Source of the DNA: Candidatus Woesearchaeota archaeon
Lineage (GTDB): Archaea; Nanobdellota; Nanobdellia; Woesearchaeales; UBA11576
DNA length: 36,113 bases
Assembly: GCA_003695435.1 (NCBI GenBank)
Contig: RFJL01000037.1
Coordinates: 1 to 36,113 of the forward strand
Direction: 5' to 3'
Position 1 is the stretch's first letter. Every line of letters starts with the position of its first letter. A program made the position numbers and the translations under genes. The notes below the pieces were generated by a model, which was not told the DNA's origin, made no database searches, and was given only the letters and a program-made list of their open reading frames with translations. Shown one piece after another: positions 1-36,113 of this stretch.

Positions 1-211
1 GTGCTCAGACAAGAACGTGCACTGATATCAATAGTTGTGGTACAACCTCTGGAAAACCTGGAGAGTCACAGTCGTGCACGCAATGCACTCCTGACTGGAC
101 GTGTACGCAGTGGTCGGAGTGCATTAATGGTGCTCAGACAAGAACGTGCACTGATATCAATAGTTGTGGTACAACCTCTGGAAAACCTGGAGAGTCACAG
201 TCGTGCACGCA
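1..211 (+). repeat. 129-bp tandem repeat encoding TSP1-like module
   Basis: Bases 1-82 and 130-211 are identical, so the period is 129 bp (43 codons) and stays in frame. The first unit is cut by the window edge, so more copies may lie to the left. Identity at the DNA level, not just protein level, points to recent duplication or recombinational homogenisation. Confidence 0.9.
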
Positions 212-2411
212 GGAACAAGAAGAAACCCAAGAAGAACAAGAAACAGTACAAACGGAACAAACAACACAAACAACAAAAGAAACATCAAGCACGAAATCAT
301 TTAGCAATAGTCTTGCTTGCATACAAACTCAAAGCACAAAAACACCAAAAATCATTGAAAAAGAGATTAATTTCACACAGCTCATACCTCAAGGAACAAC
401 ACCTCTGCTCGAGCCAATAACAGTAGATTGTGTTCCTGGAAGCTCAATCACACTTGATCTTGTCATTCCTGAAAACTATGTAGATATTGGCTTCATTGAA
501 TGTGTTGGCTCGGATTGCTTACCACAAACAACTCAAAAAGTAACTCAACTCATTTGCGACGGGCAAGTACGATCAGAGCAAAGAGAAACAATAGAACAAA
601 AACCAGCAACGAAACTGCACGAACTTCAAAAACTCAACGTCACCATAACTCAAGAATCTGCGTTTATCGGCGCGCAGGGAATAAAAGTTGCAGTTCTAAA
701 CGACTCCTCAGCACGCATACAACTACGCAGTCCGACCCAAGAACTCCCTCCTGCTGCAAACAAAGCACTAAGCATCGTAGGAACGCCAATAGAAATAGAA
801 CTTCACAACACTAAAGGAACGCTTGACATCACCCTTCCCTATGAGGCAAGCACCAACGCATCAAGTGTGCAGGCATTCGCGCTTGTGCAAAAAGACCCTC
901 CTCTTTGGGTATTCGTAGGAGGCGAGCAACGAGAACAAGGAGTGCATGTAGTTATTGAAAACCCGCAAGAACTCGCACAAGATGACATCCTCACACTTGC
1001 TCTTATGGAAACCATATGCACGTCTTGTGATGTTTCAGAACTCAAACTTGTCCACACACCGCCACAACCATCACGCGACGCAGTACTCCTCATTCACGGC
1101 CTTGCCGCAAGCCCAGAAACCTTCAACGCAATCATCAATGACATACGTGTAACTAAACAACCCTGGCAGGCATGGACCTTTGGTTACCCCTCAGATCAAA
1201 TCATAACGCTTATTGCAAGAGACCTTGCAAACCAACTAGAAACACAACAACAAGCATTTGATAACCTCTACGTCGTAGCACACAGCCTAGGAGGTATCAT
1301 CGCACAAGAAGCTCTTCGCTACGCCTACGACGAACACCAAAAAGATCCTTCTCGGTATAGCTTTATAGAATCTGTACGTAAAGTAATCCTTATAGGAACA
1401 CCCAACAAAGGATCTCCCGGAGCAGATCTGTATAAAAACCTTTACACCTATCTTGCAAACTTCGTAGACAGAGCGTATCCCCTCTCAAAAGTATCGCCTG
1501 ACACAATAAACTTACTCACAAAAGGCGAACAAATAGAACGCATTCCAAATGTAGACTACTATGTCATAGCAGGAACAAAACCCATAGCACTTGACCTTGT
1601 ATTGTTCAAAAAAACATTGGACCTCTTTGAAGGAATTGATAATGACGGTATTGTTTCCACGCTCTCAGCAAGACTCGTAGGAGGAGAAGAAATTAATAAC
1701 CAATGTGAAAACTATTGGGAAATAGACCAATCCCACGTAGACCTCCTTGATGATGAAACATCAAGAAAAGTTATTGAGAGAATCGTTGCAGGCCAAATTC
1801 AAGAAGATTACACGGGCAAGCAATTCTTACGGGTGACCATTGATTCATGCAACCCTCAAAGTACATACATACTCTACGGAAAAGAAATCGATCCAAAAGC
1901 AGTTGCAGATCCTACTGGTTGTAGTTGTGGAAATGGTGTGTGCGGCGTTGATGAGAATCCTGTTACTTGCCCGAGTGATTGTCTGCGCATATCTGCAGTA
2001 AGCGCACTAGGTCGGGAAGTTGCGGTACTTCTCTACACAGGACTATTCATAGTTCTACTCACCTTACTTGCAGTAGCCCTCGTGTACTATGAACGCAATG
2101 ATATTCGCATGTTCATCATTAGACAAAAGTTGCATGTGCCAAAGGGAAAGAATGCTGAAAAAGTAGTTGATCAAAAACTCAAAGATCATTGGGAGGAGGT
2201 TAAAGAGCTTAATAAAAAACAGCACCTTGCACTGCGTGCAATGAGAAAACTCAATGGCATAGGACACGCGGTTCTTCTTAAAGCAAGGGCGTTACGAGAA
2301 GCGCCTCACTGGCTTAAAGAAAAAATGATGCTCCCGAAAACAAGCGATCGTATCAAAAAGCTTAACGAGGACATTGAAAAACTTCAGGAAGATCTCAATA
2401 AACTTAAGTAG
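1..2411 (+). CDS. surface-anchored protein with TSP1-like repeats and alpha/beta-hydrolase (lipase-type) domain, 5' partial
   Basis: The gene enters from the left; its frame (first full codon at 3) is open to the TAG at 2409-2411, giving 802 visible residues. Order of parts: two Cys/Trp-rich thrombospondin type 1-like repeats (WTCTQWSEC, TRTC), a Gln/Glu/Thr-rich linker (about 75-105), a beta-rich extracellular region, an alpha/beta-hydrolase domain (about 355-600), a Cys-rich CGNGVCG...TCPSDC motif, one membrane helix (near bases 2020-2085) and a charged, coiled-coil C-terminal tail. The hydrolase shows LLIHGLAAS, the nucleophile elbow AHSLGG (Ser codon at 1284), and likely Asp and His in DNDGIVS and SHVDLL. 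I infer a cell-surface lipase/esterase or acyltransferase-like protein tethered by its C-terminal helix. ORFs starting at 1 and 500 in other frames are shadows. The substrate is unknown. Confidence 0.85.
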   Translation, partial: AQTRTCTDINSCGTTSGKPGESQSCTQCTPDWTCTQWSECINGAQTRTCTDINSCGTTSGKPGESQSCTQEQEETQEEQETVQTEQTTQTTKETSSTKSFSNSLACIQTQSTKTPKIIEKEINFTQLIPQGTTPLLEPITVDCVPGSSITLDLVIPENYVDIGFIECVGSDCLPQTTQKVTQLICDGQVRSEQRETIEQKPATKLHELQKLNVTITQESAFIGAQGIKVAVLNDSSARIQLRSPTQELPPAANKALSIVGTPIEIELHNTKGTLDITLPYEASTNASSVQAFALVQKDPPLWVFVGGEQREQGVHVVIENPQELAQDDILTLALMETICTSCDVSELKLVHTPPQPSRDAVLLIHGLAASPETFNAIINDIRVTKQPWQAWTFGYPSDQIITLIARDLANQLETQQQAFDNLYVVAHSLGGIIAQEALRYAYDEHQKDPSRYSFIESVRKVILIGTPNKGSPGADLYKNLYTYLANFVDRAYPLSKVSPDTINLLTKGEQIERIPNVDYYVIAGTKPIALDLVLFKKTLDLFEGIDNDGIVSTLSARLVGGEEINNQCENYWEIDQSHVDLLDDETSRKVIERIVAGQIQEDYTGKQFLRVTIDSCNPQSTYILYGKEIDPKAVADPTGCSCGNGVCGVDENPVTCPSDCLRISAVSALGREVAVLLYTGLFIVLLTLLAVALVYYERNDIRMFIIRQKLHVPKGKNAEKVVDQKLKDHWEEVKELNKKQHLALRAMRKLNGIGHAVLLKARALREAPHWLKEKMMLPKTSDRIKKLNEDIEKLQEDLNKLK

Positions 2412-2423
2412 TGTAATAAACAT

Positions 2424-2434
2424 GTTTATAAATA
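2424..2434 (+). promoter_or_regulatory. TATA box for small membrane protein
   Basis: The element gtttataaata lies about 26 nt before the ATG at 2455 and just after the upstream stop codon. This is archaeal TATA spacing for a leaderless transcript. Confidence 0.6.
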
Positions 2435-2454
2435 CTAGCTGCTCACTAAGTACC

Positions 2455-2742
2455 ATGAACAAAAGAGGAAAACTTGCAACAAGCATTGTTACTTCACTAT
2501 TTCTTCTCGCAATGATAGGAGTCATTTCTCTTTCAGGACCCTCCATAACGGGCGCAGCAGCAGGAGGAGAAGGACCAGTCTCAAGCGCGCTTATTACGAT
2601 GTTCTTTGTTCTCGCACTTGCAACAGTGCTTTCAGGAATTGTTGCAACTCCGCAAAAAATAAGAGAAGAACGTCAACAAACCTTTTCCGATGTGAACACG
2701 CGTCTCAAAGAAATAGACGAACAACTCAAAAAAATATTCTAA
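2455..2742 (+). CDS. small two-helix membrane protein of unknown function
   Basis: I do not recognise a family. The 95-residue product has two hydrophobic segments, about residues 8-26 and 43-62, separated by a small Gly/Ala-rich loop. A charged C-terminal helix (about 66-95) has a heptad-like pattern and is probably cytoplasmic. The ATG at 2455 is preferred over upstream in-frame starts because a TATA box sits about 26 nt before it, and the upstream codons overlap the end of the previous gene and resemble nothing. Confidence 0.6.
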   Translation: MNKRGKLATSIVTSLFLLAMIGVISLSGPSITGAAAGGEGPVSSALITMFFVLALATVLSGIVATPQKIREERQQTFSDVNTRLKEIDEQLKKIF

Positions 2743-2743
2743 A

Positions 2744-3346
2744 TTACTTGTGAATCTTTGAAATTTCTTCTTTTACTATGCGTAAATCTGCTTCCATTTC
2801 AGGAATTAAACTACGATTGTAAATAAGTGCTGCGGGGTGATAAAGAGGAATCACTCTTCGCACCTCGCCATGAATCATAACATTAACAGGTTTACCGTGC
2901 AAAGAAGAAATTCCACCTACAGATTTCATTTTCTGCGTATCACACCCCGAAAGAATGTACTTTGTTGCAAAATTACCCAAAGGACAAATCACACGTGGAT
3001 TAATAATCCTAATCTGCTCAAATAAGTACGGAGCATGCATTTCAATCTCGCGAACTGTAGGATTTCTATTCTCGGGGGGGCGGTACTTCACAACATTTGC
3101 AATGTAGACATCGTCAAGAGTAAGTCCAATTGTTCGAAGAAACTTATCAAGGTTCTTCCCCGCAGCACCCACAAAAGGAACGCCTTGCAAATCCTCTTGT
3201 TTTCCAGGCGCTTCACCAATAATCAGAATTTTCGCATCAGGATTGCCCTTACCAAATACGAGGTTCGTAGCAGACTCCCTAAGAGGCAAAGAAGAATCTC
3301 GCAAGATTTTTTCTTCAAGTTTTTTTAGTTCTTGTGCCTTGTTCAT
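2744..3346 (-). CDS. family-4-like uracil-DNA glycosylase lacking the Fe-S cysteines
   Basis: This should excise uracil from DNA as the first step of base excision repair. The 200-residue protein has family-4 motifs: FGKGNPDAKILIIGEAPG with ED (about 31-52), GVPFVGAAG, RPPENRNP, VICPLG and the HPAAL loop (His170). Family-4 enzymes normally hold a [4Fe-4S] cluster with four Cys: an N-terminal CxxC, the Cys of KCRPP, and a Cys about 15 residues later. By alignment from memory these positions are Asp17, Leu20, Tyr88 and His104, so the cluster should be absent. The two remaining Cys (121, 135) are elsewhere. It is last in the nucS-dut-udg operon, and its ATG overlaps the dut stop codon (ATGA). 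The fold assignment is strong; activity without the cluster is untested. Confidence 0.85.
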   Translation of the reverse strand: MNKAQELKKLEEKILRDSSLPLRESATNLVFGKGNPDAKILIIGEAPGKQEDLQGVPFVGAAGKNLDKFLRTIGLTLDDVYIANVVKYRPPENRNPTVREIEMHAPYLFEQIRIINPRVICPLGNFATKYILSGCDTQKMKSVGGISSLHGKPVNVMIHGEVRRVIPLYHPAALIYNRSLIPEMEADLRIVKEEISKIHK

Positions 3347-3771
3347 CGCCCCGTAGACCCAAAACCACCACTTGAGCGCTGAGTTTCATCAAGTTCTTCA
3401 ACATGTTCCCACTCAACTTTTGGAATCTTATTAAACACTGCTTGCGCAACCTTCATATGCTTTTCAAACACCACGGGCTTATCAGAGGTGTTAAAAAGAA
3501 TAACTCCAATTTCTCCTCGGTAATTACTATCAATTGTTCCGGGAGAGTTGAGCACAATCACACCATGTTTTAAACTTAAACCCGATTTAGATCTAATCTG
3601 CATTTCATATCCTTGAGGAATTGCGCAATACACACCCGTTGGTGCAAGTTTACGCTCACCTGGCGCGAGAACTATTTTCTCACGAGTGAAGAGGTCAAGT
3701 CCAGCGTCTCCTTCAAGAGCGTAAAGTGGCTCTTTTCCATCAGGATGTAATTTAATCTTAACTTTGAGCAT
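3343..3771 (-). CDS. dut: dUTP diphosphatase (trimeric dUTPase)
   Basis: It hydrolyses dUTP to dUMP and PPi, keeping uracil out of DNA. The 142-residue product shows the trimeric dUTPase motifs in order: AGLDLF (motif 1), RSKSGLS (motif 2), GTIDSNYRGEIGV (motif 3, with the uracil-binding hairpin) and the glycine-rich C-terminal arm GGFGSTGR (motif 5). I start at the ATG at 3771 because GGAGGT (3776-3781 on the plus strand as acctcc) lies four bases before it; an upstream in-frame ATG at 3804 lacks this. It overlaps the end of nucS by 14 nt and the start of the uracil-DNA glycosylase gene by 4 nt, so the three are co-translated. Length and motifs are normal for the family. Confidence 0.95.
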   Translation of the reverse strand: MLKVKIKLHPDGKEPLYALEGDAGLDLFTREKIVLAPGERKLAPTGVYCAIPQGYEMQIRSKSGLSLKHGVIVLNSPGTIDSNYRGEIGVILFNTSDKPVVFEKHMKVAQAVFNKIPKVEWEHVEELDETQRSSGGFGSTGR

Positions 3772-4498
3772 AAAAACCTCCAAGCGTTGTTTGAGATTTT
3801 TCAATCATTAACTTCTTCGGTGGGTTCACCTCGACAAACTCAAAATGCCAATCACGAAGCATTTTAAGAGCGTTAGCAGTCATCTTCGGTGCAGCAATGA
3901 TGCCGCGAACCTCATCACACTGTTTAACATCCTTAATCTTCTCAACATAGCGTCTAAGCTGTTGCACCGCTGAAACATCTGCAACGTAACGCTTGCACTC
4001 TACAACAACCAACACTCCCCGAGCATCAAGGCCGAAAACATCAATAAAACCATACTTAGTATGCTCTTCCATTGAAAGAGGTTTAAAACCGGGTTCAATG
4101 AGCTCAGGATTTTTATAAATCATCTCTGCCATGTCTTTTTCAGAACCTACCAGAGTGATTTTTTGTCCGTCCTGTAAGTCATGAGAGTTCACAAAATAAA
4201 TCTCACTTAGTTTAATGAGAAGGTATTCCTTAAGTGAAGGAGCCTCAGACTTGATCGCCCAACAACCATTCTCAAAAACAAGAGAATGCAAAGCACCAGG
4301 CTTCATATAATTAATTGGATTATTCCCCTCTGGCTGATGAATAAGAATAGTCTTATCTTTTTTAATGATGATGAGCCTATCACCCTCCTCAAGACGAGAT
4401 TGCGCCCGTCCATCATACTCCACAGAGCACCTCGCAGCAAGAACTACCGTTTCATTATTCTTAAGAGCGTATCGAATAAACTCAATCTTTGACTCCAT
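3758..4498 (-). CDS. nucS: mismatch-specific endonuclease NucS/EndoMS
   Basis: NucS/EndoMS cuts both strands at DNA mismatches and substitutes for MutS-MutL in many archaea. The 246-residue protein has the N-terminal DNA-binding domain pattern GRAQSRLEEGDRLIIIK with NYMKPGA. The C-terminal RecB-like nuclease core follows: GFIDVFGLDARG, VVVECKR (motif D...ExK) and a downstream QLRRYV helix. It is the first gene of the operon with dUTPase and UDG. A purine-rich Shine-Dalgarno, GAAGGGGGA, lies at 4502-4510 just before the ATG. A TATA-like aattttaaat at about 4532-4541, inside the end of lplA, fits a short leader. Family assignment is firm. Confidence 0.93.
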   Translation of the reverse strand: MESKIEFIRYALKNNETVVLAARCSVEYDGRAQSRLEEGDRLIIIKKDKTILIHQPEGNNPINYMKPGALHSLVFENGCWAIKSEAPSLKEYLLIKLSEIYFVNSHDLQDGQKITLVGSEKDMAEMIYKNPELIEPGFKPLSMEEHTKYGFIDVFGLDARGVLVVVECKRYVADVSAVQQLRRYVEKIKDVKQCDEVRGIIAAPKMTANALKMLRDWHFEFVEVNPPKKLMIEKSQTTLGGFYAQS

Positions 4499-4545
4499 GA
4501 TTCCCCCTTCACAAGCAATCCTTCAAAGACGGTATTTAAAATTTA

Positions 4546-5322
4546 CTAGTCTTCTTGAATATCTAGAGCACAAATCGTTCCTGATCGCGCATCACTCTCA
4601 TCCTCAAACGAAATCGCATAGCGCATATCAATCAGCTCACAAGCACGAGCATATTCAGCGTCACTTAACGATTCAACAGTAACACAACGCACAAGATCAT
4701 TAGAAGTAAATGCATTAAATAACGCTGTTTTTAAGGATTCCCTCTCTACACCAAGGCTACAAATGTTTTGAATTCCTTCAAGTTTGTTCTCAGGAATTCT
4801 TAGATACGCAGACCACTCATCAGCAGTAGATGCATAAAAAAGCGATCCATGTTGCAAAAGAACCTTCTGCAAAGGCTTTTGCGCATTACCCACAATCTTC
4901 TTTCCATCATAAAGAACATCGTTAGAACCATACAAGTACGCATCAACACCAACCGTTCTAAGCGCATCAATAATCCAGGAAAGAATGCACGCATACGCTT
5001 TTCGCTTAAGAGAACTCCCCTCAACCTCTCCAAACACTTCGTGAGGAGCAATCACAGAATACGTAAGATCAGAAGAACCATGAAAAACAGCATTACCTCC
5101 AGTAATTCTTCTTACATAACCTACTCCATCAGCGTTGCATTGATCAACACGCACAAGAGATGAAGGATTATGTCTTCCAATGGAAACACCACCTCCCTGC
5201 CATTCATAAAACCGAATAGTCGGAGGAGCTCTCCCATCACGAACTGCTTCAAGAATTGCTTCATCAATTGCCATATTCGTATGCGCATCATACGCAGCCC
5301 AAGGAATCACTCTCCAGTTCAT
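4546..5322 (-). CDS. lplA: lipoate-protein ligase A family protein
   Basis: It activates lipoate with ATP and transfers it to the lysine of lipoyl domains (or acts as an octanoyl/lipoyl transferase). The 258-residue protein has the family signatures RRITGGNAVFHGSSDLTYS (about 92-110), the lysine motif DGKKIVGNAQ and LQHGSLFY. The segment normally resembling P-x-V-S-I-G is EWQGGGVSIGRHN. A separate LplB-like C-terminal partner, needed by some archaeal enzymes, is not visible here. It is divergent from ppsA, and a TATA-like element at 5344-5352 is 26 nt from the ATG. No lipoyl-domain target or 2-oxoacid dehydrogenase is in the window. Confidence 0.88.
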   Translation of the reverse strand: MNWRVIPWAAYDAHTNMAIDEAILEAVRDGRAPPTIRFYEWQGGGVSIGRHNPSSLVRVDQCNADGVGYVRRITGGNAVFHGSSDLTYSVIAPHEVFGEVEGSSLKRKAYACILSWIIDALRTVGVDAYLYGSNDVLYDGKKIVGNAQKPLQKVLLQHGSLFYASTADEWSAYLRIPENKLEGIQNICSLGVERESLKTALFNAFTSNDLVRCVTVESLSDAEYARACELIDMRYAISFEDESDARSGTICALDIQED

Positions 5323-5343
5323 ATCCTTCTCAAAACAGTTTTT

Positions 5344-5352
5344 CTATAAATG
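5344..5352. promoter_or_regulatory. TATA-like element between divergent lplA and ppsA
   Basis: The element ctataaatg reads as catttatag on the minus strand. It is 26 nt from the lplA ATG, which fits a leaderless message. Toward ppsA it would give a leader of about 28 nt that contains the Shine-Dalgarno GGGGAG (5389-5394). A second plus-strand candidate is tttaaata at 5369-5376. Confidence 0.45.
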
Positions 5353-5401
5353 TGTTTAGTACCAACCTTTAAATAGTTCTCTTAAATAGGGGAGTGTAGA
5401 G

Positions 5402-7666
5402 GTGAACCCCATCAAACGCATAGCTTGGTTTCGTGAAGTAGGTAAAGAGGATATAGCACTTGTAGGTGGAAAAGGTGCAAACCTCGGAGAGATGACTCAA
5501 CAAGGCTTTCCGGTACCGCCCGGTTTTTTCGTTACCGCTCCGTGCTACAAAGAATTCATCGAACGCACAGGTATAAAAGAAACAATTCTTACTCGTCTTA
5601 GAGAAATCACAGACTATCAAAACAACGATCTTCTTCAACAAAAAGCAAACACTATTCAAGAACTCATTATCAACACACAAATTCCTTCGGACATCGCAGA
5701 AGAAATCGTGGCAGCATATCATATGATGGAGCATGGCGATGTTATGAAAGACTCTGAGCCCTGGGTTGCAGTTCGCTCCTCTGCAACAGCAGAAGATCTT
5801 CCCCAAGCAAGTTTTGCAGGACAACAAGCAACATTTCTCAATGTTAAAGGAGCGCACAACGTCCTTGAAGCAGTACGCAAATGCTGGGCAAGCCTCTTTA
5901 CTGCACGTGCAATCTACTACCGAATGAAAAACGGTTTTGATCATGAAAAAGTCTATCTTTGCGCAGTTGTGCAAAAAATGGTTAACTCTGAAATATCCGG
6001 TATTATGTTTACAGCAAACCCTTCAACAAATGATCCTTCTGAGATCGTTGTTGAAGCAGTATATGGATTAGGAGAAACCATCGTTTCAGGAGCGCAAAAT
6101 CCAGACACCTACATCGTGAACAAAGAAGACCTCTCCATCAAAGAGGTTAAAGTTCGCACACAAGAATGGGGACTCTTTCGCGATGAAAAAACAGGAGGAA
6201 CAGTAAGGAGAGTAATTCCTCCAGACAAAAAAAGTGCACGTATTCTTGATGACGTAACTGTTGCAAGTATAGCGAGTATTGGAAAAAAACTTGAAGAACA
6301 CTATCAAAAAGCACAAGATATTGAATGGGCAATTGAAGAAGACACTATCTACATCGTGCAAACAAGAGCAATTACCACTCTCACAAAAAAGGCGAAAAAG
6401 AGCATTATCAATATTGATCAAGATCCTATTCTCAAGGGAGAAGTTGCAAGTCCTGGTGTAGGTTCTGGAAAAGTAGTCATTGTAAAAACACCACAAGATC
6501 TCACCCGCGTTGAACGTGGTGATGTTATGGTTGCAACTATGACCACACCAGATATGGTTCCTGCAATGCAACGCGCATCAGCAATAGTTACTGATGAAGG
6601 AGGGATGACTTGCCATGCAGCAATAGTTTCAAGAGAAATGGGCATTCCCTGCGTCGTCGGAACAGAAAAAGCAACAACAACGCTTAAAGAAGGAGAAATC
6701 GTCACCGTTTACGCAAGTGCTGGAAAAATATACCGAGGAAAAGTTGATATTCCCGAAGAAGATGAAGACTTTGCTCACTCTGATATCAAAACCAAGACAG
6801 GAGTCAAAGTTATTTGCGACCTACCCCAAGTAGCACAAAAAGCAGCAAAAACAGGGGCAGATGGTATCGGTCTTTGCAGACTAGAACTCATCATAGCAAA
6901 CTCAGGAAAACTACCCTCACAATACATACGCGAAGGAAAGGCAGAAGAGTACACGCAAATGCTTGTGGAAAGTCTACGTGACATCGCACGTGCTTTTGAC
7001 AAAAAACCTGTCTGGGTACGCACATCAGACCTTCGCACTGACGAGTACCGTCATTTAGAAGGAGGAGACAAGGAACCAAAAGAAACAGATCCTATGATCG
7101 GCTGGCACGGCATACGAAGAAGCCTTGACGAGCCAGAAGTACTCAAAGCAGAATTCAGAGCAATAAAACTATTACATGATGAAGGGTATACTAACGTTGG
7201 CGTTATGATCCCTTTTGTCATCAGAGCAGAAGAAGTAAGCGCAGCAAAAAAAATCATGCAAGAAGTAGGTCTCAACCCTCAAACAATTACGTGGGGGGTG
7301 ATGTGTGAAACTCCTGCTGCGTGTTGGGTTATGGATAAAATTTGTGAACAGGGAATTAAATTTGTCAGTTTCGGAACAAATGATCTCACACAACTCACCT
7401 TAGGTATTGATCGTAACAATTCGCGCATTGCAAAACTCTTTGATGAAATGCACCCTGCAGTTCTTGGAGAAATTGCAGCAGTTATCAAAATTTGTCAAAA
7501 ATACGGTGTGGAAACCAGCATCTGCGGACAAGCAGGTTCACGTCCTGAAATGGCTGAATTCCTTGTGAAAAAAGGAATAACCAGTATTTCAGCAAATCCT
7601 GACGCAGTAGCAAAAATTCGAGAAGTTGTTTTTAAAATAGAGAATAAACTTAACGACGCTCAATAA
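5402..7666 (+). CDS. ppsA: phosphoenolpyruvate synthase (pyruvate, water dikinase)
   Basis: It interconverts pyruvate + ATP and PEP + AMP + Pi, the gluconeogenic entry in archaea. The 754-residue protein has the N-terminal ATP-grasp pyruvate-phosphate dikinase domain (GGKGANLGEM, VRSSATAEDLPQASFAGQ), the mobile phosphohistidine domain (TDEGGMTCHAAIVSREMG, catalytic His405) and the C-terminal PEP-binding TIM barrel (SFGTNDLTQLTLGIDR, SICGQAGSRPEMAEFLV). Length is close to the usual 750-800. The start is GTG at 5402, supported by GGGGAG seven bases upstream. The 3' end overlaps the convergent methyltransferase gene by 17 bp. Confidence 0.97.
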   Translation: MNPIKRIAWFREVGKEDIALVGGKGANLGEMTQQGFPVPPGFFVTAPCYKEFIERTGIKETILTRLREITDYQNNDLLQQKANTIQELIINTQIPSDIAEEIVAAYHMMEHGDVMKDSEPWVAVRSSATAEDLPQASFAGQQATFLNVKGAHNVLEAVRKCWASLFTARAIYYRMKNGFDHEKVYLCAVVQKMVNSEISGIMFTANPSTNDPSEIVVEAVYGLGETIVSGAQNPDTYIVNKEDLSIKEVKVRTQEWGLFRDEKTGGTVRRVIPPDKKSARILDDVTVASIASIGKKLEEHYQKAQDIEWAIEEDTIYIVQTRAITTLTKKAKKSIINIDQDPILKGEVASPGVGSGKVVIVKTPQDLTRVERGDVMVATMTTPDMVPAMQRASAIVTDEGGMTCHAAIVSREMGIPCVVGTEKATTTLKEGEIVTVYASAGKIYRGKVDIPEEDEDFAHSDIKTKTGVKVICDLPQVAQKAAKTGADGIGLCRLELIIANSGKLPSQYIREGKAEEYTQMLVESLRDIARAFDKKPVWVRTSDLRTDEYRHLEGGDKEPKETDPMIGWHGIRRSLDEPEVLKAEFRAIKLLHDEGYTNVGVMIPFVIRAEEVSAAKKIMQEVGLNPQTITWGVMCETPAACWVMDKICEQGIKFVSFGTNDLTQLTLGIDRNNSRIAKLFDEMHPAVLGEIAAVIKICQKYGVETSICGQAGSRPEMAEFLVKKGITSISANPDAVAKIREVVFKIENKLNDAQ

Positions 7667-8357
7667 CTGCTATTTTTCTCGTAAGTGACTTATGCACGTA
7701 GATGTCAAACGATTGAACAATTTTGAGTTTATTTTCTTTCTTTACAAATTGAGAAAAATTAAGAAAGTGCGGACTTACAATCACTGCACGTTTTCTGAGT
7801 TTCTTTGCAAGCATACGTGCAAAATCAGCGTAGAGAAGCTCCAGATCTTTTGAAATCTTAGATGCTCGTCCATAAGGAAGATCCGTTACCAGATAAGAAA
7901 AAGACTTGGATATGCTTAAAGCATCTTTTACTTCAACAGCGGGTTCAAGCCCAAAAGCCAAAAGATTTTTCTTTGCTTTTTCCACACTTCTCACATCAAT
8001 ATCATATCCTTGGTAATCAAGCCCCATAAGACCTGCTTCAATCAAAAAACCCCCTGTTCCACAGAAGGGGTCAAGAAGTTTTCCTCGTCGAATACCTGTA
8101 AGATTCACAATTAACCGCGCAAGTCTTGGATCAAGAGAATGGCCTGATCTTCCAGGACGAAGATGTGCGCGTCTTGCATGAAAAGGCTCCTTATTCGCCC
8201 ATCTAACATTATCAAAGTACACTTTTTTTGTATATGCAAGTCTCTGATAACAAGAAACAAATCCTGTGAACTTACCCTCGCCTACTTTGCGGATATTTCT
8301 TCCAAGCACTTTAAGTTCGGCATGAGCAAGATCATTTTTTTGAGTGGAAAATTTCAT
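7650..8357 (-). CDS. tRNA (guanine-N2) methyltransferase, Trm-G10/Trm11-like, THUMP-reduced
   Basis: This is the COG1041-type class I methyltransferase that makes m2G/m2,2G at tRNA position 10. The 235-residue form has the SAM-binding motif LLDPFCGTGGFLIEAGLMG, the acidic GYDID after strand 2, and TDLPYGRAS as the catalytic motif (DLPY where DPPY is common). The linker HLRPGRSGHSLDPRLARLIVNL precedes them. Archaeal Trm-G10 has an N-terminal ferredoxin-like plus THUMP region of about 150 residues; here only about 60 residues precede the linker. Earlier in-frame ATGs would overlap the upstream gene by up to 185 bp and add no family-like sequence, so I start at 8357, seven bases after that gene's stop codon. 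Confidence 0.8.
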   Translation of the reverse strand: MKFSTQKNDLAHAELKVLGRNIRKVGEGKFTGFVSCYQRLAYTKKVYFDNVRWANKEPFHARRAHLRPGRSGHSLDPRLARLIVNLTGIRRGKLLDPFCGTGGFLIEAGLMGLDYQGYDIDVRSVEKAKKNLLAFGLEPAVEVKDALSISKSFSYLVTDLPYGRASKISKDLELLYADFARMLAKKLRKRAVIVSPHFLNFSQFVKKENKLKIVQSFDIYVHKSLTRKIAVIERR

Positions 8358-8364
8358 ACGTGAC

Positions 8365-9864
8365 TTAGCATATTCTTTTGAACTTAATTGCGTTACTCTT
8401 TCTAAAAGGACCTGTGCCGTAGGAGAACCACTCAATTTGAGGGAAGAGCAAATGATTATTCTCAAGACTCTCCGCATAATCGCGGTTAAGTTTAGAGAGT
8501 TCTTGACCAATAATATTTGAAACTCTTTTCCGAGAAATCCTCCTTGCACCTTTTCTCAACTCCAGTTGAAGAAGAAATGAACTCCCTTTCTTTTTCATCA
8601 CAAAATTATTAACAACATCTCTAAGAGGGCTGAGCGCATGAGCTACTTGTTCAGGAAACACGTTAGCGCCATCAAAGGACAGCGTTCCATCAACACGTCC
8701 CCCTACAAAAAGAAAAGGCAATCGTAAAGGAGTATCATTATGAGCGAGGAATTCTCTTAGTTTTTTAGGTTCATGCCTCCTTACAATCTTAAAAACAGAA
8801 CTAAACTCTCTTACGCCCCCCCTGTCCTCAACACTATACCTAACTTTTGGACTTGCCGCGTGAGGGTCAAGCAAGGTAACACAAAAACTTGGTTGCCCCT
8901 TTATTGTTATATTCTCAATGTAGTGCATGAGCGGGTTGTACTGAAAGAGCATGGGGATTTGGGATCTGTCCTCAAAGAGTTCTTCGCGTAGATCTGGGTT
9001 TTCAACGCAGAGTTCACGTATGAACTGAGAAATAGGCGTTTCAAAACCAATGCCTATATCAATATCAGAACATCCATACGAAGAGATAACCTTCACATCT
9101 TCTTGTAAAAACCTATTAAAGTGTTCTCTCCACTTAGGTGGATTAGAATCTCCTCCTGTAAGGAGGTGGATGGTGAAGTCCTTCCACGCAAATTTCTTAT
9201 TCTCATCAAATAATTTTTGTAAAAAAAGAGGGTATCCTGCAATGATATACTCATAGCCAGGACCGAATGTTTCTAGTGTTTCAATGATTGCTTGAGGATC
9301 TGTTCCTGTGTTCTTCACCAGCGCAAAATGTTCCATTAACTCACAGAACTTCACACCAGTAGCCCAAGGACCAGAGGACCATGCAGAAAGGATGATGGTG
9401 CGTTCGTGATGTGGCTTAAAGGTGTAAACGTACTCAAACTCCACTGCTTTGAGCAATAAATCTTCTTCCCTCCTAGCCCTAATCCAGTTTGTGGGTTTTC
9501 CACTTGAACCAGAACTCTCATCAATGTTCCCGCACAACGGAAATTTTCCACCAACGCAACGTGATTCATACCCATATTTTTTAACATAGTTTTCCTTTGT
9601 TGTTATGGGGAGGCCTTCAAATTCTTCAATTGTTTTCACAGTGCAGTTAATCCTCTGCTGGTCAGCAAGAAATGTTGCATATGCAGGAACGCGATCAATC
9701 GCTCTTTGTGCAATTTCCACTGCTTTACGCTGAGAATTTATCGTAAATACCTTATCAGGAATGCGAGTGAGAATTCTCTGCGCTCTCTTAGGTGAGCTGA
9801 GTATTTTGAACTCAATTTTTTCAAGAAGAGAGAGTGGTAAAAGCGTGGTAATGGAAGAAAGCAT
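8365..9864 (-). CDS. PaaK/CapK-like AMP-forming acyl-adenylating enzyme
   Basis: The 499-residue protein belongs to the ANL adenylate-forming superfamily, nearest to phenylacetate-CoA ligase PaaK/CapK. Visible signatures are LPITTKENY near the N-terminus, the phosphate loop ESSGSSGKPTNW, a YGCSDI adenine-site motif, and the C-terminal GGRVDGTLSFDGANVFPEQ hinge. Such enzymes activate a carboxylate with ATP for transfer to CoA or another acceptor; the substrate cannot be read. It probably starts a two-gene transcript with the downstream methyltransferase. GAGGAA precedes the ATG, and a TATA-like cttaaaag (9905-9912) is 44 nt upstream, allowing a short leader. Confidence 0.8.
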   Translation of the reverse strand: MLSSITTLLPLSLLEKIEFKILSSPKRAQRILTRIPDKVFTINSQRKAVEIAQRAIDRVPAYATFLADQQRINCTVKTIEEFEGLPITTKENYVKKYGYESRCVGGKFPLCGNIDESSGSSGKPTNWIRARREEDLLLKAVEFEYVYTFKPHHERTIILSAWSSGPWATGVKFCELMEHFALVKNTGTDPQAIIETLETFGPGYEYIIAGYPLFLQKLFDENKKFAWKDFTIHLLTGGDSNPPKWREHFNRFLQEDVKVISSYGCSDIDIGIGFETPISQFIRELCVENPDLREELFEDRSQIPMLFQYNPLMHYIENITIKGQPSFCVTLLDPHAASPKVRYSVEDRGGVREFSSVFKIVRRHEPKKLREFLAHNDTPLRLPFLFVGGRVDGTLSFDGANVFPEQVAHALSPLRDVVNNFVMKKKGSSFLLQLELRKGARRISRKRVSNIIGQELSKLNRDYAESLENNHLLFPQIEWFSYGTGPFRKSNAIKFKRIC

Positions 9865-9901
9865 AGCAGGTATTCCTCTTTTAACGTAAAATAGAGCACT
9901 A

Positions 9902-9915
9902 AAGCTTTTAAGCTT
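9902..9915. promoter_or_regulatory. near-palindromic TATA region between divergent genes
   Basis: The sequence aagcttttaagctt is almost its own reverse complement. On the plus strand cttttaag is about 26 nt before the HD-domain gene's ATG at 9935, giving a leaderless message. On the minus strand it is about 44 nt before the PaaK-like ATG at 9864, giving a leader with a GAGG ribosome site. Confidence 0.45.
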
Positions 9916-9934
9916 TACTCTTTACGTTTTTGAT

Positions 9935-11893
9935 ATGAACCTCCCCCAGCGAGCCGGCCTTGAATTAAAACTAAAAGATTCTCAACCGTTTAACAACCCT
10001 GGACGCAAAGCTGCAACTAACAGGTATCTTAACATACTTCTTAGCATGATTGGTGATCAAAATAAAAGAGATGAGCTAGTCCTCCAAGCATTTCACACAA
10101 TCACTGGATCAACAAGTTTGGTCGATTATGAAGCATTTCGTAACGAACTTCAAGATACTAAGGGATTCATTAGCGGCCCTGCGTATGCACTTATTCGCAA
10201 ATTGGTTTTTGAAGAATACTTGGGAGGAATGGATACTTTTCTTGCAGAGTTTAACCTTCGATTACTACAAAATCCAGAACGGGATATTTATCTTCTGGGA
10301 GGTTTTCTCATTGATCCCGAGAGGCTTTATGAAGAAGTGGTTAAGGGCACCCCAAACTTTACTGATGCCATCTATCTAAGAACCCCCGCACAATTTTCTT
10401 TACTCGACAAAGATCATGTCAAACATCTTGAAAAAGAATTGGGAGGGCCTATTCATACGTATAGATGGGAGTGGCGTGTTCGTGAACACTACTTAGAAGA
10501 TTGCTCAGACCACCTTTATCCGCAAAACCTTGAGGAAGTTCTTCTTTTTGATGCAAAACAAACCGAACACATGATTAAAACACTACCTCTCTTCGACACC
10601 TCAACGAAGGCAAATCAAGGAATTATCCTTTCTGATAACATTAGTGAGGTGACAAAAAGACTTGTTCAACATCAAACGAGTGCACAAAAAGTGAATTTTG
10701 ACTCTCCTGAGTTATGGTATCATGTGGATATAGCAGTTCCTGCACCCAAGGGAGGTCTTTTGAGACGAGTCTGGTCTTATGTTGTTAATGCTCGAAGGGC
10801 AGAACGTCACCTTGCAAAGCTAAGCAAAGAATTGGATGTGCATGTAGAGTCCATTCATAAAAAGGTACAAGCTGCAAACGAGGCTTCACAAGAACATTTA
10901 GAAGTTGCGCACAGATTGCAAGAGGTTATTGAGTATCTACGCAGTATTGACGAAGCATGTGATGAGAACATAGGGGGGTTTGTTTCAAAAGAAAAAAAGC
11001 CAAAAATAGTTGAGAAAGCAAACATCCCTCGTTATGAGCGTCTTTATTCTGAAAAAGAGAGGAGAAGAAATTTCTTTTTCCCCACACCTCGTGCATTCAT
11101 AGACATACAACAACGTATCGTTCGCTTTGAAGCTGCTCGTGAAGAAGTACTTGATGAATTATTGAGACTTAGTCACACCGCTCGAGAAGAACTGTGCGCT
11201 GCGCAGGAGTATAGAACCCGTATTGTTCACGCAGTTGCTTCGGGTATGCAGTACATAAAAAACACCCGCGGAGAAGAGCAGTACGAAGAGTTTCTTAGGA
11301 TTATTCAAAATACTGATGGCTACACGTATCTTCACACAAAGCAAGTTGTTCTTGCTTATGAGCGTATTATTGAATTATATCTTAGATTAGGAACTCGTAG
11401 ATCGGATCTTTCGCGTATTGATAGATCAGTCCTTCACAAAGGCGCGATACTTCATGATATTGGAAAAATAGGGTTGTATGTGGGAACCCCTGGTGAAAGG
11501 TTTTCCCCTGAGCAAAAAAGAGCAATTAGACAGCATACTGTGCTTGGAGGAGATATACTCTCTTTAGCAGGAGAAGAACGCGAAGTAATTGAACTTGCTG
11601 TTTTGCACCACGAACGTCCGGACGGCAAAGGATACCAAGGAGTTCCTCGAGAAGAGATCCCCTTACATGTTCAACTCTTTATTCCTTGCGATGTGTATAG
11701 TGCAGTAAGGACTCGCACGTATCAAAGAGATGCTGAACTTAGCCATGACCAAGCATTACAAGAAATTCTCTCGAACAGAGGAACGCAGTTTTTCGAAGAA
11801 GCAGCAGACTCATTTGTTGAGGCGGTACGTGATGATTTTGAATTTTTGCGTGCGTTTGACGCACTTACTGATCAGATGAGAAATTTGTCCTAA
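9935..11893 (+). CDS. HD-GYP-like HD-domain phosphohydrolase with large novel N-terminal region
   Basis: The last 150 residues match an HD-GYP phosphodiesterase core: LHDIGKIGL (His507-Asp508), EQKRAIRQHTVLGGDIL, then HHERPDGKGYQG (from His558) and PCDVYSAVRTRTYQ. The GYP tripeptide is GYQ, while HHExxDGxGY is intact. Bacterial HD-GYP proteins hydrolyse cyclic di-GMP or related nucleotides. The first ~450 residues match nothing I know. They contain a globular part (1-230) and a helical, coiled-coil-rich part (about 275-350 and 385-440), with no clear membrane helix. The gene is probably leaderless. Its 3' end overlaps the convergent patatin gene by 29 bp. Hydrolase fold is well supported; the cyclic dinucleotide substrate is not. 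Confidence 0.75.
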   Translation: MNLPQRAGLELKLKDSQPFNNPGRKAATNRYLNILLSMIGDQNKRDELVLQAFHTITGSTSLVDYEAFRNELQDTKGFISGPAYALIRKLVFEEYLGGMDTFLAEFNLRLLQNPERDIYLLGGFLIDPERLYEEVVKGTPNFTDAIYLRTPAQFSLLDKDHVKHLEKELGGPIHTYRWEWRVREHYLEDCSDHLYPQNLEEVLLFDAKQTEHMIKTLPLFDTSTKANQGIILSDNISEVTKRLVQHQTSAQKVNFDSPELWYHVDIAVPAPKGGLLRRVWSYVVNARRAERHLAKLSKELDVHVESIHKKVQAANEASQEHLEVAHRLQEVIEYLRSIDEACDENIGGFVSKEKKPKIVEKANIPRYERLYSEKERRRNFFFPTPRAFIDIQQRIVRFEAAREEVLDELLRLSHTAREELCAAQEYRTRIVHAVASGMQYIKNTRGEEQYEEFLRIIQNTDGYTYLHTKQVVLAYERIIELYLRLGTRRSDLSRIDRSVLHKGAILHDIGKIGLYVGTPGERFSPEQKRAIRQHTVLGGDILSLAGEEREVIELAVLHHERPDGKGYQGVPREEIPLHVQLFIPCDVYSAVRTRTYQRDAELSHDQALQEILSNRGTQFFEEAADSFVEAVRDDFEFLRAFDALTDQMRNLS

Positions 11894-12650
11894 GCAATTC
11901 TTCTGCTTTTTTGCGTCCCTCTTCAATAAGTTCTTCCGTGTGAGAAAAATCTGCCGGGTGTATTGCATGTTTGCTCTCAATTGAGATAATTTCAACGCCT
12001 TGTTTTTCAAGGCCTTGCATGTTTTTGTAGAGGTTTTTTTTAGATAGTTGATTAATGAGTGATGTGAGAAATACTTTAAATTGCCAGGTTGGTGTTAAGT
12101 CCCCATAGAGATTAATAATAATTGCTCGATCAAAAGAAAAGTTCTTATACACTCTTAGAAGGTCTGGTACTTTGAGGGTATCAATAAAGCGCTCATTGTT
12201 TACCTTGGTGGGTGGAAAGAAGGGGTAAATCGAACAACTTGCAAGAATTGCGGGAATGAGAAGTCCTTTGTGAAAAATCACTTCTTCTTTTTTATCTACA
12301 TTAAAGGCATTAATGAACAGAGGTATCTTGCATTGTTCAAATCTTCTTACAGGGAGTATTTCTCGAAGAAGCTCTTCGAGTTTTTCCTCGTGGGCGAGGA
12401 CGCTCTTTTCAAGAAAGGAGAGGGGACTTAGTTCTTGAGGAACAAGTTCTTCAAATTTTGCTGACCGCCAGTACTCTTCAAGTTTCTGCGCACTTGCTCC
12501 TCCTGCAATAACTGCACCGTTAATTGCGCCAATACTTGTTCCTATAATGACATCTGGCGTTATTTTCTTGAGTAGTGCGCTAATTGCACCTGCTTCAAAG
12601 GCACCTCTTGATCCACCTCCTGAAAGAATAAGCGCAGTTCTTTTTTTCAT
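11865..12650 (-). CDS. patatin-like phospholipase (RssA/YjjU type)
   Basis: Patatin-like serine hydrolases cleave acyl chains from lipids with a Ser-Asp dyad. The 261-residue product has the oxyanion-hole glycine stretch LSGGGSRGAFEAG (10-22) and the nucleophile elbow GTSIG with Ser39. The likely dyad Asp is in NERFIDTLKVPDLL, where the usual DG is DT, a deviation near the active site. I start at the ATG at 12650: residues upstream of it do not fit the family and run into the promoter of the divergent wHTH gene. No signal peptide is seen, so it is probably cytoplasmic or membrane-associated. Confidence 0.85.
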   Translation of the reverse strand: MKKRTALILSGGGSRGAFEAGAISALLKKITPDVIIGTSIGAINGAVIAGGASAQKLEEYWRSAKFEELVPQELSPLSFLEKSVLAHEEKLEELLREILPVRRFEQCKIPLFINAFNVDKKEEVIFHKGLLIPAILASCSIYPFFPPTKVNNERFIDTLKVPDLLRVYKNFSFDRAIIINLYGDLTPTWQFKVFLTSLINQLSKKNLYKNMQGLEKQGVEIISIESKHAIHPADFSHTEELIEEGRKKAEELLRTNFSSDQ

Positions 12651-12703
12651 ACATTTTCCTACACTCTTAGTGTTAAAAACCTTTCTTTTCCATATAGAAA
12701 AAT

Positions 12704-12712
12704 CATATAAAG
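12704..12712 (+). promoter_or_regulatory. TATA box for wHTH gene
   Basis: The element catataaag is about 25 nt before the ATG at 12733, matching leaderless transcription. Confidence 0.6.
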
Positions 12713-12732
12713 AATGCCTCATTTTCAAGTAC

Positions 12733-13038
12733 ATGCCCCGCGGAAGACCCGTAAAATCACCCATACGTCAAAACATTGTGGAAATACTCTACTTCATGAA
12801 AGAAGGCTACGCGTATGAGATCTACAAGGTCTATCGTGATATTTTTCCACCTGTTACTATGCGCTCAATTTATTATCATTTGAAAAAAGGAGTTTCTACA
12901 GGTGAGTTTATTATCAAAGAGATACGAAAAGAGAAAGGAGACTTCTCTTGGGGAGGAGAGGTAGAAAAAATATATTACTCTCTTGGCCCCAATGCGAAAC
13001 CGACCATGCAAGAAAAGGTGAAGAACTACTTTGATTGA
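12733..13038 (+). CDS. winged-helix DNA-binding protein (PadR-like)
   Basis: The 101-residue protein starts with a basic MPRGRPVKSPIRQ arm. A winged-helix fold follows: helices IVEILYFMKEGYAYEIYKVY, recognition helix TMRSIYYHLKKG, and a wing region of strands ending in VEKIYYSLG. This resembles PadR/archaeal small wHTH regulators. The ATG at 12733 is chosen because the TATA box is 25 nt upstream and the basic arm starts there. It overlaps the next gene by 8 nt, so the two probably form a regulator-plus-membrane-protein unit. The target is unknown. Confidence 0.7.
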   Translation: MPRGRPVKSPIRQNIVEILYFMKEGYAYEIYKVYRDIFPPVTMRSIYYHLKKGVSTGEFIIKEIRKEKGDFSWGGEVEKIYYSLGPNAKPTMQEKVKNYFD

Positions 13039-13531
13039 TAACTATATCCGATCTCAAAAAGAGAAAAGCAAAGAAGAGATTACCAAGCGCTTACGCGAAT
13101 ATGGTTATTCCTCTACTCAGATTAATCAAGCTTTTTCACAAGCACATTCTCGAGAAAAGCTACACCCTCTCACACCAAAACCTTCACGAAAAATAGGGGA
13201 ACACGCACTTGCAATAATCGCATTACTTCTCCTAAGCGCATTTTTTATTTCTCTTCCCTCAACACTTAATCTTTCAGGATTTGCAGTCGCGCAAGACTGT
13301 TCACAAAACGTGAGCATCATACAAGCAACGTGCATAGGAGACTATGTTGAGATAGAACTTTCTAAAACAACTCAGTACACCTCTTATCTTATCAATAATC
13401 AATCGTATCCTGCACGATCAATAAAAAATTGGAAAAGAGTAATTAAAACATCGAGCCCCATAACCGTTGTGCCTATTAGTTTTGGTTACCTTTGTGAGGA
13501 GAAACGAGTTACCGCTTCGTGCTCAGAGTAG
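13031..13531 (+). CDS. single-pass membrane protein, unknown function, TTG start
   Basis: I do not recognise a family. The 166-residue product has a charged N-terminal helix pair (EEITKRLREYGYSSTQINQAF, the first part resembling short helical cytoplasmic modules of archaeal membrane proteins). One membrane segment follows at about 59-80 (ALAIIALLLLSAFFISL), then an external C-terminal domain of about 80 residues with four Cys that could form disulfides. The only start that preserves the frame and follows the upstream gene is TTG at 13031, overlapping it by 8 nt. The 3' end overlaps the convergent protease gene by 9 bp. Confidence 0.6.
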   Translation: MIDNYIRSQKEKSKEEITKRLREYGYSSTQINQAFSQAHSREKLHPLTPKPSRKIGEHALAIIALLLLSAFFISLPSTLNLSGFAVAQDCSQNVSIIQATCIGDYVEIELSKTTQYTSYLINNQSYPARSIKNWKRVIKTSSPITVVPISFGYLCEEKRVTASCSE

Positions 13532-14692
13532 ATTTGTAAACCAACTAATCGCAGGCCAAAAAAGGTTCAACAAGAGAAGTAGCAACGTAACGGTACTTAC
13601 ACGAATCCACGCTTTTAGACCTCTCTTCTTTCCTTTTGTTTGTTGCATTGCAAGAAGCATCATTCGACCTCCATCAACAGGTCCAAGCGGGAGAAGATTT
13701 GCAAGACCTATACCTAAGCTTAAGATGCCAATCCAAGAGAATAATTCTCTTAAAAGTTTAATGAGTGATAAACCAATGTTGCCAATGGTGCCAGTATATT
13801 TTGGTTCAATTTTATTGCTAATTCCTTTTATACCAAGAAATGCAATCCGTTCGTTATTTGGGTGTGCTGTTGTTGTGATCGTATAGTTTTTGCCATCAGC
13901 GGTAAGTGTAACAGATTCCCCCGGACGTACAAATCGCAATTCTTGAATGAATTGATCATAGGACTGAATCGGGTATCCGTTGATTGCGGTGACAACACTA
14001 CCTACAGGAAGCCCTGCTTGAGCCGCAGGAAGGCCTTCTTCAACAGCTTCAATAGAAACCCCTGCAGGAGTTACAAAGTCATTAAAGAGGGGATTAAGTG
14101 CAAAAGAAAGAACTAAGAAAGCAAAAACTGCTAGAAGAATATTAGACCAAGGACCTGCTGCGAAAACAGAATACTGAGCAGTTTCATGTTTTTTCTCAAG
14201 CTGTTTTTCATCAGGCTCAACAAACGCTCCCATGAGCGGACCAAAGAAAACAATGCCTGAAGATTTTACTTTTACGCCGTGCGCAATACTTACGATGCCA
14301 TGTGAGAATTCATGAATGACTATTACAAAGAACAAAGCAATCCACCCAATGATAAGAGGGGGTGTAATTGGAGATCCTGGAATGTTCACGCCTGGAATTA
14401 CAAGAGATATCCCACTTGTTGCAGCAGGAGTTAAGAGTAAGTTATAGAGGTTTTTTACCAAGGTGAAGATGATGAAGAGCATACCTATAAAGCCCGCGCC
14501 AATACCAATATAACCAAGAAGTCTCACCCATGGCGCGTATCTTGTCCCAATGTTCTCCATCGCTTTAAGACCGATTTTTGTGCGGTACAAGGCAATGATT
14601 TTATTTTGAATTTCAAACTTCTTTCTAAACAAAATAAGTAAAAGAATAATTCCGCCGTAGAAGAGAATGACTGGAAGGTTGCTCTCAGACAT
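13523..14692 (-). CDS. M50 family site-2-type intramembrane zinc metalloprotease with PDZ domain
   Basis: These proteases cut within membrane helices. The 389-residue protein has an N-terminal helix, further membrane segments, and the zinc motif VIHEFSHG (His127, Glu128, His131) inside a helix. The family's AAGPWSNIL segment follows, then a periplasm-side PDZ domain (about 205-270, GLPVGSVVTAINGYPI), and the third ligand motif NLLPLGPVDGGRM. Length and order are typical. Its ATG shares a base with the eL40 stop (TAATG), so it is translationally coupled to the eL40 gene and lies downstream of aIF5A. Confidence 0.92.
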   Translation of the reverse strand: MSESNLPVILFYGGIILLLILFRKKFEIQNKIIALYRTKIGLKAMENIGTRYAPWVRLLGYIGIGAGFIGMLFIIFTLVKNLYNLLLTPAATSGISLVIPGVNIPGSPITPPLIIGWIALFFVIVIHEFSHGIVSIAHGVKVKSSGIVFFGPLMGAFVEPDEKQLEKKHETAQYSVFAAGPWSNILLAVFAFLVLSFALNPLFNDFVTPAGVSIEAVEEGLPAAQAGLPVGSVVTAINGYPIQSYDQFIQELRFVRPGESVTLTADGKNYTITTTAHPNNERIAFLGIKGISNKIEPKYTGTIGNIGLSLIKLLRELFSWIGILSLGIGLANLLPLGPVDGGRMMLLAMQQTKGKKRGLKAWIRVSTVTLLLLLLNLFWPAISWFTNLL

Positions 14693-14853
14693 TATTTCTT
14701 CTTCTTGACGCGTAGCGCTTTACTTGAACAGCTTCTACAGGAGATTTTTCCTGCAAGCACTTTAAGCTGAGGAGCTCTAATTTTATGCTTGCAATTTTTA
14801 CAAACAAAAACGTTCTTGAAAAATCTCACATTTGCTTCTTCGAATTTTGCCAT
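14692..14853 (-). CDS. rpl40e: ribosomal protein eL40
   Basis: This 53-residue gene is easily missed because it is short. Translation begins MAKFEEANVRFFKNVFVC, like archaeal L40e, and has a zinc-ribbon pair CKNC-like C18/C21 and C39/C42 with a lysine-rich tail ending KKKK. It sits five bases after aIF5A and its TAA overlaps the protease ATG. The spacing between the zinc knuckles (17 residues) is longer than the usual archaeal L40e. Assignment rests on the N-terminal match, the four Cys and the context. Confidence 0.85.
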   Translation of the reverse strand: MAKFEEANVRFFKNVFVCKNCKHKIRAPQLKVLAGKISCRSCSSKALRVKKKK

Positions 14854-14857
14854 AGTC

Positions 14858-15259
14858 CTAATCGCTCTTTACTTGTTGCATAACTCTGTCGCTCAAGACG
14901 ACCCAATAAAGGACAGTACATCCTTCAACAACTTCATCCTTAAGATTTTCAGGAATCTCAAGATCAAAGGTTTCAAAGGATTCTGTATCCATCACATTTG
15001 CATGATTTCCATCAATGCTGAGTACTTGTGCAGTTCGTTTATCTACGATGGGAACATCAACCATATCATGACCTGGCATAACGAGATTTCTCTTTTTTCC
15101 GTCAAAGAGTCCCACTGCCATGAGGTTAACCTTAGCATGTCCATGTTTTCCAGGTCTAGACGTTGCCGTTGATGTTACTTTACAGGCAACACCGTCAATG
15201 ACTATATATGAGCCGACTTTAAGATGGCCAATACTCTCTTTTTTAGTTTCTCCACTCAT
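14858..15259 (-). CDS. eif5A: translation initiation factor 5A (aIF5A)
   Basis: aIF5A promotes peptide bond formation at stalled ribosomes such as poly-proline stretches. The 133-residue protein has the KOW-like N-domain with the hypusination loop TSRPGKHGHAK, whose GKHG lysine is the hypusine site, and a C-terminal OB fold ending EGCTVLYWVVLSDRVMQQVK. A TATA box at 15280-15289 gives leaderless transcription. It leads the aIF5A-eL40-protease operon. A deoxyhypusine synthase is not in the window. Confidence 0.96.
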   Translation of the reverse strand: MSGETKKESIGHLKVGSYIVIDGVACKVTSTATSRPGKHGHAKVNLMAVGLFDGKKRNLVMPGHDMVDVPIVDKRTAQVLSIDGNHANVMDTESFETFDLEIPENLKDEVVEGCTVLYWVVLSDRVMQQVKSD

Positions 15260-15279
15260 ATGCTGGATCGTAGGGGGTC

Positions 15280-15289
15280 TGTTTATAAA
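15280..15289 (-). promoter_or_regulatory. TATA box for aIF5A operon
   Basis: On the minus strand ctttataaac lies about 26 nt before the ATG at 15259. Confidence 0.65.
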
Positions 15290-15480
15290 GGTTTTGGAGT
15301 GTGGGTGTCTGATTGGTGGTGGTTGTGAAGTTGTGTTTTCTTGACTCTTTTGCAGAGGTTTCTTCTCTTTGTGGTTTTAGAGACTGTAGAAACTGTGGGG
15401 GGCTGTAGAGGCTGTAGAGAATGTCTTGTTTTGCGGTGGTAACGTACCTACAAAAAAGTATACTAGTACCTAATTATCAC
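15290..15480. other. intergenic region with strand-biased GT-rich and short repeats
   Basis: Nothing codes here in a convincing way. The plus strand is strongly G/T-rich (15299-15345) and contains three copies of ctgtaga(g) at 15384, 15403 and 15412, with a G6 run between the first two. The palindromes gtatac and tactagta overlap near 15459-15468. It separates the aIF5A operon promoter from the divergent membrane-protein promoter. Confidence 0.4.
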
Positions 15481-15483
15481 AAA

Positions 15484-15493
15484 CTTTTATAAA
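15484..15493 (+). promoter_or_regulatory. TATA box for MscS-related membrane protein
   Basis: The element cttttataaa lies about 64 nt before the ATG at 15553. It implies a leader of about 35-40 nt, unlike the leaderless genes around it. The leader holds an inverted repeat and a GAGG ribosome site. Confidence 0.6.
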
Positions 15494-15519
15494 TGAAAAG
15501 TGCATAGTAGTGTAAAAAA

Positions 15520-15536
15520 CGTGTTAGCATAACACG
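15520..15536. promoter_or_regulatory. perfect 7-bp inverted repeat in 5' leader
   Basis: The sequence cgtgtta-gca-taacacg forms a perfect dyad with a 3-base centre. It lies at or just downstream of the predicted transcription start and 16 nt before the ATG. It could be an operator or an RNA hairpin close to the ribosome site. Confidence 0.5.
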
Positions 15537-15552
15537 AAAAAAGAGGTTAGAC

Positions 15553-16218
15553 ATGAGTATCGATCAACTAAGTGCATCAATAGCACAACCGCTAGCAAGT
15601 CTCTGGAATGGATTCGTAGGATTCGTCCCTGGTCTCATCGGAGCGATTGCAGTACTCATCATCGGCTACTTGGTCGGCCTTCTTGTCTATGTTGTTCTTG
15701 CAGCAGTATTTCGCAAGATTAAACTTGACAAGTTGGTTCTCGATCATGCAGGACTCTCCAAATCCGTAGGAAAGTTCAAAGTCGGTGAAACACTTGCAGT
15801 CATCGCAAAATGGTATGTAGTAGTGTTGTTTCTTGGCCCTGCAGCAGAACTCCTCAAAACAGGAACGCTTAGCAGGTTCATCACATCGCTTGCACTCTGG
15901 ATTCCTAACGTCATCGCAGCAATCCTCATTGCGCTCATAGGAATCATAGTAGCAGAATACGTACAAAAAGCAATCGCACACACCAAAGCAAAAGGATCCG
16001 ACATCGTCGGTCAAGTGGCGAAAATAGTCATTATTGTTTTTGTCTTTGTAACTGCACTTGAACAAGTGGGGTTCAACCTAAGCTTCGCACAAGACACCAT
16101 CTTGATCCTTGTTGCAGGATTTTCCCTTGCACTTGCATTAGCACTAGGACTAAGCTTTGGACTTGGCGGAAAAGACGCAGCAAAAAAAGCGATTGCAACG
16201 GTAAAGAAAAAACTGTGA
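15553..16218 (+). CDS. MscS-related membrane protein with conserved TM-helix repeats
   Basis: The 221-residue protein has at least four hydrophobic helices: about 27-55, 80-103, 113-137 and 155-198. Its C-terminal glycine-rich helix LALALALGLSFGLGGKDAA resembles the conserved TM-helix repeat (Pfam TM_helix family) found in mechanosensitive-channel-like proteins. The beta domain of true MscS channels is absent. It is preceded by an unusual leader with an inverted repeat. Role in osmotic or mechanical response is inferred from family only. Confidence 0.75.
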   Translation: MSIDQLSASIAQPLASLWNGFVGFVPGLIGAIAVLIIGYLVGLLVYVVLAAVFRKIKLDKLVLDHAGLSKSVGKFKVGETLAVIAKWYVVVLFLGPAAELLKTGTLSRFITSLALWIPNVIAAILIALIGIIVAEYVQKAIAHTKAKGSDIVGQVAKIVIIVFVFVTALEQVGFNLSFAQDTILILVAGFSLALALALGLSFGLGGKDAAKKAIATVKKKL

Positions 16219-16379
16219 ATCTTTACCGCATTAATCTTTTCTCTTTCTTTTCTTTATTCAACACATAAGTACTTACGACTTTTGTAGTAAGGAGAATGAG
16301 TGTTCTTTATTTAACCGTGAAGTGTGTGTAACAATAAAGGGTACGTTGTTATAGCATTAAGAAAACAATTCAAAATAAT

Positions 16380-16589
16380 TCACTTCGCTGCTAACTTCAC
16401 ATCGCCTGCCTTTACGGTCTTGCGACCTGCATGTGATGCAAGCTTTACAGCATTTTCTGCAATTTCTTCAGCAATGTCTTCAACAATATTCTTAAGAGCA
16501 ACTTTTGCTTTGTCAGAGACGCGTTCCGCGCCAACATCTTTGAGGATTTTCTCCATAGCTGCAAGTGGAATTAATCGTTTAGCCGTCAT
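16380..16589 (-). CDS. archaeal histone
   Basis: The 69-residue protein is a single histone fold: IPLAAMEKILKDVGAERV (alpha 1), SDKAKVALKNIVEDIAEEIAENAVKLASHAGRKTV (alpha 2) and KAGDVKLAAK (alpha 3 start). It has no tails. It wraps DNA as dimers and larger assemblies. A very strong Shine-Dalgarno AGGAGGT (16597-16603 as acctcct) stands seven bases before the ATG, consistent with high expression. A TATA box at 16625-16634 predicts a start site right at this ribosome site. Confidence 0.96.
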   Translation of the reverse strand: MTAKRLIPLAAMEKILKDVGAERVSDKAKVALKNIVEDIAEEIAENAVKLASHAGRKTVKAGDVKLAAK

Positions 16590-16624
16590 AAGTATAACCT
16601 CCTAGACTCATTTAGTACATCGTA

Positions 16625-16634
16625 GTTTATAAAA
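16625..16634 (-). promoter_or_regulatory. TATA box for histone gene
   Basis: On the minus strand ttttataaac lies about 26 nt upstream of the histone Shine-Dalgarno, so the leader would be only about 15 nt. Confidence 0.55.
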
Positions 16635-16661
16635 TTTAGGCTCAAATCATCAAAAAACAGG

Positions 16662-17333
16662 TCAGAACCACTTTTTTCCCGTAAGAAAACTCTTTGAACG
16701 CGCCTTAGCAGCGATAACTCCAAGAGCGCGTTCCATCTTCTCTTGTTCGGGGTAAATGGACTCTGCTTGCTGAAACTTACGATCGTGATAGAGTATTTTT
16801 CTTCCCGCCCGTCTAAACTTGTGCACTTTGTGGAGCATTTCATGATACATCACATAGTCAAGCAACTCAGGATCAACAGTTCTTAGCACTTTTGATATTC
16901 TGATCGTGTCCGTCTTAAAGCAATAACTTCCAAAGGTGCGATACGATTCACGACCCCATACCAAATTGGGTCGCTCAACAAGACCAACAAAAAACCGCTC
17001 GTTAACGCGGTTAAAGGATGCTAAAAGCTCAGGTTCTGCACGTCTTTTCACAATACCGTTATGCACGTTTTTAATAAAGTGGTGGTACTGTTCTATTTGG
17101 GTTGTTGTTGAAGAAACCCCTAAGAGGCGGCATAACAATTCCTGAATACATCCTATTTGCACTTCTTCGGGCTTTCCATACCATGCCCTGCTCAATTTTA
17201 CCTTAAGTTTGCTTTGACGAAGCTCAATGTTTGCCCCAAAGTCCTTAAACCTACCACTATACTCAACATAACAGGTGTAAGGACAGTACGCTTCGCCGGT
17301 GAGTTGCAAATATGCTTTTTCAAGAAGGTTCAT
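16662..17333 (-). CDS. SprT-like zinc metalloprotease
   Basis: The 223-residue protein has a C-terminal minigluzincin core: MYHEMLHKVHKF (His164, Glu165, His168) and a third ligand in LYHDRKFQQAE (His183), as in SprT/Spartan and DUF45/M48-like proteins. The N-terminal half has the strand-helix pattern of SprT-like proteins (WGRESYRTFGSYCFKTDTIRIS before the helix). Spartan proteins cut DNA-protein crosslinks, but no DNA-binding zinc knuckle is seen at the C-terminus here, so the substrate is open. A TATA-like aattttaaga (17358-17367) is 29 nt from the ATG. Confidence 0.8.
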   Translation of the reverse strand: MNLLEKAYLQLTGEAYCPYTCYVEYSGRFKDFGANIELRQSKLKVKLSRAWYGKPEEVQIGCIQELLCRLLGVSSTTTQIEQYHHFIKNVHNGIVKRRAEPELLASFNRVNERFFVGLVERPNLVWGRESYRTFGSYCFKTDTIRISKVLRTVDPELLDYVMYHEMLHKVHKFRRAGRKILYHDRKFQQAESIYPEQEKMERALGVIAAKARSKSFLTGKKWF

Positions 17334-17399
17334 ATACTGGGAAGAAGAACAGACACTCTTAAAATTTACTTATGATACTTATGTTGTTGTGGGAGGTGT

Positions 17400-18500
17400 T
17401 CACATTCCTGCGTCATAACGTAGTATTGCTGCAACACCACCAAGCTCTTTGAGCTGAACTCCTTCACGCGTCTCAACAGAGATCAACTCAACTTCTGAGC
17501 CCATCTCTTCTGCTTTTAGCGTAAACTCTTCTATGGTGGAGTCATCAAGTGATTCTGAGAGTAACAACGTTTCAACAGCGCCCATTTCTAACATCTTCTT
17601 CACTTCTGCTTTTCCGTAACTTGTTTTTCCAGGTTCCTTTGCAAGAAGAGAGAGGAACTTTTGCATAAGCATTTTTTCCCTGGCAACAGACTCTGAAGCA
17701 AGCAAGTCCTCAGACTTTTCAAGTAGTTCTTGAAGACCGAATGATCCCGTATAGGAGAGGTGTTTTGCTCCAAGAATCTTCTTTTTAAGATCTCCTGTAA
17801 CGTAATCCTTTTCAAGAAATCGTTCAACTGTTCCAGAAGGACCTCCGATAATAATACCTCTTAGGTTGTCTAAATTTAAAAAATTGTTCTTCATCATTTC
17901 CGCAATTTTCTTGAAATGATCGATAGTTGCGCCTTCTCGAAGACGCTCAAAACGCTGAGCACTCTGTCCTCCTGTTTTGTGCTTTCCAGGAACTTCCGAA
18001 TGCGTTTTTTGCAGAGGGATGATTGTTTTTCCTTTTAGCAAAGCAACATCTGCGTCACGTCTATCAAACACCACAAGACCATAAACATCGTCTGTTGCAC
18101 ACATGGCCTCAAGGGGTTCAAGTTCAAAGACTTTATCGCATTTGTAGAGTTTTTGATTAAGGGGCTCAGGAGGCTCAATAACCCACACTCTGAAATCGTC
18201 CTTGCTTTCATTGTCAGAAACGTTTCCAGAAAACAATGCAAGACCGTTAGGAGGAGTTTTAGGAATTGCCTTGATTGCCTGGATCATTTTCTCAAGAGCA
18301 CCAATAACATTATCTCGCGTCTGTTTTGATTTAATGTTGGTGGCAGTTCCTGCTTCTTGCATAAGCTGCGTTGTAATACCGTTTAAATCATATCCTGCAG
18401 GAACATACACGGTAACAAGCTCGGTATGCCTTCCGCGGTAGCCTGAGAGTTCCTTGATGATTTTTCTTAGTTTGAATTTATCTTTATCAGAAAGAGTCAT
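17400..18500 (-). CDS. prf1: peptide chain release factor aRF1, shortened domain 3
   Basis: aRF1 decodes all three stop codons and triggers peptide release. The protein has the stop-codon recognition motifs NIKS (55-58) and YxCxxxF (Tyr119-Phe125), the catalytic GGQ (177-179) in KTGGQSAQRF, the GGPSGTVERF segment, and the C-terminal GGVAAILRYD. At 366 residues it is about 45-50 shorter than usual. The loss is in domain 3, where the zinc-type minidomain with CxxC pairs is missing between LLLSESL and FTLKAEEMG. A TATA box at about 18558-18567 and GGGAGA before the ATG imply a leader of about 35 nt. Confidence 0.95.
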   Translation of the reverse strand: MTLSDKDKFKLRKIIKELSGYRGRHTELVTVYVPAGYDLNGITTQLMQEAGTATNIKSKQTRDNVIGALEKMIQAIKAIPKTPPNGLALFSGNVSDNESKDDFRVWVIEPPEPLNQKLYKCDKVFELEPLEAMCATDDVYGLVVFDRRDADVALLKGKTIIPLQKTHSEVPGKHKTGGQSAQRFERLREGATIDHFKKIAEMMKNNFLNLDNLRGIIIGGPSGTVERFLEKDYVTGDLKKKILGAKHLSYTGSFGLQELLEKSEDLLASESVAREKMLMQKFLSLLAKEPGKTSYGKAEVKKMLEMGAVETLLLSESLDDSTIEEFTLKAEEMGSEVELISVETREGVQLKELGGVAAILRYDAGM

Positions 18501-18578
18501 GCAAATCTCCCGCGCTTGCTAGAATGAACTACTCATTCCCTTGCGCATTGTTGTGATCATATAAACAAAATGGTGGTA

Positions 18579-18651
18579 TGAGGCCACCAGGATTTGAACC
18601 CGGGTTGCGAGGTCCCAAACCTCGAGTGATACCAAGCTACACCATGGCCTC
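18579..18651 (-). tRNA. tRNA-Pro (anticodon UGG)
   Basis: The 73-base minus-strand sequence folds as a cloverleaf: acceptor GAGGCCA pairs with TGGCCTC, the anticodon arm is CGAGG-TTTGGGA-CCTCG with anticodon TGG, and the T arm is CCGGG-TTCAAAT-CCTGG. The D stem pairs GTG with CAC and the variable loop is only four bases (CAAC). No intron, and CCA is not encoded directly after the discriminator A. A TATA-like ttttaaagct at 18678-18687 is about 30 nt upstream. Confidence 0.93.
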
Positions 18652-18677
18652 ATGGTGTACTCTTTTAAGGGTTTACT

Positions 18678-18687
18678 TTTTAAAGCT
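18678..18687 (-). promoter_or_regulatory. TATA-like promoter for tRNA-Pro
   Basis: On the minus strand agctttaaaa is about 30 nt before the first tRNA base at 18651. Confidence 0.45.
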
Positions 18688-18706
18688 AATGGTGGCCAAA
18701 GAATAA

Positions 18707-18779
18707 CATTTATAAAGCGATGATTATTCGACTGAACAGTACTGCACAGTCGTATTTTAACGATTAAAGCGGTTAAAAT
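18707..18779 (+). promoter_or_regulatory. TATA box and structured 5' leader of the eL43-rpoP-pcc1-pfdB operon
   Basis: A strong TATA box, catttataaag (18707-18717), lies about 105 nt before the eL43 ATG, predicting a leader of about 75-80 nt. The leader has two perfect inverted repeats: cgactg/cagtcg (18729-18734 and 18747-18752, with palindrome cagtactg in the loop) and attttaac/gttaaaat (18754-18761 and 18772-18779). A weaker A/T-rich element near 18785-18793 could instead give a short leader. Confidence 0.5.
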
Positions 18780-18817
18780 CCTTCAATAAAAAATCGGAGA
18801 CCAAATAATCTATTATC

Positions 18818-19129
18818 ATGGCTGAAAAAATTAAACTTGGCTCGGCGAAACGTTTCGGACCCCGTTATGGTCGTACGAATCGCCTCAAGGTAGCACGCAT
18901 CGAATCACAGTACTTAGGACGCCACAAGTGTCCTTATTGTAGCTACGTCGCTGCACGAAGAATTTCTCGCGGAATTTGGGGATGCAAAAAATGTTCCTCA
19001 AAATGGGCTGCAAAAGCATATTCTCTACAACTCACCAAACGTAGCACAGGCTCACAAGCAGTAGAAGAAGATCTTGACGCACTCTTCGCACAAGATTCTG
19101 CTCTTGAAGAAGATGAGGTGGAAGCATAA
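18818..19129 (+). CDS. rpl37ae: ribosomal protein eL43 (L37Ae)
   Basis: The 103-residue protein has the family N-terminus LGSAKRFGPRYGRTNR and the zinc ribbon CPYC ... GCKKC, followed by the conserved KWAAKAYSL. The C-terminal tail (about 70-103) is acidic. It heads the operon eL43-rpoP-pcc1-pfdB-UPF0147, a gene order conserved in many archaea. It is the autoregulation candidate for the structured leader upstream. Confidence 0.96.
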   Translation: MAEKIKLGSAKRFGPRYGRTNRLKVARIESQYLGRHKCPYCSYVAARRISRGIWGCKKCSSKWAAKAYSLQLTKRSTGSQAVEEDLDALFAQDSALEEDEVEA

Positions 19130-19134
19130 ATACC

Positions 19135-19272
19135 ATGGCAGAGTACAAATGTTTCGACTGTGCTAAAACAGTTGGTCCAGAATATTTACGAAAAAAAGTG
19201 CGATGTCCCTACTGTGGGTCAAAGCTCATCTACAAGCCACGTAAGAAACCCACCGAAGTTCTCGCACGATGA
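19135..19272 (+). CDS. rpoP: DNA-directed RNA polymerase subunit P (Rpo12)
   Basis: This 45-residue gene is short and easily missed. It begins MAEYKCFDC and has a zinc ribbon with Cys6/Cys9 and Cys24/Cys27 (RCPYCGSKLIYKPR), the standard Rpo12/RpoP fold that links Rpo3 and Rpo2. It starts five bases after eL43 and its TGA overlaps the pcc1 ATG (ATGA). Position between eL43 and pcc1 matches the conserved archaeal cluster. Confidence 0.95.
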   Translation: MAEYKCFDCAKTVGPEYLRKKVRCPYCGSKLIYKPRKKPTEVLAR

Positions 19273-19493
19273 AATTTACCGGTGAGATCATAGCGCACGG
19301 CGACTGCACAAAACTCATTGACGCTATCAAGCTTGAACTTGGCAATTTCGGACGCTCAACAATTCAAGTAGAACCTTGCGAAGAAGGAGCTAAATTCACT
19401 CTTTGCTCAGATGACGCAACTGCTCTGCGCGCAACACTCAACGCACTTACGCAATCACTAAGCATCTACGAGAAGATGCAAAACCTACAATGA
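19269..19493 (+). CDS. pcc1: KEOPS complex subunit Pcc1
   Basis: Pcc1 is the dimerisation subunit of KEOPS, which makes t6A at tRNA position 37. The 74-residue protein has the small alpha-beta Pcc1 pattern: a first strand-helix (MKFTGEIIAHGDCTKLIDAIKLEL), two central strands, and the RATLNALTQSLSIYEK helix. Length is normal for archaea. The ATG overlaps the rpoP stop and the TGA overlaps the prefoldin start (ATGA). The location in this cluster supports the call. Confidence 0.88.
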   Translation: MKFTGEIIAHGDCTKLIDAIKLELGNFGRSTIQVEPCEEGAKFTLCSDDATALRATLNALTQSLSIYEKMQNLQ

Positions 19494-19717
19494 ATCTCGA
19501 AGCACAACTAGCCCTTCAAAAGCAAACGGTACAGTCGGCAATTGTTGAAGTTGAATCCGCACTCGAAGAACTTGAGAACTCTTCTGAGGCATACAAACTT
19601 GTAGGAAATATTCTCATCAAATCAGATGCGCAAAAACTCAAAAAAGAATTGCAAGAAAAAAAAGAAATTCTCACTAAACGCTTAGAGTCCATTCAAGCAC
19701 AGATAAAAAATGAGTGA
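19490..19717 (+). CDS. pfdB: prefoldin beta subunit, miniature form
   Basis: Prefoldin is a jellyfish-like chaperone whose beta subunits carry two helices joined by one hairpin. The 75-residue product aligns with the centre of archaeal PfdB: QKQTVQSAIVEVESALEEL, then YKLVGNILIKSD (hairpin) and KKELQEKKEILTKRLESIQ. Usual length is about 117-125, so about 20 N-terminal and 25-30 C-terminal residues are missing, and each tentacle would be clearly shorter. It overlaps pcc1 and UPF0147, so the ends are constrained and truncation by misannotation is unlikely. Confidence 0.88.
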   Translation: MNLEAQLALQKQTVQSAIVEVESALEELENSSEAYKLVGNILIKSDAQKLKKELQEKKEILTKRLESIQAQIKNE

Positions 19718-19952
19718 AGTATTTGATTCAGTCATTGATGCACTTCTTGACATTCAAGAAGATGAAGGAGTTCCAAAAAGCGTAATCTCAAAAATAGACG
19801 AGCTCCTCAACCTTCTAGAAAGCGATGAGGACGAACAAATAATCATCAACAAAGTCCTCTTTGAACTTGATGAGCTAGGAAATAATTCAAATATACCCCA
19901 ACACATACGAACACAATTATTTCACGTTGTGAGTATGCTCGAAGCGATCTGA
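19710..19952 (+). CDS. UPF0147 family protein
   Basis: The 80-residue helical protein matches the archaeal UPF0147 family in its second half, LFELDELGNNSNIPQHIRTQLFHVVSMLEAI, and in the GVPKSVISKIDELLNLL segment. Its function is unknown. It overlaps the prefoldin gene by 8 nt and ends the operon, consistent with the chaperone/translation neighbourhood where the family is often found. Confidence 0.88.
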   Translation: MSEVFDSVIDALLDIQEDEGVPKSVISKIDELLNLLESDEDEQIIINKVLFELDELGNNSNIPQHIRTQLFHVVSMLEAI

Positions 19953-19985
19953 TATTCCGAGTAACAAAAACAAAAAGTGTTTTGA

Positions 19986-20540
19986 TTACTCTTTTCCTTG
20001 CACTTTAACTATTTCTGTTTTAATAAGAACTGAATTAGGAATGAAAATCATATCTTTCTTCGTCGTTTCAATCTTTGTCTCAAGAAAAGTGATTTCAACA
20101 ACGCGACCTTTCATTCCTTTCACTTTTATCACATCTCCTACTTTAAGAAAGTCTTTTTGTCGAAGAACTATACCTGCAATGATGTTGGGAATGAAATCCT
20201 TGATGCCCAAAAAAGTTGAGAGCACAATGATAATAATAATGGCTCCTGCAATCATGTTAAGAACAGTCGTAGCAAGACCTAAGTGTTGCAAAACCATTAC
20301 AATGGTAATAAAATACAGAAAATATGTAGTGAACGACTCAGCAATTTCCTCAAGAGCAATGTTTGTCCCAGTTATTTTTTGAAGCATCACATTCAAATCA
20401 AGAGAATGCAATAACCTTCGCACAAGTTTGCCAACAAGCTTAGCAATGATAAACCCTGCTAGGAGAATGATGAGGCCTACAACAAAGCGCGTAAAAAACG
20501 GGCTTGCAAGCTCAATAAAATCTTGATATAATTCTAACAT
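19986..20540 (-). CDS. small MscS-type mechanosensitive channel
   Basis: The 184-residue protein has three hydrophobic helices (about 15-40, 68-86 and 88-110), the pore-helix/beta-domain transition FIPNIIAGIVLRQKDFLKVGDVIKV, and the MscS beta domain GMKGRVVEITFLETKIETTKKDMIFIPNSVL. It stops right after the beta domain, so the C-terminal alpha-beta cage of E. coli-type MscS (286 residues) is absent. It should form a small tension-gated channel in the membrane. It is convergent with UPF0147. Confidence 0.9.
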   Translation of the reverse strand: MLELYQDFIELASPFFTRFVVGLIILLAGFIIAKLVGKLVRRLLHSLDLNVMLQKITGTNIALEEIAESFTTYFLYFITIVMVLQHLGLATTVLNMIAGAIIIIIVLSTFLGIKDFIPNIIAGIVLRQKDFLKVGDVIKVKGMKGRVVEITFLETKIETTKKDMIFIPNSVLIKTEIVKVQGKE

Positions 20541-20565
20541 GTTCTAGTAACCAGATGACAAAGAT

Positions 20566-20573
20566 TATTTAAA
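20566..20573 (+). promoter_or_regulatory. TATA box for DRG GTPase gene
   Basis: The element tatttaaa lies about 26 nt before the ATG at 20596, suggesting a leaderless transcript. Confidence 0.55.
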
Positions 20574-20595
20574 CCTTCCTTCCCCCATTCAAACC

Positions 20596-21702
20596 ATGGG
20601 AAGCTCATCAAAAAACCGTGAAAAAATCAAGGAGCTTGAAGAGCAGCTTAAAAAGACCAAGGTCAATAAACGAACAGAAGGTGCGGTAGGCTTAATGAAA
20701 GCGCGTCTAGCCGCGCTCAAAGAACAAGAAGAAAAAGCATCATCATCAAAAGGAGGCACTACACAAGGATACAGTGTACGAAAGAGTGGGGATGCAACGG
20801 TAATTCTCCTAGGGTTCCCCTCAGCAGGAAAATCATCTCTTCTCAACACACTTACCGGAGCAGACTCTCCTGTTGGAGCATATGAATTCACAACACTTGA
20901 TGTTATTCCAGGGCTTCTCGAATATAAAGATGCTAAAATACAGATCCTTGATGTTCCAGGAATTGTTGAAGGCGCCGCGTCAGGAAGAGGACGCGGACGA
21001 GAAGTACTCTCTGTTATGCATTCAGCAGATCTTGTTTTAGTGCTTCTTGATGTCTTGCGTCCTAATGCGTTCAACGTTATAATGAAAGAAGCACGCGACG
21101 CACATCTTAGACTTAATCAAAGAAGACCTCACGTTCGCATCACCAAAAAAAGCAAAGGTGGTATCGATATAGGCTCAACAGTTAAACTTACGAAAATAGA
21201 TGAAGAAACCATAAAAAAAATTCTCAAAGAATTTCGCATACTCAACGCGGATGTGGTTCTCTATGATGATGTAGACGCAGATGAATTTATTGATGCCATT
21301 CAAGGAAATAAACTCTACCTGCCCATGCTTGTTGTTGTCAACAAAGTAGATCTTGCAAGCCCTGATATGATAAAGGACATTGAAAAAACCATCAAACCAG
21401 ATCTTTTCATCTCCGCACAAAAGAATATCAACATTGACAAGCTCAAAGAACTCATCTTCTCAAAACTTAAGTTTATTCGCATCTATACTAAGGAAGTGGG
21501 AAAACCTGCTGACATGGACGAACCATTAATCATGATAGAAGGAGCAACTGTTGAAGCAGTATGCAACAAGTTGCACAAGGATTTCGTTAAAAAATTTAAA
21601 TACGCAAAAATTTGGGGACCTTCAGCAAAATTTCCCGGACAAAGACAGATGCTAAAACATGTTCTTAAAGATGGCGACATCGTCGAGATACATATACATT
21701 AA
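20596..21702 (+). CDS. DRG/Rbg family GTP-binding protein with TGS domain
   Basis: DRG GTPases associate with ribosomes. The 368-residue protein has the charged N-terminal helix (KNREKIKELEEQLKKTK), G1 GFPSAGKSSL, the family-specific YEFTTLDVIPG switch I region, G3 LDVPGIVEGAASGRGRG, G4 VVNKVDLA, and a C-terminal TGS domain ending GDIVEIHIH. The domain order and the inserted helical S5D2L-like region (about 155-240) match DRG. It has its own promoter and a hairpin-plus-T-run terminator follows. Confidence 0.95.
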   Translation: MGSSSKNREKIKELEEQLKKTKVNKRTEGAVGLMKARLAALKEQEEKASSSKGGTTQGYSVRKSGDATVILLGFPSAGKSSLLNTLTGADSPVGAYEFTTLDVIPGLLEYKDAKIQILDVPGIVEGAASGRGRGREVLSVMHSADLVLVLLDVLRPNAFNVIMKEARDAHLRLNQRRPHVRITKKSKGGIDIGSTVKLTKIDEETIKKILKEFRILNADVVLYDDVDADEFIDAIQGNKLYLPMLVVVNKVDLASPDMIKDIEKTIKPDLFISAQKNINIDKLKELIFSKLKFIRIYTKEVGKPADMDEPLIMIEGATVEAVCNKLHKDFVKKFKYAKIWGPSAKFPGQRQMLKHVLKDGDIVEIHIH

Positions 21703-21722
21703 GAATAAATCGTGGTTCTCGC

Positions 21723-21750
21723 CTCTCATTTACGTTGAGAGTGTTTTTTT
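21723..21750 (+). terminator. hairpin followed by T7 after the DRG gene
   Basis: The stem ctctca/tgagag (21723-21728 and 21736-21741, 7-base loop) is followed by seven T at 21744-21750, 21 nt after the DRG stop codon. Confidence 0.6.
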
Positions 21751-21804
21751 GAACTAAGAACTTATGTCTTCTAAAATACTGTTCAACCTTTTTGTCTTTT
21801 TTTT

Positions 21805-22224
21805 TCACAGATGTAGTTCTTTAAGGAGAGGAGGCTCTTTATTGACAAGAGATGTAAGAGAATTATCTTTAAAACCGCTTTCGTGAAAGACTTGAATGGG
21901 CTGAAGGTGATACAAGAACTGCAAGAGGTCTAAAGGGGGAAGATCTTCTTGCCCAATAAGTTCCCAGAAAGCAGGTTTGAGACGAAGGAACAAAGAGAAA
22001 GGATTTCCAAGTTGTTTAAACTGAACTTGCAAATGCGGTTCTAATGATTCAGGAGACATAAGGAAAAATCCTGCGTGTTCGTAAGATGGATGAAGGTACA
22101 TTTTATCCGTGCCACAAACATTGAGCCTGCACGAATACCCGCATTCACGCGCGAAGATGTCAAAGACGTCGTGAGAAAGTTCACTACAGACATAGAATTC
22201 ATAGAAATGATTTTTATTTCTCAT
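21805..22224 (-). CDS. hypothetical protein, 139 residues
   Basis: I do not recognise it. The product has aromatic-rich, mixed alpha/beta composition with five Cys (YVCSELSHDVFDIFARECGYSCRLNVCGTDKMYLHP). There is no membrane segment and no clear motif. GAGGAAAGG precedes the ATG and a TATA-like ctaaaaagg is near 22241-22249 on the minus strand, which favours a real gene. A 75-residue ORF on the opposite strand (22075-22302) lacks these signals. It stands alone between a DRG terminator and asnB. Confidence 0.5.
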   Translation of the reverse strand: MRNKNHFYEFYVCSELSHDVFDIFARECGYSCRLNVCGTDKMYLHPSYEHAGFFLMSPESLEPHLQVQFKQLGNPFSLFLRLKPAFWELIGQEDLPPLDLLQFLYHLQPIQVFHESGFKDNSLTSLVNKEPPLLKELHL

Positions 22225-22434
22225 TACCTTTCCTCATCTTATGCCTTTTTAGAGGGTAAGTGCCATATGAACCCGTGCCAGCAATGCGGAGCGTCACCCT
22301 AAACGTATAGCATGGTGTCTTTTTTTTGCATGCGAGTATGAGTGGGGGAAGCATCACTTTTATTTAATTCTTCTGATAAAAAGGGGTGTTTTGGGATTCA
22401 AATCAGTTCAATCCATATTTGTGGTTGATGTTTC

Positions 22435-23835
22435 TTAACATTGGTTGCTCATCCCACTGAGCTCCTTCTTTGAGAGGGAGGCGGAAATTTTTCTGAGAAA
22501 CTCTTGCTTTTGCATTCCTTGCCTTTTGGCAAGCTTTTCAATTGCTCGATCAAATTTTGACCCGTACTGCGCTCCAAGTTTTTTACGCTCACAAACTTCT
22601 TTTGGAACGCCAAGTTCAGCTGCAATCTTACGCAGAATAATTTTCTTCTGATCTCGAGATATTTTTTCCTCTTGAGGAATACCTAAGGAGATGCGCACAA
22701 GGTTCTCATCAAGAAAGGGAACTCGAAGCTCCACACTGTGATACATGGTAATCACATCATCGCGATACAAATCACGTTTCCAAATCTCTTCAAAACCACG
22801 TCTACACTCCTCATTAACATCGCCTCCGCTTTCAAGAACTTTAAGGTGTCGCTCATACCCTGCAAAACATTCTTCTGCACCAATTCCTGAGAGGAGAACT
22901 CTAACGCCATCCTCGTGCGCTTTTTTTGCGCAGAAATAAAAAGGCAGAGCAACCCCTACTTTCACAATATCATCACTTTCAATAACTGGAATGATTTCCT
23001 TGATTGCTGATTCAGTTTCCTCAAAATCCGCGTTAATCACGCAAAGAGGAATACCCAGTGTGGATGCTGCTTTTTTTGCCCAGATAACATCGCGCGCTTC
23101 TTCAAGATTTCCATCACAAAACCCTGCTGTGTAGAGGTGAACCTGTTTTCCAAGATCTTTGCATACTTTTGCAAGAAGCGTTGAATCAACGCCGCCTGAG
23201 AAAAGAATACCTACTTTGGTAAGGCCATCCACGCGTTTCTTAATCGCATCAAGAAGTGCTTGAGCAACATCTTCTTTCTTTGCTATAAGTGCAGTTTTAT
23301 CCTTCTTTTTTACCAGTTGAGTATCATACGCATATACCACACCAGGCTCGCAAAATTCCTTACGATCAGAATTGTCTAAACATTTAAGCTCGGACGCGAC
23401 AAGAATGCCATCGTCATTAAGAGAATAACAAAGAGGTTTAACACCTAGACGATCACGTCCAAAAATAAGTGCATCAGGAGTGTTCCAAATAAAAGCAAAA
23501 TCTCCGTCAATCTCATCAACAATGTGAATTCCTTTCTTCTTCAATAATTCATAGAATACTTGCGCATCATTTTCACCTGGCACATCATATTTTTCTTTAA
23601 GCTCTTCCCAATTATAAATCTCACAATTAGTAACGAAGGAACCTTCAAAGGGCTGGCATACTTTTCCAACCATTGCATGTAACAAATGCACAACGCCTTG
23701 CGCAGGTAAAAGAGATGGATCAAAAGAGTCGCAAACGCGTTCATTCACACCAAAACCATCACGCCCACGGTAAAGAATACGCTCTACTGCATCTCTAGTA
23801 ATGACTCTTCCTCTTGATCCGATGATTCCGCACAT
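22435..23835 (-). CDS. asnB: asparagine synthase (glutamine-hydrolysing), compact form
   Basis: It makes asparagine from aspartate, ATP and glutamine. The protein begins MCGIIG, so Cys2 is the glutaminase nucleophile after Met removal. The N-terminal Ntn domain has YRGRDGFG and NCEIYN (usually NGEIYN, an oxyanion-hole segment). The synthetase domain has LFSGGVDSTLLAKV (PP-loop), GVALPF, LSGIGAEECFAGYERH and RVPFLDENLVRISLGIP. At 466 residues it is shorter than the bacterial ~550, mainly in the glutaminase domain. It overlaps the end of herA by 52 nt and so is probably co-transcribed with it. Confidence 0.92.
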   Translation of the reverse strand: MCGIIGSRGRVITRDAVERILYRGRDGFGVNERVCDSFDPSLLPAQGVVHLLHAMVGKVCQPFEGSFVTNCEIYNWEELKEKYDVPGENDAQVFYELLKKKGIHIVDEIDGDFAFIWNTPDALIFGRDRLGVKPLCYSLNDDGILVASELKCLDNSDRKEFCEPGVVYAYDTQLVKKKDKTALIAKKEDVAQALLDAIKKRVDGLTKVGILFSGGVDSTLLAKVCKDLGKQVHLYTAGFCDGNLEEARDVIWAKKAASTLGIPLCVINADFEETESAIKEIIPVIESDDIVKVGVALPFYFCAKKAHEDGVRVLLSGIGAEECFAGYERHLKVLESGGDVNEECRRGFEEIWKRDLYRDDVITMYHSVELRVPFLDENLVRISLGIPQEEKISRDQKKIILRKIAAELGVPKEVCERKKLGAQYGSKFDRAIEKLAKRQGMQKQEFLRKISASLSKKELSGMSNQC

Positions 23836-25760
23836 TTCTTAACCTTTTGCACTTTGTGCCATATGATTGAACAGGGTTGCTCGCCGATTACTGGCACCAT
23901 GAAAGAGATTTTTTTCTTCACTTCCTCAATGGAGATTATTTGGGGTATCTGCTCTCCCTTAATCTCTTTGAAAGAGAGTTTGCCAAAAAAAGCAACTTCT
24001 TCCAAGTCAAGTGGAATGTCCTCTTTTACTTTAAACTTATCCTTATTCACTTCAAAAAAACCCTTTTTCGTAAGTTTTTGTAGCATATCATGCGCTAAAG
24101 CAAAATCAAGACCCAGATCTGCGAAATCTGCTGCGTGGTACCACTGTTTATCACTCATTTTTTGCACAACTGCGAGTTGATTGGGAGAAAGCGTGTTAAG
24201 TTCGGGAATTTCTGAAAATGCTGCGTTATTAATATCTCTTACAATTTTTCCTTGATTAAGCTCAATGAGCAGTTGGAATGGCGCTTTTCCTTGACACTGT
24301 AGTAATACTGCAGGAATTTTATAGGTTATCACTTCTTCATCATCATTTTTCATGAGTTCAAGGTCTTTGAGGGTAGTGGTCGGAAGAATGACTGGGTCCG
24401 CGGTTTCCTCAATGATCTGCTGATCAAAAATACTTGCAGCTTCTCCTCCATGTTTTGTCTGCCGTGTTCGCACATTAACTAACAAGGGAAGATCAACAAC
24501 ACCTGTTACTAAGGCAGTTCCGATAGGAAGTGTAGGAAGAATGTCTTCGGTTTCTTTTGTCATCCCTTCAACACTATTTGCAACAGCTTTTACATCAGAA
24601 GGGTTGGTGAGTTTCAAAATAATTTGCGTTGAGCATTGCGAGAGGACGGATTTGTCAACACGTGCAGGTCTTTGAGATATGAGTGCAAGACCAAGTCCGA
24701 ATTTTCTTCCTTCAGCAGCAATGGTTCTTAAAATCTTTGAAGCTTTGGTTTCTCCAAAACTACGCTCAGGGCAAAAGTTATGGGCTTCTTCAAGCACTAA
24801 GAAGAAAGGGGGAATAAGGTTTCTTTTTCTTGCTTCAAACAATTCCTTACATAGTTTAGCGACAAGAATTTCTGACTCTTCGGGGGCTCTTCCCTTAAGA
24901 TTTACTATACTTGCTCGCCCAGGTTTTACAATTTCGTTTAGAGGGGTTGGTGCATGCGAGAAAATATTCATACGGCGTACATAATTGAGAAGATCAATAA
25001 GTGCATATTTTGATGCGCTCTCTTGAAGCGTGAGTTCTCCTATGAGCTCATCAAAATCAAGGTGGTCACAATTTTGCATGCAAGAGTACAACAAGGTTAG
25101 CTGTTGGTTGTTAAGTTTAGCGGGAAGAATATTTACTAGTTCCTGACTGTCAAGGGTTACGGGAAGCCGCAGAGGATTTTGCGCATTAAACTCTTGTATT
25201 TGTTTGATAAAACTTAATGGTTCAAGATTAATCTCTTTGAGTTTTTCACGATCATCTTCATTGGGATATTTCATAACACTATACTCCCCATGAGGGTCAA
25301 GGATAACAAGAGGTACCTTTTTCTTGAGAATCTCTTCGAGTAAGACGCCAACAGTGTAGGATTTTCCAGCACCTGATTTTGCAAGCACTGCTAAGTGCTT
25401 TGTAAGTACTTCTTCAAGGTTGATATGTACGGGGATATTTTTTCCATCAAGAAATCCTAAAAAACCTCCGTGTTCTGATTTGAGTTCAATGACTTTGGAA
25501 ATAAGCTCGTCAGGAGCAATCTCAACGTGTTCTCCTGGGGCAGGAGGGGTTCGCAAACTTTTTGTGGAACCGTCGTGGTAGCCAAGAATCGCACAGTATG
25601 CAAGGGTTTTTTGCTCATCTCTTTTAAGATCAAGAATCTGGGCAAGAACTTGTTTACCTTCGTGGTTAAAGCAAACGTATTCAAACTTTTGAGCAGTTCC
25701 TTCTACGATGAATGAAAAATGTGTTGTGGTTGTAGTTCCTGTAATAGTGCCAAGACTCAT
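23784..25760 (-). CDS. herA: HerA-type bipolar DNA helicase/translocase
   Basis: HerA is a hexameric FtsK-like ATPase that acts with NurA and Mre11-Rad50 in end resection. The 658-residue protein has an N-terminal HAS-barrel (1-105), Walker A AVLAKSGAGKSYTVG, LVILDPHGEYS, Walker B PPFFLVLEEAHNFCPE, sensor and arginine motifs LALISQRPARVDKSVLSQC, and a C-terminal extension of about 150 residues with winged-helix-like repeats (LSPNQLAVVQKM..., AHDMLQKLTKKGFFEV). The family usually has 500-550 residues. A TATA-like ttttattaat is about 28 nt upstream. No nurA is next to it here. Confidence 0.92.
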   Translation of the reverse strand: MSLGTITGTTTTTHFSFIVEGTAQKFEYVCFNHEGKQVLAQILDLKRDEQKTLAYCAILGYHDGSTKSLRTPPAPGEHVEIAPDELISKVIELKSEHGGFLGFLDGKNIPVHINLEEVLTKHLAVLAKSGAGKSYTVGVLLEEILKKKVPLVILDPHGEYSVMKYPNEDDREKLKEINLEPLSFIKQIQEFNAQNPLRLPVTLDSQELVNILPAKLNNQQLTLLYSCMQNCDHLDFDELIGELTLQESASKYALIDLLNYVRRMNIFSHAPTPLNEIVKPGRASIVNLKGRAPEESEILVAKLCKELFEARKRNLIPPFFLVLEEAHNFCPERSFGETKASKILRTIAAEGRKFGLGLALISQRPARVDKSVLSQCSTQIILKLTNPSDVKAVANSVEGMTKETEDILPTLPIGTALVTGVVDLPLLVNVRTRQTKHGGEAASIFDQQIIEETADPVILPTTTLKDLELMKNDDEEVITYKIPAVLLQCQGKAPFQLLIELNQGKIVRDINNAAFSEIPELNTLSPNQLAVVQKMSDKQWYHAADFADLGLDFALAHDMLQKLTKKGFFEVNKDKFKVKEDIPLDLEEVAFFGKLSFKEIKGEQIPQIISIEEVKKKISFMVPVIGEQPCSIIWHKVQKVKKCAESSDQEEESLLEMQ

Positions 25761-25900
25761 ATGAACTGACAGTCTTAATCATCAATTAATAAAACTTAGT
25801 ATGGTGTGATTTTTGAGGAGGTTCGCAAGGGGTTTTTAGGGTTTTTTCAGTACTTGTGAGCGATCTCCTCTGAAGGGACTCTTAGTGTTCTCAGCAGGTA

Positions 25901-25909
25901 TATTTAAAA
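25901..25909 (+). promoter_or_regulatory. TATA box for the coiled-coil/DUF371/PUA cluster
   Basis: The element tatttaaaa is about 28 nt before the ATG at 25933, matching leaderless transcription and helping to choose that start. Confidence 0.55.
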
Positions 25910-25932
25910 ATGAGTTTTGCTTTGAGAAGTCT

Positions 25933-26142
25933 ATGACAACCTCATCCAAAGACGAACAAATAGGATTTCATAAAGGAGCGCTCTCAGTTCTTGTTAAGGA
26001 GAGAGAAGAGATGGCAAAAATCCTAGGAATTGTAGAGCAACTTATGCAAATGCATGTCAAGGCGCTCAAAGAGCTTGGTGTTGATCTTGAGGCGCAAGCA
26101 AGAGAACAAAAAAATACTTCTCTTGAAGACCGTGCAAATTAG
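25933..26142 (+). CDS. small helical protein of unknown function
   Basis: I do not recognise a family. The 69-residue product is almost entirely helical with a heptad-like middle (KEREEMAKILGIVEQLMQMHVKALKEL), suggesting a coiled-coil dimer. It starts at the ATG 28 nt after the TATA box; the ORF upstream is not supported. The last 11 nt overlap the GTG start of the DUF371 gene, so the two are translationally coupled. Confidence 0.6.
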   Translation: MTTSSKDEQIGFHKGALSVLVKEREEMAKILGIVEQLMQMHVKALKELGVDLEAQAREQKNTSLEDRAN

Positions 26143-26554
26143 GTTCACAGCAAAGGGACATCCTCATATGCGTATTTCTCATAAATCTACTTTTGAAATC
26201 ACTAAAGACGAGGAAGTAACGCCAGCAGGTGATTGCATTGTTGCATGCAGCGCGGATTTTGATCCTGTGCAGGTAAAAGAATTTCTTGAGAGCTATGATG
26301 TTTTTACTGTTCGCTTTGAGTGTGGTGGTGTGGCAGAAGAGGTCAATGTTACCTCAAATAAGGACTTTGATGATGAAAGAGAGCTCGTTTTTCGTTTAGG
26401 TTCGTACAGTTCCCCTCGTACCGCAGGAATTGATGCAACAAAAGCAGCAAAACATTTTAATGAGGATCTGCGTAAAAATATTCAAAAAGGAAGCACCATT
26501 ATTATTACGTTTATCCCCTATGAACGCGTTGAAAAACAAAGACGGGGGTTGTGA
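26132..26554 (+). CDS. DUF371 family protein, GTG start
   Basis: The sequence FTAKGHPHMRISHKSTFEIT followed by TPAGDCIVACSAD is the DUF371 signature, an archaeal family of unknown biochemical function. Members normally begin a few residues before the GHP motif, so the GTG at 26132 (residues VQIRFTAKGHP) is the best start, giving 140 residues. The ATG at 26168 would cut off the conserved FxxxGHP. The second half includes GSYSSPRTAGIDATKAAKHF. It overlaps the coiled-coil gene and precedes a PUA-domain gene. Confidence 0.8.
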   Translation: MQIRFTAKGHPHMRISHKSTFEITKDEEVTPAGDCIVACSADFDPVQVKEFLESYDVFTVRFECGGVAEEVNVTSNKDFDDERELVFRLGSYSSPRTAGIDATKAAKHFNEDLRKNIQKGSTIIITFIPYERVEKQRRGL

Positions 26555-26602
26555 GAATTGCTTTACGAACTTTGAGTGATGAGATTTGTGAGTTGAAGAT
26601 CC

Positions 26603-27040
26603 ATGAAAACACTATCGAAAAAAGACATCAAACAACTTAATGAGCGCATAGGAAGAGAGGTCTTTTCTAAAAAAGACTTGCTACAAGAAGAGTGCGGAAG
26701 GTATTATAGAAATAAAGAACTGGTTTTTTTCACCTTGCCACAAGGAAGACTTGCTCCCTCATTGAAATTCTTGCTCAAAGATCTGTACTTGCCCAAGGTT
26801 ACTGTTGATATGGGTGCTGTGAAATTCGTAGTGGGGGGTGCTGATATCATGCGACCAGGGGTTACTGCGTGTGATGAAGGGGTGATGCAAGGCGATCTTG
26901 TGGTTGTGGTTGATGAGACTCACGGCAAGCCACTTGCGGTGGGGGAGGCTCTTATGGGTTCTGAAGAGTTGCTTGCAGCTACGAGTGGCAAGGTCGTTAA
27001 GAATCTGCATTATGTGGGCGATGATCTTTGGAATGCGTAG
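26603..27040 (+). CDS. PUA-domain RNA-binding protein (MCT-1/Tma20-like, DUF1947 type)
   Basis: The 145-residue protein has an N-terminal alpha/beta pre-PUA part (about 1-65, KKDLLQEECGRYYRNKELVFF) and a C-terminal PUA domain (PKVTVDMGAVKFVVGGADIMRPGVTACDEGVMQGDLVVVVDETHGKPLAVGEALM). This is the arrangement of archaeal relatives of MCT-1/Tma20, which bind tRNA or rRNA during translation initiation or recycling. It ends the cluster, and a run of eight T about 20 bases after the stop codon may terminate transcription. Confidence 0.85.
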   Translation: MKTLSKKDIKQLNERIGREVFSKKDLLQEECGRYYRNKELVFFTLPQGRLAPSLKFLLKDLYLPKVTVDMGAVKFVVGGADIMRPGVTACDEGVMQGDLVVVVDETHGKPLAVGEALMGSEELLAATSGKVVKNLHYVGDDLWNA

Positions 27041-27060
27041 AGGCGGTGAAATTTAACGTC

Positions 27061-27068
27061 TTTTTTTT
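27061..27068 (+). terminator. T-run terminator after PUA gene
   Basis: About eight consecutive T lie 20 nt after the PUA stop codon and 75 nt before the next TATA box. Archaeal RNA polymerase terminates at such runs. Confidence 0.45.
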
Positions 27069-27142
27069 GTGTTGTTTGCAAGTAGTCCCTAAAAACTAAA
27101 CCCGCACTAAGTAACTACTTACAAGTAAGAAATTTCAATAAG

Positions 27143-27151
27143 GTTTATAAA
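27143..27151 (+). promoter_or_regulatory. TATA box for the RelA/SpoT-like operon
   Basis: The element tttataaat is about 26 nt before the ATG at 27173, indicating leaderless transcription of the first gene of the pair. Confidence 0.65.
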
Positions 27152-27172
27152 TGAAGGGGGTACAATAGTAGT

Positions 27173-28279
27173 ATGTCGCAAGATCCACTCGAAAAAATAC
27201 TTGCACAATTCCAGCACGATCCCAGAGTCCAAGCTTTCTTTAAAAGCCTGCGTCAGACAGTGGTTAAAAACCCTCATGACGCACAAAAAATACTTGATCA
27301 TATCTCGGAAACTGATAGAAGAGTTATTGAAGAACTTCAACAGGCAGTAAAAGATGTGTCTCTTACATCAGACACGTACCTCTCTAAAATAACAGAATCT
27401 CTTTTCAGGGGGATCAACAAAGGAGCGAGTAGAAGAAACTACATTGTACAATACTGCACCACCCATGATATCACAGAAGATCAAAGACTCTTTGAACAAG
27501 TTATTCCTACAGATGAATATATCCTTGAACACGAATTCATAGAAGGTGATGCACTTGCAGAAGAAGTTGCATCATTTGAACATACTCTGAGACGCACATA
27601 CCCTTTCTCATTTTTGTACAGCTCAGCAAATGAAATCAGATCTCTTGACAAAGGTCATTTCTTGCACGGCGTGCGATCACGCGTGAAGAGCAGACATAGA
27701 AGAACAACCAAACTCACAGAAGTGGTCTGTCAAGGAGTAGTTCAAGAGAGCAAACCAAGAAATATCAGCGATAGTTATGCACTTGCGATAATCCTTAACG
27801 ATTGGGACGATCTTTCAAGAGAAATGAAGCAAGAAGCAAAAAAATTCGTAAAAGAATACTTTGATCAGAGCACACTTGAGTATTTTGGTTTTTCACCCAA
27901 ACCAGCAGGAGAACGAGAGTGGGAAGATGCACTGCACTATGCAGTTTTTTGTTTTATTAATTCAAAAACGACCGACATTGACAGAACTACTGTTGATGAC
28001 TGCATAGCTAAACCAATGAGAAAAGGAAATCAGCGGGAGATTGACACGTGGAAGGGTTTGCGTGCAAGTGTGAAAATAGGAACAATTCCCCTTGAAGTAC
28101 AAGTAAAAACAAAAAGGATGCTTGAGCGAGAATATGACTCAGACTCTGCATTGTTCCATCCCCGCTACGCACTCGGAAAACAAAGAGAACTACAAGAGTC
28201 CCAATGCTGGACACCAGTACATGACGCAATATATGACATACTCGACTCAGTATTGCATGGAGGAAAAGATCATGCCTAA
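27173..28279 (+). CDS. divergent RelA/SpoT-domain (p)ppGpp synthetase-like protein
   Basis: The C-terminal half has the marks of the RelA/SpoT nucleotidyltransferase: RSRVKSRHRR with Arg170-x-Lys172 (pyrophosphate-donor ATP site), ISDSYALAIIL with the metal Asp200 (family D-L-x-A-x-R-I-I), DDCIAKP (family D-Y-I-x-x-P), WKGLRASVKI (family GYxSLHTTV, with Trp293 in place of the guanine-stacking Tyr), and PLEVQVKTKRM with Glu308 (family EVQIRT). Trp293 to Glu308 is 15 residues, as in the family. Residues 1-155 are helical and unrecognised; no HD hydrolase, TGS or ACT domain is present. It is leaderless and its stop overlaps the start of the next gene. I infer alarmone synthesis or a related pyrophosphate transfer; substrate and activity are untested. 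Confidence 0.7.
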   Translation: MSQDPLEKILAQFQHDPRVQAFFKSLRQTVVKNPHDAQKILDHISETDRRVIEELQQAVKDVSLTSDTYLSKITESLFRGINKGASRRNYIVQYCTTHDITEDQRLFEQVIPTDEYILEHEFIEGDALAEEVASFEHTLRRTYPFSFLYSSANEIRSLDKGHFLHGVRSRVKSRHRRTTKLTEVVCQGVVQESKPRNISDSYALAIILNDWDDLSREMKQEAKKFVKEYFDQSTLEYFGFSPKPAGEREWEDALHYAVFCFINSKTTDIDRTTVDDCIAKPMRKGNQREIDTWKGLRASVKIGTIPLEVQVKTKRMLEREYDSDSALFHPRYALGKQRELQESQCWTPVHDAIYDILDSVLHGGKDHA

Positions 28280-28802
28280 CAATTGGTATCTAGAAACACA
28301 AGGTTTTGAAAAGAACGCATTGCTCAACGAAGTCGTTCTTTACCTCCATGATGCAAAACTCTCAACAGTACAAGGAGTTCCAAAAATTATCGGAGTGCTC
28401 TCAACACTTCCTGAACGCTCTCAACTAGAGGAAGATTTAGAACTCCTTCTTGAAGAATATAATAAGTTTTCACATAATTCTCTTGAAAGAAAAGATATTA
28501 GCACGTGGCTTTTTGGAGGAAACTGGCCGGTAGTGGTGCCAAGGAGAAGGCGTTTTCAAGTATACCCTGTCGTTCTAGACGATGGCATAGCATCAAAGAT
28601 GTATGACTTACTAGCAGATTTAGGATTTTGTGTAAGCATACCCAAAGTAGGTGGAGAAAGTGAACACCCCTTATTCGCGTCCCCTAAACGACTTAGCATC
28701 GCCTCGGATGGAACATTTACCTACGTTGCTGATCCGAAAGCAAGATCCCCCCTTGAAAATCATCCAGGATATATTACCTATGATCAATTTTTGTCCCTTT
28801 AA
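28272..28802 (+). CDS. unknown partner protein of the RelA/SpoT-like gene
   Basis: I do not recognise a family in the 176-residue product. It has an N-terminal helical part with an acidic stretch (RSQLEEDLELLLEEYNKF) and a C-terminal mixed alpha/beta part (ADLGFCVSIPKVGG, YVADPKARSPLENHPGYITYDQF). The ATG at 28272 is supported by GGAGGA at 28259-28264, located inside the end of the upstream gene; the next upstream in-frame ATG (28257) lies before that site. The 8-nt overlap makes it translationally coupled. It could be an antitoxin or regulator of the synthetase, but only the arrangement suggests this. Confidence 0.65.
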   Translation: MPNNWYLETQGFEKNALLNEVVLYLHDAKLSTVQGVPKIIGVLSTLPERSQLEEDLELLLEEYNKFSHNSLERKDISTWLFGGNWPVVVPRRRRFQVYPVVLDDGIASKMYDLLADLGFCVSIPKVGGESEHPLFASPKRLSIASDGTFTYVADPKARSPLENHPGYITYDQFLSL

Positions 28803-28841
28803 ACACAGATCCGATTACCTCCTCTAAACTGTACAAGAATC

Positions 28842-29297
28842 TTAAACATCTGAAATACGTCTTGTTTTCGGAACAAAATTAAGAATTCTTCCATCGCGCA
28901 GTTTACCACAGCCAAGCCAATACTCTTTGTGCTTTATTATGACAAGAGCGTTTTCCTCATCACCCGAATATGCAAGATCTTTTCCACGCATCCACTCAAG
29001 CATATCATCATAACTAATTTCAATAACATTTCTTGAAGCAAGAGGCCCAATAATTTCAGATCCTTCAATAGAGAGGCGAAAACCATCTGCTTGCAAACCA
29101 CCCAAATAGAGTCCAATCTTATCAACACGAAGATTTTCAAAATCAATTTCAGAGATGTCTTCGTTAACTACGTAGAGTTTGTCCTTATTCGTTTTCAGAA
29201 GAACATCTTCTGCTTTGAATTCTGCTCCAAATTGTTCTTTGAGAACTCTCGCAATTTCTTTTCTTTCCTTTGCATTAAGGAATTTTCCATTAAACAT
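28842..29297 (-). CDS. Nip7-like PUA-domain protein (COG3270-type)
   Basis: The 151-residue protein has a pre-PUA part (FLNAKERKEIARVLKEQFGAEF, KDKLYVVNEDI) and a PUA domain with GLYLGGLQADGFRLSIEGSEIIG, NVIEISYDDMLEWMRGKDL and the C-terminal GKLRDGRILNFVPKTRRI. This is the pattern of Nip7 and its archaeal relatives, which bind rRNA in ribosome assembly. It is the last gene of the aIF5B-lipoprotein-lipoprotein operon and overlaps the preceding lipoprotein gene by 8 nt. Confidence 0.8.
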   Translation of the reverse strand: MFNGKFLNAKERKEIARVLKEQFGAEFKAEDVLLKTNKDKLYVVNEDISEIDFENLRVDKIGLYLGGLQADGFRLSIEGSEIIGPLASRNVIEISYDDMLEWMRGKDLAYSGDEENALVIIKHKEYWLGCGKLRDGRILNFVPKTRRISDV

Positions 29298-30018
29298 CTA
29301 CATCACTCATCGTTATACGATTAACACGAAGCTCGTCCCACTCATCAACAGAGTCTTCAGTCTCTGCTTTAATAACAAAACCCGTTGAGCCGTCAATCGT
29401 TAAAAAATAGGTTTTTCCATCTTTTTGAGCATGTGCGTAATACCTTTGAACATCTTTTACATATTGAGATGACTCAACCCATCCATTAGTAAATTCTCGC
29501 ATATCTGGAGGGAGTTTGAAAGGGTAGTCTTCAACGCGAACAGTAAATACTTTGGAAGTATCAGCGCAACGTTTTTTATCCTTACAATATCCCTTCCCTG
29601 TGCTCTCCCCGATCTTAAAGCGAACAATTTCAATGTTCGTTTGAGGGTCATAACTACTCTCTTTGAAAAGATCAAGGCGTACCTCATCACCATAGACTTT
29701 GGTAATAACTCCTTTTCTTCCAATGTTATTGTTATAATACACGTAGTCAAGAGCAAGAGGTGATCTGCGCATCACCGTTTTATTATAGAGTTTAACAAGC
29801 GCCATGAACTCTTCTGTGTTATTGTTATCATTGATCTTTGCTTGTGGTTGCAGTTCTTGCTTTGATTCTTGAGCTGTTTTTTCAGGAAGATTGGATTCAT
29901 TTAGTTTCTGAACTTCTTGTGTGTCAAAGGAGGATTGCTCTACAACAGTTCTTTGAACACAACCAGTAGCAAAAACAAGACAAAGAAGGCAAATAATGCT
30001 TAGCGTAACTGCTCTCAT
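29290..30018 (-). CDS. lipoprotein, paralogue of the upstream lipoprotein
   Basis: The 242-residue protein begins with a lipoprotein signal, SIICLLCLVFATGC (lipidated Cys20), then a Glu/Gln-rich linker (about 30-70). A beta-rich domain follows with YVYYNNN, KGYCKDKKRCAD (two Cys seven apart), a FKLPPDMREF segment, and DGKTYFLTIDGSTGFVIKAE near the end. The same order is found in the upstream gene, so they are paralogues. Function is unknown; the fold may be a LolA/outer-membrane-lipoprotein-carrier-like half-barrel, a guess. It overlaps both neighbours by 4-8 nt. Confidence 0.75.
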   Translation of the reverse strand: MRAVTLSIICLLCLVFATGCVQRTVVEQSSFDTQEVQKLNESNLPEKTAQESKQELQPQAKINDNNNTEEFMALVKLYNKTVMRRSPLALDYVYYNNNIGRKGVITKVYGDEVRLDLFKESSYDPQTNIEIVRFKIGESTGKGYCKDKKRCADTSKVFTVRVEDYPFKLPPDMREFTNGWVESSQYVKDVQRYYAHAQKDGKTYFLTIDGSTGFVIKAETEDSVDEWDELRVNRITMSDVDV

Positions 30019-30710
30019 GGGGTTACCTCTTCTGGCTTAACAGTATTGAACGCTATTTCATCAAAAGTGATAACAAAATCTCCTTGTTGCACTTTCATGG
30101 GAATTCCGTAGTATGTGTCAATCCACATCAGGGTGGGAACACCATCAATGGTGGTTTCAATGTTAATCGTGTTTCTCCCATCAATGGTTTGGGTATTCAC
30201 AATTTTACCGTTTTTGATAAGGTTTGCCCAATCAAAAGGTGTTCTGCGATCATAGTTCTTGAAAGGAGTAACTTTCTTATTGGGGTCAATATCTTTGCAT
30301 CGAGATTCATCTCTACAGTACCCCACTTGGATTCCTAACTCCCTATCAATGAACACTACTGTGTGCAAGTCTTCTTTGTGATAGTTTTGAGGGATGAAAT
30401 TATCCACTCTTATTTTTGATCCAAGCACTGCATAATGATCTCCTTGCGCTCCTTGTTCAGAATCATAATAGGTATAGGTAAGACTTTTCACGCGTTCCCT
30501 TTTTGCAAGAATCTTGGCGATTTCTTCATCAAGACCTTGATCTTCCTTTGCTACTTGTTGCGCATCTGCCTCTTGCAAAGATCCCTCTTGAGAAGGACGC
30601 TCAGCTACTGAATCCGAAGATCCTTCCAAAGTGCTTTGCGCACAGCCCATAAGTGTGATTAAAAGAATAAAGACTAACAGTGCAAATGATGAAGATCTGA
30701 TTTTGTTCAT
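30015..30710 (-). CDS. lipoprotein of unknown function
   Basis: The 231-residue protein starts MNKIRSSSFALLVFILLITLMGC (read as a signal with lipobox LMGC, Cys23) and has an acidic linker. The globular part carries TYTYYDSEQGAQGDHYAVLG, VGYCRDESRCKD, a DWANLIKNGKI segment, and TIDGVPTLMWIDTYYGIPMKV. The ATG at 30710 is chosen because the signal begins there and AAAGGA lies just upstream; an earlier ATG at 30785 would overlap the aIF5B gene and hide the signal. It begins 13 nt after the aIF5B stop. Similar Cys-spaced YC(R/K)D(E/K)xRC motifs tie it to its neighbour. Confidence 0.8.
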   Translation of the reverse strand: MNKIRSSSFALLVFILLITLMGCAQSTLEGSSDSVAERPSQEGSLQEADAQQVAKEDQGLDEEIAKILAKRERVKSLTYTYYDSEQGAQGDHYAVLGSKIRVDNFIPQNYHKEDLHTVVFIDRELGIQVGYCRDESRCKDIDPNKKVTPFKNYDRRTPFDWANLIKNGKIVNTQTIDGRNTINIETTIDGVPTLMWIDTYYGIPMKVQQGDFVITFDEIAFNTVKPEEVTP

Positions 30711-30723
30711 GTGTTCCTTTCGT

Positions 30724-32481
30724 TTATATGCCCCACACGGGGTTGTTTTTTCGCTTAAGCTCTGCCAACTCGCGCATAACTTCAAGCTCTGAGTCTTTAA
30801 GAAAGCGCTTCAACTCTTTAAGCTTTTTGAAATCTTCTTCAGGAATATCTGCAAAAAGGATATCTCCTTCCTCAACCTGTCTTCCCACTGTGACATTTGG
30901 AAATGACATTGCAACCTGGTTTCCTGCTTCAATAACAGACTTGCTCTCCTTTTCTTTTTGAATGGACTTGATACTTGTAAGGTGAGTTCCATCCTTGGTA
31001 ACATTTGTTCCTACTTTGATTTTTCCGACCAGGACATCAACACCAACAACAGCAGGATTGCTTTGGCGAAATACGAAATTCTCCATAATCTTCATCTTAC
31101 AGGGTCTGACAAGAGAATCCAACACTTGTGTTTCCTTTTCTTTTTCCTTTTGAGCAAGCCACTCCTGATGACGTTCAAGAAGGTGGTAAATAATATCTGA
31201 TTTGTCAACTCGCACTTCTGGGGGCACAACTATATCTTCAGGAACGTTAGTGTTAAAACATAATATCACTGCGGTAAGCGGATCTCGTTCCGCATTTGCT
31301 TGAGCATCAATAATATCCTTTTTAGTTACGTCCCCAAGACTTGCTCGGCGAATTTTAATACCTGCTTCTCTGAAGAGGTTTACCATAGCTTCTAAGCTTC
31401 CAATAGTATCTGCCTTAATGATAATTCCCTCGCCATCGGTTTCAACAACGACGTTTTGAATCTCCTTTTGCAACTCCTTTGCCACTTCTTCAACATTGCC
31501 ATCAGGTACAGAACGAATAGGCATGCCTGCAATGACTCCTTCCATATCAGGACAAGAAATTTTCACACCGGTTGCTGAAACTACCTCCTTTCGCGTCTCA
31601 AACTTCGCTTTCTTGTCTCGCATTTCCTTAAGGGAAGCAGGCTCAAAAAGTGCACGAACTTTAGTAATAATAGGACCATTCATAGAACCAATAACGAGAA
31701 CATCCCCAACACGAAGTGTACCATCATAAAGAATAACGTCCATCGTTTTTCCCAGGCCCCGCTCTTCTTTCACCTCAAGAATTGTTCCCTTAGCAGGGCC
31801 CTGCGTGCTCATCTCAAGGCGTTTTTCAAGAAATTTTTGCGCAAGACCCGAAAGAACCATTAGGAGCTCCGCAAGGCCTTCTTTTGTTTTTGCAGAGATG
31901 GGAACAATACCTATCTGCGTAGTAAAATCCTCCACACGATCAAAACGCTCAGAATTAAATCCTCTCTCACTAAGATTTCCTACTAATTCATACATTTTAG
32001 TTTCAAAGTCTCTTACAACATTGGGGTCTTGCGAATTAATACTCGCAAGAACAGATCCGGGTTTTGATCGCCAACCGGGAAGAAGATCTATCTTGTTAGC
32101 TGCAACGATGAAAGGGGTTTTGTAAAATTTGAGAATTTCTAGTGCCTCAATTGTTTGCGGTTTAAACCCTTCTCGTATGTCAACTACAAGCACAGCAATA
32201 TCTGCAAGATTGCCACCTCTCTTTCTTAGCGAAGTGAATGCGGCGTGTCCAGGGGTATCAATGAAAAGAAGCCCTGGAATGGTAAAATTTGCTTTTCCCC
32301 CCATGAGAGGAGCGCACACTTTGTTAATAACATCAATGGGAACTATTGAAGCACCAATTGCTTGAGTAATCGCACCTGCCTCAGTTGCAAGAATATTCGA
32401 TCCTCTAATTGCATCAAGAATACTGGATTTACCGTGATCGACATGACCTAAAACAGTGCAAATAGGTGATCTTTGAGACAT
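30724..32481 (-). CDS. infB: translation initiation factor aIF5B
   Basis: aIF5B is the GTPase that joins ribosomal subunits after initiation. The 585-residue product has the G domain with GHVDHGKSS (G1), the switch region ATEAGAITQAIGAS, FIDTPGHAAF (G3) and AANKIDLLPG (G4). Domains 2-4 follow, with VKEERGLGKTMDVILYDGTL and the C-terminal QVAMSFPNVTVGRQVEEGDILFADIPE. The ATG at 32481 is used because a TATA box lies about 27 nt upstream and MSQRSPICTVLGHVDHGKS fits the family start. It leads the operon with two lipoproteins and a Nip7-like protein. Confidence 0.97.
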   Translation of the reverse strand: MSQRSPICTVLGHVDHGKSSILDAIRGSNILATEAGAITQAIGASIVPIDVINKVCAPLMGGKANFTIPGLLFIDTPGHAAFTSLRKRGGNLADIAVLVVDIREGFKPQTIEALEILKFYKTPFIVAANKIDLLPGWRSKPGSVLASINSQDPNVVRDFETKMYELVGNLSERGFNSERFDRVEDFTTQIGIVPISAKTKEGLAELLMVLSGLAQKFLEKRLEMSTQGPAKGTILEVKEERGLGKTMDVILYDGTLRVGDVLVIGSMNGPIITKVRALFEPASLKEMRDKKAKFETRKEVVSATGVKISCPDMEGVIAGMPIRSVPDGNVEEVAKELQKEIQNVVVETDGEGIIIKADTIGSLEAMVNLFREAGIKIRRASLGDVTKKDIIDAQANAERDPLTAVILCFNTNVPEDIVVPPEVRVDKSDIIYHLLERHQEWLAQKEKEKETQVLDSLVRPCKMKIMENFVFRQSNPAVVGVDVLVGKIKVGTNVTKDGTHLTSIKSIQKEKESKSVIEAGNQVAMSFPNVTVGRQVEEGDILFADIPEEDFKKLKELKRFLKDSELEVMRELAELKRKNNPVWGI

Positions 32482-32503
32482 ATTCTTTTTTAAAATCGGT
32501 CCC

Positions 32504-32511
32504 TTTATATT
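32504..32511. promoter_or_regulatory. shared symmetric TATA box for aIF5B and trm1
   Basis: The element tttatatt (aatataaa on the other strand) is centred about 26.5 nt from the aIF5B ATG and 27.5 nt from the trm1 ATG in a 53-nt divergent gap. It can serve both leaderless genes. The minus-strand side has a purine-rich gagaaaaac upstream that could be a BRE; the plus side does not. Confidence 0.6.
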
Positions 32512-32534
32512 GTTTTTCTCTTCTTTTAGCAAGC

Positions 32535-33581
32535 ATGTTTACGCAGATTGCCGAAGGAGACGTTAAGTTGTTTGTCCCAAAGGAAACGAAGATTTCAAAG
32601 GAATTACCTGTATTTTATAATCCTGTTATGCGACGCAATCGTGATTTGAGTATTCTGTTACTTAAAGCACTACAACCCACACCTGTAAACTGGGTCGTGG
32701 GTCTTCCTCTTGCTGGAACGGGCGTTAGGGCGATGAGGTTTCTCAAAGAACTTCCTTCACAGATGATTGAACGTATTGATGTAAATGATCACAGCAAAGA
32801 AGCTGTTGACCTTATCAAAGAAAATCTTAAACTCAACAATCTCTTAGGTGATGAGCGCATAAACATTTCTTGTCTTGATGCGAACACATTTCTTCAACAA
32901 TCCACGGGATATCACTATATTGATATTGATCCTTTTGGCTCTCCAAATCCTTTCCTTGATCGTAGTATTGTGCGGCTCTCAAGAGGAGGTATATTAGCAA
33001 TAAGTGCGACGGACACTGCTGCGCTGTGCGGAGCGTACCCCAAGGTGTGTAGAAGAAAATATTGGGCTGAAAATAGGAAAGGAGTGCGACAACATGAACG
33101 CGGTCTTCGCATATTGATTCGAAAGGTGCAGCTCATCGCAGCACAATATGACAAAGCACTTATCCCGGTGTTCTCGTATTGGCACGAGCACTACTTTCGT
33201 GTGTTTTTTCGCTGCACGAAGTCACGTGAAGAAGTTGATAAGGTATTGCGACAACAGGGTGAGATGGACGGGTTTGGACCTTTGTGGTTAGGTTCTCTTT
33301 TTGATCCATCTCTTGTTGTGAAGATGCACGACCTTGCAGCTCAAGGTGAGACGAAGAAGTTCTTAGCACTTCTTGTGGAAGAAAGCGCAGTTAATGTCGC
33401 GAGGTATTTTGACCTTCACGAGTATGCGCAGAGAAAGGGGAGGAACCCTCCTAGCACCAAAGCAGTAATAGCTGCACTAAAAACGAAGGGTTATCAAGCT
33501 GCAAGGACACACTTATGCGTAACAGGACTTATCAGTGATGCTCCTTTTGACGTGATTGAGAAGGTTATAGAAGGGTTGTGA
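32535..33581 (+). CDS. trm1: tRNA (guanine26-N2)-dimethyltransferase
   Basis: Trm1 makes m2,2G at tRNA position 26. The 348-residue protein has EGDVKLFVPK and FYNPVMRRNRDLS near the N-terminus, the class I methyltransferase core with VVGLPLAGTGVRAMRF, the Trm1-specific catalytic DIDPFGSPNPFLD, and SATDTAALCGAYP. The C-terminal domain has QRKGRNPPSTKAVIAALKTKGYQAARTH read in its order. It starts at the ATG at 32535, 27 nt after the shared TATA box; an upstream in-frame ATG overlaps the divergent gene. Slightly shorter than the usual archaeal ~375. Confidence 0.95.
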   Translation: MFTQIAEGDVKLFVPKETKISKELPVFYNPVMRRNRDLSILLLKALQPTPVNWVVGLPLAGTGVRAMRFLKELPSQMIERIDVNDHSKEAVDLIKENLKLNNLLGDERINISCLDANTFLQQSTGYHYIDIDPFGSPNPFLDRSIVRLSRGGILAISATDTAALCGAYPKVCRRKYWAENRKGVRQHERGLRILIRKVQLIAAQYDKALIPVFSYWHEHYFRVFFRCTKSREEVDKVLRQQGEMDGFGPLWLGSLFDPSLVVKMHDLAAQGETKKFLALLVEESAVNVARYFDLHEYAQRKGRNPPSTKAVIAALKTKGYQAARTHLCVTGLISDAPFDVIEKVIEGL

Positions 33582-33622
33582 GTTTTTGGATTATTTTGAA
33601 TGCTAATAATCAGATTACTCTT

Positions 33623-33632
33623 GTTTTATAAA
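33623..33632 (+). promoter_or_regulatory. TATA box for Nudix-2H operon
   Basis: The element gttttataaa lies about 27 nt before the ATG at 33654. Confidence 0.6.
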
Positions 33633-33653
33633 TGAGTTGTACTTAATTCTAGC

Positions 33654-34043
33654 ATGGTTGCCAAGCTTAGGAGAAGAGGGACTGTGATTCTGGAGAATTC
33701 TAAAGGAATTCTTCTTGTTTCTGGAAGAAGTAAACGATTCATGTTACCTGGTGGGAATGCACGTTCTAGAGAGCCCAGAATGGCAACAGCAATAAGAGAA
33801 TTGTATGAAGAAACTGGACTTGTTGCAAAAGAAGCTAAATTTTTGTTCAAGTATGATGCGGGTGTTTCCAAGATTGGAGGTCATCTCAAGCACACTAAAC
33901 ACAAAGTGTTTTTAATCAAGGCAGAAGGAACAGCCAGACCAAGAAGTGATGTCAAGCATATCGCGTTTTACAAACCCGGAGTAGATATCAAATTAACTTA
34001 CACAACGAAGAAAATTTTGGAGAAGTATCTTAAGACAAAATGA
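33654..34043 (+). CDS. Nudix hydrolase
   Basis: The 129-residue protein has a complete Nudix box, GGNARSREPRMATAIRELYEETGL (G-x5-E-x7-REL-x-EETGL, read in parts), with a LVSGRSKRFMLPGG strand before it. Such enzymes hydrolyse nucleoside diphosphates linked to another group; the substrate cannot be read. The stop codon overlaps the start of the 2H gene (ATGA), suggesting coupled nucleotide or RNA-end processing. Confidence 0.9.
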   Translation: MVAKLRRRGTVILENSKGILLVSGRSKRFMLPGGNARSREPRMATAIRELYEETGLVAKEAKFLFKYDAGVSKIGGHLKHTKHKVFLIKAEGTARPRSDVKHIAFYKPGVDIKLTYTTKKILEKYLKTK

Positions 34044-34627
34044 GTTACTTGATTAAAATTCGATTATTTGGAAAAGCAAAAAAAAAAAAAAAAAAAGCTT
34101 CTTGTGAAGTAAATCACTTATTTTTCAGACGAGGATATGAGCGAACCCCTCATATAACTGTTATTCAACCGTTTTATTCAGATGATCAAAAGAAAGTACT
34201 TGAAATTTTTAGGAAAGGTTGTAATAAATATAGAAACTTGGGTGTTAGTGTTAAAGGGGTTGGAGTATTTCCATTTCACGTTGTTTACAAAAAAGTGATT
34301 CTGAATTCTGAATTAATTGATTTTCAAAAGTATCTTGCTAGAAATTTGGAAAGTTTTTGTTCGTTTAGAGGTGGTTTAAGGAATGTCTATAGTCCCCATT
34401 TGACTATTGCTAAAAAGTTAAACTTATTTTCTTTCTTTTTAATATGGGTGTATTCGCTCATTAGATTCAGATTTAATTTCTCGCACAAAGTTATTCGTGT
34501 GACTCTTCTAAAAAAAGGGAAGATATTGTATGAATATGATTTTGTGCAAAAAAGACTGTTGAATAGAGGGCAAGCTTTGAGTAAGAATTTGTTGAAGAAG
34601 ACTTTCAGTTTGCTAAAACCTACCTAA
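34040..34627 (+). CDS. 2H phosphoesterase (LigT / 2'-5' RNA ligase-like) with internal A19 tract
   Basis: The 195-residue protein has the two 2H motifs, PHITVIQPF (first HxT) and YSPHLTIAK (second HxT), about 90 residues apart, as in LigT-type RNA ligases and 2',3'-cyclic phosphodiesterases. Between the first strand and motif 1, the DNA has a run of 19 A (34078-34096) encoding six Lys. A hydrophobic SFFLIWVYSLI segment follows motif 2. The gene is visibly more A/T-rich than its neighbours, with more AGA/TTA/TTT codons, hinting at transfer. Sequence length of the A-run may be affected by assembly. Confidence 0.75.
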   Translation: MSYLIKIRLFGKAKKKKKKASCEVNHLFFRRGYERTPHITVIQPFYSDDQKKVLEIFRKGCNKYRNLGVSVKGVGVFPFHVVYKKVILNSELIDFQKYLARNLESFCSFRGGLRNVYSPHLTIAKKLNLFSFFLIWVYSLIRFRFNFSHKVIRVTLLKKGKILYEYDFVQKRLLNRGQALSKNLLKKTFSLLKPT

Positions 34628-34647
34628 AATAGGGCTAGGGGCATGCC

Positions 34648-35232
34648 TCACAACACGCTTTCCATAAATTGTTCTTTAATTGCGCGCTCCCCGCTTGGTG
34701 TCACCTTTGCATAGGTTTTTTGTTTTGTTTTAATTTTCTCCATGAGGTTAAGCTCTGCTAGGCGGGAGACGTATTGAGAAATTGCGCCGATGCGATTAGA
34801 CGTGTTTTTGTTTGGGTATACTTCTTGTGTGAGTGTGCGCAGAGGGACGATGGTTCCTGTTTCTTGTTGGAGTTTGTAGCAGAGGATGAGTATTTTTTGT
34901 TCGAGTTCTGTAATATTATATTCAATACGGGTTTTTTCAGCTTGTTCTTCTTCACCTTCAAAAATGTGTTTAAGCTTGTCAAATTGCTCGAAAAATCGTT
35001 TTCCTTTGCCTGTGAGTGCGAGGTAGGCATCGTTTTCGAGTTCCTCTAATTCTATGAGGCCTTCTTTGTGTAGGACGTTAGCGGCAAGTGTTATGTTAAG
35101 ACTAGAAGGCAATTTGTCCTTTATTTGGGACAATTTAAGGCCGTGCGAGGTTTTATAGATGCATTCAACATCAAAGAGTTCTTTTAAGAGGTTTAAACAA
35201 CCTCTTTCGTTGAGAATTTCGTAGAGACTCAT
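34648..35232 (-). CDS. double winged-helix protein, probable regulator
   Basis: The 194-residue protein has two winged-helix-like halves: about 1-80 (LKLSQIKDKLPSSLNITLAANVLHKEGLIELEE, then YLALTGKGKRFFEQF) and about 105-190 (LEQKILILCYKLQQETGTIVPLRTLTQEVYP, SQYVSRLAELNLMEKIKTK, YAKVTPSGERAIKEQ). Each has the helix-turn-helix plus wing pattern. It is divergent from orc1/cdc6 and has a TATA-like element near 35253-35262. A role in DNA binding near the origin or in cdc6 regulation is a guess from position. Confidence 0.7.
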   Translation of the reverse strand: MSLYEILNERGCLNLLKELFDVECIYKTSHGLKLSQIKDKLPSSLNITLAANVLHKEGLIELEELENDAYLALTGKGKRFFEQFDKLKHIFEGEEEQAEKTRIEYNITELEQKILILCYKLQQETGTIVPLRTLTQEVYPNKNTSNRIGAISQYVSRLAELNLMEKIKTKQKTYAKVTPSGERAIKEQFMESVL

Positions 35233-35252
35233 GTGTTTGAGTTCTATTTATC

Positions 35253-35262
35253 GCTATAAAAA
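35253..35262 (-). promoter_or_regulatory. TATA-like box for the double winged-helix gene
   Basis: On the minus strand gtttttatag is about 26 nt before the ATG at 35232. Confidence 0.5.
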
Positions 35263-35305
35263 CTTAGCGGTCTATTTTTGAGAATTTGGGCAATAAAGAC
35301 ATAAA

Positions 35306-35338
35306 CGGAAATAACGGAAATTTCGGAAGGTTTATATA
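35306..35338 (+). promoter_or_regulatory. three 9-bp-spaced CGGAA repeats plus TATA box upstream of cdc6
   Basis: CGGAA occurs at 35306, 35315 and 35324, each nine bases apart. A TATA box (ggtttatatag, 35329-35338 region) adjoins the last copy. A G5 run follows at about 35365-35369, before the ATG at 35383. This may be an operator, a BRE-adjacent activator site or an Orc1/Cdc6 recognition element. Confidence 0.5.
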
Positions 35339-35382
35339 GTAGTTACACTTCCTTCTTCATACCAGGGGGTACACAAAAGGAA

Positions 35383-36113
35383 ATGACCGAAGCAATAACC
35401 TTTGCAGGATTAATGAAAAACAGCATCTACAAGGACAGAGATGTTATTCACGCACTCGTCCCGCCTTCGGGAATCGTGCACAGAACTGAGCAACGCAACG
35501 AACTCGTAATGGAACTTGCACCTATCCTCATGAATAGTGCTGTTTCTTGTATTTTTGTTTACGGAAATCCTGGAACGGGAAAAACATCACTCGTCTCCCA
35601 GCTTCTCGAAGAGCTCGCAAATGAAGCAAAGAAAAGTGATATCGCATTCACTAAAGTATATGTCAATTGTAGTGAGAACAGAACTGAGACCACTATTCTC
35701 ATAGATATACTCTCACAACTCAATCCTGAAAAAGATTATCCGCGCATTGGATGGACAAGAGCAAAAGCACTCAAAGAATTTACTGAAGTGCTTAACAAAC
35801 TCAACACTAATGTACTCTGCGTTCTTGACGAAGTTGACTACGCACTCAAAGAAAGCGGAGATGATATTCTCTACAGACTCTCCCGCATCAACAACGATGT
35901 AAGTTCAAAAGTATCAACGCTCCTCATCAGCAACGATGTACGAGTCTCAGATTACATCAAACCAAAAACCGCATCAACCATGGGGCGAGTCAAAATCATC
36001 TTTGCGCCATACAGCGCACAAGAACTCAAAGACATACTCAAAGAGAGAGTAAAGTACGCATTTGTTGAAGGCGCGGTAAGCGAAGCAGTGATCTCAAAAA
36101 TAGCAGAGATTGA
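35383..36113 (+). CDS. cdc6: Orc1/Cdc6 replication initiator, 3' partial
   Basis: Orc1/Cdc6 binds the origin and loads MCM. The 243 visible residues have the N-terminal MTEAITFAGLMKN segment, then a family-typical HRTEQRNEL, Walker A VYGNPGTGKTSLV, YVNCSEN, Walker B LCVLDEVDYALK and sensor 1 TLLISNDVRVSDYI, followed by IFAPYSAQELKDIL at the start of the AAA+ lid. The ATG at 35383 follows AAAGGA. The winged-helix C-terminal domain lies beyond the window. The gene is divergent from the double winged-helix gene. Confidence 0.95.
   Translation, partial: MTEAITFAGLMKNSIYKDRDVIHALVPPSGIVHRTEQRNELVMELAPILMNSAVSCIFVYGNPGTGKTSLVSQLLEELANEAKKSDIAFTKVYVNCSENRTETTILIDILSQLNPEKDYPRIGWTRAKALKEFTEVLNKLNTNVLCVLDEVDYALKESGDDILYRLSRINNDVSSKVSTLLISNDVRVSDYIKPKTASTMGRVKIIFAPYSAQELKDILKERVKYAFVEGAVSEAVISKIAEI

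Follow-up and report, generated by a model that had tools for sequence, protein, structure and literature searches.

Bacteria use the RelA/SpoT synthetase domain to make stress-signal nucleotides. Among the toxSAS proteins, FaRel2 is linked to tRNA and FaRel and Tas1 to (pp)pApp, and CapRel belongs to the same group. Archaeal RelA/SpoT proteins (RSHs) were long held to be sporadic (PMC3153485), and RelA/SpoT has since been reported in 41.7% of Woesearchaeota (PMC8407392). The protein considered here, P0001, is encoded in the window, i.e. the whole 36,113-nt stretch of DNA analysed (contig RFJL01000037.1 of a Candidatus Woesearchaeota archaeon); its ORF starts with ATG, is free of internal stops and specifies 368 aa.

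With the long RSHs (PF04607), that of its own genome included, P0001 has in common the SYNTH domain, the R-x-K motif, the Lys at +10, the Asp, the E-x-Q motif and the distance of 15 from Tyr or Trp to Glu, but it lacks the HD, TGS and ACT domains as well as a Pfam match, the Arg at D+5, the N-G and the His of SLH, and an N-terminal module stands in place of HD/TGS/ACT. RelQ and RelP resemble it in being stand-alone synthetase domains, and they are its top-ranked yet insignificant Foldseek matches; P0001 differs from them in an extra N-terminal region of ~160 aa and an altered acceptor loop, and a direct sequence match to them is undetectable. Equivalents of the FaRel2 donor residues and a two-gene coupling are shared with the toxSAS, and the adjacency of synthetase and HD gene in some relatives recalls the aTfaRel-faRel pair. 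The conserved chromosomal slot, the archaeal host and the absence of an identifiable antitoxin domain set P0001 apart from these systems, as does the zinc-ribbon-like region which precedes the SYNTH domain in its slot relatives. Synthetase domains in archaea are common to divRel and other archaeal RSHs (PMC3153485), the DPANN RelA/SpoT proteins (PMC8407392) and the family described here, but the former are sporadic or canonical RSHs, unlike the slot family. No description of this family was found in the literature searched, in which coverage of subscription journals was mostly lacking.

We propose, with a joint probability of roughly 0.7, that P0001 is a diverged RelA/SpoT-superfamily enzyme of a slot-bound family, which would act as an ATP-dependent 3'-pyrophosphokinase in growth or translation control and would be regulated by its N-terminal module and the adjoining ORF2. 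The features of the locus are compiled in the table.

Table. Features of the P0001 locus (window positions; residue numbers refer to P0001)
Feature	Position	Strand	Basis
PUA-domain gene, upstream slot border	26603..27040	+	PF01472, 75.7 bits; synteny
Archaeal TATA-like box, TTTATAAA, ~25 bp before P0001 ATG	27144..27151	+	Sequence
P0001, divergent RelA/SpoT-type synthetase-like protein	27173..28279	+	Profile searches, hhalign, conservation
N-terminal helical region with decayed zinc-ribbon-like segment (only C95-x-x-H98 left)	27173..27652	+	Orthologues have two Cys pairs
SYNTH-like domain, residues ~165-345	27665..28207	+	Profile alignments A4, A8, A9; hhalign to canonical RSH
R170-x-K172, putative donor (ATP phosphate) motif, FaRel2 R64/K66	27680..27688	+	>=90% conserved in 22 slot proteins
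K180, FaRel2 K74 (R+10)	27710..27712	+	>=90% conserved
D200, FaRel2 D90, Mg2+ aspartate equivalent	27770..27772	+	Invariant in 22
W293, acceptor-base stacking position (Tyr in RSH)	28049..28051	+	Y/Y/F in orthologues
E308-V-Q310, FaRel2 E145/Q147	28094..28102	+	E >=90%, Q invariant
ORF2 (176 aa), 8-nt overlap with the end of the P0001 gene	28272..28802	+	GGAGGA 7 nt before ATG
RsmF-type PUA gene, convergent, downstream slot border	28842..29297	-	PF13636, 40.1 bits
IF2/eIF5B-type translation factor gene, syntenic landmark	30724..32532	-	Same gene beside slot in relatives

Relationship of P0001 to RelA/SpoT synthetases

Searches with P0001 alone yielded no RelA_SpoT match in Pfam (PF04607 included) or NCBIfam and no match in a sequence search of the PDB; weak Pfam matches (XPC-binding, SRI, DUF445) stayed below the cut-off and were taken as chance. 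The score against a canonical RSH-domain HMM was 6.5 bits only, and a single-sequence scan of the genome contigs was empty; querying with the alignment retrieved the three orthologues already known. All residues named in the original prediction (R170, K172, D200, CIAKP, WKGL, and EVQVKT with E308) are present in the translation, as R170-V-K172-S173, D200, K280-P281 within CIAKP, W293-K-G-L296 and E308-V-Q310-V-K312-T313, and the W293-E308 spacing of 15 indeed equals the Tyr-to-Glu distance in the canonical RSH of the same genome (GYRSIH...LEVQIRT). The bare pattern R-x-K-x7-[KR]...D...E-x-Q is present in 4.3% of P0001 shuffles, and was discarded as evidence of homology by itself. Since the motif list is too weak to carry the claim, homology has to be argued from the relatives.

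Close orthologues are three only, at 24-25% identity to P0001. Two same-family genomes gave the only direct matches (~25% identity) among 242 genomes of the order, and the third orthologue (genome G003, locus L084) was located by its position. When a profile of the four sequences, P0001 included (A4), was run against 281 genomes of the class, it matched besides itself only canonical long RSHs (best 1.1e-8), among them that of the window genome (4e-6); these matches fall in the synthetase region, at coordinates coinciding with those of the PF04607 matches. In hhalign, A4 aligned to the canonical synthetase domain with a probability of 95.6% and a score of 58, compared with maxima of 0.7% and 17 among 30 column shuffles. 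An iterative HMM seeded by canonical RSH domains and run over the ORFs of 68 loci, which had been picked around the RsmF-type PUA landmark gene, converged on 24 genes, all near that landmark, and recruited the window protein from canonical RSH at 2.7e-5. P0001 and the proteins of L002 and L003 score below the PF04607 cut-off, which is a detection threshold and not a biological definition, and other slot members score above it.

AlphaFold models built from the four-sequence alignment were poor, with mean pLDDT values of 56 for the full length and 55 for the C-terminal domain. Foldseek searches of the PDB with these models ranked RelP and RelQ at the top (E ~0.1, low TM-scores, insignificant); because of the model quality, these ranks are not taken as proof, and the structural check lends weak, consistent support only. 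The divergent synthetase domain that had been postulated from the letters of the gene is thus backed by the A4 profile, by hhalign and by iterative recruitment, and P0001 is very likely a homologue of the RelA/SpoT synthetases. Its description as a stand-alone protein agrees with the absence of HD, TGS and ACT matches in Pfam.

The first ~155 residues had been regarded as a new module without known counterpart. This view had to be given up, because the relatives carry two Cys pairs in a zinc-ribbon-like region, which together with a helical region makes up their N-terminal part. Two Cys (or Cys/His) pairs precede R-x-K in the proteins of L002, L003 and L084, and in about 10 of the 24 slot proteins overall. 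As P0001 retains just C95-x-x-H98 of this region, its N-terminal module is best read as a decayed form of a family feature.

The premise that alarmone synthetases are rare in archaea fails for this order, in which 110 of 242 genomes, the window genome among them, have PF04607 matches (see also PMC8407392). A canonical RSH was found in ~35% of the sampled genomes of the order, and the long bifunctional RSH of the window genome (L039:1899-3920) has intact HD and synthetase motifs. Several other RelA-like proteins were encountered. A 364-aa protein (L042:735-1829; G155:C94) combines a RelA_SpoT synthetase domain with an N-terminal third that looks Nudix-like on visual inspection. A second RelA-like family of ~300 aa occurs in the window's family (L035:2211-3107, L036:2345-3241, L037:2107-3051, L052:1940-2839), where it adjoins two HIT-type genes, to which L035, L036 and L052 add an HD-like gene of dGTPase-like appearance; the PF04607 search revealed no member in the window genome. 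A third RelA-like family of ~340-440 aa, with a long conserved C-terminal extension, is found at other positions in the order's genomes (L040, L041, L043-L049).

The genomic slot and its partner genes

In the window, the gene order is PUA gene, P0001, ORF2 and the convergent RsmF-PUA gene. The RsmF-type PUA profile matches 224 of the 242 genomes of the order, and the IF2 gene adjoins the slot also in L034, L038, L050, L051 and L053. RelA-like genes were found at the RsmF-PUA landmark in at least 12 woesearchaeal families (f1, f2, f7, f10, f38, f41, f42, f49, f55, f60, f70, f73). In one genome of the window's family (G008), the place of P0001 between the PUA and RsmF genes is taken by a clear PF04607 protein (58.9 bits); in another (G004; L085, C121, just past position 1972) the slot is empty, the PUA and RsmF-PUA genes lying tail-to-tail ~50 bp apart. 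An artefact of searching at the landmark only is unlikely, because members in G152, G078, G010 and G164, which were absent from the set used to build the A9 profile, were found with it genome-wide and fall in the slot. The slot family is fast-evolving, positionally conserved and largely missed by standard annotation. Base composition gives no support for P0001 as recently inserted foreign DNA (GC 0.407, equal to that of the window).

The slot appears to take in varied genes. Other neighbours of the RsmF-PUA gene code for a Fic protein (L104:1848-2675), an HATPase_c_2 protein (L099:1958-2551) and a member of the URO-D family (L117:1950-2975). RelA-like proteins of 893 and 946 aa are encoded beside the same RsmF-PUA gene in L038:1864-4545 and L086:2325-5165, respectively; R-x-K and the Asp are apparently missing from them, and KDYxxHPKKNxYKGRHA and ExQYRT remain. 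Between its RsmF-PUA and IF2 genes, a contig that appears to be archaeal has a gene for a protein resembling bacterial sigma-70-type factors (L053:3087-3881; G057:C98), possibly as a result of gene transfer or of a binning or assembly fault.

From the TATA-like box ahead of the P0001 start codon, the P0001-ORF2 pair probably has its own promoter and a leaderless transcript. Translation of ORF2 is likely coupled to that of P0001, given the overlap of the two genes and the Shine-Dalgarno sequence before the ORF2 start. ORF2 is conserved in four same-family loci, one orthologue showing a weak, sub-cut-off match to PF14736 (NTAN1-like); its profile found no relatives outside these loci in the slots searched, and comparison with known antitoxin domains (Pfam, PADLOC) gave no match. 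ORF2 as a general component of the slot was ruled out, and a role as general regulator is unsupported, because it was not found in slots outside the window's family.

An HD-domain gene occurs in the slot region of ~20 of the 68 sampled loci. As a group, these genes align with the RSH hydrolase domain (hhalign 98.7%; shuffles <=0.2%), and on visual inspection of the alignment the His, His-Asp and later Asp/Asn motifs were retained in those of L105, L110, L096 and L136. Their recruitment took eight rounds (threshold 1e-3), and since members were still being added at the stop, the weaker ones are less certain. Six of the 20 loci have a recognisable RelA-like gene in addition to the HD gene, and in L105, L096 and L126 synthetase and HD gene are 1-2 nt apart or overlap. 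The other 14 lack a RelA-like gene above threshold; neighbours of the HD genes in L136, L116 and L092 show R-x-K and E-x-Q. There is no HD gene near P0001 itself. The idea that HD slots replace the long RSH was dropped in view of a small difference (long RSH with 5 of 20 HD slots versus 20 of 48 others; hand tabulation).

The variable content of the slot, its emptiness in G004, the fast divergence of its proteins and their architectures of 201 to 946 aa would suit a toxSAS- or CapRel-like toxin or anti-virus effector, which stops translation by pyrophosphorylation of tRNA 3' ends or by (p)ppApp and is neutralised by ORF2 (in the window) or HD hydrolases (in other loci). A donor site that is kept beside an acceptor site that varies (see below) would fit as well, as would the coupled two-gene arrangement. 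In Cellulomonas, the faRel gene has as its neighbour an antitoxin gene for a small alarmone hydrolase (PMC11782079), a pairing similar to that in the six loci, and a weak PADLOC match (27 bits) links the slot relative P0002 to PDC-S33, a candidate defence family. However, a mobile toxin-antitoxin pair would seldom keep its position through at least 12 families, ORF2 does not correspond to any known antitoxin, and PADLOC gave nothing meaningful for P0001, so that we consider such a toxin rather unlikely.

Donor and acceptor sites

The proposed pyrophosphokinase activity draws on the comparison with FaRel2, in which ATP is bound by R64, K66, K74, E145 and Q147, and Mg2+ is held by D90 (PMC11782079). 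The residues R170, K172, K180, E308, Q310 and D200 of P0001 match these in turn. Across a set of 22 slot proteins with a mean column identity of ~18%, neither D200 nor Q310 varies, and R170, K172, K180 and E308 are each conserved to at least 90%. The original prediction had been made to hinge on conservation of R170, K172, D200 and E308 in homologues, and thus withstood this comparison. Retention of the six residues at such low identity is hard to account for other than by catalysis, and P0001 is likely to be an active pyrophosphokinase.

The acceptor loop (NGY-x-SLH in RSHs) is variable. Its aromatic residue, W293 in P0001, is Tyr in two orthologues and Phe in the third; the His of SLH is absent in all four proteins, and the N-G is lost in three of the four, being kept in L084 only. 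Of the G-loop motif NGY-x-SLH, which serves the guanine nucleotide acceptor, P0001 has the aromatic W293 only. The adenine-contacting R95 of FaRel2 (D+5) corresponds to A205 in P0001, and to Ala, Thr or Gln in the orthologues. The altered acceptor site suggested originally is borne out in part, by the changing aromatic (W/Y/Y/F) and the missing N-G and His, which point to no particular acceptor. Because the His and the D+5 Arg are lost in all four proteins whose donor residues are kept, a changed acceptor is suspected, and preserved donor chemistry combined with a changed acceptor would be the simplest reading; the odds that the acceptor is other than GDP or GTP are about even. By the same losses, together with that of the N-G in most of the four, activity could be reduced or absent.

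P0001 might also be an ordinary (p)ppGpp-producing small alarmone synthetase, stand-alone and simply drifted in sequence, for which the genome's own bifunctional RSH would serve as hydrolase. That RSH, its motifs being intact, could degrade the product; moreover, an aromatic is retained at the stacking position, and the Trp-to-Glu spacing is canonical. The loss of the NGYxSLH His and of the D+5 Arg in all four orthologues, alongside kept donor residues, speaks against a synthetase of this kind, as does the failure to detect (p)ppGpp in either of two archaea examined (PMC8646023); we regard it as clearly unlikely. Without the Arg that contacts adenine and with acceptor-loop residues missing, P0001 could also be a catalytically dead pseudo-synthetase that persists next to translation genes in a binding or scaffolding role, the more so as the two same-family relatives of 893 and 946 aa apparently lack R-x-K and the Asp; the retention of R170, K172, K180, D200, E308 and Q310 at ~18% identity makes such a scaffold improbable. 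That the motifs coincide by chance in an unrelated fold, for which the empty single-sequence searches and the frequency of the bare pattern in shuffles might be quoted, can be dismissed as highly improbable, since the profile search, the shuffle-controlled profile-profile comparison, recruitment by the iterative HMM and the clear RelA_SpoT protein at the syntenic position agree.

Proposed mode of action and significance

In the pyrophosphokinase reading that we prefer, P0001 would retain the pyrophosphate-donor half of the active site, for ATP and Mg2+, in combination with a remodelled acceptor half. The protein would most likely transfer pyrophosphate from ATP to the 3' position of a nucleotide or to an RNA 3' end and, once switched on, would slow growth or translation; both the N-terminal module and ORF2, whose translation is likely coupled to that of P0001, may regulate this activity. 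The family to which it belongs occupies a variable slot extending from the PUA gene to the RsmF-PUA and IF2 genes; in other lineages, SpoT-like HD genes frequently occur close by as separate genes. On a more tentative note, the woesearchaeal zinc-ribbon-linked RelA-like pyrophosphokinases beside translation-initiation genes, often accompanied by an HD hydrolase and using a non-guanine acceptor such as another nucleotide or tRNA 3' ends, might possibly constitute a split alarmone or translation-shutdown system.

For the question of alarmone-type signalling in archaea, the slot family supplies specific candidate proteins. These would tell whether archaea that are mostly host-dependent make alarmones, modify tRNA, or fight viruses or rivals in this way.
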